Source: Roseburia sp. (GTDB lineage Bacteria; Bacillota; Clostridia; Lachnospirales; Lachnospiraceae). From it: a DNA stretch of 64,000 nucleotides. The stretch lies in contig JAGBEG010000011.1 in assembly GCA_017937095.1 (NCBI GenBank), forward strand, positions 108,438 to 172,437. Direction: 5' to 3'. Both the position numbers and the translations under genes were made by a program. Positions 1 to 64,000 of the stretch are shown here, in pieces; position 1 is the first letter of the stretch; each line of letters begins with the position of its first letter. The notes beneath the pieces were generated by a model. It was not told the DNA's origin and ran no database searches. It saw nothing but the letters and a program-made list of their open reading frames with translations.

Positions 1-108
1 GCGACGGAGAATGTCTGCGGTGCGATTCACTGTTACTCGCATACGCGGGAGGAAGCGACGGAGAACGCCTGCGGTGTGATTCACTGTTACTCGTATTCGC
101 CGGAGCAG
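1..108 (+). repeat. In-frame 54-bp tandem duplication inside tatD
   Basis: Bases 1-54 and 55-108 are two diverged copies of one 18-codon unit. They encode ATENVCGAIHCYSHTREE and ATENACGVIHCYSYSPEQ. The reading frame is kept, so the protein gains a second histidine loop. The window starts exactly at a unit boundary, so more copies may lie to the left. Confidence 0.85.
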
Positions 109-393
109 GCGAAGGAATATGTGAAGCTCGGATATTATATCGGAGTCGGGGGAGTCGTCACCTTCAAGAATGCAAGAAAGCTGAAGGAGACGGTGCAGCA
201 GATTCCGCTGGAGCGCATTCTTCTTGAAACGGATTGCCCGTATATGGCGCCCGAACCGCACCGCGGCACGCGCAATGACTCCTCGTATTTGTCCTATGTA
301 GCGGCAAAGATTGCCGAACTCAAAGGGGTGACGGCAGAAGAGGTAGAGCGCGTTACATGGGAGAATGCCTGTCGGTTATTCGGCATGAAATAA
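1..393 (+). CDS. tatD: TatD family metal-dependent hydrolase, C-terminal part (partial)
   Basis: The reading frame is open from base 1, so the gene begins left of the window; about 130 residues are visible. TatD proteins are metal-dependent DNases of the amidohydrolase fold. The visible part has the conserved IHCYS loop, a glycine-rich strand (IGVGGVVTF) and the late motif LLETDCPYMAP, whose Asp is a metal ligand in the family. It ends with the usual helix after SYVAAKIAELKG. The HCYS loop occurs twice because an 18-codon stretch is duplicated. The family call is firm; the state of the N-terminal half is unknown. Confidence 0.9.
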   Translation, partial: ATENVCGAIHCYSHTREEATENACGVIHCYSYSPEQAKEYVKLGYYIGVGGVVTFKNARKLKETVQQIPLERILLETDCPYMAPEPHRGTRNDSSYLSYVAAKIAELKGVTAEEVERVTWENACRLFGMK

Positions 394-400
394 GGCCAGA

Positions 401-464
401 CAAAGCTGTTATGGTGAAGGAAGCTCAGGCAAAGCTGTTATGGTGAAGGAAGCTCAGGCAAAGC
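401..464. repeat. 29-bp tandem repeat after tatD
   Basis: A unit starting CAAAGCTGTTATGG occurs at 401-429 and 430-458, followed by the first bases of a third copy. It lies between the tatD stop and the end of the convergent DUF4130 gene. No terminator hairpin is obvious here. Confidence 0.85.
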
Positions 465-490
465 GCGGTACCGGACGCATAAACGAAGCA

Positions 491-1279
491 TCAGGCGAAG
501 CGTGACAGCTCCGGCGTGTCTGCCCAGTAGCGTTTGGGGATTAACTGCATCTGTAGATGCGGGTTCTTTCTGGCTTCGATGGCAATGTGATCGAAAAACG
601 TCAGCCAGAGCCTGCGAAATTCCTGCTCGCTCTCCGAATAGCGGTTTACCTTTTCTAAATCGAGGTCCGTCGCGTCGGTTAAAATATAGCGCATCGATGC
701 CTTGTGCACAGCAACTGTCTGATGTGTTGCATCGTAGATCATAAAGTTCTCCATCGGGAGACGGTCGGTAAAGTGTTCTGCCAGATACGGCAGAACATTA
801 TCTTTTGGGTGGATCGTGGCGAAGAGCACGCCGTTCTCCAGCTCACTGAAACGCAGGAACTCCAGATGATGACAGGCTTCCCGGTTCGTTGCGCGGCACA
901 GCTCGAAGATGCGGTAAACGCAAGGCTCTCCGAGAGAGAGCAGCACCTTCTGTCCGTCGCCGCTTGCGAGGGCGAGGAGAATCGTCTCGTAGATAGCGTC
1001 TGCTTTGTCCATCTTCTTGACGGAATGGCGTTCGCCCGATAATGCCGCCTGATAGATGGATTCGTAGAATTGCATTCCAAAGCGGGAGGTAATTGTCCGA
1101 ATGACCTTTCCTGTCTTCTCATCGGAGGGGGTGACGTGGATATATTCGGAGAAAAGCTCATAGTTCTCCGGCTCTCCGGTAATCAGCCGGATATTCCGGT
1201 GTCCGAGCCTGCTTGCGCAGGCGTCGTATACTCCGGTGAAAATCCCCTCTAAACTGTCTTCGCATACAAAAACATACAT
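491..1279 (-). CDS. TIGR03915/DUF4130 family putative DNA metabolism protein
   Basis: The 262-residue protein begins MYVFVCEDSLEGIFTGVYDA and ends with the family's typical KNPHLQMQLIPKRYW segment. The family is recognised as a partner of the TIGR03916 radical SAM protein and is thought to act in DNA repair or modification, but no reaction is established. It follows the radical SAM gene by 67 bp on the same strand, so the two very probably share one transcript from the LexA-box promoter at 2791-2841. In some genomes this domain is fused to a uracil-DNA glycosylase domain; here it stands alone. Confidence 0.85.
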   Translation of the reverse strand: MYVFVCEDSLEGIFTGVYDACASRLGHRNIRLITGEPENYELFSEYIHVTPSDEKTGKVIRTITSRFGMQFYESIYQAALSGERHSVKKMDKADAIYETILLALASGDGQKVLLSLGEPCVYRIFELCRATNREACHHLEFLRFSELENGVLFATIHPKDNVLPYLAEHFTDRLPMENFMIYDATHQTVAVHKASMRYILTDATDLDLEKVNRYSESEQEFRRLWLTFFDHIAIEARKNPHLQMQLIPKRYWADTPELSRFA

Positions 1280-1346
1280 AGTAATACCTCTTTTCTGAAA
1301 AACATGGTGAATAAATCTGTGTAAAACCTCTAAAGTATGGGAAAAA

Positions 1347-2696
1347 TCAGTGCGAAGCGGTCATCTCACTTGCAATAATGTGGGATTGTGGAATCGTACT
1401 CTCATCCAGCATACCGGAATCAAACAGGGAAAGCTGCCGGTAGCCGCTGTTTCGGATGTCCTTCGGAATCTGCGTGCGGTCCGCCATGAGATTCTCACAG
1501 ATATAATTTTCCTCAAGCTTTGTATTGTACATCATCCTGCCCGAGCAGGTAATGAAATAGAGCGCGCGTTTTAGGACGACGCCGATTTTCTTCAAATCGG
1601 AAAAGGTGAGCGTTGTATTCCGCCGCGCTTTTACGATGCGCTCGGCGGACTTATATCCGATGCCCGGTACGCGCAGCAGCGTGTGGTAGCTGGCGCGGTT
1701 GATCTCGACGGGAAAATATTCGAGATGGCGCAGCGCCCAGTCGCATTTCGGGTCAAGGTAGATATTGAAGTTCGGACGGTCATCCGACAACAGTTCGCTC
1801 ACCGTAAAATCGTAGTAGCGCAGCAGCCAGTCCGCCTGATAGAGCCGGTGTTCTCGCAGCAGAGGCGGTCCTCCGGGCAGCATGGGAAGAGCGGAGTCCT
1901 GATTCACATTGATGAAAGCAGAGTAGAAGACGCGCTTTAAGTCAAAGTTCCGATAGAGCGCTTCGGAGACCTGCATGATCTGGAAATCGCTTTCCGGTGT
2001 GGCGCCGATGATCATCTGCGTGCTCTGACCTGCGGGGACGAACTTCGGTGCTTTGCGGTAGAGGATAAGCTCGTTCTTATTCTCGGTGATGCCGTTCTGA
2101 ATCTGACGCATCGGCTTTAGAATGGTAGTCCTCGACTTATAAGGGGCAAGCTTCTTCAGCCCGTCTGCGGTGGGAAGCTCGAGGTTGATGCTCATACGGT
2201 CAGCGAGATAGCCTGCCTTCTCGATAAGGGCGGGATCAGCCCCGGGAATCGCCTTGACATGGATATAGCCGTTAAAGCGGTGTATGTTCCGCAGCTTATA
2301 AAGCGTCTGATAGATGAGCTCCATCGTGTAGTTGGGGCTTACCAGTATACCGGAGCTTAAAAAGAGCCCTTCGATGTAGTTCCTGCGGTAAAATTCCATC
2401 GTCAGTTCACAGACCTCATCGGGGGTGAAGGAGGCGCGGGGAACGTCAGAATTGCAATTGTTCTGGCAGTAAGCACAGTTGAAGATGCACTCATTTGTAA
2501 AGAGAATCTTAAGCAGCGAGATACACCGTCCGTCGGCGGCAAAGCTGTGACAGATTCCGGCAGCGATACAGTTCCCCATGTCCCTGCCGTTGCCCTTGCG
2601 GTCTACACCGCTCGAGGTGCACGCGACATCATACTTTGCCGCGTCTGTGAGAATTGCAAGCTTTTCCATAAGGGACATATTCTGCTGGATGTTCAT
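1347..2696 (-). CDS. Putative DNA modification/repair radical SAM protein (TIGR03916)
   Basis: The 449-residue protein has a radical SAM cluster motif C-x3-C-x2-C in ECIFNCAYCQN near residue 85, which should bind a 4Fe-4S cluster and SAM. Near residue 340 it has a helix-hairpin-helix (LLRVPGIGYKSAERIV), a non-specific DNA-binding element. The combination of a radical enzyme and a DNA-binding motif fits the annotated role in DNA repair or modification; the substrate is unknown. A Shine-Dalgarno sequence (AGAAGGTG) precedes the ATG at 2696. The gene leads the two-gene leftward operon, and its promoter carries two LexA-type sites, which supports a DNA-damage role. Confidence 0.88.
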   Translation of the reverse strand: MNIQQNMSLMEKLAILTDAAKYDVACTSSGVDRKGNGRDMGNCIAAGICHSFAADGRCISLLKILFTNECIFNCAYCQNNCNSDVPRASFTPDEVCELTMEFYRRNYIEGLFLSSGILVSPNYTMELIYQTLYKLRNIHRFNGYIHVKAIPGADPALIEKAGYLADRMSINLELPTADGLKKLAPYKSRTTILKPMRQIQNGITENKNELILYRKAPKFVPAGQSTQMIIGATPESDFQIMQVSEALYRNFDLKRVFYSAFINVNQDSALPMLPGGPPLLREHRLYQADWLLRYYDFTVSELLSDDRPNFNIYLDPKCDWALRHLEYFPVEINRASYHTLLRVPGIGYKSAERIVKARRNTTLTFSDLKKIGVVLKRALYFITCSGRMMYNTKLEENYICENLMADRTQIPKDIRNSGYRQLSLFDSGMLDESTIPQSHIIASEMTASH

Positions 2697-2790
2697 GGCT
2701 TTGTGGCACCTTCTTTCCGGTAAATGGCAGCCGACTCTGGCAAGGCGGTTAAATATTCTAACATAGCGTTCAAATCATATTTTACAAAAA

Positions 2791-2841
2791 GAACATACGT
2801 TCCTGTAAAGATACAATAGCACATATGTTCGGTATAGTCAA
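2791..2841 (-). promoter_or_regulatory. Leftward promoter with two LexA (SOS) boxes
   Basis: On the minus strand, TTGACT (2836-2841), a 17-bp spacer and TATTGT (2813-2818) form a sigma-70-type promoter. The spacer contains GAACATATGTGC (2819-2830), one mismatch from the Gram-positive LexA box GAAC-RNRY-GTTC. A perfect box, GAACGTATGTTC, lies at 2791-2802 just downstream of the -10. The rest of the 2697-3026 gap shows no gene. Confidence 0.85.
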
Positions 2842-3026
2842 ATCATTTTTGCAATTTTGTGCATGTTGCTATGAGGCAGTAAACAGCAGCAAAAACTGCT
2901 TGACCGACAGGGCATTGGATTTTATATTATTGGTAAGCGAGTGGCAGATAAATGCAGAACCATAGTTCAAATGCCGAAGAGAGGGAGCGCGGCGTTTGCT
3001 AAAAGTATGCACAGGAGGCGATCAAT

Positions 3027-3740
3027 GTGGAAAGAAAAGCGATTATCGGCGTAGTTCCGCTTTATGATGAGAAAAGAGAGAGTATCTGGATGCTGCCGGG
3101 TTATCTGGATGGGATTTATGAGGCGGGCGGAATCCCTATGATATTGCCGCTTCATGCGGGCGAAGCGGAGCTGCGGAGGCTGGATGCGAATATCGACGGT
3201 TATCTGCTGACGGGCGGACATGATGTAAACCCGGAACTTTACGGCGCAGAGAAGAGCCCGTCCTGCGGGGCGGTATGCGAGAGCCGGGATCTGCTGGAGA
3301 CAATGCTGTATCGTATCGCAGGCGGGACGGACAAGCCGGTGCTTGGCATCTGCCGGGGAATCCAGCTTTTGAACGTGCTGCATGGCGGAACGCTCTATCA
3401 GGACCTGCCGGAGGAATTTCGGACGGAGCGAACACTTGACCATCATATGACGCCGCCCTATGACAGGACGGTGCATGAAGTTTTATTGGAAAAGAATACG
3501 CCGCTTTATGACCTGTTAGGGCAGGAGCGTCTTGCGGTGAACAGCTATCACCACCAGGGCGTAAAGGAACTTGGCGGTGGACTTGCAGTCATGGCGGCCG
3601 CGGAGGATGGACTTGTGGAGGGAATATATGCGCCGGATAGAAAATTTGTCTGGGGCATCCAGTGGCATCCCGAATTTATCTATCAGAAGGATGAGGCATC
3701 GCGGAAAATATTCCGGGCATTTGTGCGGGCGTGCGTATAA
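3027..3740 (+). CDS. Class I glutamine amidotransferase-like gamma-glutamyl hydrolase (peptidase C26)
   Basis: The 237-residue protein belongs to the PuuD/gamma-glutamyl-gamma-aminobutyrate hydrolase family, which cleaves gamma-glutamyl amides. The nucleophile Cys sits in LGICRGIQLLNV (about residue 110) and the catalytic His-Glu pair in WGIQWHPEF (about residue 215). LLTGGHDVNPELY is the family's usual N-terminal loop. The GTG start at 3027 is chosen because AGGAGG lies 8 bases upstream; an overlapping ATG at 3025 is in another frame. It is monocistronic. The actual substrate cannot be told from the sequence. Confidence 0.85.
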   Translation: MERKAIIGVVPLYDEKRESIWMLPGYLDGIYEAGGIPMILPLHAGEAELRRLDANIDGYLLTGGHDVNPELYGAEKSPSCGAVCESRDLLETMLYRIAGGTDKPVLGICRGIQLLNVLHGGTLYQDLPEEFRTERTLDHHMTPPYDRTVHEVLLEKNTPLYDLLGQERLAVNSYHHQGVKELGGGLAVMAAAEDGLVEGIYAPDRKFVWGIQWHPEFIYQKDEASRKIFRAFVRACV

Positions 3741-3794
3741 AAAGCACATGCAAGCCTTCCGACACAATATCTTCGCGTATTTATTTGTAATTCC

Positions 3795-3937
3795 CGGGGA
3801 ATATGGTATAATGTGCGCGTAGGCAATGAGCAGTGCCAAGACGTGAAGAAACAAATATCCGTGCTTGCACAAGGATATTTGTTTCTTTACGGATTGATAG
3901 GGCGAACGCCCGTGAACGAGGGAGCTATGCTCCCGAG
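3795..3937 (+). repeat. Interspersed structured repeat, copy A
   Basis: This element starts with an extended -10 promoter (ATGGTATAAT, 3803-3812), then a conserved stretch GCGTAGGCAATGAGCAGTGC. Next is a long hairpin (arms GTGAAGAAACAAATATCC and its near-complement) and a short conserved hairpin, GGGAGC-TAT-GCTCCC. A second copy at 18409-18547 keeps the same frame but has a different, still self-complementary, hairpin. It fills most of the gap upstream of the 4084 gene. Confidence 0.7.
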
Positions 3938-4065
3938 TTGCACTGCGGGGAAAAGCGAGAAAGAAGTTTCTTCACGGATTGATAGGGCGAATAGCCCAAG
4001 CGTCAGCGAAGCTGCACGGCGGGGAAAAGCGAGAAAGAAGTTTCTTTACGGATTGATAGGGCGAA
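3890..4065 (+). repeat. Tandem repeat of the repeat element's distal part
   Basis: The segment beginning TTTCTTTACGGATTGATAGG occurs three times at about 75-80 bp spacing. The first two are separated by GGGGAAAAGCGAGAAAGAAG. It looks like local amplification of the 3' part of copy A and directly precedes the 4084 gene. Confidence 0.75.
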
Positions 4066-4083
4066 AATCATCGGAGGAATGGA

Positions 4084-4491
4084 ATGGAATTAGATATTTT
4101 TGAGCAGTTTCCCGACAGGGAAACCTTTGATAAATACTGGGCGGAGAACTATAAGCCGGTGGTGTATGAGGATGTGCGCGAGGCGTTTATGGACTTTGTG
4201 AAGGCTGCGGATGGGCATATCTATATTTCTGATTACGAGGAAAAGGGACTGATTTCGAAGGATGATTTTAAGGAAAATTTGTCGCAGGAAGCACAGTTTA
4301 CCTTTCAGGATGGGCTTACGGAGGTCTTTTACGACAAGAATCCGGAGCTTTATGAGGCGGCGTTCGCACTTTACGAGGAGGCGAAGCTCACCGGAAAAGG
4401 GGATGCCGCTGTGGCGCAGATTTTTCACGAGACATTTCAGGCGCTGTATGCCGAGTTTCTGGACTGCCTGTACGATGAGGTGCTGGCATAA
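4084..4491 (+). CDS. Hypothetical acidic protein upstream of rsmA
   Basis: I do not recognise this 135-residue acidic, soluble protein. It begins MELDIFEQFPDRETFDKYW and is rich in Glu, Asp and aromatic residues, with no membrane segment or signal peptide. GGAGGAAT precedes the ATG. Its stop codon overlaps the rsmA start by one base, so the two are translationally coupled and co-transcribed. A ribosome-related or regulatory role would only be a guess from this position. Confidence 0.75.
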   Translation: MELDIFEQFPDRETFDKYWAENYKPVVYEDVREAFMDFVKAADGHIYISDYEEKGLISKDDFKENLSQEAQFTFQDGLTEVFYDKNPELYEAAFALYEEAKLTGKGDAAVAQIFHETFQALYAEFLDCLYDEVLA

Positions 4492-5375
4492 TGGCGACGC
4501 TTGGAAACCCGCAGAATACGATTGCGGTTCTGCAGAAATACCATTTTAATTTCCAGAAGAAATTCGGTCAGAATTTTCTGATCGATACGCGTGTGCTTGA
4601 GCGGATTATCGAGGCTGCAGGAATTACAAAAGATGATTTTGTACTGGAAATCGGACCGGGTATCGGAACGATGACACAGTATCTTTGCGAGAGCGCAAGA
4701 GAGGTCGTCGCGGTCGAAATCGACCAGAATCTGATTCCGATTCTTGCGGAGACGCTTGGCGCGTATGATAATGTTACGGTAATGAACGACGATATCTTAA
4801 AGGTGGACATTGTCCGTCTTGCGAAGGAGAAGAACGGCGGCAGACCGATCAAGGTGGTCGCGAATCTTCCATATTATATTACGACGCCGATTATCATGGG
4901 ACTTTTTGAAAGTCATGTGCCGATTGACAGTATTACGATCATGGTGCAGAAGGAGGTCGCAGACCGGATGCAGGTAGGACCGGGAACAAAGGATTACGGC
5001 GCGCTGTCTCTGGCGGTGCAGTATTATGCAAAGCCAGAGATTATCGCGAACGTCCCGCCGAACTGCTTTATGCCGCGCCCGAATGTCGGCAGCGCGGTGA
5101 TACGGCTCACACGTCATGAGACAGTTCCGGTTTCGGTGGACGATGAGAAGCTGATGTTCCGGTTGATTCGCGCTTCGTTTAACCAGCGGCGCAAGACGCT
5201 TGCAAATGGGCTGAACAATTCGCCGGAGATTCGACTTTCCAAGGAAATGATTCAGGAGAGTATCACCGAACTTGGCGTTCCGGTGACAATCCGGGGCGAG
5301 GCTTTGACGCTGGAGCAGTTTGCGGAACTTTCGAATATTGTAGGCAGGAAGATGAGAGAAGAAAGGAGTCAGTGA
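4491..5375 (+). CDS. rsmA: 16S rRNA dimethyladenosine transferase (RsmA/KsgA)
   Basis: This 294-residue enzyme dimethylates the two adjacent adenosines in helix 45 of 16S rRNA using SAM. It has the N-terminal KKFGQNFL motif, the SAM-binding motif EIGPGIGTMT (about residue 55) and the catalytic NLPYYITTP motif (about residue 125), followed by the C-terminal helical domain. Its length is normal for the family. It overlaps the preceding gene by one base and ends 2 bases before the next gene's likely ATG, so all three form an operon. Confidence 0.97.
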   Translation: MATLGNPQNTIAVLQKYHFNFQKKFGQNFLIDTRVLERIIEAAGITKDDFVLEIGPGIGTMTQYLCESAREVVAVEIDQNLIPILAETLGAYDNVTVMNDDILKVDIVRLAKEKNGGRPIKVVANLPYYITTPIIMGLFESHVPIDSITIMVQKEVADRMQVGPGTKDYGALSLAVQYYAKPEIIANVPPNCFMPRPNVGSAVIRLTRHETVPVSVDDEKLMFRLIRASFNQRRKTLANGLNNSPEIRLSKEMIQESITELGVPVTIRGEALTLEQFAELSNIVGRKMREERSQ

Positions 5376-5377
5376 TT

Positions 5378-6301
5378 ATGGGGGATAATCAGAACGAATG
5401 GAATGAGAATGAGACGCCGCGCACTTACGGTGAGGATTCCAAGCTCTATGAGAGCGGGAAAAGTCCGTACAGCCAGCCGGGAGGCGGGCAAAGTTATGGA
5501 AACGGACAGGGTTATGGAAGCGGACAGCCGGGCTACGGAAACGGACAGCCGGGTTATGGAAACGGACAGGGCTACGGAAACGGACAGTTAGGTTATGGAA
5601 ACAGCCAGCCGAATTACGGCGGACAGAATCCGTACAGCCAGCCGGGAGGCGGGCAAAGTTATGGAAACGGACAGGGTTATGGAAGCGGACAGCCGGGCTA
5701 CGGAAATGGACAGCCGGGTTATGGAAACGGACAGGGCTACGGAAACGGACAGCCGGGTTATGGAAACAGCCAGCCGAATTACGGCGGACAGAATTCATAT
5801 GGTTACCAGCAGAACGGCAACTGGCAGGGGAATGTTTATCCGCAGATGCAGCACGCGCCTGTGCCGGATGTATTCTGCAACATTTTGATTGCGATCTTTT
5901 TTGTGAGAATGGTGATATCTTTTTTCCTTATGAGACAGACCTATGCGGCGATGGATGATTACTACAGCATTCTGAGCGGCAGATATCTGACGGCGCTTAC
6001 GAGTTCATCCTATCAGATACTTTCTATGCTGGCGAATCTGTTGTTTGTCGCAACGATTGTATTCATCGTGCTGGACATCGTGAAAATCCACAAGGCAAAT
6101 TATAAGATTACCGGATTGATTTTGTTTGCGATTTTCTTAAATCCGGGGTACTATCTCTGGAGAGCGCATATCCTTGGCAGAAAGAAGACGTTCCCGATTA
6201 TCTATACGGTGATTTACGGCGGAGCGATGATCGCATATTTTATTTATACGTTTTATGAGGCGTTTTCACTGGCATTTCAGATGACACAGAGTATGATGTA
6301 G
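5378..6301 (+). CDS. YG/NGQ-repeat membrane protein
   Basis: The 307-residue protein has a low-complexity N-terminal half of about 150 residues, built from YGNGQ, YGSGQP and YGNSQPNYGG units, very poor in charge after the first 30 residues. The C-terminal half has four hydrophobic segments (starting at VFCNILIAIFF, YQILSMLANLL, ITGLILFAIFL and FPIIYTVIYGG). Similar Gly/Tyr/Gln-rich heads on small membrane proteins are common in Lachnospiraceae and are of unknown function. ATG 5378 is preferred over GTG 5372 because AAGGAG is better spaced for it. It is the last gene of the rsmA operon. Confidence 0.8.
   Translation: MGDNQNEWNENETPRTYGEDSKLYESGKSPYSQPGGGQSYGNGQGYGSGQPGYGNGQPGYGNGQGYGNGQLGYGNSQPNYGGQNPYSQPGGGQSYGNGQGYGSGQPGYGNGQPGYGNGQGYGNGQPGYGNSQPNYGGQNSYGYQQNGNWQGNVYPQMQHAPVPDVFCNILIAIFFVRMVISFFLMRQTYAAMDDYYSILSGRYLTALTSSSYQILSMLANLLFVATIVFIVLDIVKIHKANYKITGLILFAIFLNPGYYLWRAHILGRKKTFPIIYTVIYGGAMIAYFIYTFYEAFSLAFQMTQSMM
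5465..5794 (+). repeat. 165-bp tandem duplication encoding the YG-rich head
   Basis: Bases 5465-5629 and 5630-5794 are nearly identical 55-codon units, themselves made of shorter GGTTATGGAAACGGACAG-type units. The low divergence suggests recent duplication or ongoing length change. Confidence 0.9.
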
Positions 6302-6310
6302 AATGAGAAG

Positions 6311-6351
6311 TCTCCCTTGTTCATATAATAGATGGACAGGGAGATTTTTTT
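6311..6351 (+). terminator. Terminator whose 3' arm is the spoIID ribosome-binding site
   Basis: TCTCCCTTGTTCAT pairs with ATGGACAGGGAGA around a 7-base loop and is followed by seven T. It ends the rsmA operon. The AGGGAG in its right arm is also the only good Shine-Dalgarno for spoIID, whose ATG follows the T run directly. The loop contains CATATAAT (6322-6329), which could be a -10 element. Confidence 0.8.
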
Positions 6352-7257
6352 ATGAAGAAAAAAATAGATACTTTGCTATCAATCGTTATTATTACCATAC
6401 TTTTGCCGCTTTTTATAACGATAATATGTCAACGTATGCACTTGGAAGAAGTGTTGTACGGGGAGTTGAATGTATCGGGGGAGAGCGCCGGAACAGCGGA
6501 TATTGAGGAAAAAGTGATTGGGATTACCGCCAAAGAAATCGGGGCAGGAAGCAAAGAGGAGGCGATTCTCGCGCAGTGCGTGATTGCGCGGACCAATCTG
6601 TACGACGCGCTTGCACGGAATACGGACGAGCCGGCAGCCCTTACGGTGGATGAAATGAAGGAACTGTGGGGGGAGGATTTCGAGAAAATTTATCAGAAAT
6701 TCGAGGATTGTGCCGCCCGGACGAAGGATGAAGTGCTGGTGTGGAACGGCGGGTGCATTTATGCCGCATATCACGCGCTCAGCGCGGGGCAGACAAGAGA
6801 CATGACGGAATTTTCCGGGGATGTGAAGCTTCCGTATCTCACAGAACAGGAATGTCAGGCAGATATTACGGCGGAAGGGTATCTTGCGGTTACATATTGT
6901 GAGATGGACGATTTTATCAGGCAATGTCAGGAGGCATTTCCGGAGGCGGGAATCACAGAACTCTCACAGCTTACCGTGGTAAGCCGGGACGCCGTAGGAT
7001 ATGTTAAGGAGCTTAAGGTCGGCAGCCTGACCTGTATGGGAGAAGAATTTCGCTCGCGTATGGGGTGGAACTCCGCCTGCTTTACCGTCACGGAGATCGA
7101 CAGCGAGGTGCGCATCGTAACAAAGGGGCTGGGGCATGGCTTTGGACTGAGCCAGAATCAGGCGGAGCATATGGCGGGGGAAGGAAAGACCTATGAGGAG
7201 ATACTCGCCTATTTCTATCCGGGGACGGAGCTTACAACCGCAGATACGATAAAATAG
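6352..7257 (+). CDS. spoIID: Stage II sporulation protein D (SpoIID)
   Basis: The 301-residue protein is a SpoIID-type lytic transglycosylase that degrades septal peptidoglycan during forespore engulfment. It has an N-terminal membrane anchor (LLSIVIITILLPLFITII) and a SpoIID domain. Visible landmarks are AQCVIARTNLY, AAYHALSAGQTRD (near residue 145) and the C-terminal GLGHGFGLSQNQAEHMA motif. The catalytic Glu seen in the family may lie in ITAKEIG or a nearby segment. It is followed after 75 bp by the spoIIQ-like gene, the same order as in Clostridioides difficile. Confidence 0.9.
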   Translation: MKKKIDTLLSIVIITILLPLFITIICQRMHLEEVLYGELNVSGESAGTADIEEKVIGITAKEIGAGSKEEAILAQCVIARTNLYDALARNTDEPAALTVDEMKELWGEDFEKIYQKFEDCAARTKDEVLVWNGGCIYAAYHALSAGQTRDMTEFSGDVKLPYLTEQECQADITAEGYLAVTYCEMDDFIRQCQEAFPEAGITELSQLTVVSRDAVGYVKELKVGSLTCMGEEFRSRMGWNSACFTVTEIDSEVRIVTKGLGHGFGLSQNQAEHMAGEGKTYEEILAYFYPGTELTTADTIK

Positions 7258-7268
7258 CTGTAAAAATT

Positions 7269-7296
7269 GTATAAACCATCCGAATCGGGAAACACT
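7269..7296 (+). promoter_or_regulatory. Putative sigma-F/G-type promoter of spoIIQ
   Basis: GTATA (7269-7273), a 14-base spacer and GGAAACACT (7288-7296) fit the forespore consensus GYATA and GGNNANANT. The spacer is about one base shorter than usual. spoIIQ is a forespore sigma-F gene in Bacillus and Clostridioides, so the match is expected. Confidence 0.6.
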
Positions 7297-7332
7297 ATTG
7301 TTAAAAATAAACGATATGGATGGTGAAAGATT

Positions 7333-8133
7333 ATGAAAAAGAATGGATTTGCCGCATTCTTACGGCGGAAACAATATGTCATTGCTGGTGCAATCGTGGT
7401 CGTTGCGGCGGTTGCGACAACTGTAATCTACAGCAGCAATCAGGAGCAGGAGCGCAAGCAGATGGAGGCGGAGCTGGCGCAGGAACAGAACGAAGCCGAG
7501 CCGCAGGCGGTCGCTGCGACAGAGGAAAAGGACGAGACAGCGCAGGCGTCCGCGGTGATTCCGCCGGAGCAGGATAAGAGCACCGAAACAGCGCAGAGTG
7601 CAGAGAGCACCGGACAGACAGAGGGAACGGAGAGTACCGAGACCGCGGAGATTGAAGGCGCAGAGGAAGCGGCCGAAGAGAGCGTTGCAACCGGCGCGAC
7701 GGGAAGCACGCTGCATTTTGCACCGGAGGATGGAATGATGTGGCCGATGAAGGGAAACGTCATCCTCAATTACAGCATGGATTCCACGGTATATTTCGCG
7801 ACGCTCGATCAGTATAAGTACAATCCGGCAGTCATTATCAAAGGAGAGATCAACGACAAGGTCTATTCTGTGGCAAAGGGACAGGTTTTGGAGATTTCCA
7901 ATAACGAGGTGACCGGCTGCACGATGACAGTGGATCTGGGTGACGGCTATCACGCCGTATACGGGCAGCTCAAGGAGCCGAATTTTAAAGAGGGCGATTA
8001 TGTAGAGTCTGGTCATGTACTGGGCTACGTTGCAGAGCCGACAAAATATTTTTCCGTGGAGGGAAGCAATCTTTATTTTGCACTGCAGAAGGACGGGCAG
8101 CCTGTTGATCCGGTAGAATTTTTTGAGTCATAA
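7333..8133 (+). CDS. spoIIQ: SpoIIQ-like degenerate M23 peptidase
   Basis: The 266-residue protein has a TM segment (YVIAGAIVVVAAVATTVIY) after a short basic cytoplasmic tail. A long Glu/Ala/Thr-rich linker follows to about residue 120, then a C-terminal LytM/M23 fold. The fold is recognisable from VYSVAKGQV, TVDLGDGYHAVYGQL, VESGHVLGYVAEP and NLYFALQKDGQPVDP. The zinc motifs are lost: the first HxxxD position reads around KYNPAVIIKG and the HxH position reads NLYFAL. So it is probably a structural partner, as SpoIIQ is in Bacillus, rather than an active peptidase. It sits directly after spoIID and has its own sigma-F-like promoter. Confidence 0.82.
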   Translation: MKKNGFAAFLRRKQYVIAGAIVVVAAVATTVIYSSNQEQERKQMEAELAQEQNEAEPQAVAATEEKDETAQASAVIPPEQDKSTETAQSAESTGQTEGTESTETAEIEGAEEAAEESVATGATGSTLHFAPEDGMMWPMKGNVILNYSMDSTVYFATLDQYKYNPAVIIKGEINDKVYSVAKGQVLEISNNEVTGCTMTVDLGDGYHAVYGQLKEPNFKEGDYVESGHVLGYVAEPTKYFSVEGSNLYFALQKDGQPVDPVEFFES

Positions 8134-8163
8134 AAGATATGTGCACGGATAGACACATGCTTC

Positions 8164-8192
8164 TTGAATATGGCGGCATTCTTCTTTATAAT
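8164..8192 (+). promoter_or_regulatory. Sigma-70-type promoter for the GGDEF gene
   Basis: TTGAAT (8164-8169), a 17-base spacer and TATAAT (8187-8192). The start codon is 31 bases further on, with GGAGGAATC between. Confidence 0.75.
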
Positions 8193-8223
8193 AAGGTAAA
8201 ATCCGGTAAGGAGGAATCGTCAC

Positions 8224-9843
8224 ATGGAATTTGGAGAATACAACGAGGCAGTCAACGTCTGGGTTGGCGAGGTGCTGCGCAACCGCGGCGTCAACGCGCA
8301 GCTTACACTGAAATATTGCCTCGATATTGAGGAATACGCGGCAAAGACAGACGATGCGAAACTGTTGGGCTTCGCTTATTACTACAGTGGAGAGACCTAT
8401 TACCTGTTAAACGACGGTGAGGGTCTTTTCCGCCGTATTACAAAGGCGATTACGTATCTTGACCAGGCGGGGCAGTGGGACATGGTCGCGCGTGCCTATA
8501 ATATTATGGCGATTACCTCACAGAGCAGAGGAAATGCGCCGATTGCCATGGATTATTACCTTACCGGACTGGAGTATTGCAGAAAGCATCACCTTACTGC
8601 GGAAGAAAATATCATCAACTTAAATTTCGGCACACTTTATCTGGTGAACGGACAGTGGACCGAGGCGCAGAAATATTTTGAAAAAGTGGCGCGTTATGTG
8701 CAGGACGATAAGGAAACAGAGAACTATTACAGTTTGATGTGCTGTATTGAAATCAGCCTTGGCAGGTGCTTTTTGCAGAGGGAACAACCCAACCGGGCAC
8801 AGCAGGAGCTGGAGCATCTGGACGGGTATATGGAGCATCTGGAAAAACCGGAGCAGATTGCGGTACTCTGCTTTAAAGCTGAATTTTACCATCAGGCAGG
8901 GCGCATTACGCTGCGCGACGAGTGTATCCGGCAGATTCATCAAATGGTGGGCATGGATATGGCAGTCATGGATCTTTTCGACGATATCTATGGGCTGTGC
9001 GAGCTGCTGTTGGAGATTGACAATGAAGAGGTATTCTGGGACATTATAAATATTCTGGAAAAATTGACGAAAAACGCCAATATTGTGAACTTACAGCGGA
9101 GAATTATTTCTCTTAAAATCATATATTACAGGCGGCATGATGAGAATGAAAAGTATCTGGCTGCTGCGGGAACATATTACGAGCTGTCGGAGGCGATGGA
9201 GCGCGAGAACCGTTATATGGTAGCGAATATGCTGGCGGTCAGAAGCTCTTTGGAGCAGGCAAATGCAAAGCGCCGCGAGGTCGAGAAGGCAAATGAAAGG
9301 CTTCTTGAAAAGTCGGAGACCGATCCGCTGACGCATCTGGCGAACCGTTTCCGTTTAAATGATCACACGGAACAGGCGTTTGAGCAGGCGCTGGCGGCAG
9401 GAACGCCGTTTGCGGTGGAAATTCTGGATATTGATTATTTCAAGGAATATAACGACAATTATGGACATCAGGCAGGAGACGGCTGTCTTCTGGCGATTGC
9501 GCAGGAACTGCAGCGGATGCAGGGGAATCGCATTTTCTGCGCGAGATACGGCGGCGACGAGTTCATTATTATTTATGAGCGGATGACGAAGGAAGAGGTG
9601 TACGCAGAAGCGGGGCGGCTTCGGGAGCGCGTGCTTGCCCGCCGGGTCACACATGCATACTCTAAGGCGCTTCCCGTGGTGACGATTTCACAGGGAATCT
9701 GCTGGGGGATCCCGGAGAAGGAAAACCGAAGCTGGGATTTCCTTCATGCGGCGGATGCGATGCTCTACCGCGTGAAAAAACGCAGCCGCAACGATATTTC
9801 CATGGGCCGTCTGGACGGCTCCGAGATCAAATGCGGGGATTAG
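8224..9843 (+). CDS. TPR-repeat diguanylate cyclase (GGDEF)
   Basis: The 539-residue soluble protein has about 330 residues of TPR-like helical repeats (ARAYNIMAITSQSRG, INLNFGTLYLVNGQWTEAQKYFEK) and a coiled stretch (LEQANAKRREVEKANERLLEK). A complete GGDEF domain starts at TDPLTHLANR (about 365) with YGGDEF near 440. It should make cyclic di-GMP from GTP in the cytoplasm. The RxxD inhibitory site before GGDEF is absent (RIFC there), so product inhibition may be weak. It has its own promoter. The signal sensed through the TPR part is unknown. Confidence 0.9.
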   Translation: MEFGEYNEAVNVWVGEVLRNRGVNAQLTLKYCLDIEEYAAKTDDAKLLGFAYYYSGETYYLLNDGEGLFRRITKAITYLDQAGQWDMVARAYNIMAITSQSRGNAPIAMDYYLTGLEYCRKHHLTAEENIINLNFGTLYLVNGQWTEAQKYFEKVARYVQDDKETENYYSLMCCIEISLGRCFLQREQPNRAQQELEHLDGYMEHLEKPEQIAVLCFKAEFYHQAGRITLRDECIRQIHQMVGMDMAVMDLFDDIYGLCELLLEIDNEEVFWDIINILEKLTKNANIVNLQRRIISLKIIYYRRHDENEKYLAAAGTYYELSEAMERENRYMVANMLAVRSSLEQANAKRREVEKANERLLEKSETDPLTHLANRFRLNDHTEQAFEQALAAGTPFAVEILDIDYFKEYNDNYGHQAGDGCLLAIAQELQRMQGNRIFCARYGGDEFIIIYERMTKEEVYAEAGRLRERVLARRVTHAYSKALPVVTISQGICWGIPEKENRSWDFLHAADAMLYRVKKRSRNDISMGRLDGSEIKCGD

Positions 9844-9873
9844 AGGAAACTTTTTTGAAACAGGGCATAGAAT

Positions 9874-10050
9874 ATACTGTAACGGAAAATCCGCAATCGA
9901 ATTTTTACATTTCAACAAATGCGCAGTAATACCGGAAGGTTACAGTATGGGTGATGTACGTTTCTGTCGATTGCTTCTTATATGAGTATTGCCCGAAACC
10001 TGCATGGGTTTGGGGTTACATAGACATAGACGGAAGTGTGACCTTTCGGG
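9874..10050 (+). other. Intergenic region with two structured elements
   Basis: The gap after the GGDEF gene holds a perfect 10-bp inverted repeat, ATACTGTAAC (9874-9883) and GTTACAGTAT (9939-9948). After it is a foldable element at 9992-10050: outer arms CCCGAAA/TTTCGGG, inner arms GGTTACA/TGTGACC, and a small AAACC-TGCAT-GGGTTT hairpin. I do not recognise a known riboswitch. It lies upstream of the helicase promoter, so it is not part of the helicase leader if that promoter is used. Confidence 0.4.
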
Positions 10051-10071
10051 AATGGATCATATGCATTTTCC

Positions 10072-10100
10072 TTGACAAATCAAGGCCGCCGTGCTATGAT
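10072..10100 (+). promoter_or_regulatory. Consensus-like promoter of the DEAD-box helicase gene
   Basis: TTGACA (10072-10077), a 17-base spacer and TATGAT (10095-10100). Transcription would begin about 30 bases before the ATG at 10139. Confidence 0.85.
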
Positions 10101-10138
10101 TCAACATACTGCGCACACGCGTGGTGGAAAGGAAACAG

Positions 10139-11731
10139 ATGGAGACAGTTAGATTTGACGAATTAGAGTTATATCCCCAGGTGCTGCGTGCAATTGCAGA
10201 GATGGGGTTTGAGGAGGCGACGCCGATCCAGAGCCAGGCGATTCCGGTGGTGATGTCCGGCGTGGATGTGATTGGACAGGCACAGACCGGAACCGGGAAA
10301 ACGGCGTCCTTTGGTATTCCGGTTCTGCACAAGGTTGACCCGAACAGCAGGAAGACACAGGTGATTATTCTTTCTCCGACGCGAGAGCTTGCCATTCAGG
10401 TGGCGGATGAGATCCGTAAGCTGGCGAAATATCTGCATGGGGTCAAGGTGCTTCCGGTGTACGGAGGACAGGAGATCGGCAGGCAGATTAAGGCGCTCAA
10501 AGGCGGGGCACAGATTATTGTGGGAACGCCGGGGCGTGTGATGGATCACCTTCGCAGAAAGACGATCCGCTGTGAGGCGGTCCATACCGTCGTGCTCGAT
10601 GAGGCGGACGAGATGCTCAATATGGGGTTCCGCGAGGACATCGAGACAATCTTAGAATATATTCCGGCAGAAGGGCGTCAGACGGTGCTTTTCTCAGCGA
10701 CGATGCCAAAGCCCATTTTGGAGATTACCAAGAAGTACCAGCATGATGCGGTCACGATCAAGGTCGTTAAGAAGGAGCTGACTGTGCCGAGCATCGAGCA
10801 GTATTACTATGATGTGAAGCGCAGCGATAAGGTCGAGGTTCTGACAAGGCTTCTGGATTACTACAACCCGAAGCTCTCCCTTGTGTTCTGCAATACAAAG
10901 CGCATGGTGGATGAGCTTGCCGAGGATTTGAAGGGACGGGGCTATTTTGCGGAGGGTCTGCACGGTGATATGAAGCAGTCGCAGCGCGACCGCGTGATGA
11001 AGGGCTTCCGTACCGGAAAGACGGAGATTCTGATCGCGACCGATGTTGCGGCGCGCGGGATCGATGTGGATGACGTTGAAGCGGTGTTCAATTATGATAT
11101 TCCGCAGGATGACGAGTACTATGTGCACCGTATCGGACGAACGGGACGCGCAGGACGAACCGGACGTGCCTTTACGTTCGTGAAGGGCAAGGAAGTCTAT
11201 AAGCTCAAGGATATCATGCGCTACTGCAAGACCAAGATCGTAGCAATGCCGATTCCGTCCACTGACGATGTGGCACAGATCAAGGCAGAGAAGGTCATGG
11301 ACGAGATCGGAAGAATCATCGACGAGGAGAATCTCAAGGATATGATCGACATGATCGAGCGTCAGGTCAATGCATCAGATTACACCGCGATGGATATTGC
11401 CGCGGCATTTTTGAAGCAGGCGCTCGGACAGGTCAATCTGGATCGCGATGACGACGGTGAATATGACTTTGACAATACCGGTGCGGAGGAGGGAATGGTA
11501 CGCCTCTTCATCAATATCGGTAAGAAAGACCGTGTCAAGCCGGGCGATATTTTGGGCGCCATTGCCGGAGAGTCCGGTATGCCGGGTAAGCTGGTGGGCG
11601 CGATTGACATGTATGACAAGTATACGTTTGTGGAGGTTCCGAGGGAGTACGGAAGAGAGGTGCTCGAGGGTATGAAGAACGCACGTATCAAAGGGCGTTC
11701 TGTCAGTATGGAACCGGCAAATCAAAAGTAG
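10139..11731 (+). CDS. DEAD-box ATP-dependent RNA helicase (CsdA/DbpA-like)
   Basis: The 530-residue helicase has all core motifs in order: Q motif (GFEEATPIQSQAIP), AQTGTGKT (about 48), PTRELAIQ, GTPGRVMDHL, DEAD (about 155), SAT (about 187), VFCNTK, ATDVAARGIDV and HRIGRTGRAGRTGRA (about 330). The C-terminal 75 residues match a DbpA-type RNA-binding domain (VRLFINIGKKDRVKPGDILGAIAGE). Such proteins unwind short RNA duplexes in ribosome assembly and RNA decay, and are often cold-induced. ATG 10139 follows AAAGGAAACAG. An upstream in-frame GTG at 10121 lacks a ribosome-binding site and is rejected. Confidence 0.95.
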   Translation: METVRFDELELYPQVLRAIAEMGFEEATPIQSQAIPVVMSGVDVIGQAQTGTGKTASFGIPVLHKVDPNSRKTQVIILSPTRELAIQVADEIRKLAKYLHGVKVLPVYGGQEIGRQIKALKGGAQIIVGTPGRVMDHLRRKTIRCEAVHTVVLDEADEMLNMGFREDIETILEYIPAEGRQTVLFSATMPKPILEITKKYQHDAVTIKVVKKELTVPSIEQYYYDVKRSDKVEVLTRLLDYYNPKLSLVFCNTKRMVDELAEDLKGRGYFAEGLHGDMKQSQRDRVMKGFRTGKTEILIATDVAARGIDVDDVEAVFNYDIPQDDEYYVHRIGRTGRAGRTGRAFTFVKGKEVYKLKDIMRYCKTKIVAMPIPSTDDVAQIKAEKVMDEIGRIIDEENLKDMIDMIERQVNASDYTAMDIAAAFLKQALGQVNLDRDDDGEYDFDNTGAEEGMVRLFINIGKKDRVKPGDILGAIAGESGMPGKLVGAIDMYDKYTFVEVPREYGREVLEGMKNARIKGRSVSMEPANQK

Positions 11732-11751
11732 ATTTAATTTTTGCACGATGA

Positions 11752-11777
11752 GGCTGCCTATAAGGGCAGCCCTTTTC
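11752..11777 (+). terminator. Rho-independent terminator after the helicase gene
   Basis: GGCTGCC and GGCAGCC form a hairpin with a 6-base loop, followed by CTTTTCTTC. Confidence 0.85.
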
Positions 11778-11920
11778 TTCATCAAATCTTAATCATTTCC
11801 CGCCTTTTAACTTCATAAAAAATCCGATACAATAAGACCGTGATCATAGCAGCGCATTTGAAAGATGCAGCGCATCCATAGGCGCGGCGCATCTCCATGA
11901 CGCGCAGAAAAGAGGAAACA

Positions 11921-12616
11921 ATGTACAACATACTGGTATGTGACGATGAAAAGGATATTGTAGCCGCGTTGAAAATCTATCTGACAGCGGACGGCTATCA
12001 GGTATTTGAGGCATATAGCGGAAGGGAAGCCGTAGATATATTAAATAAGGAAGAAATCCATCTCGTTCTCATGGATATTATGATGCCGGAGATGGACGGA
12101 ATCTCTGCGATGGTGAAAATCCGCGAGACGAGCAATGTGCCCGTTATCCTTCTGACCGCCAAGAGCGAGGATACGGATAAGATTCTCGGGCTTACGATGG
12201 GAGCGGATGACTATGTGACGAAGCCCTTCAATCCGGTCGAGCTTCAGGCGCGGGTCAAATCCCAGCTCAGGCGGTATATGCTGCTTGGCGGCGGCAATAT
12301 TAAGGAAGAGAAGGAGGATGTCCTCTGTATCGGCGGCATTGAACTGTGCGACCGGACGAAGAGCGTCACACTGGACGGAGAACCCGTATCGCTGACGCGG
12401 ACGGAGTACGATATTTTAAAGCTTCTGATGGAGCATCCGGGACAGGTATTCTCACCGAATCAGATTTATGAGAACGTCTGGCAGGACAACCCCTACGGCA
12501 CGGAAAATACGGTCGCGGTACATATCAGACATCTCAGGGAAAAAGTAGAATACAACCCGGCGGAGCCGCGTTACTTAAAGGTCGTGTGGGGACGGGGCTA
12601 CAAGATCGAGGCATAG
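11921..12616 (+). CDS. OmpR/PhoB-family response regulator
   Basis: The protein of about 231 residues has a receiver domain with acidic pocket DDEKD, phospho-acceptor Asp in LVLMDIMMPEMDG (about 51), conserved Thr (LLTAKS) and Lys (YVTKPFNP). It is followed by a winged-helix DNA-binding domain (LTRTEYDILKLLMEHPGQVFSPNQIYENVW, abbreviated here as one block near 165-195). ATG 11921 is preceded by AGAGGAAACA. The partner kinase follows 70 bp downstream. The upstream gap has AT-rich promoter-like sequence but no clear hexamers. Confidence 0.93.
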   Translation: MYNILVCDDEKDIVAALKIYLTADGYQVFEAYSGREAVDILNKEEIHLVLMDIMMPEMDGISAMVKIRETSNVPVILLTAKSEDTDKILGLTMGADDYVTKPFNPVELQARVKSQLRRYMLLGGGNIKEEKEDVLCIGGIELCDRTKSVTLDGEPVSLTRTEYDILKLLMEHPGQVFSPNQIYENVWQDNPYGTENTVAVHIRHLREKVEYNPAEPRYLKVVWGRGYKIEA

Positions 12617-12686
12617 CCCGGTGTGCTTCAAGGAGCGGGAGAAGAGCCGGAAGAAATGAACTCCGTCGGAGAAAGGGGAGAGGAAC

Positions 12687-15239
12687 TTGAAGAAAACACA
12701 GGAAGAAAAGAAGAGGAATCGAAAAGGCTCTGCGGGGGCAAAGCTTGCAGCATGGATTGGTATTACAACTTCTGCGGTGGTCTTTCTTGGAGGCGTCCTT
12801 GGAGTATTTGTGATGGAGGACGCGGGAGTGTATGAGACGACGAAGGAGGACTTCCGTGAGCAGGTGTTTGAGGGTGTTGCCGGCCATTACGCAGTCAGAG
12901 CGCTTGATAATATGAAAAATCCGGATAAAAATACGTGGAATGATACGAATTACCGCTATGGAATCATTAAAGCGGAGAAAATTGACGACCTTGATCTGAA
13001 TGACGAGAGCATTTATGTCGCCCGTAATTTTACCGGGGAAGTCACGCCGGGGAAGCTTTACATGCAATCCTACGATATCGGTGAGAATACGCAGTTTTCT
13101 TATTCCGGTACGCTGTGGGGCGGGTATGGCATATATGAACAGGACGTAAGTTATACGACGAGCGAACTTCTCTATGCGACGTTTTATAATGAGGACGACG
13201 GAATTTTCTATTATGAGGCGGGCGGCGAATTTTTCCCGGTCAAAAATGTCAGCTTTATGCAGGAGGCAGCCGGGGAGACACTCTCCTATGATTTCTGTTA
13301 CGATTATGAGCGGGGGATGTATCGCAATCTCACAGCGGAGAGTGCTGCGGAACAAGTGCAGGCGGCAGACGAAACGGCAGCCGGGGAGGCGGCGATAACC
13401 GGGGAAGAGACGGCAGAAGAAGCGCAGATGACAACGGATGCCATGCGGTCATCGGCGGGGGCGCAGACGGAGAATGCGGAAAGCGAAGAAATTTTGACGG
13501 GAGATTTTCTGACATTCGATATGCTGGCCGGTACAGGATGGGAACCGGATACCTGGGCGTATGTGGTACTGGACAATCAAAAGCTCGCAAATGACGGCAT
13601 TCAGATTCGCCGGACGAATAACGAAGAGATGAAGGGCAGAGAGATTTCGAAGGAAACAGACTACGAACTTGACAGCGACGGACTATTTCTGAATATCAAT
13701 CATACCGGGAACGATGATAGTGAGCGCTACTGGGTTGTCTCAATTCTGCCGGAGAAAGTTCCTTTTGGGTGGAGCAGCGATCTGTTCGTACAGGCGAATG
13801 CCATCGTCACGATTGCCTATGGTCTGCGCTATGCGGTTTATCCGATTCTGGCAGCGGTGCTTGCGATTGGAATCTTCTGCTTCGTGTGGCTGATCCGCGC
13901 TGCCGGGCAGAGGAGAGGAACGGAGGAGATTGTGGCGACGTGGCTTGACCGTATGCCGTTTGATCTGTACCTTGGCTTTGCAGTCGTGGCAGAAAGTTTT
14001 CTGGTGCTGTTGTTGTCTAATATGAGTTATCGGATCGGCAGCATTCCGGGATATGCCGCGATACTGTTTCTGCTCTGTTGTATGGGCTGGGTATTGCTCC
14101 TGTCCATTCTTACGTTTGCGGTGAGGGTTAAGCTTGGAACGTGGTGGAAAAACACAATATGCTATCGGATTATTAGAATAATTTGCAACTTATTAAAGAT
14201 AGCAGCGGAAAATATAGGCTTATTTGGCAAGTCAATATTGATTTTTGGCGTAATTACAATGATTGATTTGTTTTTCCTGGGCATTCTTTGGAGCGACACG
14301 GGGGTTTTCGTCTGGATGCTTCTTAAGATAGCAGAGTTTGCGCTGCTTTTCTGGGGCGTGGTACAGATGCAGCGGCTGAAAGAGGGCGGCGAACGGCTTG
14401 CCGAGGGCGACATGAACCACCGGATAGACACGGGGAAAATGTATTGGGAATTTAAGAACCATGCAGAGAATCTGAACAGTATCAGCGACGGTATGGCAAA
14501 AGCGGTAGATGAGCGTATGAAGAGCGAGCGCTTTAAAACAGAATTGATTACAAATGTCTCGCATGATATCAAAACGCCGTTGACCTCGATTGTCAATTAT
14601 GTGGATCTGCTGGGGAAGGTGGAATTATCCAACGAGACGGCGGTCGGCTACCTCGAGGTCTTAGAGCGGCAGTCGGGGCGGCTGAAAAAGCTGATTGAAG
14701 ACTTGATCGAGGCGTCCAAGGCGTCCACGGGCAATCTCGCCGTGCATCTGGAAAAGCTGGAGGCGGGCGTGTCCATGGTGCAGACCATCGGGGAATTTGA
14801 CGAGAAGCTAAAGGCGAACGAGCTTGAACTTAAGATCGTAAAGCCGGAAGAGCCGGTGTATATCATGGCGGATGCAAGGCATTTGTGGCGCGTGATAGAC
14901 AATCTGATGAACAATATCTGTAAATATGCGCAGCCGGGAACGCGCGTATACATTAATCTCGAGACGGAGGGGACGAAGGCAATGCTTATCTTCCGCAACA
15001 CGTCGCGCTGCCCGCTCAACATCTCGAGCGAAGAACTGATGGAGCGGTTCGTCCGCGGTGACAGTTCCCGCAACACGGAGGGAAGCGGGCTTGGAATCTC
15101 CATTGCAAAAAGTCTGATGGAGCTGATGGGCGGAACCTTTGAACTGTATGTGGACGGTGATCTGTTCAAGGTCGTGATTGGATTTGACGCGGTTTTGGGA
15201 GGACTTCCCGAAAAAGAGAATGAAAATATAACCACGTAA
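12687..15239 (+). CDS. Sensor histidine kinase with large extracellular domain
   Basis: This 850-residue membrane kinase has an N-terminal TM helix (AAWIGITTSAVVFLGGVLGV) and an extracellular region of about 340 residues with an Ala/Glu-rich insert near 220-270. A cluster of about five TM helices runs from AIVTIAYGLRYAVYPILAA to VWMLLKIAEFALLFWGVVQM. A HAMP-like stretch (LAEGDMNHRI), HisKA (NVSHDIKTPLTSIVNYVDLL, His near 630) and HATPase_c (DNLMNNICKYA; GSGLGISIAKSL) follow. TTG 12687 is chosen because GGGGAGAGGAAC precedes it. It pairs with the adjacent response regulator. A terminator follows. Confidence 0.92.
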   Translation: MKKTQEEKKRNRKGSAGAKLAAWIGITTSAVVFLGGVLGVFVMEDAGVYETTKEDFREQVFEGVAGHYAVRALDNMKNPDKNTWNDTNYRYGIIKAEKIDDLDLNDESIYVARNFTGEVTPGKLYMQSYDIGENTQFSYSGTLWGGYGIYEQDVSYTTSELLYATFYNEDDGIFYYEAGGEFFPVKNVSFMQEAAGETLSYDFCYDYERGMYRNLTAESAAEQVQAADETAAGEAAITGEETAEEAQMTTDAMRSSAGAQTENAESEEILTGDFLTFDMLAGTGWEPDTWAYVVLDNQKLANDGIQIRRTNNEEMKGREISKETDYELDSDGLFLNINHTGNDDSERYWVVSILPEKVPFGWSSDLFVQANAIVTIAYGLRYAVYPILAAVLAIGIFCFVWLIRAAGQRRGTEEIVATWLDRMPFDLYLGFAVVAESFLVLLLSNMSYRIGSIPGYAAILFLLCCMGWVLLLSILTFAVRVKLGTWWKNTICYRIIRIICNLLKIAAENIGLFGKSILIFGVITMIDLFFLGILWSDTGVFVWMLLKIAEFALLFWGVVQMQRLKEGGERLAEGDMNHRIDTGKMYWEFKNHAENLNSISDGMAKAVDERMKSERFKTELITNVSHDIKTPLTSIVNYVDLLGKVELSNETAVGYLEVLERQSGRLKKLIEDLIEASKASTGNLAVHLEKLEAGVSMVQTIGEFDEKLKANELELKIVKPEEPVYIMADARHLWRVIDNLMNNICKYAQPGTRVYINLETEGTKAMLIFRNTSRCPLNISSEELMERFVRGDSSRNTEGSGLGISIAKSLMELMGGTFELYVDGDLFKVVIGFDAVLGGLPEKENENITT

Positions 15240-15248
15240 TAGATTTAA

Positions 15249-15298
15249 AAGCGGAGTTTTTAGACAAAAGCGATTTTTCTGAAAACTCCGCTTGTTTT
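15249..15298 (+). terminator. Terminator after the sensor kinase gene
   Basis: AAGCGGAGTTTT and AAAACTCCGCTT form a 12-bp stem around a 21-base loop, followed by GTTTTAT. Confidence 0.75.
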
Positions 15299-15312
15299 AT
15301 GACAAAAAAGCA

Positions 15313-15341
15313 TTGATTTCACAAAAAACCTCTGTTACAAT
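15313..15341 (+). promoter_or_regulatory. Promoter of the VanW-domain gene
   Basis: TTGATT (15313-15318), a 17-base spacer and TACAAT (15336-15341), 45 bases before the ATG. Confidence 0.7.
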
Positions 15342-15386
15342 GCAAAAAAGAAATGAAGGGAACGAGTTACATTCGGAGGAAGAGTT

Positions 15387-16865
15387 ATGAAAAGAAAACA
15401 ATGGGTGCTTGGGATCATGTGCATACTGCTTGGCGTTATCATCCTCATGGGTGATTCATCGAGGACGCAGGCGGCGAGCCAGTCAGACCGGAATGCATAC
15501 CGGGCGGTATTTGACGCCACCTATTATTACAATGCATACCCGGATGTCGCGGCGGCTTGCGGCACGGACGAAGAGGCATTGTTCAATCATTTCGTTTCCT
15601 TCGGTGTTTATGAGGGGCGCAGCGCAAGCGCAGCATTTAATCCACAGGCATACAGACAGCGTTACACAGATTTGCAGGAAGCATTCGGGAATGATATGGC
15701 GGCTTACTGCAGACATTATGTCACATTCGGCAGAGCCGAGGGCAGGAACGCAGCGGCGGACGGACAGGCGGCGGTGCAGATTAAAGTGACAATTCAGAAG
15801 AAAGCAGCTCCGGCGGCAGATGATAAGACGTCAGCGAGAGAAGATACGAAGAAGAGCAAGACGGACGAGGCAGAGAAGAACGACAGCAAGTCAGAGGAAG
15901 CAGAGAAGAACGGGACAGCAACAACAAAGGAGTCGACATCCGAAGAAGTTGTAGAAGACAGTGAAGACGAGAGCAAGACGGACGAGGCAGAGAAGAACGA
16001 CAGCAAGTCAGAGGAAGCAGAGAAGAGCGGGACAGCAACAACAAAGGAGTCGACATCTGAAGAAGTTGTAGAAGATAGTAAAGACGAGAGCAAGACAGAC
16101 GAAGCAGAAAAGAGCGAGCCAGCAACAACAAAGGAGTCGACATCCGAAGAAGCTGTAAAAGAGAGTAAAGACGATAGCAAGCCAGTGAAGAGTGAGAGCA
16201 AGTCAGCCGAGTCAGCAAAGAGCGACAGCAAGTCAGCCGAGTCAGCAAAGAGCGACAGTAAGCCAGCCGAGGCGGCAAAGACAGATAAGCCAGAGGACAC
16301 ACAGACAGCCTCCGTTCAGGAAGCAGATACACCGTCGGTTCAGACTGGAGATGCCGCGGCAGAGGCGGTGAAGACAGAAGAATCAGCGCAATCAGAGCAA
16401 TCAGAGCAGAATCAGACGGCACAGACTATTATCGGAACCTACACGACCTATTATGAAGCGGATGTTTCGCGTGCGGTAAATGTGGAGCTTGCGGCGCAGC
16501 GCATCAACGGCATCGTTGTAGCGCCGGATGAGAATTTTTCTTTCAGCAATACGATCTTAGACCGCACGACCGCAAACGGTTATGTGGAAGGACCTATCTT
16601 TGTAAAAGGCGAGAAGAGCATGGGAATCGGCGGCGGCGTCTGCCAGGTTTCCTCTACCCTGTACGCGGCGATGGTCGACGCCGGGCTTCCGGCGACGGAG
16701 CGTCATCCGCACTCGCTCCCGGTCGATTATCTTCCGGAAGGACTTGATGCGACGATTGCGGGCAACTATATGGATCTTAAGTTTACAAATACATTTTCAC
16801 AGCCATTATTGATTCAGGCGTCAGCCGAGGGCGGCAAGCTTGTCGTCACATTGACCCTGCAGTGA
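15387..16865 (+). CDS. Secreted/anchored VanW-domain surface protein
   Basis: The 492-residue protein starts with a signal peptide (QWVLGIMCILLGVIILMG, then TQAAS). Two tandem repeats of about 40 residues follow (FDATYYYNAYPDVAAACG, FNPQAYRQRYTDLQEAFG), a type seen in clostridial surface proteins. A highly charged Lys/Glu/Ser linker runs from about 145 to 340. The C-terminal VanW domain carries NFSFSNTILDRT, GGGVCQVSSTLYAA and ERHPHSLPVDYLPEGLDAT. VanW is linked to some vancomycin-resistance clusters but its biochemical role is unknown; the many genomic copies suggest general envelope functions. GGAGGAAGAGTT precedes the ATG. There is no nearby van ligase cluster, so resistance should not be inferred. 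Confidence 0.88.
   Translation: MKRKQWVLGIMCILLGVIILMGDSSRTQAASQSDRNAYRAVFDATYYYNAYPDVAAACGTDEEALFNHFVSFGVYEGRSASAAFNPQAYRQRYTDLQEAFGNDMAAYCRHYVTFGRAEGRNAAADGQAAVQIKVTIQKKAAPAADDKTSAREDTKKSKTDEAEKNDSKSEEAEKNGTATTKESTSEEVVEDSEDESKTDEAEKNDSKSEEAEKSGTATTKESTSEEVVEDSKDESKTDEAEKSEPATTKESTSEEAVKESKDDSKPVKSESKSAESAKSDSKSAESAKSDSKPAEAAKTDKPEDTQTASVQEADTPSVQTGDAAAEAVKTEESAQSEQSEQNQTAQTIIGTYTTYYEADVSRAVNVELAAQRINGIVVAPDENFSFSNTILDRTTANGYVEGPIFVKGEKSMGIGGGVCQVSSTLYAAMVDAGLPATERHPHSLPVDYLPEGLDATIAGNYMDLKFTNTFSQPLLIQASAEGGKLVVTLTLQ
15854..16160 (+). repeat. 117-bp repeats encoding the charged linker of the VanW protein
   Basis: A 39-codon unit beginning ESKTDEAEK starts at about 15854, 15971 and 16088, the third being shorter by about 10 codons. 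Further short SKSAESAKSD repeats follow to about 16280. It is an unstructured spacer of probably variable length. Confidence 0.85.
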
Positions 16866-16976
16866 TGCATGGGCGGCACGTATGATCATGACGCTGCTGG
16901 TTTTGTAAGAACAATATGACGATAGATGGGGGGAATTGGCATGATCTGCCATATGGTGATCGATTTAAGCGGAAAT

Positions 16977-17017
16977 CTCTGTACAAGGTTCAATGAAGGG
17001 ACGAAGCCTGTACAGAG
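16977..17017. other. Inverted repeat upstream of the MFS gene
   Basis: CTCTGTACA (16977-16985) and TGTACAGAG (17009-17017) are a perfect 9-bp dyad. It lies within a possible 28-codon reading frame (ATG 16941, stop near 17027) preceded by GGGGGG. That frame is too short to trust on its own. The dyad may be an operator or an RNA hairpin. Confidence 0.45.
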
Positions 17018-17037
17018 AGAAAAATAGATTCGTCCGC

Positions 17038-17087
17038 ATTGAATTTTGTACTTTTAAGACGAAAAAAGCTTAAAGGAGAAATTCAAT
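17038..17087 (+). promoter_or_regulatory. Leader inverted repeat that could hide the MFS ribosome-binding site
   Basis: ATTGAATTT (17038-17046) is exactly complementary to AAATTCAAT (17079-17087), which spans the bases between the Shine-Dalgarno (AAAGGAG) and the ATG at 17086. An inner CTTTTAAG/CTTAAAG pairing would enclose the Shine-Dalgarno as well. Confidence 0.45.
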
Positions 17088-18372
17088 GAATACGATTGAA
17101 AATAATAATTTCAGGAAATATATTTTATTCTGGTTCAGCCAGTCTGTTTCGGAGCTTGGGAGCGCAATGACAGGATTTGCGCTGATTCTGTGGGCATATA
17201 CCAGGACGGAATCGGCGCTTGCAGTCTCGGTGATGTCCTTCTGCAGTTATGTCCCCTATATTGTGATGAGCCTTTTTGCGGGATCGATTGTGGACGGACA
17301 CAGCAAAAAGCGCATTATCCTTATCGTGGATTCGATTGCGGCGGCAGGCTCTGTATTTGTATTCGCCTGCTATGCGACAGACGTCTTACAAATCTGGCAC
17401 ATTTACCTTGTAAATATTGTAATCGGCTTTATGAACGCAGTACAATCGCCTGCGGTGTCAGTGACAACGGGATTGCTTGTTCCCAAAGAAAAGCTGGCGC
17501 AGGTGAGCGGAATGCAGTCGTTTTCCGGCAATCTTGTGACGGTACTGACCCCGGTCATCGCATCGGCGGTCTTTGCGTTTGGCGGAATCGGTGCAATTCT
17601 GCTGATCGATCTGGGAAGCTTTTTATTTGCATTCTTTCTTTTGCTGTTTTTTATCAGCATACCGGAGAGCAGAACGGAGCATAAGGCGGAGCCGCCTTTT
17701 GGGGGCTGTCGGATTGGTCTGCGTTTTCTCACTGAGCACCGCGGGCTTTTGATGATCGTGGTGACGATGGCGATCATTAACTTTTTCTCAAGGCTGACCT
17801 ATGAGAATATCCTCTCGCCGATGATACTTGCGAGAAGCGGAAATGACAGCATGGCGCTCGGCGTCGTGAATGCTGCAATGGGAATCGGCGGAATTGTCGG
17901 CGGTCTTCTTGTTTCTGCGAAAAAGAGCATAAAAGATCCGGTCAAAATGATTTATCTGCCGGCGGCAATTTCATTTCTGGCGGGCGACCTTGTTATGGGA
18001 CTGGGGCAAAATGCGGTACTCTGGTCGTTTGCGGGAATTGCGGCAAGTCTGCCGATTCCGTTTATTATGGCGGGGCAGAATGTGATCCTCTACCAGATGA
18101 CACCTGTAGAAATACAGGGAAAAGTGTTTGCGGTGCGCAACGCGATACAGTTCGGTACGATTCCGGTCGGAATATTGCTCGGCGGCGTTCTTGCCGATTA
18201 CGTCTTCGAGCCGTTGATGAGGACGGAAAATGCGGTCGTGGATGTGTTGAAGTCGTTTGTCGGCAGCGGGGCAGGCAGCGGTATGGCGGTCATGTTCCTC
18301 TGTACGGGTGTTCTTGGGTTCACTACAAGCATAATCGCATATCACAGAAAGGAAATGGATGAGCTGCGGTAA
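17086..18372 (+). CDS. MFS transporter (macrolide-efflux MefA-like)
   Basis: The 428-residue protein has about twelve hydrophobic helices and the MFS loop SIVDGHSKKRIIL between helices 2 and 3. The opening NNFRKYILFWFSQSVSELGSAM is typical of the MefA-like drug-efflux subgroup. Such carriers export small molecules with a proton gradient; the substrate here is unknown. It is a single gene with a foldable leader. The gap after it holds the second structured repeat. Confidence 0.85.
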   Translation: MNTIENNNFRKYILFWFSQSVSELGSAMTGFALILWAYTRTESALAVSVMSFCSYVPYIVMSLFAGSIVDGHSKKRIILIVDSIAAAGSVFVFACYATDVLQIWHIYLVNIVIGFMNAVQSPAVSVTTGLLVPKEKLAQVSGMQSFSGNLVTVLTPVIASAVFAFGGIGAILLIDLGSFLFAFFLLLFFISIPESRTEHKAEPPFGGCRIGLRFLTEHRGLLMIVVTMAIINFFSRLTYENILSPMILARSGNDSMALGVVNAAMGIGGIVGGLLVSAKKSIKDPVKMIYLPAAISFLAGDLVMGLGQNAVLWSFAGIAASLPIPFIMAGQNVILYQMTPVEIQGKVFAVRNAIQFGTIPVGILLGGVLADYVFEPLMRTENAVVDVLKSFVGSGAGSGMAVMFLCTGVLGFTTSIIAYHRKEMDELR

Positions 18373-18408
18373 TTTATCGTACTTTCGTCCTGTTTTTTTC
18401 ACAGAGCC

Positions 18409-18547
18409 GGGAAAATATGGTATAATGTCCGCGTAGGCAATGAGCAGTGCCAGGACAGGGAAAGACAAACCGACAGCTTGCTGGCGAGGGTGTCTTTGTC
18501 TGTCCTGATAGGGCGAAGCCCGCGAATGAGGGAGCTATGCTCCCGAA
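18409..18547 (+). repeat. Interspersed structured repeat, copy B
   Basis: It has the same layout as 3795-3937: ATGGTATAAT (18417-18426), GCGTAGGCAATGAGCAGTGC, a long hairpin, then GATAGGGCGAA and GGGAGC-TAT-GCTCCC. The hairpin arms (GGACAGGGAAAGACA and TGTCTTTGTCTGTCC) differ in sequence from copy A but remain complementary. It lies directly upstream of the hybrid kinase gene. Confidence 0.7.
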
Positions 18548-18603
18548 TGCGCGCTGCTTATTGCATGGTATAATAATAAAGATTATACCGGAGGAGGGAA
18601 GGC

Positions 18604-21495
18604 ATGTATCACTTTTTCTCGGCATGGATGTTTATAAATTGTATTTTGTCACTTGATTTCGCCGTGCGTTTTGCGCTGTCAAGTGAAAAGAAATATATTG
18701 AAAACCGTGCGGTATCAGTATTCTGTTTCGGAAGTGCACTCTGGAGCGGGAGCTTTGCCGCGCTGTTTTTACAGACGGACACGGATATTGCCTATATCTG
18801 CCGCTGCGTAGGGATGCTGGGAACTTTTCTGTATCTGATTACAGCACAGATAGTGGTGTCGCGGATATCGGGAATCAAGGTCCTGTGGAGACGGATATTT
18901 GACTGCATTTCCTATACGGGGGCTATCGTTTACTTTCTCACCATCAGGAAGAGCGAGGTCATTTATCAACTGACGGACGATGGCATGACGTATTATTTTA
19001 AGCCGGGCTTCTGCAACAACGTGTATGTAGGATATGTCATCATTGTTGCGGTGGACATCCTCATTGTGATCGGGTATATGCTGCGCCGCACGGATTTAAA
19101 GCGTGTGCAGGCATTCGGGAAGAAATTCCTGCTGGTGGAAGGACTGCTTATTCTCGGAATGCTGTTTGATACGGTATTTCCGATGTTTGGGTTCGGGGCG
19201 ATTCCCGGAAGCTCCATCACGCAGTTCTTCGGTATGGTAGTCGTATACAGCGCGGTGGTTCAGATCAACCGCTCCAGAGTCAATATTGCGAACATGTCGC
19301 AGTTTATCTATTCTTCCCTGACCGTACCGGTTCTGGTCTATGACATCGGGCGGGAACTTCAGATCTTAAACGATGCGGCGTTGGTGTTTTTTGAGGTAAA
19401 TCAGAGTGTGCCGGAGGCAGGCGGGACTGCAATCTCTGACCTGTTCGAGCTGGACGAGGAGACGGTCTTTGCGTTTGAGGAGGAGCGCAGGGATGTGGAT
19501 GGGGTATGCCGGGGCAATCATGTATACTGCAGCCTTGCAGTCAGCAAGATTCATGATCCCTATGGGGATATTATCGGATACATTATTATTGTGACGGATT
19601 TATCGGAGCGGATCAGTACGATGCAGAAGCTCGAAGAGGCAGTCAGGGAGGCGGACGCCGCAAATCAGGCGAAGAGCACATTCCTTGCCAATATGTCGCA
19701 TGAAATCCGGACGCCGATGAATGCGATTATCGGCTTTTCTGAGCTGTGCCTGAAGATGGAACCGGGACAGCAGGTAAAGGAGTATGTGGAGGATATCAAG
19801 GATTCTTCCGAGAATCTTCTTGCGATCATCAATGACCTTCTGGATATTTCCAAGATCGAATCCGGGAAAATGGAACTGGTGTGCAACGATTATTACATCG
19901 GAACGGTTTTTCGGGATGTGTATGTCATCATCAGTTCGCAGGCGAGGAAGAAGGGGCTGGAATTTCATATGACACTTGCGCCGGATATTCCGTGTAAGCT
20001 CTACGGCGATAAGATAAGACTCCGCGGCGTGCTCATCAATTTGTTGAACAATGCAGTCAAGTACACCAAAGAAGGTGCTGTGTCCATGGAGGCAAGGGTG
20101 CTAAAGCAGGAGGGCGACGTCGTTACGCTGGAATTTAAGATTGCAGATACCGGTATCGGAATCCGCGAGAGCGAGCAGAAACGAATCTTTGAGAGCTTTT
20201 CCCAGGTGGATTACAAGGCGCATTACGGCGTGGAGGGTACCGGACTTGGACTTGCGATCGTCAAGGGATATGTGGAGCTTATGAACGGAGATATCTCGGT
20301 TGAGAGTACCTATGGGGAAGGCTCCGTCTTTACTGCGGTGATTGAACAGAAAGTAATTGATGCAAACCCAATCGAAAAGCTGGAGGAGCGGGCGGCGGAT
20401 TCAGCAAACGATTTCTCATTGGGAGGGATTAAGATGCCCGGTGTTAAGGTGCTCGTTGTGGACGACAATCAGATCAATCTTAAGGTGGCAGGCAGCACGC
20501 TGATGTATTACGGACTTCAGGTGGACACAGCGTCCAGCGGCGCGGAGGCGATTGAGCTGTGCCGTAAGAACCGCTATGCGATTGTATTTATGGATCAGAT
20601 GATGCCGCGGATGAGCGGAACCGAAGCGATGAGGGAGATCCGTAAGCTGGATGCACATTACAGCCATGGCGGAGCGTGCAAGATCATTGTTCTGACTGCA
20701 AACGCGGTCACTGGCATTCGCACGCAGATGATAGAAGAAGGCTTCGACGAGTACCTTGGAAAACCGATGAATTACAAGCAGCTTGAGCGCCTGTTCAGAA
20801 AGTATATACCGGCAGAGCAGATTGTATTTGAAGTTGATGAAGAAGCAGATGCCAAGGATGAGAGCGCGGATTCGGGCGGTACCAGAGAACTGGGGAAAAT
20901 GCTGCCGCAGGTGGATATTGACGAGGGAATCCTTTTCTGCGGAGGGGTGCTGGAGCGTTACATCGAGGTGTTGAGAATTGTCTGCCGAAGGGGCGAGGAG
21001 CAGTTGAAGCAGCTTGAATCGCTGTGGAAGGAACACGCATACGAGGAGTATACGATTCAGGTACACGGCATGAAGGGCAGCATGCGCAGCATCGGCGCAA
21101 AGACGCTTGCCGAGAAGGCAAAAGCGTTGGAAAAGGCAGGCAGAGAGAATGACTTTGCCTCTATCGACGCCGGTACGGAGGTGTTCTGTGCGGAATATCG
21201 TAAGCTGTTAGCGCAGCTTGCAAAGGCACTGGAGCCTTACGGCGTGTGGGATGCAGAAGAACCGGAGCAGGAGAGCGGGGAGTTTACCGGGGAGGATGCG
21301 AGACAGACGCTTAGGGAGATTCTCCGCTGTCTGGATGAATATGATTTTGCGAGCGCGACAAAGCGGATTCGCGAGACGCTGCAGAAGGAGCTGCCCGGGG
21401 AGTACCGGGCGGATTTCGAGCAGCTTCGTCAGTTCATGGACGATATGGAGGATGACAAGATCCGGGAGCTGGCAGAGCGCAAATATGGAATATAA
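18604..21495 (+). CDS. Hybrid sensor histidine kinase/response regulator with HPt domain
   Basis: The 963-residue multidomain kinase begins with seven hydrophobic helices (residues 1-215, a 7TM histidine-kinase N-terminal region). A PAS-like segment ([20 protein letters not shown], about 240-340) follows, then HisKA ([13 protein letters not shown], His near 363) and HATPase_c ([27 protein letters not shown]). Next are a receiver domain ([12 protein letters not shown]; Asp in [15 protein letters not shown] in LGKPMN) and a C-terminal HPt with [12 protein letters not shown]. It can therefore run a full internal phosphorelay. No output regulator is adjacent. GGAGGAGGGAAGGC precedes the ATG. Confidence 0.93.
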
Positions 21496-21536
21496 AAAGC
21501 ACAAAAAGGTCAGATACAGCAGAAACCAGAAGGTCT

Positions 21537-21579
21537 ACGAAGCGTAGAGTTCCCTGAAACAGAGGATTCTACGCTTCGT
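21537..21579 (+). terminator. Hairpin after the hybrid kinase gene, probable terminator
   Basis: ACGAAGCGTAGA and TCTACGCTTCGT form a perfect 12-bp stem around a 19-base loop. The following bases are GGGTGTTTAT, so there is no proper T run and termination is uncertain. Confidence 0.5.
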
Positions 21580-21637
21580 GGGTGTTTATGGGAGCAGCTT
21601 TCAGGTAAGATGAAAACGTCAAAAGGAGGTAGTCACC

Positions 21638-22246
21638 GTGGAGCAAAGCAAGATAGGAAAGTTTATCGCTGCGATGCGTAAAGAGCAGTCAATGACACAG
21701 CGCGAGCTTGCGGATGTTTTAAACATCAGCGACAAAACAGTATCAAAGTGGGAATGCGGCAACGGGCTTCCGGACGTCGCCCTGATGCTTCCCCTGTGCG
21801 AGGCGCTGCATATCAATGTGAATGAACTGCTTTCGGGAGAACGGCTGAACGCCTCCGACTACCAGAAGAAAGCGGAGGAAAACATGATGGATTTAATCAG
21901 GGAGAGAGAGGAAAGCAAGAAAAAAATTGTACTTGAGGTCGTTGTTTCTGCAACTACGATTGTATCTGGGTGTGCGCTTGTGATTGTCGCCGGAATGGTG
22001 GAGCCGATCCCTGCGTTGGGAAAAGGCGTGCTGATTGCATTGGCAGCGCTCGTCATTATTTCGGGAATCAGCGTGGCAGTCGTTTTAGATCAGGACGCAG
22101 GGGCATTTGAGTGTCCGAAGTGTGAGAGGAGATTCCAGCCCAATATGAAAGAATACGTGTGGTCGGTTCACACGATAAAGAAGAGAAAGCTGAAATGCCC
22201 GTACTGCGGTGAGACAAACTATTGCAGAAAGGTGTTGACACATTGA
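21638..22246 (+). CDS. XRE-family regulator with membrane segments and zinc ribbon
   Basis: The 202-residue protein has an N-terminal helix-turn-helix (MTQRELADVLNISDKTVSKWE). Two hydrophobic segments follow (VVVSATTIVSGCALVIVAG and VLIALAALVIISGISVAVV), then a C-terminal zinc ribbon with CPKC and CPYC pairs. The GTG start follows AAAAGGAGGTAGTCACC. The layout suggests a membrane-tethered transcription regulator. It precedes a CPBP protease and a methyltransferase with almost no gaps, so the three form an operon whose shared function is not clear. Confidence 0.85.
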   Translation: MEQSKIGKFIAAMRKEQSMTQRELADVLNISDKTVSKWECGNGLPDVALMLPLCEALHINVNELLSGERLNASDYQKKAEENMMDLIREREESKKKIVLEVVVSATTIVSGCALVIVAGMVEPIPALGKGVLIALAALVIISGISVAVVLDQDAGAFECPKCERRFQPNMKEYVWSVHTIKKRKLKCPYCGETNYCRKVLTH

Positions 22247-22247
22247 T

Positions 22248-23129
22248 ATGAAAAAAATAATAACGTTTCTCTCGATCGAGTTTCTGTTGGTCGCGCTCTT
22301 AAGTATTCCGCTGTTTGTTCTCAAGCCGCAGAGCGGCGGTAATCTTGTGATGGTCTTGTCGGTGATATTCATGTGGCTGCCTGCTCTGGCAACGCTTGTG
22401 ACAAGAAAGCTTACAAAGGACAAAAGCGATTTGCGCGTAAAGCCGCGTATCAGGGAGAACTGGCGGACGTATCTGATCGCCGTTTATGTTCCGGGGATTC
22501 TGATTGTGCTTGGAGCGCTGTTATACTTTATGATATTCCCGGAACATCTGGACTTGTCGCTTGGTTATGTAAAAGAGCTGCTGGCTCTGGCAGGACAGGA
22601 AATGACGCTGCCCTCGCTTGGGGCAGGTGAGCTGCTTCTTATTTCCGGCGGGCTTATCCTGCTGGCGCCGCTCGTCTTTGTGAATCACATTCTGGCGTTC
22701 GGGGAAGAGGTCGGCTGGAGGGCATATTTATTGCCCTTGCTGTGTGAAAAGTTTGGCGTCATCAAAGGTATTTTGCTGGATGGTGTATTATGGGGAATCG
22801 CTCATGCGCCGCTTGTCTGTTTTGGCGTCAACTATAGCGGTGATTATTTCGGGAAGCCGTGGACGGGTATATTGATGATGGTTGTGTTTGCGACGACTGT
22901 AGGAATTTTCCTGTCCTACGTAACGATAAAAACAAAGAGCGTCATACCCGCCTGCATTTCGCATGGAGCGATCAATGCAATCCGCGAAGCGCCGTTATAT
23001 ATCTGTGTTCCGGCGTGCAATGCCCTGCTTGGACCCAAACCGTCAGGAATAATAGGAATGGCAGGATTTTTGGCGGCAGGCGTAATGATTTTGATCGGTT
23101 TTTGGCGGAAGGGAGATTGTAGTGAGTAA
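22248..23129 (+). CDS. CPBP family intramembrane metalloprotease
   Basis: The 293-residue protein has about eight hydrophobic helices and the CPBP (Abi/CAAX protease) motifs: EEVGWRAYLLP (EExxxR, near 155), WGIAHAPLV and SHGAINAI. The Glu and His residues should bind the catalytic metal within the membrane. Family members act in bacteriocin self-immunity or protein processing; the substrate is unknown. It begins one base after the XRE gene stop and overlaps the next gene by 8 bases. Confidence 0.88.
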   Translation: MKKIITFLSIEFLLVALLSIPLFVLKPQSGGNLVMVLSVIFMWLPALATLVTRKLTKDKSDLRVKPRIRENWRTYLIAVYVPGILIVLGALLYFMIFPEHLDLSLGYVKELLALAGQEMTLPSLGAGELLLISGGLILLAPLVFVNHILAFGEEVGWRAYLLPLLCEKFGVIKGILLDGVLWGIAHAPLVCFGVNYSGDYFGKPWTGILMMVVFATTVGIFLSYVTIKTKSVIPACISHGAINAIREAPLYICVPACNALLGPKPSGIIGMAGFLAAGVMILIGFWRKGDCSE

Positions 23130-23835
23130 AGCAGATAATTATAAAGATTTATTCCACAAAGATTTTCTAATGGGACCCAACAGCGTCAGGCTGCTCGATG
23201 AAATGCTGGAGAGATTTCCGATTGCAAGCGGTCTGCGCGTTCTGGATCTGGGCTGCGGACGCGGTCTGACAAGCCTGTTTCTGGCGAAGGAGACGAAAGC
23301 GCAGGTCTTTGCGGTAGATTTGTGGATCAGTGCAACAGATAACTATAACCAGTGGAAGGAGTGGGGGATTACGGATTCCGTGATTCCGATTCACGCTGAC
23401 GCAAATGAACTGCCGTTTGCAAATGAATATTTCGATGTGGTCGCCAGTATTGATTCTTTCCATTACTTTGCAAAGCAGCCCGGTTTTCTGGAAGAAAAGA
23501 TTCTGCCGTTATTAAAACCGGACGGCGTAGCGCTGCTTGCCATGCCCGGGCTGAAAGAAGAAATTCACGGCAGGGAGCCGCAATTGATCCTCGACTGGAT
23601 GGATGGCGAAGAAAATGAATATGAGCTTTACCATAGCCGCGAATGGTGGAGAGAATATTTCGGAGAAAGCGGAAGCTTTGAGATCTTGCAGGAATTTGAT
23701 CTGAATAATTTCCGCCTTGCCTGGGACGACTGGCTCTTATCGGGACATCCGCTTACGGTCAGGGATAAGGAATATTTCAAGTTGGGCGTAGATGCATATC
23801 TGACGACGGTTGGGTTCGTGATAAAGAAAAAGTAA
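23122..23835 (+). CDS. SAM-dependent methyltransferase (class I)
   Basis: The 237-residue enzyme has motif I VLDLGCGRGLTS (about 35), the acidic strand end VFAVDLW, and motif IV-like FDVVASIDSFHYF. The C-terminal part is a small-molecule type rather than a DNA or rRNA methylase type. It starts with GTG and overlaps the CPBP gene by 8 bases, so it is translationally coupled. The substrate is unknown. Confidence 0.85.
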   Translation: MSKADNYKDLFHKDFLMGPNSVRLLDEMLERFPIASGLRVLDLGCGRGLTSLFLAKETKAQVFAVDLWISATDNYNQWKEWGITDSVIPIHADANELPFANEYFDVVASIDSFHYFAKQPGFLEEKILPLLKPDGVALLAMPGLKEEIHGREPQLILDWMDGEENEYELYHSREWWREYFGESGSFEILQEFDLNNFRLAWDDWLLSGHPLTVRDKEYFKLGVDAYLTTVGFVIKKK

Positions 23836-23855
23836 ATTTTAGGTGCTATGTTATC

Positions 23856-23899
23856 TTGACGTCCTATCATTTGATTGTTATACTATCAAGTGATAGGAC
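23856..23899 (+). promoter_or_regulatory. Promoter with large operator dyad of the toxin-antitoxin operon
   Basis: TTGACG (23856-23861), a 17-base spacer and TATACT (23879-23884). GTCCTATCATTTGAT (23861-23875) and ATCAAGTGATAGGAC (23885-23899) are inverted copies matching at 14 of 15 positions. They flank and overlap the -10, as expected for an autorepressed toxin-antitoxin operon. Confidence 0.85.
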
Positions 23900-23910
23900 A
23901 TATTTCGGAG

Positions 23911-24324
23911 GTGATAATAATCAAGCTCAGCACGCAGTCGAAGAGACAGGATGTAATCGATTTCCTGGAGCAGCTTCATGCAATCCTACGGGATAATAAT
24001 TTTGATATAGATACAGATGTAACATTAATCAGAAAGGGAAAGACGAAAGCGAAGGAGAAGTTTTCGACACCGTATACATTATTGGATTTAGATTACGATG
24101 TATCAGATGTCGTTGACCGGTTAAACGAGCTGACAGTTCAGGAATATTCAGAAACGCTGTTTGACAAAGATGATGTTAATCCGCCATTATTATTTGTTTT
24201 TGGAAAGGATATAAATAATAAGCAGGTATATGTGAAATTAAAGATTAAGGGAGAAAAGTTAAGGCATGTTTTGTGCGTGTCTTTCCACTACGCTGAGGCA
24301 AAAATGTCATTTCCCTATGCATAG
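23911..24324 (+). CDS. MqsR-like toxin candidate
   Basis: The protein of about 137 residues ends with VYVKLKIKGEKLRHVLCVSFHYAE-type strands followed by MSFPYA, resembling MqsR-family RelE-fold RNases. Its position before an MqsA-like antitoxin and behind a dyad promoter supports that. The start is uncertain. GGAGGTGAT at 23907-23915 fits a start 7-8 bases later, where the codons are ATA, ATA and ATC (23914-23922); the only canonical codon nearby is GTG 23911, inside the Shine-Dalgarno itself. A TTG at 23875 lies upstream of the predicted transcript start and is rejected. The toxin assignment is moderate. Confidence 0.6.
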   Translation: MIIIKLSTQSKRQDVIDFLEQLHAILRDNNFDIDTDVTLIRKGKTKAKEKFSTPYTLLDLDYDVSDVVDRLNELTVQEYSETLFDKDDVNPPLLFVFGKDINNKQVYVKLKIKGEKLRHVLCVSFHYAEAKMSFPYA

Positions 24325-24349
24325 GTGGAAAATGGAAAGGAGCGAAATA

Positions 24350-25396
24350 ATGGAGGCTAACACATTTATTAGAAAAGTTCACATGGAATGTCCGCTGTGT
24401 GATAAGGTTCACGAGATTGAGGAAAGAAAGCGTCTTGCAACGGTAATAATTAAGGGGGAAGAAGTAACCTACGAAGAGCGGTTCTATTTTTGTGCAAATG
24501 CGGATGAAGATGAAAATGAGTTTGAAACCGGAGCGATGACAAATGCAAATTTACTTAATGCAAGAAATGCGTATCGCATTAAGCATGGGCTGCTCACTTC
24601 TGATGAGATTATAGAACTCAGAGAGAACTATGGTTTGTCTCAGGTAGACCTGGCACGTCTGTTAGGATGGGGAGAGGCGACGATTTCCAGGTATGAAAGC
24701 AAAGCGATTCAAGATGAGGCATATGATACAATGCTTCGTTTGATTAAGGATAATCCGCTGCAGGCATTGGAGTTTTTAAAAAGGAATGCGGATAAATTTT
24801 CCGGCTCAAAGCGCTTTGAAATCAGAGAAAAAATAGTAGAAAAATTAGATACCTATGGAAAAGAATTTCTTGCAAGACAAACATTTGAGGGAGAATATGT
24901 CAATTATGAGGAGCCATCCGATTCAAATGGTTATACTCTTTTGAATATAGATAAATTAGAGGCTGTGATATCCTATTTTGCTGAAGAGGTTTCCAATCTC
25001 TTTAAGGTGAAGCTTATGAAAATGCTTTGGTATGCGGATGCTTTGAACTATAAGCAGACCGGAAAAGCAATGACGGGGCTGGTTTACAGACATGAGCCTA
25101 TGGGCGCACTTCCGATTGGACATTATAGTCTTATGAATCTTGAGAATTTGAACATTCAAGAGGAAGTAAGCTGTAATTATGATTCCATGCTTCATGTGTA
25201 CGCAAGTCCCAATATGGATTACTCTATTTTAAGCAACGATGAGAAAGGTGTCCTTGATGCGGTTATTGCAAAGTTCAAAGCAAGCAGGGCTTCGGATATC
25301 GTGGAATATATGCATGAAGAAACGGCTTATACAAAAACAGCACCCGGCGCGATTATTCCGTTTAGTCTTGCAAAAGAAATAAGAGAATTTCATTAA
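24350..25396 (+). CDS. MqsA-like zinc-ribbon/XRE antitoxin fused to SocA/Panacea (DUF4065) domain
   Basis: The 348-residue protein has three parts. An N-terminal zinc-ribbon-like segment has MECPLCDKVHE and a later Cys. A helix-turn-helix (LSQVDLARLLGWGEATISRYE, about residues 95-120) follows. The C-terminal domain of about 140 residues (KLMKMLWYADALNYKQTGKAMTG, YRHEPMGALPIGHY) matches DUF4065, the Panacea antitoxin domain. ATG 24350 follows AAGGAG, 7 bases before. The helix-turn-helix probably binds the upstream dyad, and the Panacea part probably neutralises the toxin. A terminator follows at 25413. Confidence 0.85.
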   Translation: MEANTFIRKVHMECPLCDKVHEIEERKRLATVIIKGEEVTYEERFYFCANADEDENEFETGAMTNANLLNARNAYRIKHGLLTSDEIIELRENYGLSQVDLARLLGWGEATISRYESKAIQDEAYDTMLRLIKDNPLQALEFLKRNADKFSGSKRFEIREKIVEKLDTYGKEFLARQTFEGEYVNYEEPSDSNGYTLLNIDKLEAVISYFAEEVSNLFKVKLMKMLWYADALNYKQTGKAMTGLVYRHEPMGALPIGHYSLMNLENLNIQEEVSCNYDSMLHVYASPNMDYSILSNDEKGVLDAVIAKFKASRASDIVEYMHEETAYTKTAPGAIIPFSLAKEIREFH

Positions 25397-25412
25397 GTCT
25401 TATATGAAGAAA

Positions 25413-25445
25413 GGGTATGTGGAAAATTTCCACATACCCTGAATT
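25413..25445 (+). terminator. Terminator of the toxin-antitoxin operon
   Basis: GGGTATGTGGAAA and its exact complement form a long stem (25413-25439), followed by TGAATTTTTG. It may also serve the convergent rubrerythrin gene. Confidence 0.8.
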
Positions 25446-25471
25446 TTTGAAAATAATGATTCCGGTCGTTC

Positions 25472-26059
25472 TTAACCGAAGTATCTATCCAGCAATCCCT
25501 TTAATGCCTTGCCGTGACGAGCCTCGTCTCTTGCCATCTCATGAACGGTGTCATGGATTGCGTCGAGGTTGTTCTTCTTAGCGCACTTTGCAAGATCTGT
25601 CTTGCCGGCAGTTGCACCGAACTCGCAGTCAACACGCCAAGCCAGATTCTTCTTGGTGGAAGCTGTCATATTCGGCTCTAAGTCAGAACCAAGAAGCTCT
25701 GCGAACTTGGAAGCGTGCTCTGCCTCTTCGTAAGCAGCCTTCTCCCAGTAAAGACCGATCTCAGGATAACCCTCGCGGTGTGCGATACGCGCCATGCAAA
25801 GATACATACCTACCTCGGAGCACTCGCCCTCGAAATTAGCCTTTAACTGCTCGAAGATATACTTCTTATCTTCGTCGCTGATGTCCGGATTGTTCTTAAC
25901 AGTAGAAGCGTATACGCCGAACTCATGCTCTGCAGCAAGACCAAGCTCGCCCTCTACCTTTTTGAACTTGTCGGAGCCGACCTTACATACCGGACAAACC
26001 TCCGGAGCTGTCTCTCCCTCGTAAACATAACCGCATACTGTACATACCCATTTTGCCAT
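25472..26059 (-). CDS. rbr: Rubrerythrin (N-terminal rubredoxin, 'reverse' type)
   Basis: The 195-residue protein has a rubredoxin domain first ([11 protein letters not shown] with CPVCKVG, four Cys for one iron). A ferritin-like diiron four-helix domain follows ([42 protein letters not shown]). It reduces hydrogen peroxide with electrons from NAD(P)H-linked partners, protecting the anaerobe. ATG 26059 is preferred over 26065 because AAGGAG is then 9 bases away. Its promoter has the same operator as perR, so PerR repression is likely. Confidence 0.93.
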
Positions 26060-26102
26060 AATCATATTCTCCTTTTCTTATAAAAATTTTTTTGAAATCA
26101 AT

Positions 26103-26148
26103 ATCAGTAACCATTACTGATTTTAAAGGATAAAGACATATTTGTCAA
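26103..26148 (-). promoter_or_regulatory. Rubrerythrin promoter with PerR-type operator
   Basis: On the minus strand, TTGACA (26143-26148), a 17-base spacer and TAAAAT (26120-26125). The dyad ATCAGTAA-N3-TTACTGAT (26103-26121) starts within the -10 and covers the start site. The same dyad recurs before perR. Confidence 0.85.
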
Positions 26149-26184
26149 TACCTTTTTCTGTTGTTTTAAAATTGCGCAGCGGAT

Positions 26185-26577
26185 TCAGGAAGAATGCTTT
26201 GCTGCCTTGCAGGAAGGACAGGTTCCGTAAAAGTAGGTAATGTGTCCTTCGATGTCGCCGTCAAAATTCTGACTGGCGAGAATGTTGATATGATCGAGCC
26301 CGCTAACCTTAAGATCCAGCACAGAACCGCAATGGCTGCACACGAAATGGTAGTGTGGCGCGGGGTTCCCGTCAAAACGGTCAGGTCCCATTCCCGGCGA
26401 CAGCTTCTGGATTTCGCCAATTTCCGCAAGAAGATTTAGGTTGCGGTAGACGGTGCCGAGGCTGATGTTCGGAAACTGTTCTCTCATGTGGAGATAAACC
26501 GTTTCGGCAGTGGGGTGATCGTATCGGTCTGCAAGAAAATTCTTGATCGATTCCCGCTGTCTGCTGTATTTCAGCAT
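26185..26577 (-). CDS. perR: Fur-family peroxide-responsive repressor (PerR)
   Basis: The 130-residue protein has a winged-helix DNA-binding domain (YSRQRESIKNFL, SLGTVYRNLNLL) and a metal-sensing C-terminal domain. The PerR-like signature DRFDGNPAPHYHFVC and structural zinc pairs CSHC and CPSC are present. PerR binds Fe or Mn and derepresses when peroxide oxidises its His ligands. It lies just upstream of rubrerythrin on the same strand but with a separate promoter; both promoters carry the same dyad, so autoregulation and control of rbr are likely. AAAGGATGAT precedes the ATG. Confidence 0.9.
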   Translation of the reverse strand: MLKYSRQRESIKNFLADRYDHPTAETVYLHMREQFPNISLGTVYRNLNLLAEIGEIQKLSPGMGPDRFDGNPAPHYHFVCSHCGSVLDLKVSGLDHINILASQNFDGDIEGHITYFYGTCPSCKAAKHSS

Positions 26578-26596
26578 AGGATCATCCTTTCATAAA

Positions 26597-26647
26597 ACTA
26601 GTAATTGTTACTGATATTATCTTACATGATAAAAATCCTTTTGTCAA
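26597..26647 (-). promoter_or_regulatory. perR promoter with PerR-type operator
   Basis: On the minus strand, TTGACA (26642-26647), a 17-base spacer and TAAGAT (26619-26624). The dyad ATCAGTAA-N3-TTACTAGT (26597-26615) follows the -10 closely. It differs from the rubrerythrin operator mainly in the last half-site. Confidence 0.82.
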
Positions 26648-26789
26648 TAACAAATTGAGAATTATTCCTAAAATTTATTTCTAATGATATTCGCGCTGCG
26701 AAATTAGAATATCCGTATCGAATAGGATTCATACAAAGAAAACTGCCGCATATAAATAGAAATAAGGAAAGCAGAATCTTGGGGTGCCT

Positions 26790-27974
26790 ATGGCAGGAAT
26801 GAAACGATTCGTTACATATATATACGCCTATGAGGAGGCAAGGAAAGGGAACAACGTCGGCTTTGCAAAAGTCGAGATCAGAGGAGCGGAGCTTCGAATG
26901 GAAATTCATATGCGCGGTGTGTATGCGGCGCAGACCGAATGCCGGGTGTACCTGTTCCGGGAAGTATCCGGCGATATGGAGGGCGTACAGATCGGAGAGC
27001 TGCGCCTTGCAAACGGAGCAGGCGACTATGGCGTGATTCTGAATGCGGGACGGATTAAAGATACGCCGTTTGGCATTGGAGATATGGAAGGGATTTTCCT
27101 TCGGACGGGAGACGACCGGATTTTCATGAGCCGCTGGAAGGAGGGAGCGCCCCTGACTGTCGATGGGGCTCATTTTAAGGAATGGCAGCCTGCGCCGCCG
27201 AGGGCAGAAGAAGCAGGGCAAATTGCTGCGGATGCGCGGACACAGCCGAATACAGAAGAGAGCGCCGTCGCAGATGCGAAGCCCCGGTCGGGAGAGGCAG
27301 GGCAAACCGCTGCGGATGCGAAGCCCCGGTCGGGAGAGGCAGGGCGAACCCGAAAGGTACAGCCGGGCGTTGATGTGCCGCCGCAAACCGCCGCAGGGGA
27401 CATAGCGGGTACACGGGAACAGAAGGAAGCGCCGCAAACCACAGCACAGGACATAGCGGGCGGATGGGAACAGAAGGAAACACCGCAAACCGCCGCACGG
27501 GACATAGCATATGCGCAGAAACAGGGAGCAACGCGAATGACGGATGACGAAAACGTACAGGCAACGGAAATTCCGATGCGAAATTTCTTCCCTGACTATA
27601 GCTGGGAGGAAATCTGGGATAGACTGTGCAAAGAACATCCGCTGCTTGCACCGCTCGCGGATCGGGAAGCAAGATGCATACAGATAGAACTGAAGGATTT
27701 AAAAGAGCTGCCGAAGAAATACTGGTATCTCGGAAACAACAGTTTCCTGCTCCACGGCTTCTTTAATTACCGCTATCTCGTGGTCGGAAAAACAGGAGAA
27801 GAGCGGTGGTTCATCGGCGTGCCGGGCATCTACCAGAGACAGGAACGCGTTATGGCGGCAATCTTTGGATTCCCGGAATTTCTTGCGGCGGCAGTGCAGG
27901 GAGACGACCCGGAGGCGCAAGAGGGCGAGCCGGTCAACCGTTTCGGCTGCTGGTGCCGTTATATCGAGGAGTGA
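26790..27974 (+). CDS. DUF6128-like protein of unknown function
   Basis: The protein of about 394 residues has an N-terminal domain (MKRFVTYIYAYEEARKGNNV to about 125) that looks like a compact all-beta module. A repetitive low-complexity middle (about 130-250, two AKPRSGEAG units and three PQTAA.DIA units) follows. The C-terminal domain (about 265-395) has YWYLGNNSFLLHGFFNYRYL and FGCWCRYIEE. I believe this is the DUF6128 family of Lachnospiraceae, whose function is unknown. The start is uncertain (GTG 26784, ATG 26790 or ATG 26802) because no strong ribosome-binding site is present. Confidence 0.75.
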   Translation: MAGMKRFVTYIYAYEEARKGNNVGFAKVEIRGAELRMEIHMRGVYAAQTECRVYLFREVSGDMEGVQIGELRLANGAGDYGVILNAGRIKDTPFGIGDMEGIFLRTGDDRIFMSRWKEGAPLTVDGAHFKEWQPAPPRAEEAGQIAADARTQPNTEESAVADAKPRSGEAGQTAADAKPRSGEAGRTRKVQPGVDVPPQTAAGDIAGTREQKEAPQTTAQDIAGGWEQKETPQTAARDIAYAQKQGATRMTDDENVQATEIPMRNFFPDYSWEEIWDRLCKEHPLLAPLADREARCIQIELKDLKELPKKYWYLGNNSFLLHGFFNYRYLVVGKTGEERWFIGVPGIYQRQERVMAAIFGFPEFLAAAVQGDDPEAQEGEPVNRFGCWCRYIEE

Positions 27975-28052
27975 ACCGGTAAGCCGTCTGGGCTGCCGGC
28001 GCCGCTATATCGAGGAGTGAACCGGTAAGCCGTCTGGGCTGCCGGCGCCGTC
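27957..28052. repeat. 46-bp tandem duplication at the 3' end of the DUF6128-like gene
   Basis: The last codons and stop (ATATCGAGGAGTGA) and the following bases are repeated directly with a 46-bp period. The second copy lies outside the gene, in the gap before the convergent GNAT gene. A weaker third match precedes them. Confidence 0.85.
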
Positions 28053-28629
28053 ACATGGAGGAGGGCATTTCGGGAGGAGCCTCCACGGGGGAGAGGAGCG
28101 CGTATCTTAAGTGATCTTCCCACTTTCCCATAATTTCCGTGCAGGCGCGCTCCAGACCCTCCGGGAAAAAGTTTAAGGACTCGAGCAGATGGATGGAAGG
28201 GGCGTTTTTCGGCATGACGCGGGCGGTGATACGGTGCAGACCGAGATCGACAAATGCGATTTCAAGCGCCTTTGCGACCGCTTCTCTGGCATAGCCCTGA
28301 TGCCAGTAGGACTGGTCGAACCGATAGCCGATTTCACAGCAGCAGTGCGGCATTCGCAAAATATCATGCAGACATACGGTTCCGATGATCTTTCTGGGCT
28401 CTTCCTTACGAAAAACATAAAACCGGACGGTGGAAAGCTTGAGGGCGAGCCGGTATTCACATTTTAAAATCGCATATTGATGGGAAGGGGTAAAAAAGAT
28501 GTCCTGACGCAGCGGCTCATAGGGACGGAAGACTTCCTTGTTCCGAATCTGGAATTTCAGCACTTCGCGCGCGTATTCCGGCGTCAGTATTTTTAAAATC
28601 AAACGGTCGGTTTCATAGGTGGTATTCAT
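28051..28629 (-). CDS. GNAT family N-acetyltransferase (RimJ/RimL-like)
   Basis: The 192-residue protein has the RimJ/RimL layout: YETDRLILKILTPEYA at the N terminus, the strand IIGTVCLHDI, and the acetyl-CoA-binding segment WHQGYAREAVAKALEIAF (about 110). AR.MPKNAPSIHLLESLNF follows. Such enzymes acetylate protein N-termini or small amines; the substrate is unknown. ATG 28629 is preferred because GGAG lies 6 bases upstream; a longer reading frame exists but has no ribosome-binding site. It converges on the DUF6128-like gene. Confidence 0.88.
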   Translation of the reverse strand: MNTTYETDRLILKILTPEYAREVLKFQIRNKEVFRPYEPLRQDIFFTPSHQYAILKCEYRLALKLSTVRFYVFRKEEPRKIIGTVCLHDILRMPHCCCEIGYRFDQSYWHQGYAREAVAKALEIAFVDLGLHRITARVMPKNAPSIHLLESLNFFPEGLERACTEIMGKWEDHLRYALLSPVEAPPEMPSSM

Positions 28630-28768
28630 AATAAGCTCCATTCTAAGAGAAAATAATTTTATTACAAAATATGCGCATAAGATGTCCTGCAAAAAATGTC
28701 TCATCGACAACCAGCAGATAATCAGCTAAAATATAATATATAGTATAACATTTTTGGAGAAACTGTCC

Positions 28769-29254
28769 ATGACAAGAGATGTATCTTCTGAAGAAAAATA
28801 TATGAGAGCGGCAATCCGCGAAGCAAAAAAAGCATATGCGCTCGAGGAAGTTCCGATCGGCTGCGTAATTGTGCAAAACGATAAAATCATTGCGAGAGGA
28901 TATAACCGAAGAAATACTGAGGGCAACACGCTTGCGCACGCAGAGCTTTCCGCAATCAAAAAGGCGAGCAAAAAGACCGGAGACTGGCGGCTGGAGGACT
29001 GTACGATGTACGTCACCTTAGAGCCGTGTCAGATGTGTGCGGGCGCAATTGTGCAGAGTCGCATGAAAAAGGTGGTAATCGGAAGCATGAATCCGAAAGC
29101 GGGGTGCGCCGGGTCTGTCCTAAACTTATTACAAATGACGCAATTCAACCATCAGGTGGAAATTGAGCGGGGGGTGCTCGAGGAAGAATGTCAGACGATG
29201 CTCTCCGGTTTTTTTAAGGAGCTCCGGGAGAAGAAAAAGAGCCGGAAAGCTTGA
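28769..29254 (+). CDS. tadA: tRNA(Arg) adenosine-34 deaminase TadA
   Basis: The 161-residue enzyme converts the wobble adenosine of tRNA-Arg(ACG) to inosine. It has the zinc motifs HAE (in LAHAELSAI) and PCQMC (in LEPCQMCAGAIVQ), and MNPKAGCAGSVLNLL, typical of TadA. ATG 28769 follows GGAGAAACTGTCC. The SRP RNA promoter begins inside its stop codon region. This tadA-SRP RNA order is the same as in Bacillus subtilis, but dnaX does not follow here. Confidence 0.95.
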   Translation: MTRDVSSEEKYMRAAIREAKKAYALEEVPIGCVIVQNDKIIARGYNRRNTEGNTLAHAELSAIKKASKKTGDWRLEDCTMYVTLEPCQMCAGAIVQSRMKKVVIGSMNPKAGCAGSVLNLLQMTQFNHQVEIERGVLEEECQTMLSGFFKELREKKKSRKA

Positions 29255-29280
29255 CAATACAATACTTATTAGGATATACT
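29251..29280 (+). promoter_or_regulatory. Promoter of the SRP RNA gene
   Basis: TTGACA (29251-29256) overlaps the tadA stop codon. After an 18-base spacer comes TATACT (29275-29280), a few bases before the predicted RNA 5' end. Confidence 0.8.
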
Positions 29281-29281
29281 T

Positions 29282-29554
29282 AAATCTCCGAGCAGCCGGG
29301 GTGGTAGCGGTACCCTGCACCAACAATCCGCTATAGTTGGGGTGATGCCGAACGGAGGATCGTTAAGCTGTAAAGCAGCCCATCATAAGTGGCGTTGACG
29401 TCTGGGTCTTGCGCAACAGGAATCTGTGAACCGGGTCAGGTCAGGAATGGAGCAGCCCTAAGCAGAAGCTCTTGTGTGCCGCAAGGGTGCCTGGACCGAG
29501 TTAACTGTGGTGGTAACGTTTATGGTTTTGGTTCGAAGGGAGGCGCTCGGATTT
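29282..29554 (+). ncRNA. ffs: Signal recognition particle RNA, large type
   Basis: The RNA of about 273 nt is recognised from the conserved domain IV segment at about 29435-29470 (GGGTCAGGTCAGGAATGGAG, then CAGCCCTAAGCAG), which binds Ffh. An Alu-like 5' domain (GGTAGCGGTACCCTGC... near 29300) is present. The ends pair: AAATCTCCGAGC at 29282 with GCTCGGATTT at 29545-29554, with one bulge. It targets nascent membrane proteins with Ffh. The 3' flank to 29688 shows no gene; exact ends are estimates. Confidence 0.93.
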
Positions 29555-29688
29555 ATTATGCCCTTAAAATGCAGAGTGCGTTTTTGGAGAATCATCCGGC
29601 GCCGAGCGCATTCTAAGGCACCAATCGCATTATAACGGGATATGTAACAGAGGAATAAGTACAGGGATTTTTATAAGGGGCAGGAAGC

Positions 29689-30222
29689 ATGTGGGATAAG
29701 GTAAGAAAAGTATTATATAAGGCGTGTGAAATCATGGAGCTTCTGATGGTGGCGGCAGTGATCTGCGGAATCGTGGTCGCGGTGATTACATTGTGGCCGG
29801 AACTGCTGCATTACTGGAATAATCGTATGAGTGAAGGGGCATTCTTAAAATATCTCGACGCCGTATTCAACGTCGTCATCGGGATCGAGTTCATGAAAAT
29901 GCTCTGCCGCCCGAACTCTGCGAACATTATAGAGGTACTGATCTTTTTGATCGCACGTCATATGATCGTCCAGACGACGACACCGCAGCAGGATCTGCTT
30001 TCCGTACTCAGCATCGGCATTCTGTTTTTCTTCCGGCGCTTTATGATGATGACAAAGCCGGACAAGCAGCAGCGTGTACCGAATATTTTCGGGGCGATGC
30101 GCGTGGCGCAGTCCAAAGAATTTCAGGAGGCGGTCATCCGGGCGGAGCAGGAGATCGCCGGGGAGCGCAGCGGGCAGGAGCCGTTTGCAGAAGAGAAGCA
30201 GGAGGAAGAAAAGGAAGCTTGA
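29689..30222 (+). CDS. Small membrane protein, PsiE-like
   Basis: The 177-residue protein has four hydrophobic segments (LLMVAAVICGIVVAVITLW, FNVVIGIEFMKML, VLIFLIARHMIV, LLSVLSIGILFFF) and a Glu-rich cytoplasmic tail. The stretch FNVVIGIEFMKMLCRPNSANIIEV followed by IARHMIVQ resembles the PsiE phosphate-starvation family, but the match is by eye only. AAGGGGCAGGAAGC precedes the ATG. It appears monocistronic. Confidence 0.65.
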   Translation: MWDKVRKVLYKACEIMELLMVAAVICGIVVAVITLWPELLHYWNNRMSEGAFLKYLDAVFNVVIGIEFMKMLCRPNSANIIEVLIFLIARHMIVQTTTPQQDLLSVLSIGILFFFRRFMMMTKPDKQQRVPNIFGAMRVAQSKEFQEAVIRAEQEIAGERSGQEPFAEEKQEEEKEA

Positions 30223-30308
30223 CGGGGAATCTCTTTGGATGTATGATTTGAGTTAGGAACGACTAACAAGAAAGCGCGCTCCGTTATGCATTTATTTCAA
30301 TACAAGCA

Positions 30309-30336
30309 TTGAATTTTGAAAAATCCGCTATATAAT
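30309..30336 (+). promoter_or_regulatory. Promoter of pta
   Basis: TTGAAT (30309-30314), a 16-base spacer and TATAAT (30331-30336). The leader then contains a CCGCAT-GA-ATGCGG hairpin before the cre-like site. Confidence 0.75.
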
Positions 30337-30375
30337 AAAAGCATAGAAGGGGGCTTAGACCGCATGAATGCGGGG

Positions 30376-30390
30376 AGTAAGCGCTTACAT
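30376..30390 (+). promoter_or_regulatory. cre-like (CcpA) site in the pta leader
   Basis: The palindrome GTAAGCGCTTAC (30377-30388) matches catabolite-responsive elements closely; on the minus strand it reads ATGTAAGCGCTTACT. It lies about 35 bases downstream of the start site, a position usually linked to repression. Confidence 0.6.
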
Positions 30391-30417
30391 TAATCATATC
30401 AAAGGAGAGAGTATATT

Positions 30418-31401
30418 ATGTTTGGATTTGGTCAGTTGATTGACATCTTAAAAAAGAACCCAAAGAAAATTGTATTTACGGAGGGAAATGATCCGCGTAT
30501 CTTAGAGGCTGCTTCCAGACTTCTTGCAGGTACGTTCCTGCATCCGATTCTGGTTGGAGATCCTGAGGAGATCGCTGTTGCTGCAGAGGAGTGCGGTTTT
30601 AATATCCGCGGTGCGGAGATTATCAATCCGGTAGCTTATGATAGATTTGACGAGATGGTAGAGATGTTCTGCGAGCTTAGAAAGAGCAAGGGTGTGACGC
30701 CGGAGCAGGCGAAGAAGACGCTTTCCCAGGCGAATTACTTCGGAACAATGCTCGTAAAGATGGGCGTTGCGGATGCGCTTCTGGGCGGAGCGACCTACTC
30801 TACCGCAGATACGGTACGTCCGGCATTACAGCTCATTAAGACAAAGCCGGGCAATTCCATCGTATCTTCCTGCTTTATTCTGGTACGTCCTTCCGCAACA
30901 GGCGAGAACGAGGTACTTGCAATGGGCGACTGCGCGATCAACATCAAGCCGAATGAGGATGAGCTGGTCGAGATTGCCGGAGAGACTGCAGAGTGCGCAA
31001 AGATTTTCGGCATTGACCCGAAGGTTGCGTTCTTAAGCTATTCTACCTTCGGTTCCGGCAAGGGCGAGGATGTAGACAAGATGCGCAACGCGGCGGAGAA
31101 GGCAACTGCAAAATACCCGAACCTTCCGATTGCCGGAGAGCTTCAGTTCGACGCAGCGGTATCTCCGCGTGTAGCACGTACCAAGTGCCCGGGCAACGAG
31201 GTTGCCGGACATGCGAACACATTCATTTTCCCGGATATCAACGCAGGCAACATCGGTTATAAGATTGCACAGCGTATGGGTAATTTCGAGGCATACGGAC
31301 CGATCTTACTCGGATTGAATGCACCGATCAACGATCTTTCCCGCGGATGCAATGCTTCCGAGGTATATTCCATGGCAATCATCACGGCGGCGCTTGCATA
31401 A
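30418..31401 (+). CDS. pta: Phosphate acetyltransferase (Pta)
   Basis: The 327-residue enzyme interconverts acetyl-CoA and acetyl phosphate in the acetate-forming, ATP-yielding end of fermentation. It is the short, single-domain form. Landmarks are VFTEGNDPRILEAASRL, ALLGGATYSTADTVRPALQLI, STFGSGKGEDV, GELQFDAAVSPRVA and FIFPDINAGNIGYKIAQR. AAAGGAGAGAGTATATT precedes the ATG. Unlike many relatives, no acetate kinase gene follows; a terminator does. Confidence 0.96.
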   Translation: MFGFGQLIDILKKNPKKIVFTEGNDPRILEAASRLLAGTFLHPILVGDPEEIAVAAEECGFNIRGAEIINPVAYDRFDEMVEMFCELRKSKGVTPEQAKKTLSQANYFGTMLVKMGVADALLGGATYSTADTVRPALQLIKTKPGNSIVSSCFILVRPSATGENEVLAMGDCAINIKPNEDELVEIAGETAECAKIFGIDPKVAFLSYSTFGSGKGEDVDKMRNAAEKATAKYPNLPIAGELQFDAAVSPRVARTKCPGNEVAGHANTFIFPDINAGNIGYKIAQRMGNFEAYGPILLGLNAPINDLSRGCNASEVYSMAIITAALA

Positions 31402-31448
31402 ATACATCGGTGACTGCGCGCAGCAGACATAACAAGGCAATAGACATT

Positions 31449-31479
31449 GTGGCACGGCATATAAGGCTGTGCCACTTTT
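31449..31479 (+). terminator. Terminator after pta
   Basis: GTGGCAC and GTGCCAC form a stem (extended by GG/CT mismatches) around TATAA, followed by TTTTGTT. Confidence 0.8.
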
Positions 31480-31483
31480 GTTC

Positions 31484-31640
31484 CTCTATAGGAAATACCG
31501 CGTTGCTGTGAAGCGTGAAAGTGCTGATTCCTATAGAGTAAAAAGCCCTGCCGGGCAGGATGCGCACCTCGCGGAGTTGTAGATAGCCGTAAACGGCACC
31601 GCTCGGGCGCGGAGAATCCGGCAGAGCCGGATTCTTTTTT
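31484..31640 (+). ncRNA. Candidate structured RNA between pta and the MATE gene
   Basis: A perfect 11-bp helix (CTCTATAGGAA 31484-31494 with TTCCTATAGAG 31528-31538) is followed by GC-rich, foldable sequence. That contains GCCCTGCCGGGC, ACCTCGCGGAGTT and AGCCGTAAACGGC. The region ends in a classic terminator (GAATCCGGC-AGA-GCCGGATTC, then six T, 31614-31640). No reading frame fits. It could be an independent small RNA or a riboswitch-terminator for the MATE gene. It recalls the raiA-type RNAs of Clostridia, but I cannot confirm that. Confidence 0.6.
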
Positions 31641-31689
31641 ATGTTAATCGAAAGATAGAACGTAAAGAGAGAACGTTAGAGGGAAAATA

Positions 31690-33027
31690 ATGGAACAGTT
31701 GTTATTTACCAGAGAAGATTTGAAAAAACTCATTATACCGCTCGTCATCGAACAGACCCTTGCGATCAGCATCGGTCTGTTTGATACGCTTATGGTCTCT
31801 TCCTGCGGGGAGGCGGCGGTGTCCGGCGTATCGCTTGTGGACAGCATCAGCATTCTGCTGATTCAGATATTGTCGGCGCTTGCGACCGGGGGCGCGGTCG
31901 TCTGCAGCCAGTATATCGGCAAAAAGATGCCTGACAGGGCAAAGCTCTCCGCGGGACAGCTTATGTTCATTATGCTCGTCGTTGCGGGAACGGTCATGGT
32001 TGCCGTGCTCTTTTCACATCGCTTTCTTCTGCGGGCGATTTTCGGGCAGATTGAGGCGGACGTTATGGAGAATGCCCAGATATACTTTATTGTCTCGGCA
32101 ATTTCCTATCCGTTTCTCGGTGTGTATAATGCAGGCGCGGCGCTTTTCCGCGCAATCGGAAACAGTAAGATCAGTATGTATACAAGCCTTGTCATGAACG
32201 TGATCAACATCGGCGGCAATGCAATTCTGATTTTCGGGTTCGGGCTCGGCGTATTTGGTGCGGCGGTTGCGACACTTGTCGCGCGCATTGTGTCTGCGCT
32301 GGTTATGGTGGTGCTGCTCGGCAGGAAGGATAATCCGCTTTGTATCACGACACCGGGCTGCATGAAGCCGCAGCGCGACGTCATAGGGAAAATCCTAAAA
32401 ATCGGCATCCCCAGCGGCGTGGAGAACGGTATGTTCCAGATCGGAAAGCTTCTGGTATCGAGTCTGGCAGCGACCTTCGGCACGGCGGCAATCGCGGCGA
32501 ATGCGGTGGCGAACAGCGTGGCAGGCTTTGCCAATATCCCGGGAATTGCAATCGGGCTTGCCATGGTGACGGTCATCGGGCGCTGCATCGGCGCCGGAGA
32601 GAAGGAGCAGGCAAGATATTACAGCAAAAGGCTGCTTTTGCTGGCATATGCGGGGATGCTTATCACCAATGCGGCGCTGCTTTTACTGGTGAAGCCGATT
32701 GTTTCCTGTTTTGCGCTATCCGAGGCGGCGGAAGGGATTGCGGCGCAGCTTTTGATCAGCTTTGCGGTCTGCGCCGCTTTGATCTGGCCGTTAAGCTTTG
32801 CGCTGCCGAACGTTCTGCGTGCGGCAGGAGATGCGAAATACACGATGGAAGTCAGTGTGTTCTCCATGTGGGTGTTCCGCGTCGCGAGCAGTTACTTTTT
32901 TGCAGGAACGTTGGGACTTGGCGTTCTCGGTATCTGGATTGGCATGTATGTGGACTGGGTCTTTCGGGCACTGCTCTTTTCTATCCGCTATAAACGTGGA
33001 AAATGGTTGGAAAAACGCGTGGTATAG
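31690..33027 (+). CDS. MATE family efflux transporter
   Basis: The 445-residue protein has twelve hydrophobic helices in two pseudo-symmetric halves, beginning IIPLVIEQTLAISIGLFDTLMVS, a typical MATE opening. Other family segments are AGAALFRAIGNSKISMY, GIPSGVENGMFQIGKLLVSSLAA and LRAAGDAKYTM. It would export cationic compounds or drugs using a sodium or proton gradient. The structured RNA and terminator upstream may control it. The Shine-Dalgarno is weak (AGAGGGAAAATA). Confidence 0.92.
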   Translation: MEQLLFTREDLKKLIIPLVIEQTLAISIGLFDTLMVSSCGEAAVSGVSLVDSISILLIQILSALATGGAVVCSQYIGKKMPDRAKLSAGQLMFIMLVVAGTVMVAVLFSHRFLLRAIFGQIEADVMENAQIYFIVSAISYPFLGVYNAGAALFRAIGNSKISMYTSLVMNVINIGGNAILIFGFGLGVFGAAVATLVARIVSALVMVVLLGRKDNPLCITTPGCMKPQRDVIGKILKIGIPSGVENGMFQIGKLLVSSLAATFGTAAIAANAVANSVAGFANIPGIAIGLAMVTVIGRCIGAGEKEQARYYSKRLLLLAYAGMLITNAALLLLVKPIVSCFALSEAAEGIAAQLLISFAVCAALIWPLSFALPNVLRAAGDAKYTMEVSVFSMWVFRVASSYFFAGTLGLGVLGIWIGMYVDWVFRALLFSIRYKRGKWLEKRVV

Positions 33028-33036
33028 CCATCTGAT

Positions 33037-33079
33037 TGTGGATAACTATGTGGAAACTGTGAATAAATACTGTAAATAT
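33037..33079. other. Cluster of DnaA-box-like direct repeats
   Basis: TGTGGATAA (33037, exact complement of the DnaA box TTATCCACA) is followed by TGTGGAAAC (33049), TGTGAATAA (33058) and TGTAAATAT (33071), all in the same direction. The nearby GAATTG-TTGTA-CAATTC dyad (about 33094-33110) could form a hairpin. The rest of the gap to 33215 shows nothing else. Confidence 0.4.
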
Positions 33080-33215
33080 CAAGAAACATGTCCGAATTGT
33101 TGTACAATTCCGGAAATACGGATCGGCACAGTGGGATTGCAGTTTTATTTTGAGAAAAAATGAGGTAAAATACCAGAGGATATTATCATAGGACAGCGAG
33201 GGTTTGGATGGGAAA

Positions 33216-34082
33216 ATGTTTAAGGACAGTGGAAGAGTAAAGCGGACGTTAGAGGAATATGTCGTACTGACAGTTGCGACGCTGGTTCTGGTGGTGGGCG
33301 TCTATGTATTCAAGTTTCCGAATAATTTTTCTTTTGGCGGCGTCACGGGTATTGCGGTCGTCTTAAGTGCATTGATGCCGGCAACGCCGGGAAACATCAC
33401 CTTTATCATCAACATGCTGCTGCTGGTCGTGGGATTTTTCTTTCTGGGAAGGAGCTTCGGCATTCGCACGGTGTATGTCAGCGTACTGATGTCGGCGGGG
33501 TTAAGCCTGGCGGAAATCTGGTTTCCGATGGAGCACGCGCTTACCGATGAGCCGGTGCTTGAACTGATATATGCGATTGTACTTCCGGCGTTTGGTTCCG
33601 CGATTATGTTTAACATCGGTGCTTCCGGCGGCGGTACGGATATCATTGCGATGATTTTGAAGAAATATACGCGGCTTAATATCGGCGCGGCATTGTTTCT
33701 GGTCGATTTGGGAATCGTCATAGCGTCCTGTTTCGTGTTTGACGCACAGACAGGTCTGTGCTCGCTCTGCGGACTGCTGGCGAAGTCTTTGGTTGTGGAT
33801 AATGTGATTGAGAGCATCAATCTGTGCAAATACTTTACGATTATCTGTGATGACCCGCAGCCAATCTGCGATTTTATCACGCATCAGCTAAAGCGCAGTG
33901 CTACGGTGTACAAGGCGGAGGGGGCATATCAGCATAATCAGAAGACAATTATTATCACGATTATGAAGCGCAGTCAGGCGGTGGAACTGCGCAATTTCAT
34001 CCGTATGCACCAGCCGACCGCGTTTATTGCGATTACGAACAGCAGCGAGATTGTCGGAAAAGGCTTCCGGGGCTTTAATTAG
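33216..34082 (+). CDS. YitT family membrane protein (DUF161/DUF2179)
   Basis: The protein of about 288 residues has five or six hydrophobic helices in the first 190 residues (VLTVATLVLVVGVYVFKFP, NFSFGGVTGIAVVLSALMP, IGASGGGTDIIAMILKKYT). A C-terminal DUF2179 domain (CKYFTIICDDPQPICDFI, HQPTAFIAITNSSEIVGKGF) follows. The function of YitT proteins is not settled. The start is ambiguous: TTG 33204 and ATG 33216 are both possible and neither has a strong ribosome-binding site. Confidence 0.88.
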   Translation: MFKDSGRVKRTLEEYVVLTVATLVLVVGVYVFKFPNNFSFGGVTGIAVVLSALMPATPGNITFIINMLLLVVGFFFLGRSFGIRTVYVSVLMSAGLSLAEIWFPMEHALTDEPVLELIYAIVLPAFGSAIMFNIGASGGGTDIIAMILKKYTRLNIGAALFLVDLGIVIASCFVFDAQTGLCSLCGLLAKSLVVDNVIESINLCKYFTIICDDPQPICDFITHQLKRSATVYKAEGAYQHNQKTIIITIMKRSQAVELRNFIRMHQPTAFIAITNSSEIVGKGFRGFN

Positions 34083-34152
34083 CGGATTCTGCGCGGAATA
34101 TGGCGGAATCAGTCAAAAAATGGGCGAAAAACTTTGCAAGAGGATATAGATA

Positions 34153-34261
34153 TGGTATAATGTCGTTAGACATTATACGCGCCGAAGTGCGCATCGGTCG
34201 CCCACGCGACAGCATGTGCGGAGCACATGGTATACTGATAAATATAGAGGGCGGCTCGCGT
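34153..34261 (+). promoter_or_regulatory. Promoter with 10-bp dyad and structured leader of the UDP-sugar pyrophosphorylase gene
   Basis: ATGGTATAAT (34152-34161) is an extended -10. GTATAATGTC (34155-34164) and GACATTATAC (34169-34178) are a perfect dyad over it. The leader then has CATGTGC-GGA-GCACATG and a GC-rich hairpin near 34250-34273 ending in CGCTTTTTG, which could be an attenuator. The rest of the 34083-34317 gap holds no gene. Confidence 0.5.
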
Positions 34262-34317
34262 GAGCGTGTCGCTTTTTGTCTGTAAGGTATTGGAATGAGG
34301 GCAAAGGAAGGGTTTTT

Positions 34318-35526
34318 ATGAAGATTTGGGAAGATGAGAAGCAGCGCTATATCAGGGCTGCGATGGAGCGCAATTGCGCGGAGGAGAACGAGCGTCTTAA
34401 GGAAGAACTTGAAAAGATCGACTGGTCTGTATTGGAACATATCAGGCGCAAGGAGACGGTCAATGAACGCGGCGTGTTCGCGCCGCTTGAGGCTGTTGAG
34501 ATCAGTGAGATTGAGAAGCGCCGTGAGGAGTTCTATGAGCTTGGAAGAAAGGCTGTTTTTGAAGGAAAGGTCGGCGCTGTTCTGCTTGCGGGCGGACAGG
34601 GAACGCGCCTTGGCCTGGACAAGCCGAAGGGAACGTTGAATATCGGAATTGAACGTAAGCTTTACCTTTTCGAGCAGCTTATCCGCAATCTGACAGAGGT
34701 GACGGATGAAGTCGGCGCTTATGTGCCGCTTTATATTATGACGAGCAACATCAACAACGAGGATACGAAGAACTTCTTTGAAGAGCATTCGTATTTCGGA
34801 TATCCGAAAGAATATGTAAAGTTTTTCGTACAGGAGATGGAGCCTGCCTGCGATTATGAGGGCAGGGTCTATATGGAGTCCGATACGAAGGTGGCGATGT
34901 CGCCGAACGGCAACGGCGGATGGTTCTCTTCCATGGTGAATGCCGGACTGCTTTCGGATATCAGGGAGCGCGGTATTGAGTGGATCAACGTGTTTGCTGT
35001 GGATAACTGCCTGCAGCGTATCGCAGACCCCCTGTTTATCGGAGCGACAATCGCATATGGCTGTGAGAGCGGCGCGAAGGTCGTCAGAAAAGCTGCGCCG
35101 GATGAGAAGGTAGGCGTGCTCTGCACGGAGGACGGAAGACCGTCGATTGCGGAGTACTACGAGATGACGGAGGAGATGGCGACTGCGCGTAAGGAGAACG
35201 GGGATCTTTTGTATGGGTTCGGCGTTATCCTGAATTACGTATTTTCCGAGAAGAAGCTCGAGGAGATTGCAGATGCGCGGATGCCGATCCATGTGGTAGA
35301 GAAGAAGATTCCGTACATGGACGAGACGGGCAATTTTGTGAAGCCGGATGCGCCGAACGGTTATAAGTTCGAGACACTTGTACTTGATATGGTGCACATG
35401 ATGTCAGACTGCGTACCGTATGAGGTGGACCGCAGCAGAGAGTTCGCGCCGATCAAGAATCTGCACGGCGTCGATTCCCTGGATTCGGCGAGAGAGCTGA
35501 TGAAGGGCTGCGGTATAGAGCTATAA
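34318..35526 (+). CDS. UDPGP-type UTP:sugar-1-phosphate uridylyltransferase
   Basis: The 402-residue protein belongs to the eukaryote-like UDPGP family (UAP1-type UDP-N-acetylhexosamine or UDP-glucose pyrophosphorylases). The nucleotide-binding loop LLAGGQGTRLGLDKPKG is near residue 85. VPLYIMTSNINNEDTKNFF, SPNGNGGWF and INVFAVDNCLQRIADP (base and sugar pocket) follow. It makes UDP-GlcNAc or UDP-glucose for cell envelope polymers. ATG 34318 is chosen because AAGGAAGG precedes it. Sugar specificity cannot be decided by eye. Confidence 0.88.
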   Translation: MKIWEDEKQRYIRAAMERNCAEENERLKEELEKIDWSVLEHIRRKETVNERGVFAPLEAVEISEIEKRREEFYELGRKAVFEGKVGAVLLAGGQGTRLGLDKPKGTLNIGIERKLYLFEQLIRNLTEVTDEVGAYVPLYIMTSNINNEDTKNFFEEHSYFGYPKEYVKFFVQEMEPACDYEGRVYMESDTKVAMSPNGNGGWFSSMVNAGLLSDIRERGIEWINVFAVDNCLQRIADPLFIGATIAYGCESGAKVVRKAAPDEKVGVLCTEDGRPSIAEYYEMTEEMATARKENGDLLYGFGVILNYVFSEKKLEEIADARMPIHVVEKKIPYMDETGNFVKPDAPNGYKFETLVLDMVHMMSDCVPYEVDRSREFAPIKNLHGVDSLDSARELMKGCGIEL

Positions 35527-35548
35527 GAGATAAGCGACAGGCGAAAAG

Positions 35549-35588
35549 CGGGGGCGGTACGGCATTGCTGTACTACCTCCGTTTTTTT
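35549..35588 (+). terminator. Terminator after the UDP-sugar pyrophosphorylase gene
   Basis: GCGGTAC and GTACTACCTCCG form an imperfect GC-rich stem, followed by seven T. Confidence 0.75.
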
Positions 35589-35690
35589 AAGAAATATTTT
35601 ATGGGAACTTTACGCGGTGTTCACGATTGTCTGTTATAATGCAGTTATATAAGGGATTCCCAATAACAACAGGAGAGAGGGTCATACATA

Positions 35691-36431
35691 TTGGTGGAGC
35701 ATAAGAACGAACAGGAAGTCTTGATTGAAGAAGTGGAGGTGGAGGAGAGCGTTATCGCAGTTCATGAGCTGGTACCGTTTCGGGGAACAGTGGATGATAA
35801 TATGGAGCATATTGCGGATATGACGGATCAGTTTTCGCAGACCATGGACCCGATTCTTCGAATGTACAATGCGGCGATGTCGGCGACGATGGCTCGGCTT
35901 GAGATCATAGAGGACGAGTTCAAATACCGCAAGCTGCGCTGTCCGATTCATCACATGGATACGCGGCTTAAGTCGGCGCAGAGCATTCTCGGCAAGCTGC
36001 AGAAGAAGGATCTGGATCTGACGCTTTCTGCGGCGTGCAACAATATATACGACATCGCGGGTATCCGTGTGGTTTGTTCCTATATAAAGGACGTCTATCT
36101 GATCAGAGACCGCCTGATGGCGCAGGACGATCTTTTTATTATGCAGATCAAGGATTATATCCAGACGCCGAAGGAGAACGGCTACCGAAGTCTGCATATG
36201 GTGATCCGTGTGCCGGTTTACTTTATGAATAAGAAGCAGATGGTTCCGGTGGAGCTTCAGATACGCACACTGGCGATGGATTTGTGGGCAAGCCTTGAGC
36301 ACGACATCAAGTACAAGTCGCTCTATCAGGGCGTGACAGCCGATTTCTCCGATGAGCTTAAGGAATGCAGCAGGCTGATCTACGAAGCGGAGGAGAAGAT
36401 GGAGACGATGAACAGCATCTTAGAAAAGTGA
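35691..36431 (+). CDS. Small alarmone (p)ppGpp synthetase
   Basis: The protein of about 246 residues is a stand-alone RelA/SpoT synthetase domain (YjbM/YwaC type) without hydrolase or regulatory domains. Landmarks are AGIRVVCSYIKDVYLIRDRL, IKDYIQTPKENGYRSLHMVIRVP and VELQIRTLAMDLWASLEHDIKYK, where the catalytic Glu of the family sits. It transfers pyrophosphate from ATP to GDP or GTP in stress signalling. The start is TTG 35691 or GTG 35694; AGGAGAGAGGG lies upstream. Confidence 0.92.
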   Translation: MVEHKNEQEVLIEEVEVEESVIAVHELVPFRGTVDDNMEHIADMTDQFSQTMDPILRMYNAAMSATMARLEIIEDEFKYRKLRCPIHHMDTRLKSAQSILGKLQKKDLDLTLSAACNNIYDIAGIRVVCSYIKDVYLIRDRLMAQDDLFIMQIKDYIQTPKENGYRSLHMVIRVPVYFMNKKQMVPVELQIRTLAMDLWASLEHDIKYKSLYQGVTADFSDELKECSRLIYEAEEKMETMNSILEK

Positions 36432-36442
36432 CCGGAGCATAC

Positions 36443-36542
36443 TTGACAAAAACATTGAGTTAGTATAGACTAATCATAACGATTGGATGATTCGTACACG
36501 GGATCATCCAATTTTTAAAGACAAGAGTTAGATGAGACTAAC
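36443..36542 (+). promoter_or_regulatory. DUF3793 control region: promoter, two identical-type dyads and a leader terminator
   Basis: TTGACA (36443-36448), 17 bases, TAGACT (36466-36471). The dyad AGTTAG-N5-ACTAAT (36458-36474) overlaps the -10. A terminator hairpin, ATTGGATGAT/ATCATCCAAT plus five T, is at 36482-36516. A second dyad, AGTTAG-N5-ACTAAC (36526-36542), lies just before the Shine-Dalgarno. The dyads resemble DtxR-type metal-repressor sites. Confidence 0.65.
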
Positions 36543-36562
36543 TATAAAGGAAGGGATCAGAT

Positions 36563-37168
36563 ATGAGCCGGGAAGTTCTGGAACTGTTAGAAAAAATGGA
36601 TAAGACAGAGCTTAAGAACCAGTTGGCACTGCAGTGCGCGCCGCTGCTTGCGGGTATTAAGCCGTCCAATCTTCTGACGCTGCGCAGCCATAGCGAAGAT
36701 GAGGTGTACAGGACATTTCAGGATACGGATATTGCGGTGCAGCTTTTGTGCCGCACAAAAGAGCAGACAGTGTTTCTCTTATACCGGAGGGAGGAGTTGC
36801 TTGCATGGCTTCATGAGCCGAAGGTACGGCGGGCAATGCAGAGCTTTGGCTATGAGGAGGCGCCGCTTTGCGATATTTTTGATGGCGTCTGTGCGCGTTA
36901 TGAACGCTATATGACAGACCGCAGGCAGTTTCCGCACGAACTGGGATTGCTGTTAGGCTATCCGGTTGAGGATGTGCTTGGATTCGTGGAGCACGGCGGG
37001 CTGAATTACCTTTACAGCGGTTATTGGAAGGTATATGCAAATGTGCAGCAGGCGAAGGAGACATTTGCCCGCTACATGGAGGCGAAGGAACTGTTGATCC
37101 GCATGGCGTCCGCCGGAATGGGGATTACCGCCATGTTGTCTTTGCACCAGATTGCGCCGGCTGTGTGA
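36563..37168 (+). CDS. DUF3793 family protein
   Basis: The 201-residue soluble protein contains the family signature RQFPHELGLLLGYPVEDVLGF near residue 120, followed by LYSGYWKVYANVQQAKETFARY. DUF3793 proteins are widespread in anaerobic Clostridia, often beside flavodoxin or ferrous-iron transport genes, and have no known activity. The GGAAGGGATCAG ribosome-binding site precedes the ATG. The upstream repeated dyads would fit metal-dependent control. The next gene (EcsC family) follows 35 bp later. Confidence 0.88.
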   Translation: MSREVLELLEKMDKTELKNQLALQCAPLLAGIKPSNLLTLRSHSEDEVYRTFQDTDIAVQLLCRTKEQTVFLLYRREELLAWLHEPKVRRAMQSFGYEEAPLCDIFDGVCARYERYMTDRRQFPHELGLLLGYPVEDVLGFVEHGGLNYLYSGYWKVYANVQQAKETFARYMEAKELLIRMASAGMGITAMLSLHQIAPAV

Positions 37169-37203
37169 GCGTTCATCTTAAGAAAAAATTTGGAAATTAG
37201 GGA

Positions 37204-38031
37204 TTGCATCCTTACTGGGAATCTGATAAGATTGTCGGCGAGGTGTACAAGGTGCAGAAAAATCATTTAGAAAAAGAATGGTCCGGGCTTCTTGCCGCAG
37301 AGAGACGCTTTCTGGAGCGCAGCACACCGGTCAGGGCGGCAGATTGGCAGGAGAAGATTGCAAAATTCGTGCCGCAGAAGCTTGAGACAACATTGAATAC
37401 AGCTTTTTTCAAGGCATTTGAGCTGATCTTTGACAAGGGGACGCCCGTCATAGAGAAGACTTATCAGAAGCAGAAAAAGGAGCAAAACTATAAGATCAAT
37501 GAGTATGCCGCGGATGTGCGGAATACCCGTTGGTCTTTGCGCGCTTTTGGAAGAGAAGCGCGGGCGAGCAAGGGGCTTAATATGGCACTGTCCACGATCG
37601 AAGGCGTGGGGATGGGAGTTCTCGGAATGGGAATCCCGGATATTCCGGTGTTTCTGGGGGTGCTCTTAAAGAGTATCTATGAGATCGCACTCAGCTATGG
37701 TTTCTCCTATGATACGGAAGAGGAGCGGATTTTTATTTTAAAGCTTATTGAGGCGGCACTCTCCCATGAGGAGGAGCTTGCCGGGCGCAATACGGAGCTG
37801 AATCTGTGGATACAGGGCGGGAGAACCTTTGACATTTCCCGCAGCGATCAGGAGAGACGGACGTCGGACGCGCTTTCGCGGGAATTGCTGTATTTGAAGT
37901 TCGTACAGGGCGTTCCGGTGCTGGGCGTCGTCGGCGGAGTGTCCGATATGGTCTATCAGAAGAAGATCAGCGATTACGCTGCGCTTAAGTACAAGAGACG
38001 TTTCCTTGAAAAGAAACGGCAGAATATTTGA
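37204..38031 (+). CDS. EcsC family protein
   Basis: The protein of about 275 residues matches the EcsC family in its middle (TIEGVGMGVLGMGIPDIPVFLG, then YEIALSYGFSYDTEEERIFIL). The hydrophobic stretch near residue 140 may be membrane associated. In Bacillus the ecs operon affects secretion, but the role of EcsC itself is unclear. TTG 37204 is the first start; the ribosome-binding site is weak, so a later start is possible. It follows DUF3793 closely and precedes the MBOAT gene by 17 bp. Confidence 0.82.
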   Translation: MHPYWESDKIVGEVYKVQKNHLEKEWSGLLAAERRFLERSTPVRAADWQEKIAKFVPQKLETTLNTAFFKAFELIFDKGTPVIEKTYQKQKKEQNYKINEYAADVRNTRWSLRAFGREARASKGLNMALSTIEGVGMGVLGMGIPDIPVFLGVLLKSIYEIALSYGFSYDTEEERIFILKLIEAALSHEEELAGRNTELNLWIQGGRTFDISRSDQERRTSDALSRELLYLKFVQGVPVLGVVGGVSDMVYQKKISDYAALKYKRRFLEKKRQNI

Positions 38032-38048
38032 CATAGAGAGGGACAGAT

Positions 38049-39545
38049 ATGCTATTTAATTCCATACAATTTCTGATTTTTTTCCCGATTGTAGTTGTGA
38101 TTTATTTTCTGATACCGAAAAAGGTGCGCTACATCTGGCTGCTGCTGGCGAGCTATTATTTTTATATGGGCTGGAACGCCAAATATGCGCTGCTGCTGCT
38201 GTTCTCGACGGTTGTGACCTATTTGAGCGGTCTGGCGTTAGAGCATGTGAAGAACAAGGAACTGGACGAGCCTGCCAAAAGGCGCGGTATGAAGATTTGC
38301 GTTGCGGTGAGCTTCACGCTCAATCTGGGCGTTTTGTTCTGGTTTAAATATTTTGATTTCGCAATCGACAATCTGAACATGATTCTGTCGAAGCTTCATA
38401 TTACGCTGTTAAATCCTTCCTTTGACATCATCCTGCCGGTGGGAATCTCGTTTTTCACATTTCAGGCGCTCAGTTATACGGTCGATGTTTACCGCGGGGA
38501 TATTAAGGCGGAGAAGAATTTCCTCAAATATGCGCTCTTTGTTTCGTTCTTTCCGCAGTTGGTGGCAGGACCGATCGAGCGTTCCAAGAACCTGCTTAAG
38601 CAGATTGAAAAGGAGCATTCCTTTGATGCCGGAAAGTTCTGCGACGGTATTTATCTGATGCTGTGGGGATATTTTCTGAAGATGGTTCTGGCGGACCGGC
38701 TTGCTATCGTCGTAGATACTGTTTACGGAGATATTCCGCAGTACGGCGGCATGTATGTGGTGGTGGCGACGGTCTTTTTCGGTTTTCAGATCTACTGTGA
38801 TTTCGCGGGCTATTCGACAATCGCGATGGGCGCGGCGAAGGTCATGGGCTTTGAACTGATGGAGAACTTTAATGCGCCGTATCTGGCGACAAGCGTAGCG
38901 GATTTCTGGCGCAGATGGCATATTTCCCTCTCGAGCTGGTTCCGTGACTATCTCTATATTCCGCTTGGCGGCAACCGGAAAGGAAAGGCGCGCAAATATC
39001 TGAATCAGTTGATTGTGTTTGCGGTCAGCGGACTCTGGCACGGAGCGAACTGGACGTTTGTGATATGGGGTATGCTGCATGCGGTATACCAGATCATCGG
39101 CGATATGACGAAAGGGCTGCGGGGGAAGGCGGCGAAGCTGCTCGGGCTGAATCCGTCGAGTACGGCAAACCGGATTGTGAAGATTGTCGTGACCTTTGTT
39201 CTGGTGGATTTCGCATGGATCTTTTTCCGGGCAGAGAGCCTGTCGCGGGCGCTTATGGCGATCAAGTCGATATTTACGGTATTCAATCCGTGGATTCTGA
39301 TGGATGATTCGCTGTATACGCTCGGAATCGGGCGCAGAAGCTTTTCGGTAATGCTGCTCGGCTTATTGCTGCTTATGGTTGTCGATCTGTTCAAGTCCAA
39401 AGGAATCAGTGTCCGTCAGAAGCTGCAGATGCAGGACGGCTGGTTCCGGTGCGCGGCGGTCTGTGTGGCAGTGTGGTTTATTGTGACAGTCGGTATCTGG
39501 GGATCGGCATATAACGAAGCAAGCTTTATTTATTTCCAGTTTTAA
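38049..39545 (+). CDS. MBOAT family O-acyltransferase (AlgI-like)
   Basis: The 498-residue multipass protein is an AlgI/DltB-type membrane acyltransferase. It begins MLFNSIQFLIFFPIVVVIYF and carries the MBOAT signature around FWRRWHISLSSWFRDYLYIP and the catalytic His in SGLWHGANW (about 325). It should move an acetyl group across the membrane to an extracellular polysaccharide or wall polymer. The next gene encodes its likely SGNH-type extracellular partner, 9 bp downstream. Confidence 0.93.
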   Translation: MLFNSIQFLIFFPIVVVIYFLIPKKVRYIWLLLASYYFYMGWNAKYALLLLFSTVVTYLSGLALEHVKNKELDEPAKRRGMKICVAVSFTLNLGVLFWFKYFDFAIDNLNMILSKLHITLLNPSFDIILPVGISFFTFQALSYTVDVYRGDIKAEKNFLKYALFVSFFPQLVAGPIERSKNLLKQIEKEHSFDAGKFCDGIYLMLWGYFLKMVLADRLAIVVDTVYGDIPQYGGMYVVVATVFFGFQIYCDFAGYSTIAMGAAKVMGFELMENFNAPYLATSVADFWRRWHISLSSWFRDYLYIPLGGNRKGKARKYLNQLIVFAVSGLWHGANWTFVIWGMLHAVYQIIGDMTKGLRGKAAKLLGLNPSSTANRIVKIVVTFVLVDFAWIFFRAESLSRALMAIKSIFTVFNPWILMDDSLYTLGIGRRSFSVMLLGLLLLMVVDLFKSKGISVRQKLQMQDGWFRCAAVCVAVWFIVTVGIWGSAYNEASFIYFQF

Positions 39546-39554
39546 GGAGACGAC

Positions 39555-41024
39555 ATGAATAGAAGAAAGCTAATAATAAGGGGCGTTGTAATCCTTGTGG
39601 TTACCTGCCTGATGTTGGAGCTGACCGCGTATGTGCTGCGGAGAAATACGGGATATGAGAAGAATCAGGAGTTCTACCGCTCGGACGAGGAGTACGACGT
39701 ACTGTTTTTCGGCAGCAGCCATGTGACGATGGGCGTACTGCCGATGGAGTTATGGCGCAATTACGGGATTACTTCTTATAACCTTGCAAATCAGGGACAG
39801 ACGATACCGGCGGATTACTGGCTGCTTCGGGCGGCGCTCGAGCGAAAGAATCCTTCGCTTGTGGTCATGGATGTATACACATTGTATGACGAGCAGAAAT
39901 ATTCGGTCATAGAATATGTGCACAGCTCGTTCGATCCGATGCCGATGTCTGCCACAAAGGTGCAGGCAATCCGTGATCTTCTCCCGCCGGAGAACCAGAT
40001 GGATTTCCTGATGCCGTTTTCCATTTATCACAATCGCTGGGAATCGGTGACAAAGGATTATTTTGAACGGGAATTGTCCCCGCAGAAGGGCGCGTATGAG
40101 AATAACGAGGTCGGTGTGCCGTTTGTTGAGCCGGTACCGGAAATTGATATGAGCGCGGTGGCGGATACCGGGGTTACAGAGACGACAAATATGCAGTATA
40201 TGCGCAAAGCGATTGAACTGTGTCAGGAGAAGGGGGTTCCGATCCTGCTTGTGGCGGCTCCGTTCAATGATGAGACATATCTTGCAGAGTGGACAAATGG
40301 GGCAGAGCAGCTTGCCGAGGAATACAATGTACCGTTTGTAAACGGTGCGGCACAGGGGATGCTCAACACGATGAGCGATCTCTATGACAGAGGACATATG
40401 AACTCTTCCGGTGCGCGCAAGTGGACGAACTATCTCGGTGAATATATCTCTTCGAATTATGATATCAGTGACAAGCGGAATGACGCGGCATATCAGAGCT
40501 GGAACGAGGATTATCAGGCATACCGGGAGTATAAGGTGCAGGAGCTTAACAGTGTGGATGATCTGAATGCGCTTTTGATGCTTTTGTATGACAAGGAGTG
40601 GAGCGCCTGCATTTCGGTGAGGGCAGGATGTGAAAAATTCGGTGACGACTGGTTTACTGCGCTTGTCTCAAATGCGGGTTCTTGCGCCGGTGCCGGCGAA
40701 GCGAATGTTCCCGGGGATAACACACAGAACTATTTTTGTATTATTGACAACAAAGCAGGACAGGTCACAGAGCATATCGGCAGCGGCGAGGCGGCGGAGT
40801 TTACGACGAGCTTTGGCACGCTGGGCTATTCTTTGGATGGAGATGGAAACACCATGCTCACGTTAAACGGCAGCACGGATACGACCATGCTTCAGACGCA
40901 GATTGTGCAGGAAGATCAGAGCGCCGATGAGGCGGAGGACGCAGGGCAGCAAGGTCTGATCGGCGTACAGGTATGGGTGTTCAATCATGATACGGGAGAG
41001 GTACTCAGGTATTCTATGTTTTAA
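39555..41024 (+). CDS. Membrane-anchored SGNH-fold protein, likely O-acetylation partner of MBOAT
   Basis: The 489-residue protein has an N-terminal anchor (GVVILVVTCLMLELTAYVL) and an extracellular SGNH-like domain. Block I is FFGSSHVTMG (Ser near 56) and the C-terminal Asp-His pair is in DRGHMNSSGARKW (about 280). A region of about 170 residues without recognised motifs follows. The pairing with MBOAT parallels AlgI-AlgJ/AlgX and PatA-PatB, where the SGNH protein finishes acetyl transfer to the polymer. It could alternatively be an esterase. AAGGAGACGAC precedes the ATG. Confidence 0.8.
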   Translation: MNRRKLIIRGVVILVVTCLMLELTAYVLRRNTGYEKNQEFYRSDEEYDVLFFGSSHVTMGVLPMELWRNYGITSYNLANQGQTIPADYWLLRAALERKNPSLVVMDVYTLYDEQKYSVIEYVHSSFDPMPMSATKVQAIRDLLPPENQMDFLMPFSIYHNRWESVTKDYFERELSPQKGAYENNEVGVPFVEPVPEIDMSAVADTGVTETTNMQYMRKAIELCQEKGVPILLVAAPFNDETYLAEWTNGAEQLAEEYNVPFVNGAAQGMLNTMSDLYDRGHMNSSGARKWTNYLGEYISSNYDISDKRNDAAYQSWNEDYQAYREYKVQELNSVDDLNALLMLLYDKEWSACISVRAGCEKFGDDWFTALVSNAGSCAGAGEANVPGDNTQNYFCIIDNKAGQVTEHIGSGEAAEFTTSFGTLGYSLDGDGNTMLTLNGSTDTTMLQTQIVQEDQSADEAEDAGQQGLIGVQVWVFNHDTGEVLRYSMF

Positions 41025-41026
41025 AG

Positions 41027-41059
41027 AGAAGGGGAAGTCGTTAATCGGCTTCCCCTTCT
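41027..41059. terminator. Hairpin between convergent genes
   Basis: AGAAGGGGAAG and CTTCCCCTTCT form an 11-bp perfect stem around a short loop. It overlaps the 3' end of the leftward small gene. There is no long T run on the plus side, so termination efficiency is uncertain. Confidence 0.55.
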
Positions 41060-41196
41060 GCAACGATGTCCTCAAGAACATGAATCAGATCATACATGTT
41101 GTCAAGGTGCACATTGCGCTCTAAGATGCAGTTTTTCAAATCGACGGAAAGCGATTCAAATTTTTCCCGGATTGCGGGGGAAACATAGGATGCCAT
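41041..41196 (-). CDS. Small conserved-looking hypothetical protein (51 aa)
   Basis: A complete short frame reads MASYVSPAIREKFESLSVDL at its start and ends LEDIVAEGEAD before TAA at 41041. It is soluble, mostly helical by composition, with one Cys and no signal peptide. AGAAAGGT lies upstream; an alternative ATG at 41208 adds four residues but sits too close to that ribosome-binding site. I recall similar small proteins in Lachnospiraceae genomes, with no function known. It is convergent with the SGNH gene. Confidence 0.7.
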   Translation of the reverse strand: MASYVSPAIREKFESLSVDLKNCILERNVHLDNMYDLIHVLEDIVAEGEAD

Positions 41197-41337
41197 ACGA
41201 TATACCATACCTTTCTCATAAAATTCTTTCCTTCAAAAGCTTGCGCATTTCATACCTAAATTATGCGGCTAGAAAAATATGGATGAAACCATGGAAAAGG
41301 TGGTATGATAGAAGGAGAAAAACTGCGTGGGGGCAAG

Positions 41338-42093
41338 ATGAAGGAAGAACGAAAAAACCGGATTTTTATTACAAAGAAATGGGTGAACGTGCTGGCGGTA
41401 TGCCTGCTTTTTGCAATCCTCTTCCGGAATACGGAGACGCTGCAGGAGGCAGTGGATGCGGGGACGAAGGAGCGTATCTATCAGATTTATTGTCTGGGAG
41501 ACAGCATCACTTACGGCAGCGGGCTTTCGGAGGAGGAGCGCGTTACGGCATCCTATCCGGCAATGCTGGCGCAATTGCTGGGCGCGAGGTATACCGTAGT
41601 CAACTACGGCGTGCCGGGAGCAACGCTTCAGGATGCGCCGGAAAAGAGTTACCGCAATACGGGTTATCTTGATATCACCGAAATGCAGTCCCCGGATATT
41701 TTAATTGTCATGCTCGGAACAAATGATTCCAAGGCGGCGTATTGGAGTGCGGATGCGTACAGGGAGCAGTATGCGGCGCTGGTGAGAGAACTGCAGGATA
41801 TCCCCTGTCATCCGTATGTCTATCTCATGGCGCCGCCGGAGGCATTTCCGCTGGAGGACGGCAAAATCATCTACGGAATCGACAATGTTGTGATACAGGG
41901 GGAGCTCCGGGAGGCGGTTCGCGCGGTTGCGGAAGAGACAGGCGCAGGTTTTATCGACCTTTACGGAGTGACGGAAAATCATCCGGAGTACTTTAAGGAC
42001 GGCGTGCATCCCAATGAGACGGGGTATGCGCTTCTGGCGGAGACGGTGGCTGAAAGAATCCGGCAGGATCGGGAAGCGGGAGCATATGAATGA
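41338..42093 (+). CDS. Membrane-anchored SGNH/GDSL hydrolase
   Basis: The protein of about 251 residues has an N-terminal anchor (WVNVLAVCLLFAILF) and a complete GDSL lipase/esterase domain. Block I is YCLGDSITYGSGL (Ser nucleophile), Gly in VNYGVPGATLQ, block III is GTNDSK, and block V is DGVHPNETGY (Asp and His). It probably removes acyl groups from a cell-surface carbohydrate, which fits the neighbouring acetylation genes. ATG 41338 follows GTGGGGGCAAG; an upstream ATG at 41305 is also possible. Confidence 0.85.
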   Translation: MKEERKNRIFITKKWVNVLAVCLLFAILFRNTETLQEAVDAGTKERIYQIYCLGDSITYGSGLSEEERVTASYPAMLAQLLGARYTVVNYGVPGATLQDAPEKSYRNTGYLDITEMQSPDILIVMLGTNDSKAAYWSADAYREQYAALVRELQDIPCHPYVYLMAPPEAFPLEDGKIIYGIDNVVIQGELREAVRAVAEETGAGFIDLYGVTENHPEYFKDGVHPNETGYALLAETVAERIRQDREAGAYE

Positions 42094-42149
42094 CATATTC
42101 GGCAGGAGCAGGAAGCGGGAGCATATGAATGACATATCCGGCTTCGGAA
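42072..42149. repeat. 39-bp tandem duplication at the 3' end of the GDSL gene
   Basis: The unit GGAAGCGGGAGCATATGAATGACATAT occurs at 42072 and 42111 (written here as one 27-base core; period 39). The first copy spans the stop codon. The second lies just before the GH13 ribosome-binding site. Confidence 0.85.
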
Positions 42150-42177
42150 ATATATTTGCAAATAAGGAGAACAGATT

Positions 42178-43803
42178 ATGGCAGAAAAATGGTGGAAGAA
42201 ATCCGTAATATACCAGATTTATCCGAAAAGCTTTCAGGATACGAATGGGGACGGAATCGGCGATCTTAGGGGAATTATAAGCAGATTGGACTATTTGGAG
42301 GAACTGGGGATTGACGCAATCTGGCTCTCTCCGGTGTGCCGGTCGCCGCAGGCGGACAACGGCTATGATATTTCGGATTATCAGGACATTGATCCAATGT
42401 TCGGAACGATGCAGGATATGGAGGAATTGATTGCGGCTGCCGCAGAGCATCACATTAAGATTGTGATGGACCTCGTACTGAATCATACCTCGGATGAGCA
42501 CCGCTGGTTTTTGGAGGCGAAGAAGGGAAAGGACAATCCGTATCATGATTACTATGTATGGGAGGACGGAGAGGAAGGCGTCCTGCCCAACGACATGAAG
42601 GCTGTATTCGGAGGCAGCGCGTGGGAGTGGGTACCGGAGTTAAAGCAGTACTATTTTCATCAGTTTGCGGCAAAGCAGCCCGATTTAAACTGGAACAATG
42701 AGAAGGTAAGACGGGAAATTTACGATATGATTCTCTGGTGGATGGAGAAGGGAGTCGGCGGCTTCCGTCTCGATGTCATCGACCAGATCGCAAAAGAGCC
42801 GGAGCAGAAAATTACGATAAACGGTCCACGGCTGCATGAATTTATTCAGGAATTGAGCCGCGAGACATTCCAGAAGGGCGATCTTGTCACGGTCGGCGAA
42901 GCGTGGGGAGCGGATATCGAACGGGCGAAGCAATACAGCAATCCCGACGGCAGCGAATTTTCCATGGTATTCCAGTTCGAGCACATAGGCTTAGACCAGC
43001 AGCCGGGCAAAGAAAAATGGGATTTGGCACCGCTTCCTTTTGTAAAATTAAAGAAGGTGCTCAGTCATTGGCAGAAGGAACTGCATAATTGCGGATGGAA
43101 CAGTCTGTTCTGGAATAATCACGATCTGCCGCGCATTGTCTCGAGATGGGGAAACGATGGGGAATACCGTGTGCAGTCGGCAAAGATGTTAGCCACCATA
43201 TTGCACGGAATGCAGGGAACGCCTTATATCTATCAGGGCGAAGAACTTGGAATGACGAATGTAAGATTTACGTTGGAGGATTACCGGGATATTGAAACGA
43301 TAAACTGCTATCATGAGAGGCTGGCGGCAGGATTTCCGAAGGATGAGGTCATGAAGTCCATTTATGCGAAAAGCAGGGATAATGCAAGAACGCCGATGCA
43401 GTGGGATGACAGCAGCCAGGCAGGATTTACAACGGCGCTTCCGTGGATTGCGGTGAATCCGAATTACCGGGAGATTAATGCCAGCGCCGAGCGCAAAGAT
43501 CCCGATTCCGTTTTCTCCTACTACCGTAAGCTGATACAGCTTCGGAAAACCCTGCCTGTGATTACCTGCGGCGACTATGAGCTTCTTCTGGAAGACGATC
43601 CGCATTTCTTTGCTTATCTTCGGAAAACGGATGCGCAGCAGTTGTGCGTGATCTGTAATTTCTTTGAAGATGCAGGAAATTTGGATATAAGCGCATTTGT
43701 CCCGGCAGGCAGCGAGCTGCTCTTGTGCAATTACAATGAGATTTCGGATGAAAACCATTTCAGACCGTATGAAGCGAGAATGTATCTCTGCAATATAGCC
43801 TGA
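42178..43803 (+). CDS. GH13 alpha-glucosidase (oligo-1,6-glucosidase type)
   Basis: The 541-residue cytoplasmic enzyme has the full GH13 catalytic set. WWKKSVIYQIYPKSF is at the N terminus; MDLVLNHTSDEHRWF carries the first conserved region. The nucleophile is Asp199 in GFRLDVID, the acid/base Glu241 in VGEAWG, and the third carboxylate Asp316 in NNHDLPR. It best fits subfamily 31 (isomaltose, maltose or sucrose hydrolysis); trehalose-6-phosphate hydrolase is an alternative. AATAAGGAGAACAGATT precedes the ATG. No sugar transporter or regulator is adjacent. Confidence 0.94.
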   Translation: MAEKWWKKSVIYQIYPKSFQDTNGDGIGDLRGIISRLDYLEELGIDAIWLSPVCRSPQADNGYDISDYQDIDPMFGTMQDMEELIAAAAEHHIKIVMDLVLNHTSDEHRWFLEAKKGKDNPYHDYYVWEDGEEGVLPNDMKAVFGGSAWEWVPELKQYYFHQFAAKQPDLNWNNEKVRREIYDMILWWMEKGVGGFRLDVIDQIAKEPEQKITINGPRLHEFIQELSRETFQKGDLVTVGEAWGADIERAKQYSNPDGSEFSMVFQFEHIGLDQQPGKEKWDLAPLPFVKLKKVLSHWQKELHNCGWNSLFWNNHDLPRIVSRWGNDGEYRVQSAKMLATILHGMQGTPYIYQGEELGMTNVRFTLEDYRDIETINCYHERLAAGFPKDEVMKSIYAKSRDNARTPMQWDDSSQAGFTTALPWIAVNPNYREINASAERKDPDSVFSYYRKLIQLRKTLPVITCGDYELLLEDDPHFFAYLRKTDAQQLCVICNFFEDAGNLDISAFVPAGSELLLCNYNEISDENHFRPYEARMYLCNIA

Positions 43804-43812
43804 GCCGGAAAA

Positions 43813-43983
43813 TCAATCTCCACCCGGACCGTCTTTGCGCGGTCTGGATGACTCCGGCAGAGGTTCCACGTTGTAGCTGTCCTTCACGGAAACGCCGTCC
43901 TGCGGCAGATCAACGTCCGGAATGTTGCCGTCGTCATAGAGATTGGTGGGTTTGTTTGGGGTATTTTTGTTTTTTGATTCCAT
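43813..43983 (-). CDS. Small acidic hypothetical protein (56 aa)
   Basis: A complete short frame reads MESKNKNTPNKPTNLYDDG at its start and ends SRPRKDGPGGD before TGA at 43813. AGGAAGGTGCACG gives a well-spaced ribosome-binding site. The protein is polar, rich in Asp and Pro, and probably unstructured, without membrane segment or Cys. It is convergent with the GH13 gene. No function is known to me. Confidence 0.72.
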   Translation of the reverse strand: MESKNKNTPNKPTNLYDDGNIPDVDLPQDGVSVKDSYNVEPLPESSRPRKDGPGGD

Positions 43984-44052
43984 CGTGCACCTTCCTTTCG
44001 GGAATAGGATGTGCAGAATGTCCGGATATATTCCTCAGTGATTTGATTTGTG

Positions 44053-44081
44053 TACCATAATTCCTATAAATGTGGTATCAT
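44053..44081 (+). promoter_or_regulatory. Toxin promoter, module 1
   Basis: TACCAT (44053-44058), 17 bases, and extended -10 TGG-TATCAT (44076-44081). About 70 bases from here to the ribosome-binding site are identical in module 2. Confidence 0.7.
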
Positions 44082-44128
44082 GTATATGTTGTCGCACCCT
44101 ATACTGGCAACAGGAAGGGGGTGTCGTT

Positions 44129-44224
44129 GTGGCTATACTTATATCATTTTTTGTTTCTGTCGCAGCAGGTGTTGTCTGCCACCTCATCTGCAAATGGCTA
44201 GACAGTAACAATAGCGACAATTAG
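44129..44224 (+). CDS. Type I (par/Fst-like) toxin peptide, module 1
   Basis: The 31-residue peptide starts with GTG, 7 bases after AGGAAGGGGG. It has one hydrophobic span (ILISFFVSVAAGVVCHLIC) followed by KWLD and a polar SNNSDN tail, the layout of Fst-type membrane toxins. In the mRNA, CACCC (44095-44099) can pair with GGGTG (44119-44123) and cover the ribosome-binding site. A convergent antisense RNA gene follows. Such peptides disturb the membrane when overproduced. The call rests on architecture shared with module 2, since the peptide is too short for a firm family assignment. Confidence 0.78.
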   Translation: MAILISFFVSVAAGVVCHLICKWLDSNNSDN

Positions 44225-44228
44225 CCTA

Positions 44229-44300
44229 TAAAAAACCCACAGACTGCCATCTGTGGGTTTTTACTTTTGTGTCATTGTGGCACTTATATCATTTCTGCCT
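44229..44300 (-). ncRNA. Antisense antitoxin RNA, module 1 (predicted)
   Basis: The RNA of about 72 nt runs leftward from the promoter at 44307-44335 to the shared terminator. The DNA of its 5' part, 44269-44294, is a direct repeat of the toxin start region: GTGTCATTGTGGC matches 44121-44133 at 12 of 13 positions, and ACTTATATCATTT matches 44137-44149 exactly. The antisense RNA can therefore pair with the toxin mRNA at its start codon as well as at the terminator hairpin, as in par of pAD1. Ends are estimates. Confidence 0.75.
44231..44262. terminator. Bidirectional terminator, module 1
   Basis: AAAAACCCACAG and CTGTGGGTTTTT form a stem around ACTGCCAT. T runs on both sides let it stop the toxin mRNA and the convergent antisense RNA. 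Confidence 0.88.
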
Positions 44301-44306
44301 AGGCAT

Positions 44307-44335
44307 ATTATAGCATATGCCTCCGGCATTAGCAA
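44307..44335 (-). promoter_or_regulatory. Antitoxin RNA promoter, module 1
   Basis: On the minus strand, TTGCTA (44330-44335), a 17-base spacer and consensus TATAAT (44307-44312). It looks stronger than the toxin promoter. It is conserved in module 2. Confidence 0.82.
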
Positions 44336-44436
44336 GTATTGTCTTTTCTGTTTGAAATCATGCGTTTATTTGCAATCATTGTTTAATGGAATGCCTCACT
44401 CATAAACATCTTCTTTATTATAACTTCCAGTGAATC

Positions 44437-44465
44437 TACCATAATTCCTATAAATGTGGTATCAT
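44437..44465 (+). promoter_or_regulatory. Toxin promoter, module 2
   Basis: TACCAT (44437-44442), 17 bases, TATCAT (44460-44465) with an upstream TGG; identical to module 1. Confidence 0.7.
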
Positions 44466-44512
44466 GTATATGTTGTCGCACCCTATACTGGCAACAGGAA
44501 GGGGGTGTTGGT

Positions 44513-44608
44513 TTGGAAATGCTGACTTCTTTTTTACTCTCCGTCATGGCAAGCATAGTTGCCTACTTTGTTTGCAAATGGTTAGACGGTGGAGATTGCG
44601 ACAATTAG
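44513..44608 (+). CDS. Type I (par/Fst-like) toxin peptide, module 2
   Basis: The 31-residue peptide starts with TTG at the place where module 1 has GTG, 7 bases after AGGAAGGGGG; an internal ATG at 44519 is less well spaced. The hydrophobic span (LTSFLLSVMASIVAYFVC) is followed by KWLD and GGDCDN. CACCC (44479-44483) and GGGTG (44503-44507) can hide the ribosome-binding site. Leader, length and C-terminal KWLD are conserved with module 1, while the middle has diverged. This is typical of paralogous toxins under selection to stay functional. Confidence 0.78.
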   Translation: MEMLTSFLLSVMASIVAYFVCKWLDGGDCDN

Positions 44609-44612
44609 CCTA

Positions 44613-44684
44613 ACAAAAACCCCAGAGCCGACACTCTGGGGTTTTGATTTGGTGTTGTTTGGAACACACCGACTTCTTTTGCCT
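44613..44684 (-). ncRNA. Antisense antitoxin RNA, module 2 (predicted)
   Basis: The RNA of about 72 nt is transcribed leftward from 44691-44719. Its template repeats the module 2 start region: GGTGTTGTTTGGAA (44651-44664) matches 44504-44518 with one base deleted, and GACTTCTTTT (44671-44680) matches 44524-44533 exactly. The repeats match their own toxin better than the other module's, suggesting specific pairing. Ends are estimates. Confidence 0.75.
44615..44645. terminator. Bidirectional terminator, module 2
   Basis: AAAAACCCCAGAG and CTCTGGGGTTTT form a stem around CCGACA. The stem differs from module 1 (CCCACAG/CTGTGGG) but pairing is kept by compensating changes. Confidence 0.88.
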
Positions 44685-44690
44685 AGACAT

Positions 44691-44719
44691 ATTATAGCAT
44701 ATGCCCCCGGCATTAGCAA
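44691..44719 (-). promoter_or_regulatory. Antitoxin RNA promoter, module 2
   Basis: On the minus strand, TTGCTA (44714-44719), 17 bases, TATAAT (44691-44696), the same as module 1. Confidence 0.82.
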
Positions 44720-44798
44720 GCATTCTCTTTTTCTCTTAAAATTATGCAAAAAGAACGGAGAACCTTCCAATCAAGCTCTCCGTGCCCCTGCCAAGGAA

Positions 44799-44872
44799 TC
44801 GGAGTAACAGGATTTGAACCTGCGACCTCACGGCCCCCAGCCGTGCGCGCTACCAAACTACGCCATACTCCG
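44799..44872 (-). tRNA. tRNA-Pro (GGG anticodon)
   Basis: The 74-nt cloverleaf has acceptor arms CGGAGTA/TACTCCG with an A discriminator. The anticodon stem CACGG/CCGTG encloses the loop CTGGGGG (anticodon GGG), and the T arm contains GGTTCAAATCC. CCA is not encoded. It reads codon CCC. Module 2 of the toxin array lies just to its left. Confidence 0.95.
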
Positions 44873-45109
44873 ATAATATTAATTTATGCGGTTTGCTGCG
44901 AATCATTCTCTGACAGCTTATTTATTTTATCATATGTCTTTTTATTTTTAAAGTATTTTATCAAATATTTCTTTTCCCAATCAGTGCAGGAGCGTTGTTT
45001 TTCTAACGGAACTAATGTACAATACTTTAAACAGAAAGACAAAGCCTTAATTTGAAGCGGTAGAGAATAAACAAAATTACATGCGTAATCATAACTGCTG
45101 GGAGGGAGT

Positions 45110-45688
45110 ATGACGGATAAATTTAAAAAAATCAATGAAGACAAAAATATTCAAGGCAGTGAATACAAGAAGAACCTCACAACAGGCAGCGGTATGTGGG
45201 CGCTTTGGGACTATGAAGCATACAAGGACGTCGATGATTACGAAAAATGGGAACCCTTGTTTTGCGAAGATGAGGATATAATAAAACAAATAGAGAAAAA
45301 AAGCTTGGTTCCGATTTATATATTTGAAGACGGATGCCGTGCCTTTACGCTGAAAATGAATCGTGAATTAACAGAGAGGGAGCAAAAATATAGTTGCGTC
45401 AGATCAGAAGAATATCTGTTTTATTCAAATGGGAAAGCAGTCCTTTCTGGAATTGATCATATAGATGCCGGCGTTACAGAAGACGAGGCAATGATATTTG
45501 ACCTGCCGAAGGGATATTACAGTGTATCGGTATATTTGCTTAGCTGGGATGAGGAACCGGGGGCATATTTGGAAAATGGAGATATCAGTCCGAATGCCCT
45601 TTCAGATTTTGTGATTTTATTAAAATCGAATGCTGATACAGATAAAACGTATCGCCAAAGAATAAATACTTTCTCTGAAGACGACTAA
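45110..45688 (+). CDS. Hypothetical protein in AT-rich islet
   Basis: I do not recognise this 192-residue acidic soluble protein. It begins MTDKFKKINEDKNIQ and contains AFTLKMNRELTEREQKYSCV and IDHIDAGVTEDEAMIFDLPKG, with a beta-rich look and no signal peptide. GGGAGGGAGT precedes the ATG. The base composition is visibly more AT-rich than the surrounding genes. Together with the next gene, between two tRNA genes, it may be transferred DNA; small acidic proteins like this are sometimes orphan immunity proteins, but that is speculation. The 44873-45109 gap is AT-rich without a supported gene. Confidence 0.65.
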   Translation: MTDKFKKINEDKNIQGSEYKKNLTTGSGMWALWDYEAYKDVDDYEKWEPLFCEDEDIIKQIEKKSLVPIYIFEDGCRAFTLKMNRELTEREQKYSCVRSEEYLFYSNGKAVLSGIDHIDAGVTEDEAMIFDLPKGYYSVSVYLLSWDEEPGAYLENGDISPNALSDFVILLKSNADTDKTYRQRINTFSEDD

Positions 45689-45784
45689 GATGTCTGTAGT
45701 TTTAAATTCATTGAGAAGCCACGCAAAGCAAAAATCAACCTGAGCGGTACAGCGTGAATAAAGATAAAAAGTGAGAGCTTTTAA

Positions 45785-46246
45785 ATGGATAAGGAAAAAG
45801 AGACTTTAAGAAAACAAAGTATGCAAGCCACAACAAAATTATCATTATTTCTGGTTCTCATACTCGTATGTTTTGAAATTTGCTTTTGCTTCTTCAGCAA
45901 AAAGTTTATGATCTTTTCGTGGATATCTTTATTGCCGCTGATCCACATATGGAAAAGAAAAATTTTTTTCAAGAATGCGCAATTTTGTTATGGGAAAATT
46001 GTAGATGTTGCATCAGGCGGTTATGATGATGTATGTTTATCTACAAAAATCGAATTTGAAGACAGCGATTCAAAGAAAGTATATGAAACATGGGTATACG
46101 AGCATTGGGGAGATTTTGACGAGGAAAGGAAAGCGGCGGTAGATGCGTTTTATAAGAATGGAAAGGAAAGAATCGGAAAGAAGGTGCCATTGTTTTATAA
46201 TCCCCGAAATCCAAATAAAAATGTAGTATTTATCAATAATATCTGA
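45785..46246 (+). CDS. Small membrane protein with DUF3592-like tail
   Basis: The 153-residue protein has two adjacent hydrophobic helices (LSLFLVLILVCFEICFCFF and MIFSWISLLPLIHIW). A C-terminal domain of about 95 residues (YGKIVDVASGGYDDVCLSTKIEF, then VPLFYNPRNPNKNVVF) follows; the ending resembles DUF3592 proteins. It is AT-rich like its neighbour and probably co-transcribed, although 96 bp separate them. A TAAAAAGTGAGAGC-like leader gives only a weak ribosome-binding site. Function is unknown. Confidence 0.65.
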   Translation: MDKEKETLRKQSMQATTKLSLFLVLILVCFEICFCFFSKKFMIFSWISLLPLIHIWKRKIFFKNAQFCYGKIVDVASGGYDDVCLSTKIEFEDSDSKKVYETWVYEHWGDFDEERKAAVDAFYKNGKERIGKKVPLFYNPRNPNKNVVFINNI

Positions 46247-46268
46247 AACGATAAAACAAATTCATGAC

Positions 46269-46325
46269 AAAAAATAATCGCCGGAAACCATTGATTTTTC
46301 TGATAAAACCTTGATTTCCGGCGAT
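46269..46325 (-). terminator. Leftward terminator of tRNA-Ser
   Basis: ATCGCCGGAAA and TTTCCGGCGAT are perfect 11-bp arms with a long AT-rich loop. On the minus strand they are followed by TTATTTTTTG. Confidence 0.75.
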
Positions 46326-46335
46326 TCCTTTGCAG

Positions 46336-46421
46336 CGGAGACGGCGGGATTCGAACCCGCGTGCCCCGGAGGGCTAACGCATTTCGAGTGCGCCCCGTTA
46401 TGACCACTTCGATACGTCTCC
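46336..46421 (-). tRNA. tRNA-Ser (CGA anticodon)
   Basis: The 86-nt class II tRNA has acceptor arms GGAGACG/CGTCTCC with a G discriminator and anticodon loop CTCGAAA (anticodon CGA). A long variable arm (GCCCTCCGGGGC region) and T arm GGGTTCGAATCCC are present. It reads codon UCG. CCA is not encoded. Confidence 0.95.
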
Positions 46422-46464
46422 GAATAGCGCTTCTCACAGAAAATATACTGTGAGACACTCGATT

Positions 46465-46492
46465 AGTATACCATATTTTGCCCAATTTGCAA
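46465..46492 (-). promoter_or_regulatory. Promoter of tRNA-Ser
   Basis: On the minus strand, TTGCAA (46487-46492), a 16-base spacer ending TGG, and TATACT (46465-46470). Confidence 0.7.
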
Positions 46493-46593
46493 GATACTTC
46501 GGCAAAAATATTGTGATTCATTTTAAAAAATACTATACTGGGGAGAGCAGATAATTATTTAAGACAAAGTATATAAGTAAAGGAGAAACGAAG

Positions 46594-46947
46594 ATGAGTG
46601 TTTTATTTGTAGAATATCCGAAGTGCAGCACTTGCCAGAAAGCGAAAAAGTGGCTGGATGCGCAGGGCGTTGCTTATGAGGACCGCCACATCAAGGAGCA
46701 GAACCCGACCGCGGAGGAGCTTAAGGCGTGGCACGAGAAGAGCGGGCTTGACATCAAGAAATTTTTCAATACGAGCGGTATGCTCTATAAGGAAATGCAG
46801 CTTAAGGACAAGCTGCCGGGGATGACCTTAGAGGAGAAATACGCACTGCTCGCATCAGACGGGATGCTTGTAAAGCGTCCGCTGCTTGTGACGGATGAGA
46901 CGGTTCTGACCGGCTTTAAGGAAGCAGATTGGGAGAAAGCGCTATAG
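46594..46947 (+). CDS. ArsC/Spx-family thioredoxin-fold protein
   Basis: The 117-residue protein has the ArsC/Spx fold with a CxxC motif (YPKCSTCQKAKKWL) at residues 10-13. It also has DRHIKEQNPTAEEL and a conserved RPLLV strand (VKRPLLVTDETVLTGF). It is closer to YffB/MgsR-like redox proteins than to a proven arsenate reductase, since no ars genes are near. It may use glutathione-independent thiol chemistry. AAAGGAGAAACGAAG precedes the ATG. The acylphosphatase gene starts right after its stop. Confidence 0.88.
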   Translation: MSVLFVEYPKCSTCQKAKKWLDAQGVAYEDRHIKEQNPTAEELKAWHEKSGLDIKKFFNTSGMLYKEMQLKDKLPGMTLEEKYALLASDGMLVKRPLLVTDETVLTGFKEADWEKAL

Positions 46948-46948
46948 T

Positions 46949-47227
46949 ATGAAAGAGAGAGTGCGGGAACATATCACCTTTTCGGGACAGGTGCAGGGTG
47001 TAGGATTCCGGTATAGGATTTCGCATCTTGCCGAATGCTATGGAGTGACCGGATGGGTACGCAATGAGTACGACGGAACGGTATCGGCGGAATTGCAGGG
47101 AACGGCGCCGGAGATCGACGAAATCATCGGACGCCTTGGGAACGACCGTTATATCTATCTGGATGAGGTGCGCAGGACGCGGATAGATACCGTCTTTGAC
47201 GAGCGGAATTTCTCGGTGCGGTATTAA
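46949..47227 (+). CDS. acyP: Acylphosphatase
   Basis: The 92-residue enzyme hydrolyses acyl phosphates. It has the phosphate-binding loop GQVQGVGFRYR with the catalytic Arg (near 22) and GWVRNEYDGTVSAELQG with the catalytic Asn. Length and motifs are standard. It begins one base after the ArsC-like gene and is co-transcribed with it. Acetyl phosphate made by Pta could be one substrate, but that is inference. Confidence 0.95.
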   Translation: MKERVREHITFSGQVQGVGFRYRISHLAECYGVTGWVRNEYDGTVSAELQGTAPEIDEIIGRLGNDRYIYLDEVRRTRIDTVFDERNFSVRY

Positions 47228-47333
47228 TCGCAGTTGCAAAATAAGGTCGAAGAGGGTAATATTTTATATAGAAATGTGACAAACGAAATGTTTGGACATT
47301 GAAGTGCAGAATAGATTGTAGGAGGATAAGCGG

Positions 47334-48407
47334 ATGAAGAGAATCGGATTGCTGACAAGCGGCGGCGACTGTCAGGCACTTAACGCTGCGATGCGCGGTG
47401 TGGTAAAAGGACTGAGTGAAAATGTGGACGAGCTGGAGGTGTACGGCTTTTTAAATGGTTACAAGGGTTTGATTTACGGGGACTACCGGCTCTTGACTTC
47501 CTCGGACTTTTCGGGAATTTTGACGAAGGGCGGCACGATTTTAGGCTCTTCGAGGCAGCCGTTTAAGCAGATGCGCGTACCGGATGCGAACGGGCTGGAC
47601 AAGGTCGAGGCGATGAAGCAGACCTATCACAAGCTGAATCTGGACTGTCTGGTTATTTTAGGCGGCAACGGAACGCAGAAGACGGCAAATCTGCTCCGCG
47701 AGGAAGGACTCAACATCATTCATCTGCCCAAGACAATTGATAACGACATTTACGGCACGGATGTGACCTTTGGTTTCCAGAGTGCGATCAACATTGCGAC
47801 GGACTGTATTGACTGTATTCACACGACAGCGGCATCCCATAACCGCGTGTTCATCGTGGAGGTCATGGGACATAAGGTCGGCTGGCTGACCTTGTATGCA
47901 GGAATTGCAGGCGGTGCAGATATCATTCTTCTGCCGGAAATCCCGTATGACATCGATAAGGTGGTTGAGGCGATCAACAAGCGCACCAAGGCAGGAAAGG
48001 GCTTTACGATTCTTGCTGTGGCTGAGGGAGCGATTTCCAAGGAGGACGCAGCGCTGCCCAAGAAGGAGTATAAGGATAAGGTGGCGAAGCGCAAATATCC
48101 GTCGGTATCTTATGAGATTGCAGACCGCATTTTCGAGGAGACAGGCGTGGAAGTGCGCGTGACCGTGCCGGGTCATACACAGCGCGGCGGAAGTCCGTGT
48201 CCGTATGACCGCGTGCTCTGTACGAGACTCGGTTCTGCGGCAGCCAAGGCAATTATGGATGAGGACTACGGCAATATGATCGCCATGGTAAACGGCAAGA
48301 CCAAGCGCGTGCCGCTCGGTGAAGTTGCCGGAAAGCTTAAGACCGTAGACCCTGGCAGCCAGATGATCAAAGAGGCGAAGAGAATCGGAATCAGCTTTGG
48401 AGACTGA
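47334..48407 (+). CDS. 6-phosphofructokinase, atypical subgroup
   Basis: The 357-residue enzyme belongs to the phosphofructokinase A family, phosphorylating fructose 6-phosphate in glycolysis. The opening loop is TSGGDCQALNAAMRG, where the usual PG is QA. The donor loop is GGNGTQKTANLL: Gly at the position that is Gly in ATP enzymes and Asp in PPi enzymes, but Asn replaces the preceding Asp. PKTIDND has the Lys typical of PPi and mixed-type enzymes. So the phosphoryl donor is uncertain. GGAGGATAAGCGG precedes the ATG. Confidence 0.88.
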   Translation: MKRIGLLTSGGDCQALNAAMRGVVKGLSENVDELEVYGFLNGYKGLIYGDYRLLTSSDFSGILTKGGTILGSSRQPFKQMRVPDANGLDKVEAMKQTYHKLNLDCLVILGGNGTQKTANLLREEGLNIIHLPKTIDNDIYGTDVTFGFQSAINIATDCIDCIHTTAASHNRVFIVEVMGHKVGWLTLYAGIAGGADIILLPEIPYDIDKVVEAINKRTKAGKGFTILAVAEGAISKEDAALPKKEYKDKVAKRKYPSVSYEIADRIFEETGVEVRVTVPGHTQRGGSPCPYDRVLCTRLGSAAAKAIMDEDYGNMIAMVNGKTKRVPLGEVAGKLKTVDPGSQMIKEAKRIGISFGD

Positions 48408-48430
48408 AGAACGCCGTTTCGGCGTTCTTC
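48406..48430 (+). terminator. Hairpin overlapping the phosphofructokinase stop codon
   Basis: GAAGAACGCCG and CGGCGTTCTTC form a perfect 11-bp stem with a TTT loop. It is followed by CCAGTTTTG, so the T run is displaced by four bases. It separates this gene from dnaX. Confidence 0.7.
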
Positions 48431-48454
48431 CCAGTTTTGTAGAGAGGTGAGAGC

Positions 48455-50035
48455 ATGTCATATCAGGCGTTATATCGGAAGTTCCGTCCGCAGGAATTTG
48501 ACGATGTAAAGGGACAGGATCATATAGTAACAACACTGAAGAATCAGATAAAGGCGGACAGAATCGGACATGCTTATCTATTTTGCGGGACAAGAGGAAC
48601 AGGAAAGACGACGATTGCGAAGATTTTTGCGAAAGCCGTCAACTGTGAGCACCCCGTGGACGGGAGTCCGTGCGGGGAGTGCCCGACCTGCAAAGCGATT
48701 GCGGCGGGCACGTCCATGAATGTGATAGAAATTGACGCCGCGTCGAACAACGGCGTCGATAATATCCGTCAGATCAGGGAAGAGGTAGAGTACCGTCCGA
48801 CCGAGGGAAAATACAAAGTCTACATCATCGACGAGGTTCATATGCTTTCCATAGGAGCGTTCAATGCGCTGCTAAAGACGCTGGAGGAACCGCCGTCATA
48901 TGTCATATTTATTCTGGCGACGACGGAAGCCCATAAGATTCCGATTACGATTCTTTCGCGCTGTCAGCGCTATGATTTCCGCAGAATATCGATTGAGACG
49001 ATTACTGCGCGGCTTCGGGAACTGATGGAGGAAGAACAGATTACAGTTGAAGAGCGTGCGCTCCGCTATGTCGCGAAAGCGGGGGACGGCTCCATGCGTG
49101 ACGCGCTTAGTCTTCTGGATCAGTGCATCGCGTTTTATCTGGGACAGGAGCTTACCTATGACAAGGTGCTTGAGACGCTCGGAGCGGTGGACACCGAAGT
49201 GTTCAGCCGTCTGCTGCGCCAGATTCTGGACAAAAATATTACAGGGGCGATCGCGACGGTCGAAGAGCTTGTGGTAGAGGGCAGAGAGCTCGGACAGTTC
49301 GTCACGGATTTTACATGGTATTTGAGAAATCTCATGCTGGTACAAAGCTCGGATGACATGGAAGACGTGCTTGATATTTCTTCCGAGAACCTTGCGCTTT
49401 TAAAGGAAGAGGCAGAGATGGTGGACGCGGATGTCCTGATGCGCTATATCCGCATTTTCTCCGAACTCGGAAGCCAGATCAAATATGCCGCGCAGAAACG
49501 TATTCTGATAGAAATTGCAATAATTAAGTTATGTAAACCTGAGATGGAAAAAGATTATACTTCCCTGGTGGACCGTATCGACAGCCTGGAAAAGAAATTG
49601 GAAAAAGGCGTCGTAATGGCGGCGCCGGGGAGTGCCAGGCAGGGCATAACGGCGAATACAGCTCCCGGGGCGTCCGACGCTCCGAAAAAGGAGCTGCCCA
49701 AGGCAATCCCGGAGGATATTAAGCAGGTCATTGCGAACTGGGGCGGGATTCTTTCGCAGCTCACAGGTCTGACGAAAACGTATCTTAAGATGGCGACCAA
49801 ATCGCTTGGTCCCAACGATACGCTTCTTTTGGTGTTTGAAGACCCGAACGCGTACACTTATGTTGAGGAGAACCGTTCGGACTGTCAGGGCGCGTTAAAG
49901 GAAGCGGTCGCAGAGCGCATCGGAAAAGAGATTGAGGTACAGATTAAGTTAAATGACTCGGGCCACCCGAGCGATGAGATTTATCCTGATCTGGGACAGT
50001 TGATCCAGATCGATATCGAGGAGGAGGATTTCTAG
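48455..50035 (+). CDS. dnaX: DNA polymerase III subunit gamma/tau (DnaX)
   Basis: The 526-residue clamp-loader ATPase has an AAA+ module: Walker A FCGTRGTGKTT (about 45), a zinc-binding four-Cys insert (CEHPVDGSPCGECPTC), and Walker B YIIDEVHML. Sensor 1 (FILATTEAHKIP) and the arginine-finger SRC (ILSRCQRYDF) follow, then the oligomerisation domain and a tau-type tail. It loads the beta clamp. AGAGGTGAGAGC precedes the ATG. Unlike in Bacillus, it follows phosphofructokinase instead of the SRP RNA. No programmed frameshift heptamer was obvious. Confidence 0.97.
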   Translation: MSYQALYRKFRPQEFDDVKGQDHIVTTLKNQIKADRIGHAYLFCGTRGTGKTTIAKIFAKAVNCEHPVDGSPCGECPTCKAIAAGTSMNVIEIDAASNNGVDNIRQIREEVEYRPTEGKYKVYIIDEVHMLSIGAFNALLKTLEEPPSYVIFILATTEAHKIPITILSRCQRYDFRRISIETITARLRELMEEEQITVEERALRYVAKAGDGSMRDALSLLDQCIAFYLGQELTYDKVLETLGAVDTEVFSRLLRQILDKNITGAIATVEELVVEGRELGQFVTDFTWYLRNLMLVQSSDDMEDVLDISSENLALLKEEAEMVDADVLMRYIRIFSELGSQIKYAAQKRILIEIAIIKLCKPEMEKDYTSLVDRIDSLEKKLEKGVVMAAPGSARQGITANTAPGASDAPKKELPKAIPEDIKQVIANWGGILSQLTGLTKTYLKMATKSLGPNDTLLLVFEDPNAYTYVEENRSDCQGALKEAVAERIGKEIEVQIKLNDSGHPSDEIYPDLGQLIQIDIEEEDF

Positions 50036-50184
50036 AGCAGAGCGGGCGGAAAGAGCATATTCTCCTGCGGGTAGAAAGCGATATGTGGCGTCTGTCTGAT
50101 TCCGAATTTAAAAGTAGACGAATCGCGGAATTTATATTATGATGGAAAGCACAGATATGTGAGAGATCATAGGAGGAATAGAAC

Positions 50185-50535
50185 ATGGCAAAGAGAGGCG
50201 GATTCCCGGGCGGTATGCCGGGAAATATGAATAACCTTATGAAGCAGGCGCAGAAGATGCAGCGCCAGATGGAAGAGGCACAGAAGGAGCTTGAGGAGAA
50301 GGAAGTCACAGCAACAGCCGGCGGCGGCGCTGTGGAGGTCACGATTTCCGGCAAGCACGAGATTACGAAGGTAAAGCTTTCTCCCGAGGTCGTAGACCCG
50401 GATGATATTGAGATGTTAGAGGATCTGATTATGGCGGCGACAAACGAAGCGTACCGCCAGCTTGACGAGTTCTCGCAGAACTCCATGGCGAAGATCACCG
50501 GAGGTATGGGCGGACTTGGCGGAATGCCGTTCTAA
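50185..50535 (+). CDS. YbaB/EbfC family nucleoid-associated protein
   Basis: The 116-residue protein has the Gly/Met/Asn-rich start typical of Firmicutes members (GGFPGGMPGNMNNLMKQAQKMQ), here ending at residue 28. The conserved core VEVTISGKHEITKVKLSPEV and ALINQAY-like DLIMAATNEAYRQ follow. It binds DNA as a dimer. It follows dnaX by 149 bp, as in many bacteria. The usual next gene, recR, is 6.5 kb away here; a strong terminator follows instead. Confidence 0.95.
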   Translation: MAKRGGFPGGMPGNMNNLMKQAQKMQRQMEEAQKELEEKEVTATAGGGAVEVTISGKHEITKVKLSPEVVDPDDIEMLEDLIMAATNEAYRQLDEFSQNSMAKITGGMGGLGGMPF

Positions 50536-50559
50536 AGAAATTGAAAAAGCGAATGATAG

Positions 50560-50596
50560 AAAGCTCCGCGCAAAGCAATATTGCGCGGAGCTTTTT
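50560..50596 (+). terminator. Terminator after ybaB
   Basis: AAAGCTCCGCGCAA and TTGCGCGGAGCTTTTT form a 14-bp perfect stem with a 7-base loop and a T run. Confidence 0.92.
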
Positions 50597-50640
50597 GCAA
50601 AAACCAGTTCTTATGCCGACAATTCTATATCGAATGAATA

Positions 50641-51411
50641 TTACAGCTTCGCCTTAAACACTTCATCCGCCGGATAGCCTCCGGCACACTTCTGCATCCC
50701 GCGCTGGATGCTGTCGGCGGAATTGCCCCAGTCCTTATCTTTGTTCCGGTAATCATTTTTCTCTACGAACCATGCGACCTCTTTTTGCAGGCGGTCAAGG
50801 TTTTCCTGCATCATGGAAAACGCCTTTGGGTAAAATTCTTTCTTCTCCTCGTCCGTGAGCTTGTCCTCCGCGACCTCGATCAAATCTCCGAAATGCGGCA
50901 GACAGAAACCCTTGCTTTCCCCGAAGAGCGTCCGAAATTCCGCATTCTTCTTATACAGATCAAAAAACGTGTCCAGATAGCGCCCATAAATCTGCCGGAA
51001 ATGGTCGCAGACATAGCAGTCGGTGGTCTTTTTGGCAATCCACGCGCCAAGCGGCGTTTTCTTCTCGGCATTCTCGGTCGCGTCCGTGTGCTTCATGCGC
51101 TTTAGAAAGCTCGATTTGCCGGGCGTAAAGCTCTTCAATTCCTCGCCGAGCTCCTGATTCAGTTTTCGCAGATGCGTGCTTAGAATCAGCGCGTTTCCGA
51201 GGCGGTTCCCGTAGTCGTACATCATTTTAAAATGATGGCGGCAGAAGCCGGTCGCGTCTGTCTTCTCGCGGATATCGTCCTCCATATAGGCGGAGCCTAA
51301 GATAAAGGAGATGGCATGCTGCTCGGCTTCGCGCTCCAAAAAGCAGAACGGACACTCGTCCTTGGCGTTAAAAGCGTTCATCAGTGGGATGGTTGCGATA
51401 TTTTCTTTCAT
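50641..51411 (-). CDS. DUF6062 family protein
   Basis: The 256-residue soluble protein has repeated Cys/His signatures: ECPFCFLEREAEQHA, TGFCRHHFKMMYDYGNRLG, DCYVCDHF and GFCLPHFGDL. This pattern suggests zinc or an iron-sulfur site. I recognise it as DUF6062, common in Lachnospiraceae and of unknown function. It lies on the opposite strand between ybaB and an ABC transporter operon, within the stretch that separates ybaB from recR. Its ribosome-binding site is not obvious (CGGAGTACAACT). Confidence 0.85.
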   Translation of the reverse strand: MKENIATIPLMNAFNAKDECPFCFLEREAEQHAISFILGSAYMEDDIREKTDATGFCRHHFKMMYDYGNRLGNALILSTHLRKLNQELGEELKSFTPGKSSFLKRMKHTDATENAEKKTPLGAWIAKKTTDCYVCDHFRQIYGRYLDTFFDLYKKNAEFRTLFGESKGFCLPHFGDLIEVAEDKLTDEEKKEFYPKAFSMMQENLDRLQKEVAWFVEKNDYRNKDKDWGNSADSIQRGMQKCAGGYPADEVFKAKL

Positions 51412-51599
51412 AGTTGTACTCCGTTTGCAGGTGACTGCCCTGTGTGAATTATATTATAATGGAATAATTCAAGTATAACATGTGCGCGGCGGGAAGGCAA
51501 AGCACAGAACAGATGAATGAAAAATATTTCCAACATTTAAGGATTCTTTAATAATTCCCATAGTATACTCCACTTAAATTCAAGCGAAGGGAGAAGCCT

Positions 51600-53981
51600 A
51601 TGTTTTTTCGAATACTAAAAAAAGACTTACAGCGCAAGCGCGCCATGAACGTGATTCTGCTGCTGTTCATCATCATGGCGGCGATGTTTTTATCGAGCAG
51701 CGCAAGCAATCTGGTAACGGTGTTCGGAGCCGTGGAGCATTTCTTTGAACTGTCCAACGTGCCGGATTACATCATAATCAGCCTCGCGGAGGGCAGGGAC
51801 GATCCGGTTGCGGAATTTCTCGATGAAAACAAGTGGGTGACGGAGTACCAGACGGTGGATATGTTCAACCTGACCAGCGATCAGATTGAAATAAAAAGCC
51901 GCGCAGCTCTGGCGGATAAGCATGAATATGAGAAGACATCTACACTGGCAATTTGTCCGATTCCGGAAAAATTTTTAAAGGTCTTTGACGAGGAGCAGCA
52001 ACCGCTTGTGTTAAAAGACGGTGAAATTGCACTTGCACGTGTGGAGGCAGAGAGAAATCATCTTGCCGCAGGAGATGTGCTCTCCGTTCAGGTGGGAGAC
52101 GTCACACAGGAATTTACAGTAAAAACCATTGTAAAGGATGCTACATTCGGTACGACCATGATGGGATTTAAACGTCTTTACATCACAGAGCATGATTTTT
52201 TAAAATTTGCAGAGCAGAAGACCGCCGTTATTACCAGACTGCACAGCGTCAACTACAGCGATGCGGCTGCGTTCGGAAGCGCGTACAGGCAGATGCAGTT
52301 CCCTGTGATTTCCAATGTGGACAGGGAAATGCTAAGGATGACGTACGTCATGGACATGCTGATGACGGTTGTACTGATTGTGGTAAGCATCTGTCTGATT
52401 CTCGTTGCGTTTCTGGTGCTGCGGTTTATGATCGTATTTACATTGCAGGAGGACTATCGGGAAATCGGAGTCATGAAAGCGATTGGAATTTCCGATGGCG
52501 GCATCAAGGGCGTTTACCTTGTAAAATATCTGGTACTTTCCGTCGTGGGGGCATTGATTGGCTTCCTTTTATCCTTCCCGTTCGGTGATATGCTTCTTCG
52601 GCAGACAGTCGTAAATATCGTAACAGAGTATACAGAGCAGAATGTCGTCATCAACTTAGGCTGTGCAGCAGTTGTTGTCCTTGTGGTGGTACTCTTTTGT
52701 TATGGGAGCACGAACCGCCTGAAAAAAATCTCTGTGATGGAGGCGATACGAAACGGCTCAAACGGGGAACGCTACCACGCAAAGAGCAGAATCTCCCTGC
52801 ACGGCAGAAAGAAGATGAAACCATATGTCTACATGGCGTGCAATGACATTACCGGAAATTTAAGACGTTTTCTGCTGCTGCTTGTCATCTTTTTTATCGG
52901 AACACAGATGATTCTGCTTCCGCTTTCGGCTGTCAATACGTTAAAGAGCGAGGAGCTTATATGGTCATTTTCTCTGATGCCGTCGGATGCCTATCTGACA
53001 AGCGGAAATGAAGAGCTTTATGTGCTAAAAGGCGGAGATGTCAGGCTTCGGGACGACTTAGAGGAAATCAAGGAAGCGTTGGGAGCGCGCGGATATACCG
53101 CATCGGCGTGGGCAGAAGTCGGCTATACGATTCCGGTATATGCGAATGACCCGGACGAGCTGTATAACTATTATTCGATTTGCCGGATAGGAGATACACC
53201 GAAGGAAGATTACCAGATCATAGAGGGAAGGACGCCGCAGCTTGCAGACGAGGTGATGCTTACGGAGAAGACGGCAGAGGAGATGGGAGTTACGATTGGA
53301 GACTGCGTTTACTATAAGCTGCCGGAAGGCGATGAGGCGTTCGTGATTACCGGAATTTATCAGAGCATGATTAATATGGGAGACGGTCTGCGCCTTAGCA
53401 GCGAGGCGGATCTGGGTGAAAATACGATGTCGGGCATTTTTTCGACGCAAATTGAGGTGGAGGAACTGGAAGCAGAAGAGACCTGCGAAGTTTTGGAAGA
53501 GATTTATCCGGAGAGCAAGATTCGGGGCGCGAAGGATTTTATGAAGGATATGCTGGGAAATATCGCTGACCAGCTTAATGTTTTACAGTTCTTCATTGTT
53601 GTTTTGGTGCTTCTCATCAACAGCCTGATTACCGCCCTTATGATGAAGACATTTGCTGCGAAGGAGCGGGGCGAAATCGCGATGCTAAAGAGCATCGGCT
53701 TTGCAGACCGCACCATCCGGGGCTGGCAGACTGTGCGCATTCTGTTGATTCTGGCAGCGGCAATCGCAATCGGTGCAGCGGCGTCCAGACTTTTGATCCC
53801 GGTTGCGATTGCACCGATTTTTGCGATGATGGGCGGAACACACATGAAGCTTATCACAGAGCCGCTTCAGGCATATGTGCTGTACCCGGCGCTTCTGCTT
53901 TTTGCGACGGGAGTTGTGGCGTATCTTGGGACCGGAGAGGTGCGCAGGGTAGATTGTAAGGAAATCAACAACATGGAATAA
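51600..53981 (+). CDS. FtsX-like ABC transporter permease
   Basis: The 793-residue protein has an N-terminal TM helix and an extracellular MacB-like domain. A three-TM FtsX block follows (LMTVVLIVVSICLILVAFLV, then SVVGALIGFLLSF). The second half repeats the plan, with a TM near 430, another extracellular domain (YTIPVYANDPDELYNYY) and a final FtsX block. The inverted-gene neighbours (ATPase, response regulator, kinase) make this a peptide-sensing or efflux system of the BceAB/VEX kind. GAAGGGAGAAGCCT precedes the ATG. Confidence 0.92.
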   Translation: MFFRILKKDLQRKRAMNVILLLFIIMAAMFLSSSASNLVTVFGAVEHFFELSNVPDYIIISLAEGRDDPVAEFLDENKWVTEYQTVDMFNLTSDQIEIKSRAALADKHEYEKTSTLAICPIPEKFLKVFDEEQQPLVLKDGEIALARVEAERNHLAAGDVLSVQVGDVTQEFTVKTIVKDATFGTTMMGFKRLYITEHDFLKFAEQKTAVITRLHSVNYSDAAAFGSAYRQMQFPVISNVDREMLRMTYVMDMLMTVVLIVVSICLILVAFLVLRFMIVFTLQEDYREIGVMKAIGISDGGIKGVYLVKYLVLSVVGALIGFLLSFPFGDMLLRQTVVNIVTEYTEQNVVINLGCAAVVVLVVVLFCYGSTNRLKKISVMEAIRNGSNGERYHAKSRISLHGRKKMKPYVYMACNDITGNLRRFLLLLVIFFIGTQMILLPLSAVNTLKSEELIWSFSLMPSDAYLTSGNEELYVLKGGDVRLRDDLEEIKEALGARGYTASAWAEVGYTIPVYANDPDELYNYYSICRIGDTPKEDYQIIEGRTPQLADEVMLTEKTAEEMGVTIGDCVYYKLPEGDEAFVITGIYQSMINMGDGLRLSSEADLGENTMSGIFSTQIEVEELEAEETCEVLEEIYPESKIRGAKDFMKDMLGNIADQLNVLQFFIVVLVLLINSLITALMMKTFAAKERGEIAMLKSIGFADRTIRGWQTVRILLILAAAIAIGAAASRLLIPVAIAPIFAMMGGTHMKLITEPLQAYVLYPALLLFATGVVAYLGTGEVRRVDCKEINNME

Positions 53982-54042
53982 AAGATACAGAGCCGGGAAC
54001 ATAGAAACAGAAAATGAAATGACGCGGACGGGAGGAAATCAA

Positions 54043-54813
54043 ATGCGTACACTTACAGTAAAAGATCTGTGTAAGACTTATGTAGTAAATAAGAGACAGA
54101 ACAACGTGTTAAAAAATATCAATATGGAAATTCACGAAGGCGAGATGGTGGCAGTCATGGGACCGAGCGGTTCCGGCAAATCGACGCTCCTCTATACGGT
54201 GAGCGGCATGGACACGGCGACAGCGGGAAGCATTGATTTTTTCGGAAAAGATTTAAGCCGCTTAAAGGCAAAGGAAATGAGCGAGGTGCGTCTTAACGAG
54301 ATGGGGTTTGTATTTCAGCAGATGCACATGTTAAAAAATCTCACGATCTATGATAATATTATCCTGCCGGCATATCAGGCAGCAGGCGGGCGCGGGCGCA
54401 GTAACCGGGCGAAAATCAACGAGCAGGCGCGTGCGCTCATGCACAAATTACAGATCAGTGAGATTGCGGAAAACGGCACAAACGAAGTGTCCGGCGGACA
54501 GCTCCAGAGGGCGTGTATCTGCCGCAGTCTCATCAATCATCCGAAAATGCTTTTTGCCGATGAGCCGACGGGTGCGCTGAACCAGCAGAACTCGCGGGAG
54601 GTCATGCATGAGCTGAACCGCATCAATGCGGAAGGGACGACCATCCTGCTCGTCACGCATGACGTCAAGGTGGCAGCGAAAAGCGACCGGGTACTCTATA
54701 TCGAGGATGGCAGCATCAAGGGAGAATTTACGCTCGGCAAATTTGTAAGCGGAACAGACACAAAGGATAGAGAGCGAAAGCTTTCGAACTGGCTGATGGA
54801 AATGGGATGGTAA
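54043..54813 (+). CDS. ABC transporter ATP-binding protein (MacB/LolD type)
   Basis: The 256-residue ATPase has Walker A GPSGSGKST (about 43), Q-loop VFQQMHMLKNL, signature VSGGQLQRACICRSL (about 150), Walker B MLFADEPTGAL and H-loop LLVTHD. It powers the FtsX-like permease just upstream (62 bp). ATG 54043 follows GGGAGGAAATCAA; an in-frame ATG at 54019 is less well placed. The gene's stop lies next to the response regulator start. Confidence 0.95.
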   Translation: MRTLTVKDLCKTYVVNKRQNNVLKNINMEIHEGEMVAVMGPSGSGKSTLLYTVSGMDTATAGSIDFFGKDLSRLKAKEMSEVRLNEMGFVFQQMHMLKNLTIYDNIILPAYQAAGGRGRSNRAKINEQARALMHKLQISEIAENGTNEVSGGQLQRACICRSLINHPKMLFADEPTGALNQQNSREVMHELNRINAEGTTILLVTHDVKVAAKSDRVLYIEDGSIKGEFTLGKFVSGTDTKDRERKLSNWLMEMGW

Positions 54814-54815
54814 TT

Positions 54816-55496
54816 ATGGTGGATATTCTCTTTATAGAGGATAACGAAGAACTCAGGAATCTGATAAAAGCTTTTCTGGAACGGGGCGGCTATACGGTGG
54901 CTGCCGTCTCCTCAGGGGAGGAGGCGCTCGGCTGGCTGGGGCGGGAGCGGGCAAAGCTGATGCTGCTCGATATTATGCTGCCGGGCATGGATGGCTTCGC
55001 GCTCTGCGATAAGGTGCGGAAAGAAAATAATATTCCGATTATCATTTTAAGCGCCCGTTCCGAGAAAGAGGATAAGATGAACGGTTTTTCCCTTGGTGCG
55101 GACGATTATGTGGAGAAGCCGGTGGATATGGATCTGCTGCTCGCAAAGATCGGCGCACTCATGCGTCGCAATTATGAGCTGAAGCAGCAGAATACCATCC
55201 TTCACTCTGGCGGGCTTGTCATCGACAAGGATGCAAAGCAGGTGACGCTTGGCGGGAGAGAGCTTTCCCTGACAGTCAAAGAGTATGAGCTTCTGCTTCT
55301 GCTTGCAGAGAATCCGGGGAAGGTGCTCCGCAAGGAATACCTGTTCAATCAGATCTGGGGTGTGGACAGTTTTAGCGAGAACCAGACGCTCACTGTTCAT
55401 ATCAAGATGCTGCGGGATAAGATCGAGGAAGACCCAAAGCGGCCAAGGCGTATACAGACCGTATGGGGAGTGGGATATAAGTATGAAGAAATATGA
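54816..55496 (+). CDS. OmpR-family response regulator of the ABC transporter
   Basis: The protein of about 226 residues has a receiver domain (acidic pair FIEDNEEL, phospho-acceptor in LMLLDIMLPGMDG, ILSARSEKEDK, YVEKPVDM) and a winged-helix output domain (LTVKEYELLLLLAENPGKVL). It overlaps the kinase gene by 14 bp and starts 2 bases after the ATPase gene. It probably induces the transporter operon when its kinase signals. An upstream ATG at 54807 is possible. Confidence 0.93.
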   Translation: MVDILFIEDNEELRNLIKAFLERGGYTVAAVSSGEEALGWLGRERAKLMLLDIMLPGMDGFALCDKVRKENNIPIIILSARSEKEDKMNGFSLGADDYVEKPVDMDLLLAKIGALMRRNYELKQQNTILHSGGLVIDKDAKQVTLGGRELSLTVKEYELLLLLAENPGKVLRKEYLFNQIWGVDSFSENQTLTVHIKMLRDKIEEDPKRPRRIQTVWGVGYKYEEI

Positions 55497-56973
55497 CAGA
55501 ATCTGCGCAGGAATCATCATAGGCTACCTATGCATGAGCCTGCTTCTTTTCGTGTATCTGGAAAAGGAAGAGGGGCAGCAGGGCAGACCGTATCTTGTAG
55601 AGATACACGAAATCATGACGGCGGTGCAGGAGGAAGTGGAGGCGGAGGAAGCTGCGAGGGGGCTGCCGGAGAAAGCGGGAGAAACGGAGGAATCTGCCAA
55701 GGGGTTGCCGGAGGAAGAGTTGGAGGCGGAGGAAACTGCGAGGGGGCTGCCGGAGAAAGCGGGGGAATCGGAGGAAACTGCCAAGGGATTGCCGGAGGAG
55801 AAAACGGCGACAGCGCAGACGGGCTGGGGACAGATGCAGCAATGCGTGGAGACGGCGATGACCCGCATAGATATGTCCGGTATGCTGTATGTGCAGCAAA
55901 TAGACTTTCTTCCCGCAGCGTATGTGACGGACGCGGCGGCAGCGGCTGCATTCTACCGCAATAAAAACGGCACAGACACCCACATAGAACCGCTGATTGT
56001 AGAGGGAGAGCTGCTTGGCTATCTGCGGTTTGACTACAAGGATAAAAAGGACGGCGCAAAAGAACGCTTGTCACTTGCCGCATTTCTGCTGCTGCCCGGC
56101 GTCATATTGCTGCTCGTGCTGCTTTTCATCCGTGTCCAGATTCTAAAGCCGTTTCATACATTTTCCGAGATTCCCTATGAACTTGCGAAAGGGCGTCTTA
56201 AAGGAGAAATAGAAGAGAGCAAAAACCGCTATTTTGGCAGATTTATCTGGGGTATTTCCATGCTCCGGGACGAACTTGAGCGGACAAAGGAGCATGAGCT
56301 GGCACTGGAAAAAGAAAAGAAACTCATGGTTCTGTCGATTTCTCACGATATCAGAACACCGCTAAATGCGATAAAGCTCTATGCAAAGGCAATCGAGGAA
56401 GGGCTTTATGATTCAGAGGAGGAGAGGCGGAGAGCGGCACAGGGAATACAGAAGCATGCGAAGGAAATCGAGGCGTTTGTCACAGAAATCGTAAAGAGCC
56501 AGAGCGAGGATATCTTTTCCCTTGAAGTAAAAAATTCCGAATTTTATGTCAGAGATCTGCTGGAAAAGCTGCGGGGGGACTATGTACCGAAATGCAGACT
56601 AAAGCTGATTGATTTCGAAATTGGAACCTATGAGAACAAGCTGCTTCGCGGAGACTTTGACCGGGCATACGAGGTGCTGGAAAATCTGCTGGAAAATGCA
56701 TTCAAATACGGAGACGGAAAAGAAATCAGGATTTCTGCCGCAGAGGAGGAATACTGCCTGCTGATTACGGTAGCAAATACGGGAAGTCCGGTAAAGGAGC
56801 AGGAAATGACGCATCTGTTTGACAGCTTTTTCAGAGGCAGCAATGCAGACGGCGTGCAGGGAAACGGACTCGGACTATATATCTGCAGACAGCTCATGCG
56901 AAAGATGGACGGCGATATCTATGCCGGGCGGGAAGCGTGCGGCATGACATTTACACTTGTCTTCCATGAATAA
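55483..56973 (+). CDS. Sensor histidine kinase of the ABC transporter
   Basis: The 496-residue kinase has TM1 (ICAGIIIGYLCMSLLLFVYL), an extracellular region whose first part is two 28-residue repeats (RGLPEKAGE, KGLPEE units), and TM2 (FLLLPGVILLLVLLFI, about 200). HisKA (LSISHDIRTPLNAIKLYAKAI, His near 288) and HATPase_c (ENLLENAFKYG; GNGLGLYICRQLM) follow. It overlaps the response regulator gene, so they are coupled. The repeated acidic stretch may be a spacer or bind cationic ligands; the latter is a guess. Confidence 0.92.
   Translation: MKKYDRICAGIIIGYLCMSLLLFVYLEKEEGQQGRPYLVEIHEIMTAVQEEVEAEEAARGLPEKAGETEESAKGLPEEELEAEETARGLPEKAGESEETAKGLPEEKTATAQTGWGQMQQCVETAMTRIDMSGMLYVQQIDFLPAAYVTDAAAAAAFYRNKNGTDTHIEPLIVEGELLGYLRFDYKDKKDGAKERLSLAAFLLLPGVILLLVLLFIRVQILKPFHTFSEIPYELAKGRLKGEIEESKNRYFGRFIWGISMLRDELERTKEHELALEKEKKLMVLSISHDIRTPLNAIKLYAKAIEEGLYDSEEERRRAAQGIQKHAKEIEAFVTEIVKSQSEDIFSLEVKNSEFYVRDLLEKLRGDYVPKCRLKLIDFEIGTYENKLLRGDFDRAYEVLENLLENAFKYGDGKEIRISAAEEEYCLLITVANTGSPVKEQEMTHLFDSFFRGSNADGVQGNGLGLYICRQLMRKMDGDIYAGREACGMTFTLVFHE
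55641..55805 (+). repeat. 84-bp tandem repeat in the kinase extracellular region
   Basis: A 28-codon unit beginning AEEAARGLPEKAGE is present twice (from 55641 and 55725), with small differences. The frame is kept. Confidence 0.85.
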
Positions 56974-57088
56974 AAATCAAAACCGCCTTGTAAAATCGGG
57001 CGTTATCAAGTAATATATAGAAGGCGTCTGTGAGAACGGATGCCACAGTCCGGCGAATAAGAACGCCGGGCAGAAACAGAGGGATAAG

Positions 57089-57685
57089 ATGGATTACTAC
57101 AGCAGGCAGATCAGTAAGTTAATACAGGAATTGTCCGCGCTGCCGGGAATCGGTACGAAGTCTGCGCAGCGGCTCGCGTTTCATATCTTAAATATGCCGG
57201 AGGACCAGGTCAAAGAGCTTTCTTCGGCGATTCTGGATGCGAAGCAGAATGTCCGGTACTGTAAGGAGTGCTTTACGCTGACGGATGAGGAGGTCTGCCC
57301 GATCTGTAAAGACAGCGCGAGAAATCACAAGCTTATCATGGTGGTCGAGAATACAAGGGATTTGGCAGCGTATGAGAAGACGCAGAAATATGACGGCGTT
57401 TATCATGTGCTCCACGGGGCGATTTCGCCGATGCTTGGAATCGGACCGGGAGATATCAAGCTCAAGGAACTGATGCAGCGATTGCAGCAGGATGTGGACG
57501 AGGTCATCATTGCGACGAACTCGAGCCTTGAGGGAGAGACGACCGCAATGTATATCAGTAAGCTGATCAAGCCGACCGGAATCAAGGTCACGCGGATTGC
57601 AAGCGGCGTTCCGGTGGGCGGCGATCTGGAATATATCGACGAGGTCACACTGCTTCGTGCATTGGAGGGGCGGACGGAACTGTAA
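57089..57685 (+). CDS. recR: Recombination mediator RecR
   Basis: The 198-residue protein has an N-terminal helix-hairpin-helix ([20 protein letters not shown]), a zinc finger with four Cys ([17 protein letters not shown]), and a Toprim domain ([15 protein letters not shown]). The C-terminal Walker-like segment ([29 protein letters not shown]) is also present as a block near 165-193. It helps load RecA with RecO/RecF. It lacks its usual neighbours dnaX and ybaB directly upstream. Confidence 0.97.
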
Positions 57686-57795
57686 GCTTCGCATCGTGCG
57701 CAGGCGTCGGAGGGCGAATCAGGCCACAGGAACTGCGCTGCCCCGCATTGCGCGGGCAGAGAACAATATATACACAGAAAGGAACATGGTACGAC

Positions 57796-58632
57796 ATGAC
57801 GAATCTGGAACTTCAAAAGACGGCAAACGAAATTCGCAAGGGCATCGTAACGTCCGTGCACAGCGCGAAAGCGGGACATCCGGGCGGTTCTCTCTCTGCG
57901 GCGGATATTTTTACTTATCTGTATTTCGAGGAGATGAACATTGACCCGAAGAATCCGAAGATGGCGGACCGCGACCGCTTTGTACTGTCCAAGGGACATA
58001 CAGCGCCGGGGCTTTACGCGACGCTTGCAGAGCGCGGATTTTTCCCGAAGGAGGATCTTGTGACACTGCGCCACACAGGCTCTTATTTACAGGGACACCC
58101 TGATATGAAGCATATTCCGGGCGTTGACATGTCCAGCGGTTCTTTGGGACAGGGACTTTCTGCGGCAGTCGGAATGGCAGCGGCAGGAAAGTTTGACAAG
58201 AAGGATTACCGTGTATACACGCTCTGCGGAGACGGTGAGATTCAGGAGGGGCAGATCTGGGAGGCAGCGATGTGGGCAGGCTTTAAGAAGCTTGACAACC
58301 TTGTTGTCATCGTGGACAATAACAACCTGCAGATCGACGGCTCGATTGACACCGTATGTTCTCCGTACCCGATCGACAAGAAGTTCGAGGCGTTCAATTT
58401 CCACACAATCAATATCAACGGAAATGATTTCGATGAGATTCGCGCCGCATTCAAAGAGGCACGGGAGACGAAGGGAATGCCGACCGCAATTATCGCAAAG
58501 ACATTGAAGGGAAAAGGCGTTTCCTTCATGGAAAATGCCGTTGATTGGCACGGAAAAGCGCCGAACGACGAAGAATATGCGATTGCGATGGAAGACTTGG
58601 AGAAAGCAGGTGAAGCATTATGCCAGAAATAA
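57796..58632 (+). CDS. Transketolase, N-terminal subunit
   Basis: The 278-residue protein holds the thiamine-diphosphate pyrophosphate-binding half. GHPGGSLSAADIFTYLYF, LSKGHTAPGLYATLAERGFF, PGVDMSSGSLGQGLSAAVGMA and the cofactor motif CGDGEIQEGQIWEA...DNNNLQ (about 150-180) are visible. Split transketolases are common in Firmicutes and archaea. It works with the next gene's product in the non-oxidative pentose phosphate pathway. AAAGGAAC lies about 12 bases before the ATG. It overlaps the C-terminal subunit gene by 13 bp. Confidence 0.95.
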   Translation: MTNLELQKTANEIRKGIVTSVHSAKAGHPGGSLSAADIFTYLYFEEMNIDPKNPKMADRDRFVLSKGHTAPGLYATLAERGFFPKEDLVTLRHTGSYLQGHPDMKHIPGVDMSSGSLGQGLSAAVGMAAAGKFDKKDYRVYTLCGDGEIQEGQIWEAAMWAGFKKLDNLVVIVDNNNLQIDGSIDTVCSPYPIDKKFEAFNFHTININGNDFDEIRAAFKEARETKGMPTAIIAKTLKGKGVSFMENAVDWHGKAPNDEEYAIAMEDLEKAGEALCQK

Positions 58633-59567
58633 AAAAGATTGCAACCCGCGAGAGCTATGGCAACGCGCTCGTAGAGCTTGGAAAAGAACATGAAGATTTG
58701 ATCGTGCTGGATGCGGATCTCGCAGGCGCTACCAAGACCGGTATTTTCAAGAAAGCATTTCCGGAGCGCCATTGGGATATCGGAATTGCCGAGGCGAATA
58801 TGACAGGAATCGCGGCAGGGCTTGCGACCTGCGGGAAGGTGCCGTTCATCAGCTCCTTTGCCATGTTTGCGGCGGGAAGAAATTATGAGCAGGTGCGCAA
58901 TTCGATTGGCTATCCGCATCTGAATGTGAAGATTGGAGCGACCCATGCGGGTATTTCCGTCGGCGAGGACGGGGCGACCCACCAGTGTCTTGAAGATCTT
59001 GCGCTGATGCGTGTGATTCCGGGGATGGTCGTTCTCAACCCGGCGGATGACGTCGAGGCGAGAGCCGCGGTAAAAGCGGCGTACAATCATGTTGGTCCGG
59101 TATATCTGCGTTTTGGACGTCTTGCAGTCCCGGTATTCAACGATGAGGCGACCTATCAGTTCCAGATCGGAAAGGGCATCGTCTTAAAAGAAGGGAAGGA
59201 CGTGTCCGTATTTGCGACAGGACTTTGCGTCAACGAGGCGCGGGAGGCGGAGAAGCTGCTTGCGGCGGACGGCATCGATGCGGAAATCATCAACATTCAC
59301 ACAATCAAGCCGCTCGATGAGGAGCTTGTGCTTGCATCTGCGGCAAAGACCGGGAAAGTCGTGACTGTGGAGGAACATTCCGTGATTGGCGGACTTGGCA
59401 GTGCGATCTGCGATGTCTTATCGGAAAAGCAGCCGACGAAGGTGTTAAAGATTGGTGTAAACGACGTGTTCGGAGAATCCGGTCCGGCGCTCGAGCTTAT
59501 TCACAAATACGGGCTTGATGCACAGGGCATCTATGAGAAGGTCAAGGCGTTTGTAAAACAGAAATAA
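58620..59567 (+). CDS. Transketolase, C-terminal subunit
   Basis: The 315-residue protein carries the pyrimidine-binding half and the C-terminal domain. Landmarks are ESYGNALVELGKEHEDLIVLDADL, GIAEANMTGIAAGLATCGKVPF (catalytic Glu near 60), ATHAGISVGEDGATHQ, VYLRFGRLAVPV and VEEHSVIGGLGSAI. It dimerises with the N-terminal subunit to transfer two-carbon units between sugar phosphates. Translational coupling through the overlap keeps the two subunits balanced. A terminator follows. Confidence 0.95.
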   Translation: MPEIKKIATRESYGNALVELGKEHEDLIVLDADLAGATKTGIFKKAFPERHWDIGIAEANMTGIAAGLATCGKVPFISSFAMFAAGRNYEQVRNSIGYPHLNVKIGATHAGISVGEDGATHQCLEDLALMRVIPGMVVLNPADDVEARAAVKAAYNHVGPVYLRFGRLAVPVFNDEATYQFQIGKGIVLKEGKDVSVFATGLCVNEAREAEKLLAADGIDAEIINIHTIKPLDEELVLASAAKTGKVVTVEEHSVIGGLGSAICDVLSEKQPTKVLKIGVNDVFGESGPALELIHKYGLDAQGIYEKVKAFVKQK

Positions 59568-59587
59568 TAGAGCGTGAAATATTACAG

Positions 59588-59612
59588 AAAAGGCGGAGAT
59601 TCCGTCTTTTTT
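59588..59612 (+). terminator. Terminator after the transketolase genes
   Basis: AAAGGCGGA and TCCGTCTTT pair (one G-T) around GAT and run into six T. Confidence 0.82.
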
Positions 59613-59800
59613 GTTTTATTGGCGCTCTTTTCTGCGCCTTTCTTCTTATCCTGTCGAAATGTTTTTGGGAATCATTCCACAATCCACCAAAAAATTTGAA
59701 CAGACTGTGCTACGATTTCCCCAACAAAACGGTTATGCGGAGAAATACTGCAATCTGGGACGAGCCGCAGAATCGGCAGCGGAAAGGGGATCGACACGAA

Positions 59801-61687
59801 ATGATAGAAATAATCCGACAGGAAGATGCGGGCGAAAGCTATACGCCGCGGGAATTGCCAAAAGATATCAAACAGATCGGAAGTCCGGATATCGGAGACA
59901 GAATTTACGTGGAGGACGGCGCATATCAGGCGCTGCATCCTTATGACAGTCTGGAAGAGAAAAGGGCGTACGTGCTTCTGGGGAAATTTGAGAACTGCTC
60001 CGGCAGACAGTGCGTTTTTGTGGAGGCGGTGATTCCGCTGCTCGAAATGGCGTTCGACGGCGAACTGCCGTTGTGGAACGATCATACATGGGCATACATA
60101 TACAAGCAGTTGAAACGTGAATATGACAGCATGGTGATTGTCGGTTGGGCAATGGATATCAAGGGTCAGCTTCCCAATATGACGGTGCGGCTGGAGAATC
60201 TTCATCAGAGCCATTTTGGCGGTGCGCATCAACTGCTTCTTTTGATGGACAGTCTTGAGCGTGAGGAGGCGTTTTATTCCAACCGCAGCGGACACTTATA
60301 TAGAAGAGAGGGCTTTTATATTTATTATGACAAGGGGCGCGCGAAAGCGCGTGCCGGGGCGCGCCGTGCGGCGGAGCAGGCGGATGAAAAACTGCACGAT
60401 TACAAGGTGCAGTCGGGCTTTGCAGGCAGTATCAGTATTGAAAACGGGATGTACGGGGAGGCTGCGGAAGAAAAACGGGAGAAGATATCGCAGAGCGATG
60501 GCATGAGCTTTGAAGAGAGGATGCGAGCGGATGAGCCGGAAACGGAAAAGAGCGGGGACGGGCTGCACGGCGGCATGAGTTTTGAAGAGCGGATGCGCAC
60601 GGATGAGCCGGAAGGGAAAGAGAAGCAGGCGCTATCTGGAAGATGGATCGGAGAAGGGGAGAGCTCCGGAGAGAAGGAACGAGAGCGCCGCAGGGCTCGT
60701 GAAGCCGGGGACGAGCCGTCATGGAGCAGGATTTTTAAGGGAATCGGCACGGGCACAGGAACAGAACCGCGTGGAGAATACCGGAAACGGGTCGTGGAGG
60801 AGGAAGAGGCAAAACGGACGCCTTCCTATGCGTCTACGCTTCTACTCGCGATGGTGGTCTGTGCATTGGGCGTGACGGCGTTTATGAATCATGAGAAGAT
60901 GAAAGCGATGGAGGAGACTCTGGCACAGATGCGGCAGACGCAGACCATTTCGACGGAGGAAGCGACAGAGCAGACAGAGGGGACACAGCTTGCGGGGATG
61001 CCTGAGGTAGAGGTAGAAACAGTTGCAGGAAATGTCAAAAAGCAGGACAATGCGGCAACCGGAGCGGACGGTGCGGCAGCATCGGCAAATACAGACGCAG
61101 ATGGTGCGGATGCGGCGAATGGAGCGGGAACACCGGCAAGTACAGCGGATGCGGCAGGCGTTGCAGGAAGCGGCAGTACGGCAGCAGGAAGCGGCAGTAC
61201 GGCAGCAGGAAGCGCAAATGCAGAAGGCAGTACGGCAGCAGGCACCACCGTAACAGGCGGCGGGGGAACATCGGACGGCGAGAGTGCGGCGAATGGAGCG
61301 GGGACATCGGCAAATGCGTCGGCATCGGGCAGTACGAATACAGCAGGAACAACAGAGAATGCGTCGGCATCGGGCACTACGAATACAACGGGTAGTACGG
61401 CAGGAACAGGAAGTACGGATGCGGCTGACAGCGCGTCGGCATCGGGCGGCGCGTCGGTAACAGGAAGTGCGGCAGCATCAGGAAATACGTCGGAAACAGC
61501 GGCGACGACAGAAGCACAGACCTATCTGAATCAGGGATATTATGTAGTGCAGAAGGGGGACAGCCTTGTGGGAATTTGCCGGAAGATCTATCAGACAACG
61601 GCAATGATGGATAAACTGTGCGAGGTCAACGGCATCGAGGACGAGGATTCCATCTATGCCGGACAATACCTGACATTGCCGAACTGA
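59801..61687 (+). CDS. LysM protein with possibly MPN-like N-terminal domain and membrane helix
   Basis: The 628-residue protein has an N-terminal globular domain (about 15-200). Its strands and order (YVLLGKFE, CVFVEAVIP, MVIVGWAMDI, LLLLMDSLEREEAFY, GFYIYYDK) recall the MPN/JAB fold, but it lacks the HxH...D zinc motif. A charged linker with MSFEERM repeats follows, then one TM (STLLLAMVVCALGVTAFM, about 350). A long Ala/Gly/Ser/Thr-rich stalk and a C-terminal LysM (YYVVQKGDSLVGICRKIY) come last. LysM would bind peptidoglycan outside the membrane. ATG 59801 follows AAAGGGGATCGACACGAA. Confidence 0.82.
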   Translation: MIEIIRQEDAGESYTPRELPKDIKQIGSPDIGDRIYVEDGAYQALHPYDSLEEKRAYVLLGKFENCSGRQCVFVEAVIPLLEMAFDGELPLWNDHTWAYIYKQLKREYDSMVIVGWAMDIKGQLPNMTVRLENLHQSHFGGAHQLLLLMDSLEREEAFYSNRSGHLYRREGFYIYYDKGRAKARAGARRAAEQADEKLHDYKVQSGFAGSISIENGMYGEAAEEKREKISQSDGMSFEERMRADEPETEKSGDGLHGGMSFEERMRTDEPEGKEKQALSGRWIGEGESSGEKERERRRAREAGDEPSWSRIFKGIGTGTGTEPRGEYRKRVVEEEEAKRTPSYASTLLLAMVVCALGVTAFMNHEKMKAMEETLAQMRQTQTISTEEATEQTEGTQLAGMPEVEVETVAGNVKKQDNAATGADGAAASANTDADGADAANGAGTPASTADAAGVAGSGSTAAGSGSTAAGSANAEGSTAAGTTVTGGGGTSDGESAANGAGTSANASASGSTNTAGTTENASASGTTNTTGSTAGTGSTDAADSASASGGASVTGSAAASGNTSETAATTEAQTYLNQGYYVVQKGDSLVGICRKIYQTTAMMDKLCEVNGIEDEDSIYAGQYLTLPN

Positions 61688-61808
61688 CGGGGAGAATCGT
61701 TTGAGGCGCGGCAAAAAAGTAGTGAAACGAAAATCCAGTCATGCTATAATGGTGTGTATCACAAAAGCGGAGCACGTGCTTTGGCGAAGATATACGAAAA
61801 GAGGAACT

Positions 61809-63005
61809 ATGGCTGGAAAGAATAAAAAGGGTTTTCACACGGTGGAAGACGCCGATATGGAGGAATATAGACAGAAATTAAGAGAGCATCGCCGCAGGGT
61901 ATGGAGGCGCACGTTTATCATCGTGCTTGTAATTGTGCTTATTGTGGCAGGGCTTGGTCTGTATATGGCGTTCCGGCACTATGAGGATTATGATATCCTT
62001 TCGTCTGTGGAGAGGTCTGACACGGAAGCGACTCATTTTGCGGAGTTCCATGGAGGCATCTTAAAATACAGTAACGACGGTGCATTTTACACGGATACAT
62101 CCAATGAACTGATCTGGAATCAGACGTATGAGATGTCAAATCCCAAAACCGATACCTGCGGAGATTATCTTACAATCTATGATAAGGGCGGCACGAGAAT
62201 CTACATACTGACCCGGACGCAGTTAATGGGAAGCATTGAGACGACGATGGAGATTGAACAGGTGTGCGTGGCTTCACAGGGAACAGTAGCGGTTCTTATG
62301 AAAAAGGATGCGTCGGCATACCTTGCGCTTTATGACAGGGAAGGAAATAATCTCGCAGAGGGAGAGATTCATGGAGAAAACGGAGGATATCCGATTGCGA
62401 TTGCGTTATCGCATGACGCGGTCAAGCTTGCGGTTTCTATGATCGACATTCATTCCGGAAGCGTAAAGACCACGATCGCATTTTATAACTACGGTTCTGT
62501 AGGGCAAAATGAAATCGATAACTGTGTCGGCGTCAATACTTATGATGATATGGTAATTCCGGAAATGGAGTTCATGACCAATGACCGGATGGCAGCCTTT
62601 GGTGATTCCCGGGTGATTATTTTCGAGGGCGCACAAAAGCCGCAGGAGGTTGCAGAGATTCCTTTTGAGAAGGAAGCAAAGAGTATTTTTTACAATGAAA
62701 AGTACATCGGCGTAGTGAACAGCAACGAGGATGAGGCGGTTACGCATCACGTGTCCGTATATGATACGGAAGGCGGTCTTATCATGGAGAAGGACTTTGG
62801 ACTGGAATATACGCAGATTGAATTTCTATCGAATAATGAAATCTGCATTCGAAACGAAAATACCTGTGATATCTATACGATCCGCGGCGTCTATAAGTTC
62901 CATCATGAATTTGACCAGCAGCTCTATCAGGTCATTCCGGGGGGAATCGGACTGAATTATACCTTTGTACTGAAGGATGCAACAGAAAAAGTGAGACTGA
63001 AATAA
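61809..63005 (+). CDS. DUF5711 family membrane-anchored protein
   Basis: The 398-residue protein has a basic cytoplasmic head, one TM (FIIVLVIVLIVAGLGLYMAF, about 45) and an extracellular domain of about 320 residues. Repeated four-strand blades (FAEFHGGILKYSNDGAFYTD, LTIYDKGGTRIYIL, AYLALYDREGNNLAE) suggest a beta-propeller. I recognise it as DUF5711, found next to CvpA-like genes in Lachnospiraceae; function unknown. AAAAGAGGAACT precedes the ATG. It is 10 bp upstream of the cvpA-like gene. Confidence 0.85.
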   Translation: MAGKNKKGFHTVEDADMEEYRQKLREHRRRVWRRTFIIVLVIVLIVAGLGLYMAFRHYEDYDILSSVERSDTEATHFAEFHGGILKYSNDGAFYTDTSNELIWNQTYEMSNPKTDTCGDYLTIYDKGGTRIYILTRTQLMGSIETTMEIEQVCVASQGTVAVLMKKDASAYLALYDREGNNLAEGEIHGENGGYPIAIALSHDAVKLAVSMIDIHSGSVKTTIAFYNYGSVGQNEIDNCVGVNTYDDMVIPEMEFMTNDRMAAFGDSRVIIFEGAQKPQEVAEIPFEKEAKSIFYNEKYIGVVNSNEDEAVTHHVSVYDTEGGLIMEKDFGLEYTQIEFLSNNEICIRNENTCDIYTIRGVYKFHHEFDQQLYQVIPGGIGLNYTFVLKDATEKVRLK

Positions 63006-63015
63006 GGGGATACAT

Positions 63016-63735
63016 ATGAATTGGGTACTTGTAATTGTTCTACTGACGCTGGCGCTCTGTGTGATACATGGTTATTGCAGGGGATTTCTGCGAATTGCCT
63101 ACTCGCTGGTCGCATGGCTGATCGCGCTGGCATTCGTTTCCTGGGCAACGCCCTACATTTCGCAGTTTCTGGTGGAGAATACCGGAATTTATGAGCAAGT
63201 AGAAGCGCATTGCGAGGAATGGGTGAGGCAGTCTGCGGCAGAGCAGATACAAACGGAAACAGGGAAGATGACGTCGGAGACGGAGAGCGGAAAACAGGAG
63301 CTTGCCGATCTCGGTCTTAAGCTTCCAGACGCCCTGCTGGATGGTATACTTGAGAAAACCGCCGGCACAGCGGATGAATTGCTGGAACAGGCAGGGGTAT
63401 ATACGCAGATTGCACAAGAACTGGCAGGATTTGTTGTGCAGGGAATCTCATTTGTGGCGGCGCTGATTCTTGCGGGGCTGTTGCTTGGCATCATACAGGA
63501 ACTGCTCGGTATTGTATCACGGATTCCGGTATTAAAGGGTGTGAACCGATTTCTTGGAACATTTGCCGGAGCGATTCAGGCGCTTTTGATCATCTGGATC
63601 GTATTTTATATCATCGCGCTGTGCAGTGCGGGCAGCACGGGCAGAGTCTTGGTTTCTTACATATATGAAAGTCCGTTCCTCATATTCTTATATGAAAACA
63701 ATCTGGTGCTGACAATTATACTGAGTCTTTTTTAA
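63016..63735 (+). CDS. CvpA family membrane protein
   Basis: The 239-residue protein has hydrophobic helices at the N terminus (WVLVIVLLTLALCVIHGYCRG and AYSLVAWLIALAFVSWATPYI blocks) and two or three at the C terminus. A polar region of about 90 residues lies between them. The pattern matches the CvpA/colicin V production family, whose role in membrane or envelope stress is not settled. It forms an operon with the DUF5711 gene. Weak ribosome-binding site: AAGGGGATACAT. Confidence 0.82.
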   Translation: MNWVLVIVLLTLALCVIHGYCRGFLRIAYSLVAWLIALAFVSWATPYISQFLVENTGIYEQVEAHCEEWVRQSAAEQIQTETGKMTSETESGKQELADLGLKLPDALLDGILEKTAGTADELLEQAGVYTQIAQELAGFVVQGISFVAALILAGLLLGIIQELLGIVSRIPVLKGVNRFLGTFAGAIQALLIIWIVFYIIALCSAGSTGRVLVSYIYESPFLIFLYENNLVLTIILSLF

Positions 63736-63758
63736 AAAAATTTTCGATGGAAAGTAAT

Positions 63759-63796
63759 AGATATGGGGGAGCTGATGCGTCAGCTCCCCCATATCT
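63759..63796 (+). terminator. Strong hairpin after the cvpA-like gene
   Basis: AGATATGGGGGAGCTGA and its exact complement form a 17-bp stem around TGCG, followed by ATTTATAG. The T run is weak but the stem is very stable. Confidence 0.75.
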
Positions 63797-63839
63797 ATTT
63801 ATAGAAAAAGAAATGTAAAAATTTAGTCAAAAATAGGTG

Positions 63840-63868
63840 TTGACATTCCAAAATAATGATGATAATAT
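63840..63868 (+). promoter_or_regulatory. Upstream strong promoter (P1) at right edge
   Basis: TTGACA (63840-63845), 17 bases, TAATAT (63863-63868). It is followed by about 100 bases of non-coding, partly GC-rich sequence. Confidence 0.65.
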
Positions 63869-63967
63869 AAACAAGCTGACCGCGAGAACAGCGGATGCGG
63901 CGGGCAGAACTGCGAAAGCAGGCTGCTGTTCTAAAACATTTCTTCAAAAAGTTTTAGAAAAAAGTTG

Positions 63968-63996
63968 TTGACAAACGAGTTCAAAGATGATATAGT
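63968..63996 (+). promoter_or_regulatory. Downstream strong promoter (P2) at right edge
   Basis: TTGACA (63968-63973), 17 bases, TATAGT (63991-63996). Two near-consensus promoters in tandem with no reading frame between them are typical of rRNA or tRNA operons, so one probably starts beyond base 64000. Confidence 0.7.
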
Positions 63997-64000
63997 TAAT

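What the first reader, a model, noticed from the sequence alone, without database searches (positions are those of the whole stretch)
44050..44720. Two tandem type I toxin-antitoxin modules with par/Fst-like architecture
Seen: two 384-bp-spaced copies of the same unit. Each has an identical leader promoter, a hairpin that can cover the ribosome-binding site, and a 31-codon peptide (one TM span, then KWLD and a polar tail) starting with GTG or TTG. Each also has a terminator with T runs on both sides and a consensus promoter pointing back from the right. Known: the par locus of plasmid pAD1 has convergent toxin and antisense RNAs sharing a bidirectional terminator. Inference: these are chromosomal type I modules, too small for normal gene calling, that keep the par layout with a Clostridia-specific peptide.
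Basis: partly seen in the sequence, partly recalled or inferred. Interest (0 to 1): 0.85.

Follow-up and report, generated by a model that had tools for sequence, protein, structure and literature searches.

The report
Tandem par/Fst-type RNA-regulated toxin–antitoxin modules
Two neighbouring mini-genes each seem to make a 31-residue membrane peptide, probably a self-toxin, kept silent by a small RNA made from the opposite strand; they are gut-bacterial members of a known plasmid-addiction family, also known from pneumococci, and each module carries its own matching RNA code.

Summary
Two units 384 bp apart each have a forward promoter, a leader hairpin over the ribosome site, a GTG/TTG-started 31-codon membrane peptide ending in KWLD plus a polar tail, a two-sided terminator and a strong reverse promoter. 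The start-codon stretch is repeated just inside the antisense promoter. In 118 modules (4 own, 114 relatives) this repeat matches best, or ties, within its own module in 97, although it differs between modules; in 11 multi-module loci this held for 25 of 25. The toxin mRNA 5' end pairs with its own ORF end in long peptides and just after the stop in short ones, with compensated changes. These are the DRa/DRb repeats and upstream helix of the pAD1 par locus. Rfam's SpF66 model, a pneumococcal transcript whose consensus itself spells CKWLD, matches module 1 from exactly the predicted 5' end (E about 2e-4, below its threshold); another own module and several relatives pass that threshold. So this is an Fst/par-type type I toxin–antitoxin clade, not Clostridia-specific. 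Transcription here and toxicity are inferred. New points: fast-diverging, self-matching antitoxin codes, and a peptide tail that doubles as an RNA arm.

The parts
44076..44081 (+). module 1 toxin-mRNA -10 (TATCAT, TG at 44073-44074)
   Evidence: sequence; extended -10 seen in relatives by eye
44088..44095 (+). module 1 5' arm of upstream helix (GUUGUCGC), predicted mRNA 5' end
   Evidence: Rfam RF02442 match begins at 44088
44094..44124 (+). module 1 5' stem-loop covering the Shine-Dalgarno sequence
   Evidence: fold
44121..44149 (+). module 1 start-codon copy of direct repeats (DRa/DRb-like)
44129..44224 (+). module 1 toxin ORF, GTG start, 31 aa
44214..44221 (+). module 1 3' arm of upstream helix (GCGACAAU), inside codons S-D-N
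44231..44262 (.). module 1 bidirectional terminator
44269..44294 (-). module 1 antisense copy of direct repeats
44226..44301 (-). module 1 predicted antisense (antitoxin) RNA, about 75 nt
   Evidence: inferred from promoter and terminator; fold z -4.8
44307..44335 (-). module 1 antisense promoter TTGCTA-17-TATAAT
44460..44465 (+). module 2 toxin-mRNA -10 (TATCAT)
   Evidence: sequence
44472..44479 (+). module 2 5' arm of upstream helix
   Evidence: paired with 44598-44605 in the MFE
44480..44506 (+). module 2 5' stem-loop covering the Shine-Dalgarno sequence
   Evidence: folds
44504..44533 (+). module 2 start-codon copy of direct repeats
44513..44608 (+). module 2 toxin ORF, TTG start, 31 aa
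44598..44605 (+). module 2 3' arm of upstream helix, inside codons C-D-N
44616..44645 (.). module 2 bidirectional terminator
44651..44680 (-). module 2 antisense copy of direct repeats
44610..44685 (-). module 2 predicted antisense (antitoxin) RNA
   Evidence: inferred from promoter and terminator
44691..44719 (-). module 2 antisense promoter TTGCTA-17-TATAAT

Best explanation
Each unit is a complete type I toxin–antitoxin module of the par/Fst kind. RNA I (+) encodes a 31-aa single-span membrane peptide, most likely a self-toxin. Its 5' end pairs with the end of its own ORF (the upstream helix, which in pAD1 stabilises the message), and a hairpin hides the Shine-Dalgarno sequence. RNA II (-), about 75 nt, starts just outside a second copy of the start-codon repeats and ends at the shared terminator. 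Pairing of its repeats with the same repeats around the GUG/UUG start blocks translation. Shown by sequence and comparison: the parts, their conservation, the own-module match of the repeats and the covarying helix. Inferred: transcription here, translation block, RNA II lability and toxicity. The modules of one genome should hardly cross-silence, because their repeats have diverged.
For: Repeats: of 139 modules found, 127 had full flanks and HMM score 39 or more, 118 remained after thinning; own score 35.7 vs 17.5 (sd 3.6) for foreign pairings; own best or tied in 97 of 118, top three in 109; controls reverse complement 16.8, ORF end 16.6, leader 20.5. 25 of 25 modules in 11 multi-module loci match their own repeat best. 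Own genome: predicted duplexes -29.6 to -42.9 kcal/mol for four cognate pairs, -12.5 to -23.0 for the twelve others. Antisense promoter: 93 of 97 above the 95th percentile of shuffles; -10 end 9-13 nt from the repeat in 79 of 97. Upstream helix: 7 or more Watson-Crick pairs in 57 of 106 vs 3.1% of 9,140 foreign pairs. Coding: differences by codon position 4272/1263/6289. Rfam RF02442 SpF66: module 1 27.1 bits, E 1.9e-4 to 2.7e-4; C13 module 49.6 (threshold 42). Megamonas relative: 29.2 bits against NF033608, cut-off 26. Pneumococcal F66 and neighbour F67 are listed as sRNAs, F67 annotated as Fst-family toxin (PMC12323649, passages).
Against: No RNA or toxicity data for this organism. The window peptides are below every Fst model (NF033608 13 bits vs 26 for module 1, not listed for module 2; PF13955 not listed) and the Rfam matches of both window modules are below threshold (27.1 and 20.7 vs 42); RF01797 fstAT was not among window matches at E<=1. 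21 of 118 modules are not own-best in the repeat test; six have rank 13 or worse (L041, L032, L042, L130, L043, L037), and three of these look broken. The closest orthologue of module 2 found (L023, G028) has a repeat score of only 25, rank 3. The terminator-loop U-turn motif is mostly missing (18 of 106). The MFE of module 1 lacks the upstream helix. Module 2 and C13 lack the glycine of the S/TxxxG motif.
Confidence: 0.9

Rival explanations
1. A C. difficile-type type I module: the antisense RNA acts through one long 3' overlap that triggers mRNA decay, and the start-codon repeats are incidental.
For: 55 of 102 family peptides match NF047374 CD_typeI_toxin at E<=1, best 2.2e-5; C. difficile modules are also convergent, and the review suggests decay through a long complementary region (PMC6563280, passages).
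Against: For module 2 the match covers only residues 5-20, the membrane span. The start-codon repeats are kept with own-module specificity, which a pure 3'-overlap mechanism does not need; the predicted overlap is only the terminator region.
Confidence: 0.04
2. A small membrane peptide with a physiological, non-toxic role, under antisense translational control of the same layout.
For: No toxicity test exists here; PMC7472228 (section 3) says the only verified function in the family is plasmid stabilisation by its founder.
Against: Presence on small plasmids and phage contigs, several self-matching copies per genome and decay in which the toxin front is lost are what addiction modules show.
Confidence: 0.05
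3. A non-functional repeat or remnant: only a recent duplication with chance promoter matches.
For: The two leaders are identical, so the duplication or conversion is recent; two decayed copies exist in the genome.
Against: Third-position bias, conserved promoter, covarying helix and concerted repeat changes between orthologues.
Confidence: 0.01

Closest known systems
par locus of Enterococcus faecalis pAD1 (RNA I/RNA II, Fst) and its homologues
   Same: Convergent promoters, two-sided terminator, DRa/DRb over the GUG start, 5' stem-loop over the SD, 5' upstream helix, about 30-aa single-span peptide with a conserved tryptophan (features as given in PMC7472228, section 3 and passages). The review already names commensal Clostridia among hosts.
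   Different: No PxxxG (0 of 102); S/TxxxG at the aligned position in 60 of 102. CKWLD motif, acidic/polar tail. U-turn rare. In long members the 3' helix arm is inside the ORF. The pAD1 sequence itself was not compared.
Streptococcus sRNA SpF66 (Rfam RF02442) and pneumococcal F66/F67
   Same: Rfam consensus contains ugCAaAUGGCuaGAc, which reads C-K-W-L-D (my translation), starts with a GUUACCG arm and has uaGCCUaUA further on; own C13 module (49.6), E. mundtii plasmid (43.3), S. pluranimalium (93.8), S. suis (70.8) and Aerococcus (65.1) modules pass the threshold of 42. F66 and F67 lie side by side in D39 (coordinates in PMC12323649), so tandem pairs exist there too.
   Different: Catalogued as an sRNA in Rfam; of 20 genome-contig loci given, 3 pass the threshold (L114, L078, L124), and 2 of 60 genus genomes.
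Megamonas funiformis plasmid module (WP_208854436.1, annotated Fst family toxin)
   Different: Four residues longer; weak by plain BLAST (E 0.4).
Lpt of Lactobacillus rhamnosus plasmids (PMC5608710)
   Same: 29-aa toxin; DR over the start codon in two conserved halves with a variable spacer; UH and SL (sections 5 and 11 read).
   Different: Not held under the six accessions tried, so no direct comparison was made.
C. difficile type I toxins (NF047374)
   Same: Similar membrane-span sequence; convergent antisense RNA.
   Different: Longer toxins (model length 51); repression attributed to a long 3' overlap (PMC6563280, passages).

Membership tests
par/Fst type I toxin-antitoxin (Fst/Ldr superfamily) | about 30-aa peptide, one membrane span, conserved tryptophan between span and C-terminus | tested here: met
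   K and W invariant in 102 peptides, lengths 26-35; the span is judged from hydrophobicity by eye
par/Fst type I toxin-antitoxin (Fst/Ldr superfamily) | P/D/S/TxxxG motif in the span | tested here: inconclusive
   S/TxxxG at the aligned position in 60 of 102, PxxxG in 0; module 1 has it, module 2 has S in place of G
par/Fst type I toxin-antitoxin (Fst/Ldr superfamily) | highly charged C-terminal tail | tested here: inconclusive
   tails after WL: mean 2.5 D/E and 1.1 K/R in 6.3 residues
par/Fst type I toxin-antitoxin (Fst/Ldr superfamily) | convergent promoters | tested here: met
   sequence level only: antisense; sense promoter by eye
par/Fst type I toxin-antitoxin (Fst/Ldr superfamily) | bidirectional terminator shared by both RNAs | tested here: met
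   stem found in 106 of 118, A and T feet on both sides in 89 of 118
par/Fst type I toxin-antitoxin (Fst/Ldr superfamily) | direct repeats DRa/DRb at the start codon and at the antisense 5' end | tested here: met
   97 of 118 own-module best or tied; start-codon copy typically -9 to +23
par/Fst type I toxin-antitoxin (Fst/Ldr superfamily) | 5' stem-loop over the Shine-Dalgarno sequence | tested here: met
   folds of both window leaders; leader fold z below -1 against mononucleotide shuffles in 78 of 98
par/Fst type I toxin-antitoxin (Fst/Ldr superfamily) | upstream helix hiding the mRNA 5' end | tested here: met
   7 or more Watson-Crick pairs in 57 of 106, 3.1% in foreign pairs; whether its partner is at the same place in pAD1 was not checked
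par/Fst type I toxin-antitoxin (Fst/Ldr superfamily) | U-turn (YUNR) in a terminator loop | tested here: not met
   18 of 106 in the RNA I loop, 7 in RNA II; PMC7472228 says not all homologues have it, so not defining
par/Fst type I toxin-antitoxin (Fst/Ldr superfamily) | above curated Fst protein-model cut-offs (NF033608, PF13955); a database criterion, not a defining one | tested here: not met
   window peptides below; 33 of 102 family peptides match NF033608 at E<=1, best 5.6e-5; the Megamonas relative passes
par/Fst type I toxin-antitoxin (Fst/Ldr superfamily) | peptide toxic, antisense RNA labile and protective | not testable with these tools
   needs expression and RNA half-life experiments
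Rfam RF02442 SpF66_sRNA | covariance-model score at or above 42 | tested here: not met
   module 1 27.1, module 2 20.7; but the own C13 module 49.6, so the relation of the window pair is by close paralogy
Rfam RF01797 fstAT (Fst antitoxin) | covariance-model match of the antisense RNA | tested here: not met
   not listed for the window stretch at E<=1; the S. simulans yardstick scores 82 (threshold 72)
C. difficile CD_typeI_toxin (NF047374) | full-length match above cut-off | tested here: not met
   16.8 bits vs cut-off 60 for module 2, residues 5-20 only

The most novel reading that the evidence does not exclude
Par-like modules in tandem form self-matching, diversifying arrays: after duplication the leader stays alike while the start-codon repeat and its antisense copy drift together, so each copy needs its own antitoxin and none can be lost safely. 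Alongside, the mRNA 5' end is a three-way switch: it pairs first with the loop of the local SD hairpin and later with the ORF end, so the peptide's C-terminal S-D-N tail is kept for RNA folding rather than for toxicity.
Probability: 0.35. Interest if true: 0.7.

Novelty: new member of a known kind. Interest (0 to 1): 0.42.

Why it matters
It ties a multi-copy family in gut Lachnospiraceae and other Bacillota, the Fst-type par loci, and an RNA that Rfam lists only as a streptococcal sRNA (SpF66) into one clade with the CKWLD ending. Protein models mostly miss it: of the plasmid matches listed, 0 of 20 (29 in all) and 1 of 33 had an annotated gene beneath, with the caveat that the plasmid gene table is stated to be incomplete. 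It gives about a hundred natural repeat pairs with which type I antitoxin specificity can be read and tested. It suggests why the toxin tail comes in two lengths: the helix arm lies inside long ORFs and after the stop of short ones. Small plasmids of gut Clostridia with such modules should be addictive (inference).

Tried and rejected
Pfam, NCBIfam, PHROGs and PDB searches of the window peptides or the family gave no direct naming. NF033608 in 21 genomes: 18 matched at E<=10, none over the cut-off, and 13 of 14 control genomes rang too, so chance level. First upstream-helix tests were too blunt: a duplex-energy comparison with fixed windows was dominated by the shared GUUGUC arm (own best in 2 of 118, top tenth 46; mean -12.1 vs -9.2 foreign and -9.6 mid-ORF), and a fixed anchor on AGCC mis-set some arms and dropped 29 of 118 (paired fraction 0.67 vs 0.59 shuffled). 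The flexible test replaced them (12 of 118 dropped for lack of an anchor). Local pairing of the 5' arm with the hairpin loop: Watson-Crick only gave 37 of 105 with 5 or more vs 21.8% foreign, and no clear excess at 6 (12 of 105 vs 10.1%) or 7 (1 of 105 vs 3.2%); with fixed position 10 of 98 vs 3.3% at 6, with G-U 58 of 98 vs 23%. So this contact is only suggested. L012 is a chance match. U-turn: not conserved. A present antitoxin role for the C19 half-module: its antisense matches none of the four intact start regions well (-12.6 to -20.6).

It raised the confidence from 0.88 to 0.90 (rivals lowered by 0.01 each for the first two) and lowered the interest from 0.50 to 0.42.

Literature: in the listings (20 shown of 62, 146, 35 and 101) I saw no paper on these modules in Lachnospiraceae. 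Of the founding par papers I looked up only PMC2648210 (not held); the Fozo 2010 paper was seen only as a cited reference, so I cannot exclude that single members were listed there (PMC6563280 mentions Fst-like hits in C. bolteae and C. asparagiforme).
Full report
WHAT IS THERE. The two units at 44053-44363 and 44437-44747 are real, 384 bp apart. Each has, left to right: a -10 with TG before it (TATCAT at 44076 and 44460), a 5' arm GUUGUCGC, a hairpin CACCC/GGGUG over the Shine-Dalgarno sequence, a GTG- or TTG-started 31-codon ORF, a terminator stem with A tract left and T tract right, a second copy of the start-codon stretch, and a leftward promoter TTGCTA-17-TATAAT preceded by TG. Predicted RNAs are about 180 nt rightward and about 75 nt leftward. 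The genome (G000, 3.89 Mb, 24 contigs) holds two further intact modules (C9, C13), one on C19 whose toxin front is gone while terminator, repeat and antisense promoter region remain, and one on C7 beside tRNA-like stretches whose toxin front is also lost.

TEST 1, START-CODON REPEATS. From all loci 139 distinct modules were taken. Full flanks and an HMM score of at least 39 left 127, thinning left 118: 71 from genome contigs, 19 viral, 18 from genus genomes, 6 plasmid, 4 own. The stretch -35 to +40 around the start codon was aligned with the 200 nt from 18 nt after the first stop base, for own and foreign partners. Own mean 35.7, foreign 17.5 (sd 3.6). The own partner was best or tied in 97 of 118 and among the top three in 109. 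The repeat typically lies at -9 to +23. Controls with the reverse complement, ORF end and leader gave 16.8, 16.6 and 20.5. Of the worst six, L041 and L042 have in-frame stops and L043 no proper start; L032, L130 and L037 are unexplained.

TEST 2, SEVERAL MODULES SIDE BY SIDE. Of 13 loci given, chosen because they held or might hold more than one module, 11 have two to four (25 modules, spacing 374-1360 bp, one of four units 392-402 bp apart). Every module's start region matched its own antisense copy best (25 of 25; one of them, in L085, has a truncated toxin). In the 14 of 18 within-locus pairs with leader identity above 0.75, mean identity was 0.89 for the leader, 0.72 for the repeat and 0.71 for the rest of the ORF; the repeat was less alike than the leader in 14 of 14, but less alike than the ORF in only 7 of 14. 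So repeats diverge faster than leaders, not clearly faster than ORFs. In the one orthologue pair examined (module 2 and G028) the contrast is sharper: repeat copies 62% and 69% identical, rest of ORF 95%, terminator 91%, leader 85%, antisense promoter 79%; both copies change from GACTTCTTT to AACTTCGTTT, although that orthologue's own repeat score is only 25, rank 3. Among the four intact own modules, predicted antisense-target duplexes are -29.6 to -42.9 kcal/mol for own and -12.5 to -23.0 for foreign targets.

TEST 3, ANTISENSE PROMOTER. In the 97 modules with a repeat score of 30 or more, the leftward consensus is TACTTGaaA...CATATGcTATAAT; the -10 ends 9-13 nt outside the repeat in 79 of 97. 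Scores exceed the 95th percentile of shuffles in 93 of 97; mean 8.4 against 6.1 shuffled and 5.9 on the other strand. The best site in each stretch was taken, in controls too.

TEST 4, UPSTREAM HELIX. The mRNA 5' arm is complementary to the end of the ORF or the bases after the stop. In 106 modules with a recognisable arm (12 dropped), the longest Watson-Crick run is 7 or more in 57 and 6 or more in 81, against 3.1% and 15.8% for foreign partners whose arm differs at two or more positions (9,140 pairs), and 1.6% and 8.1% for shuffles; 46 distinct helices of 6 or more occur, for example GUUACCG/CGGUAAC and GUUAUCAC/GUGAUAAC; the window's GUUGUCGC/GCGACAAU is 7 Watson-Crick pairs plus one G-U. 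Among the 81, the 3' arm ends at or before the stop in 51 of 54 ORFs of 30 or more codons and starts beyond the first stop base in 25 of 27 shorter ones; 5 straddle. I infer that the long tail (often S-D-N) is under RNA rather than protein constraint. Two blunter versions of the test gave weaker results. The module 2 MFE contains the helix with the SD hairpin; the module 1 MFE does not. The same arm can also pair with the loop of the SD hairpin, and 24-nt prefixes of both RNAs fold that way before the SD hairpin replaces it by 32 nt; statistical support for this is mixed (see Tried and rejected), so the co-transcriptional switch is the weakest claim.

TEST 5, IS IT CODING. In 837 close pairs the differences over codons 4-25 by codon position are 4272, 1263 and 6289; conserved C, K, L and D use varied synonymous codons.

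WHAT IT IS CALLED. PMC7472228 (section 3 whole, other passages) lists the par features: convergent promoters, bidirectional terminator, direct repeats, 5' stem-loop over the SD, 5' upstream helix, U-turn in some; and for the peptide a tryptophan after the span and P/D/S/TxxxG within it. At sequence level all RNA features except the U-turn are met. The tryptophan is invariant in 102 peptides; S/TxxxG is at the aligned position in 60, PxxxG in none. Window peptides are below the protein models; 33 of 102 family peptides match NF033608 at E<=1, best 5.6e-5, and 55 match NF047374, best 2.2e-5. The Megamonas relative passes NF033608. An annotated Fst of S. simulans gave no match to the family profile, though its RNA shows a helix right after the stop (read by eye; repeat score 25) and its antisense passes Rfam fstAT (82 bits), which the window stretch does not match at E<=1.

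THE RFAM LINK. Below threshold, RF02442 SpF66_sRNA matches module 1 over the model's whole length, 44088-44276, beginning exactly at the 5' end predicted here (27.1 bits, E 2.7e-4 and 1.9e-4), and module 2 over 44558-44656 (20.7 bits). Its consensus contains C-K-W-L-D codons. The own C13 module (49.6) and the E. mundtii plasmid locus (43.3) pass the threshold of 42; Megamonas (37.1), C9 (22.5) and the four units of L173 (25.7-31.5) do not. Of 8 further plasmid loci 3 pass (65.1-93.8), of 20 genome-contig loci 3, of 60 genus genomes 14 match at E<=0.01 and 2 pass, while 1 of 14 control genomes rings, below threshold. F66 and F67 are neighbouring candidate sRNAs in pneumococcus (PMC12323649, passages: table rows M17 and M18), M18 being annotated as a type I Fst-family toxin; PMC6212727 (passages) reports three detected type I systems there. 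I infer that SpF66 is the toxin mRNA of this clade, so a homologous RNA has been seen in cells.

FUNCTION. Established for the founder: plasmid addiction (PMC7472228). For these chromosomal copies I infer a self-toxin held off by its antisense RNA; the benefit to the host is unknown. The decayed copies (C19, C7, and the module-1-like remnant in G028, which by eye has also lost its antisense -10) fit a system in which the antitoxin stops mattering once the toxin is gone.

Noticed in passing
L011 (G000:C19, about 390-600): Half-module: toxin front missing, C-terminal codons, terminator, repeat copy and antisense promoter region kept; its antisense does not match the other own modules well.
   Followed up: partly
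L185 (G000:C7:192200-193100, minus strand about 500-340): Second decayed module, right behind two near-identical tRNA-like stretches; toxin front lost, CKWL ending and terminator kept.
   Followed up: partly
L184 (G028:C4:19800-23100): This relative has one intact module (orthologue of module 2) after the GH13 gene, and a module-1-like antitoxin remnant beside the tRNA on the other side of that gene: the locus has been rearranged.
   Followed up: partly
window 44222-44228 and 44296-44301 (and relatives): A conserved UAGCCUA at the toxin stop and a conserved UAGGCA near the antisense 5' end could form an additional contact between the two RNAs; not tested.
   Followed up: no
window 44088-44276: Sub-threshold match to Rfam SpF66 suggests that this Rfam 'sRNA' family is a toxin mRNA encoding a CKWLD peptide.
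   Followed up: yes
L173 (G262:C23:95000-97600): Four tandem modules at 392-402 bp spacing, each matching its own repeat best.
   Followed up: yes
L158 (Streptococcus suis plasmid CP084909.1): A module of this family with no listed gene lies on a small plasmid that also carries a predicted tet(O) gene.
   Followed up: no
window 44799-44872 and 46336-46421, minus strand: tRNA genes lie to the right of the modules (Rfam hits), a possible integration neighbourhood.
   Followed up: no
window 43813-43983, minus strand: 56-aa ORF between the GH13 gene and module 1; no Pfam or NCBIfam match at E<=1; its DNA is 84% conserved in G028.
   Followed up: no
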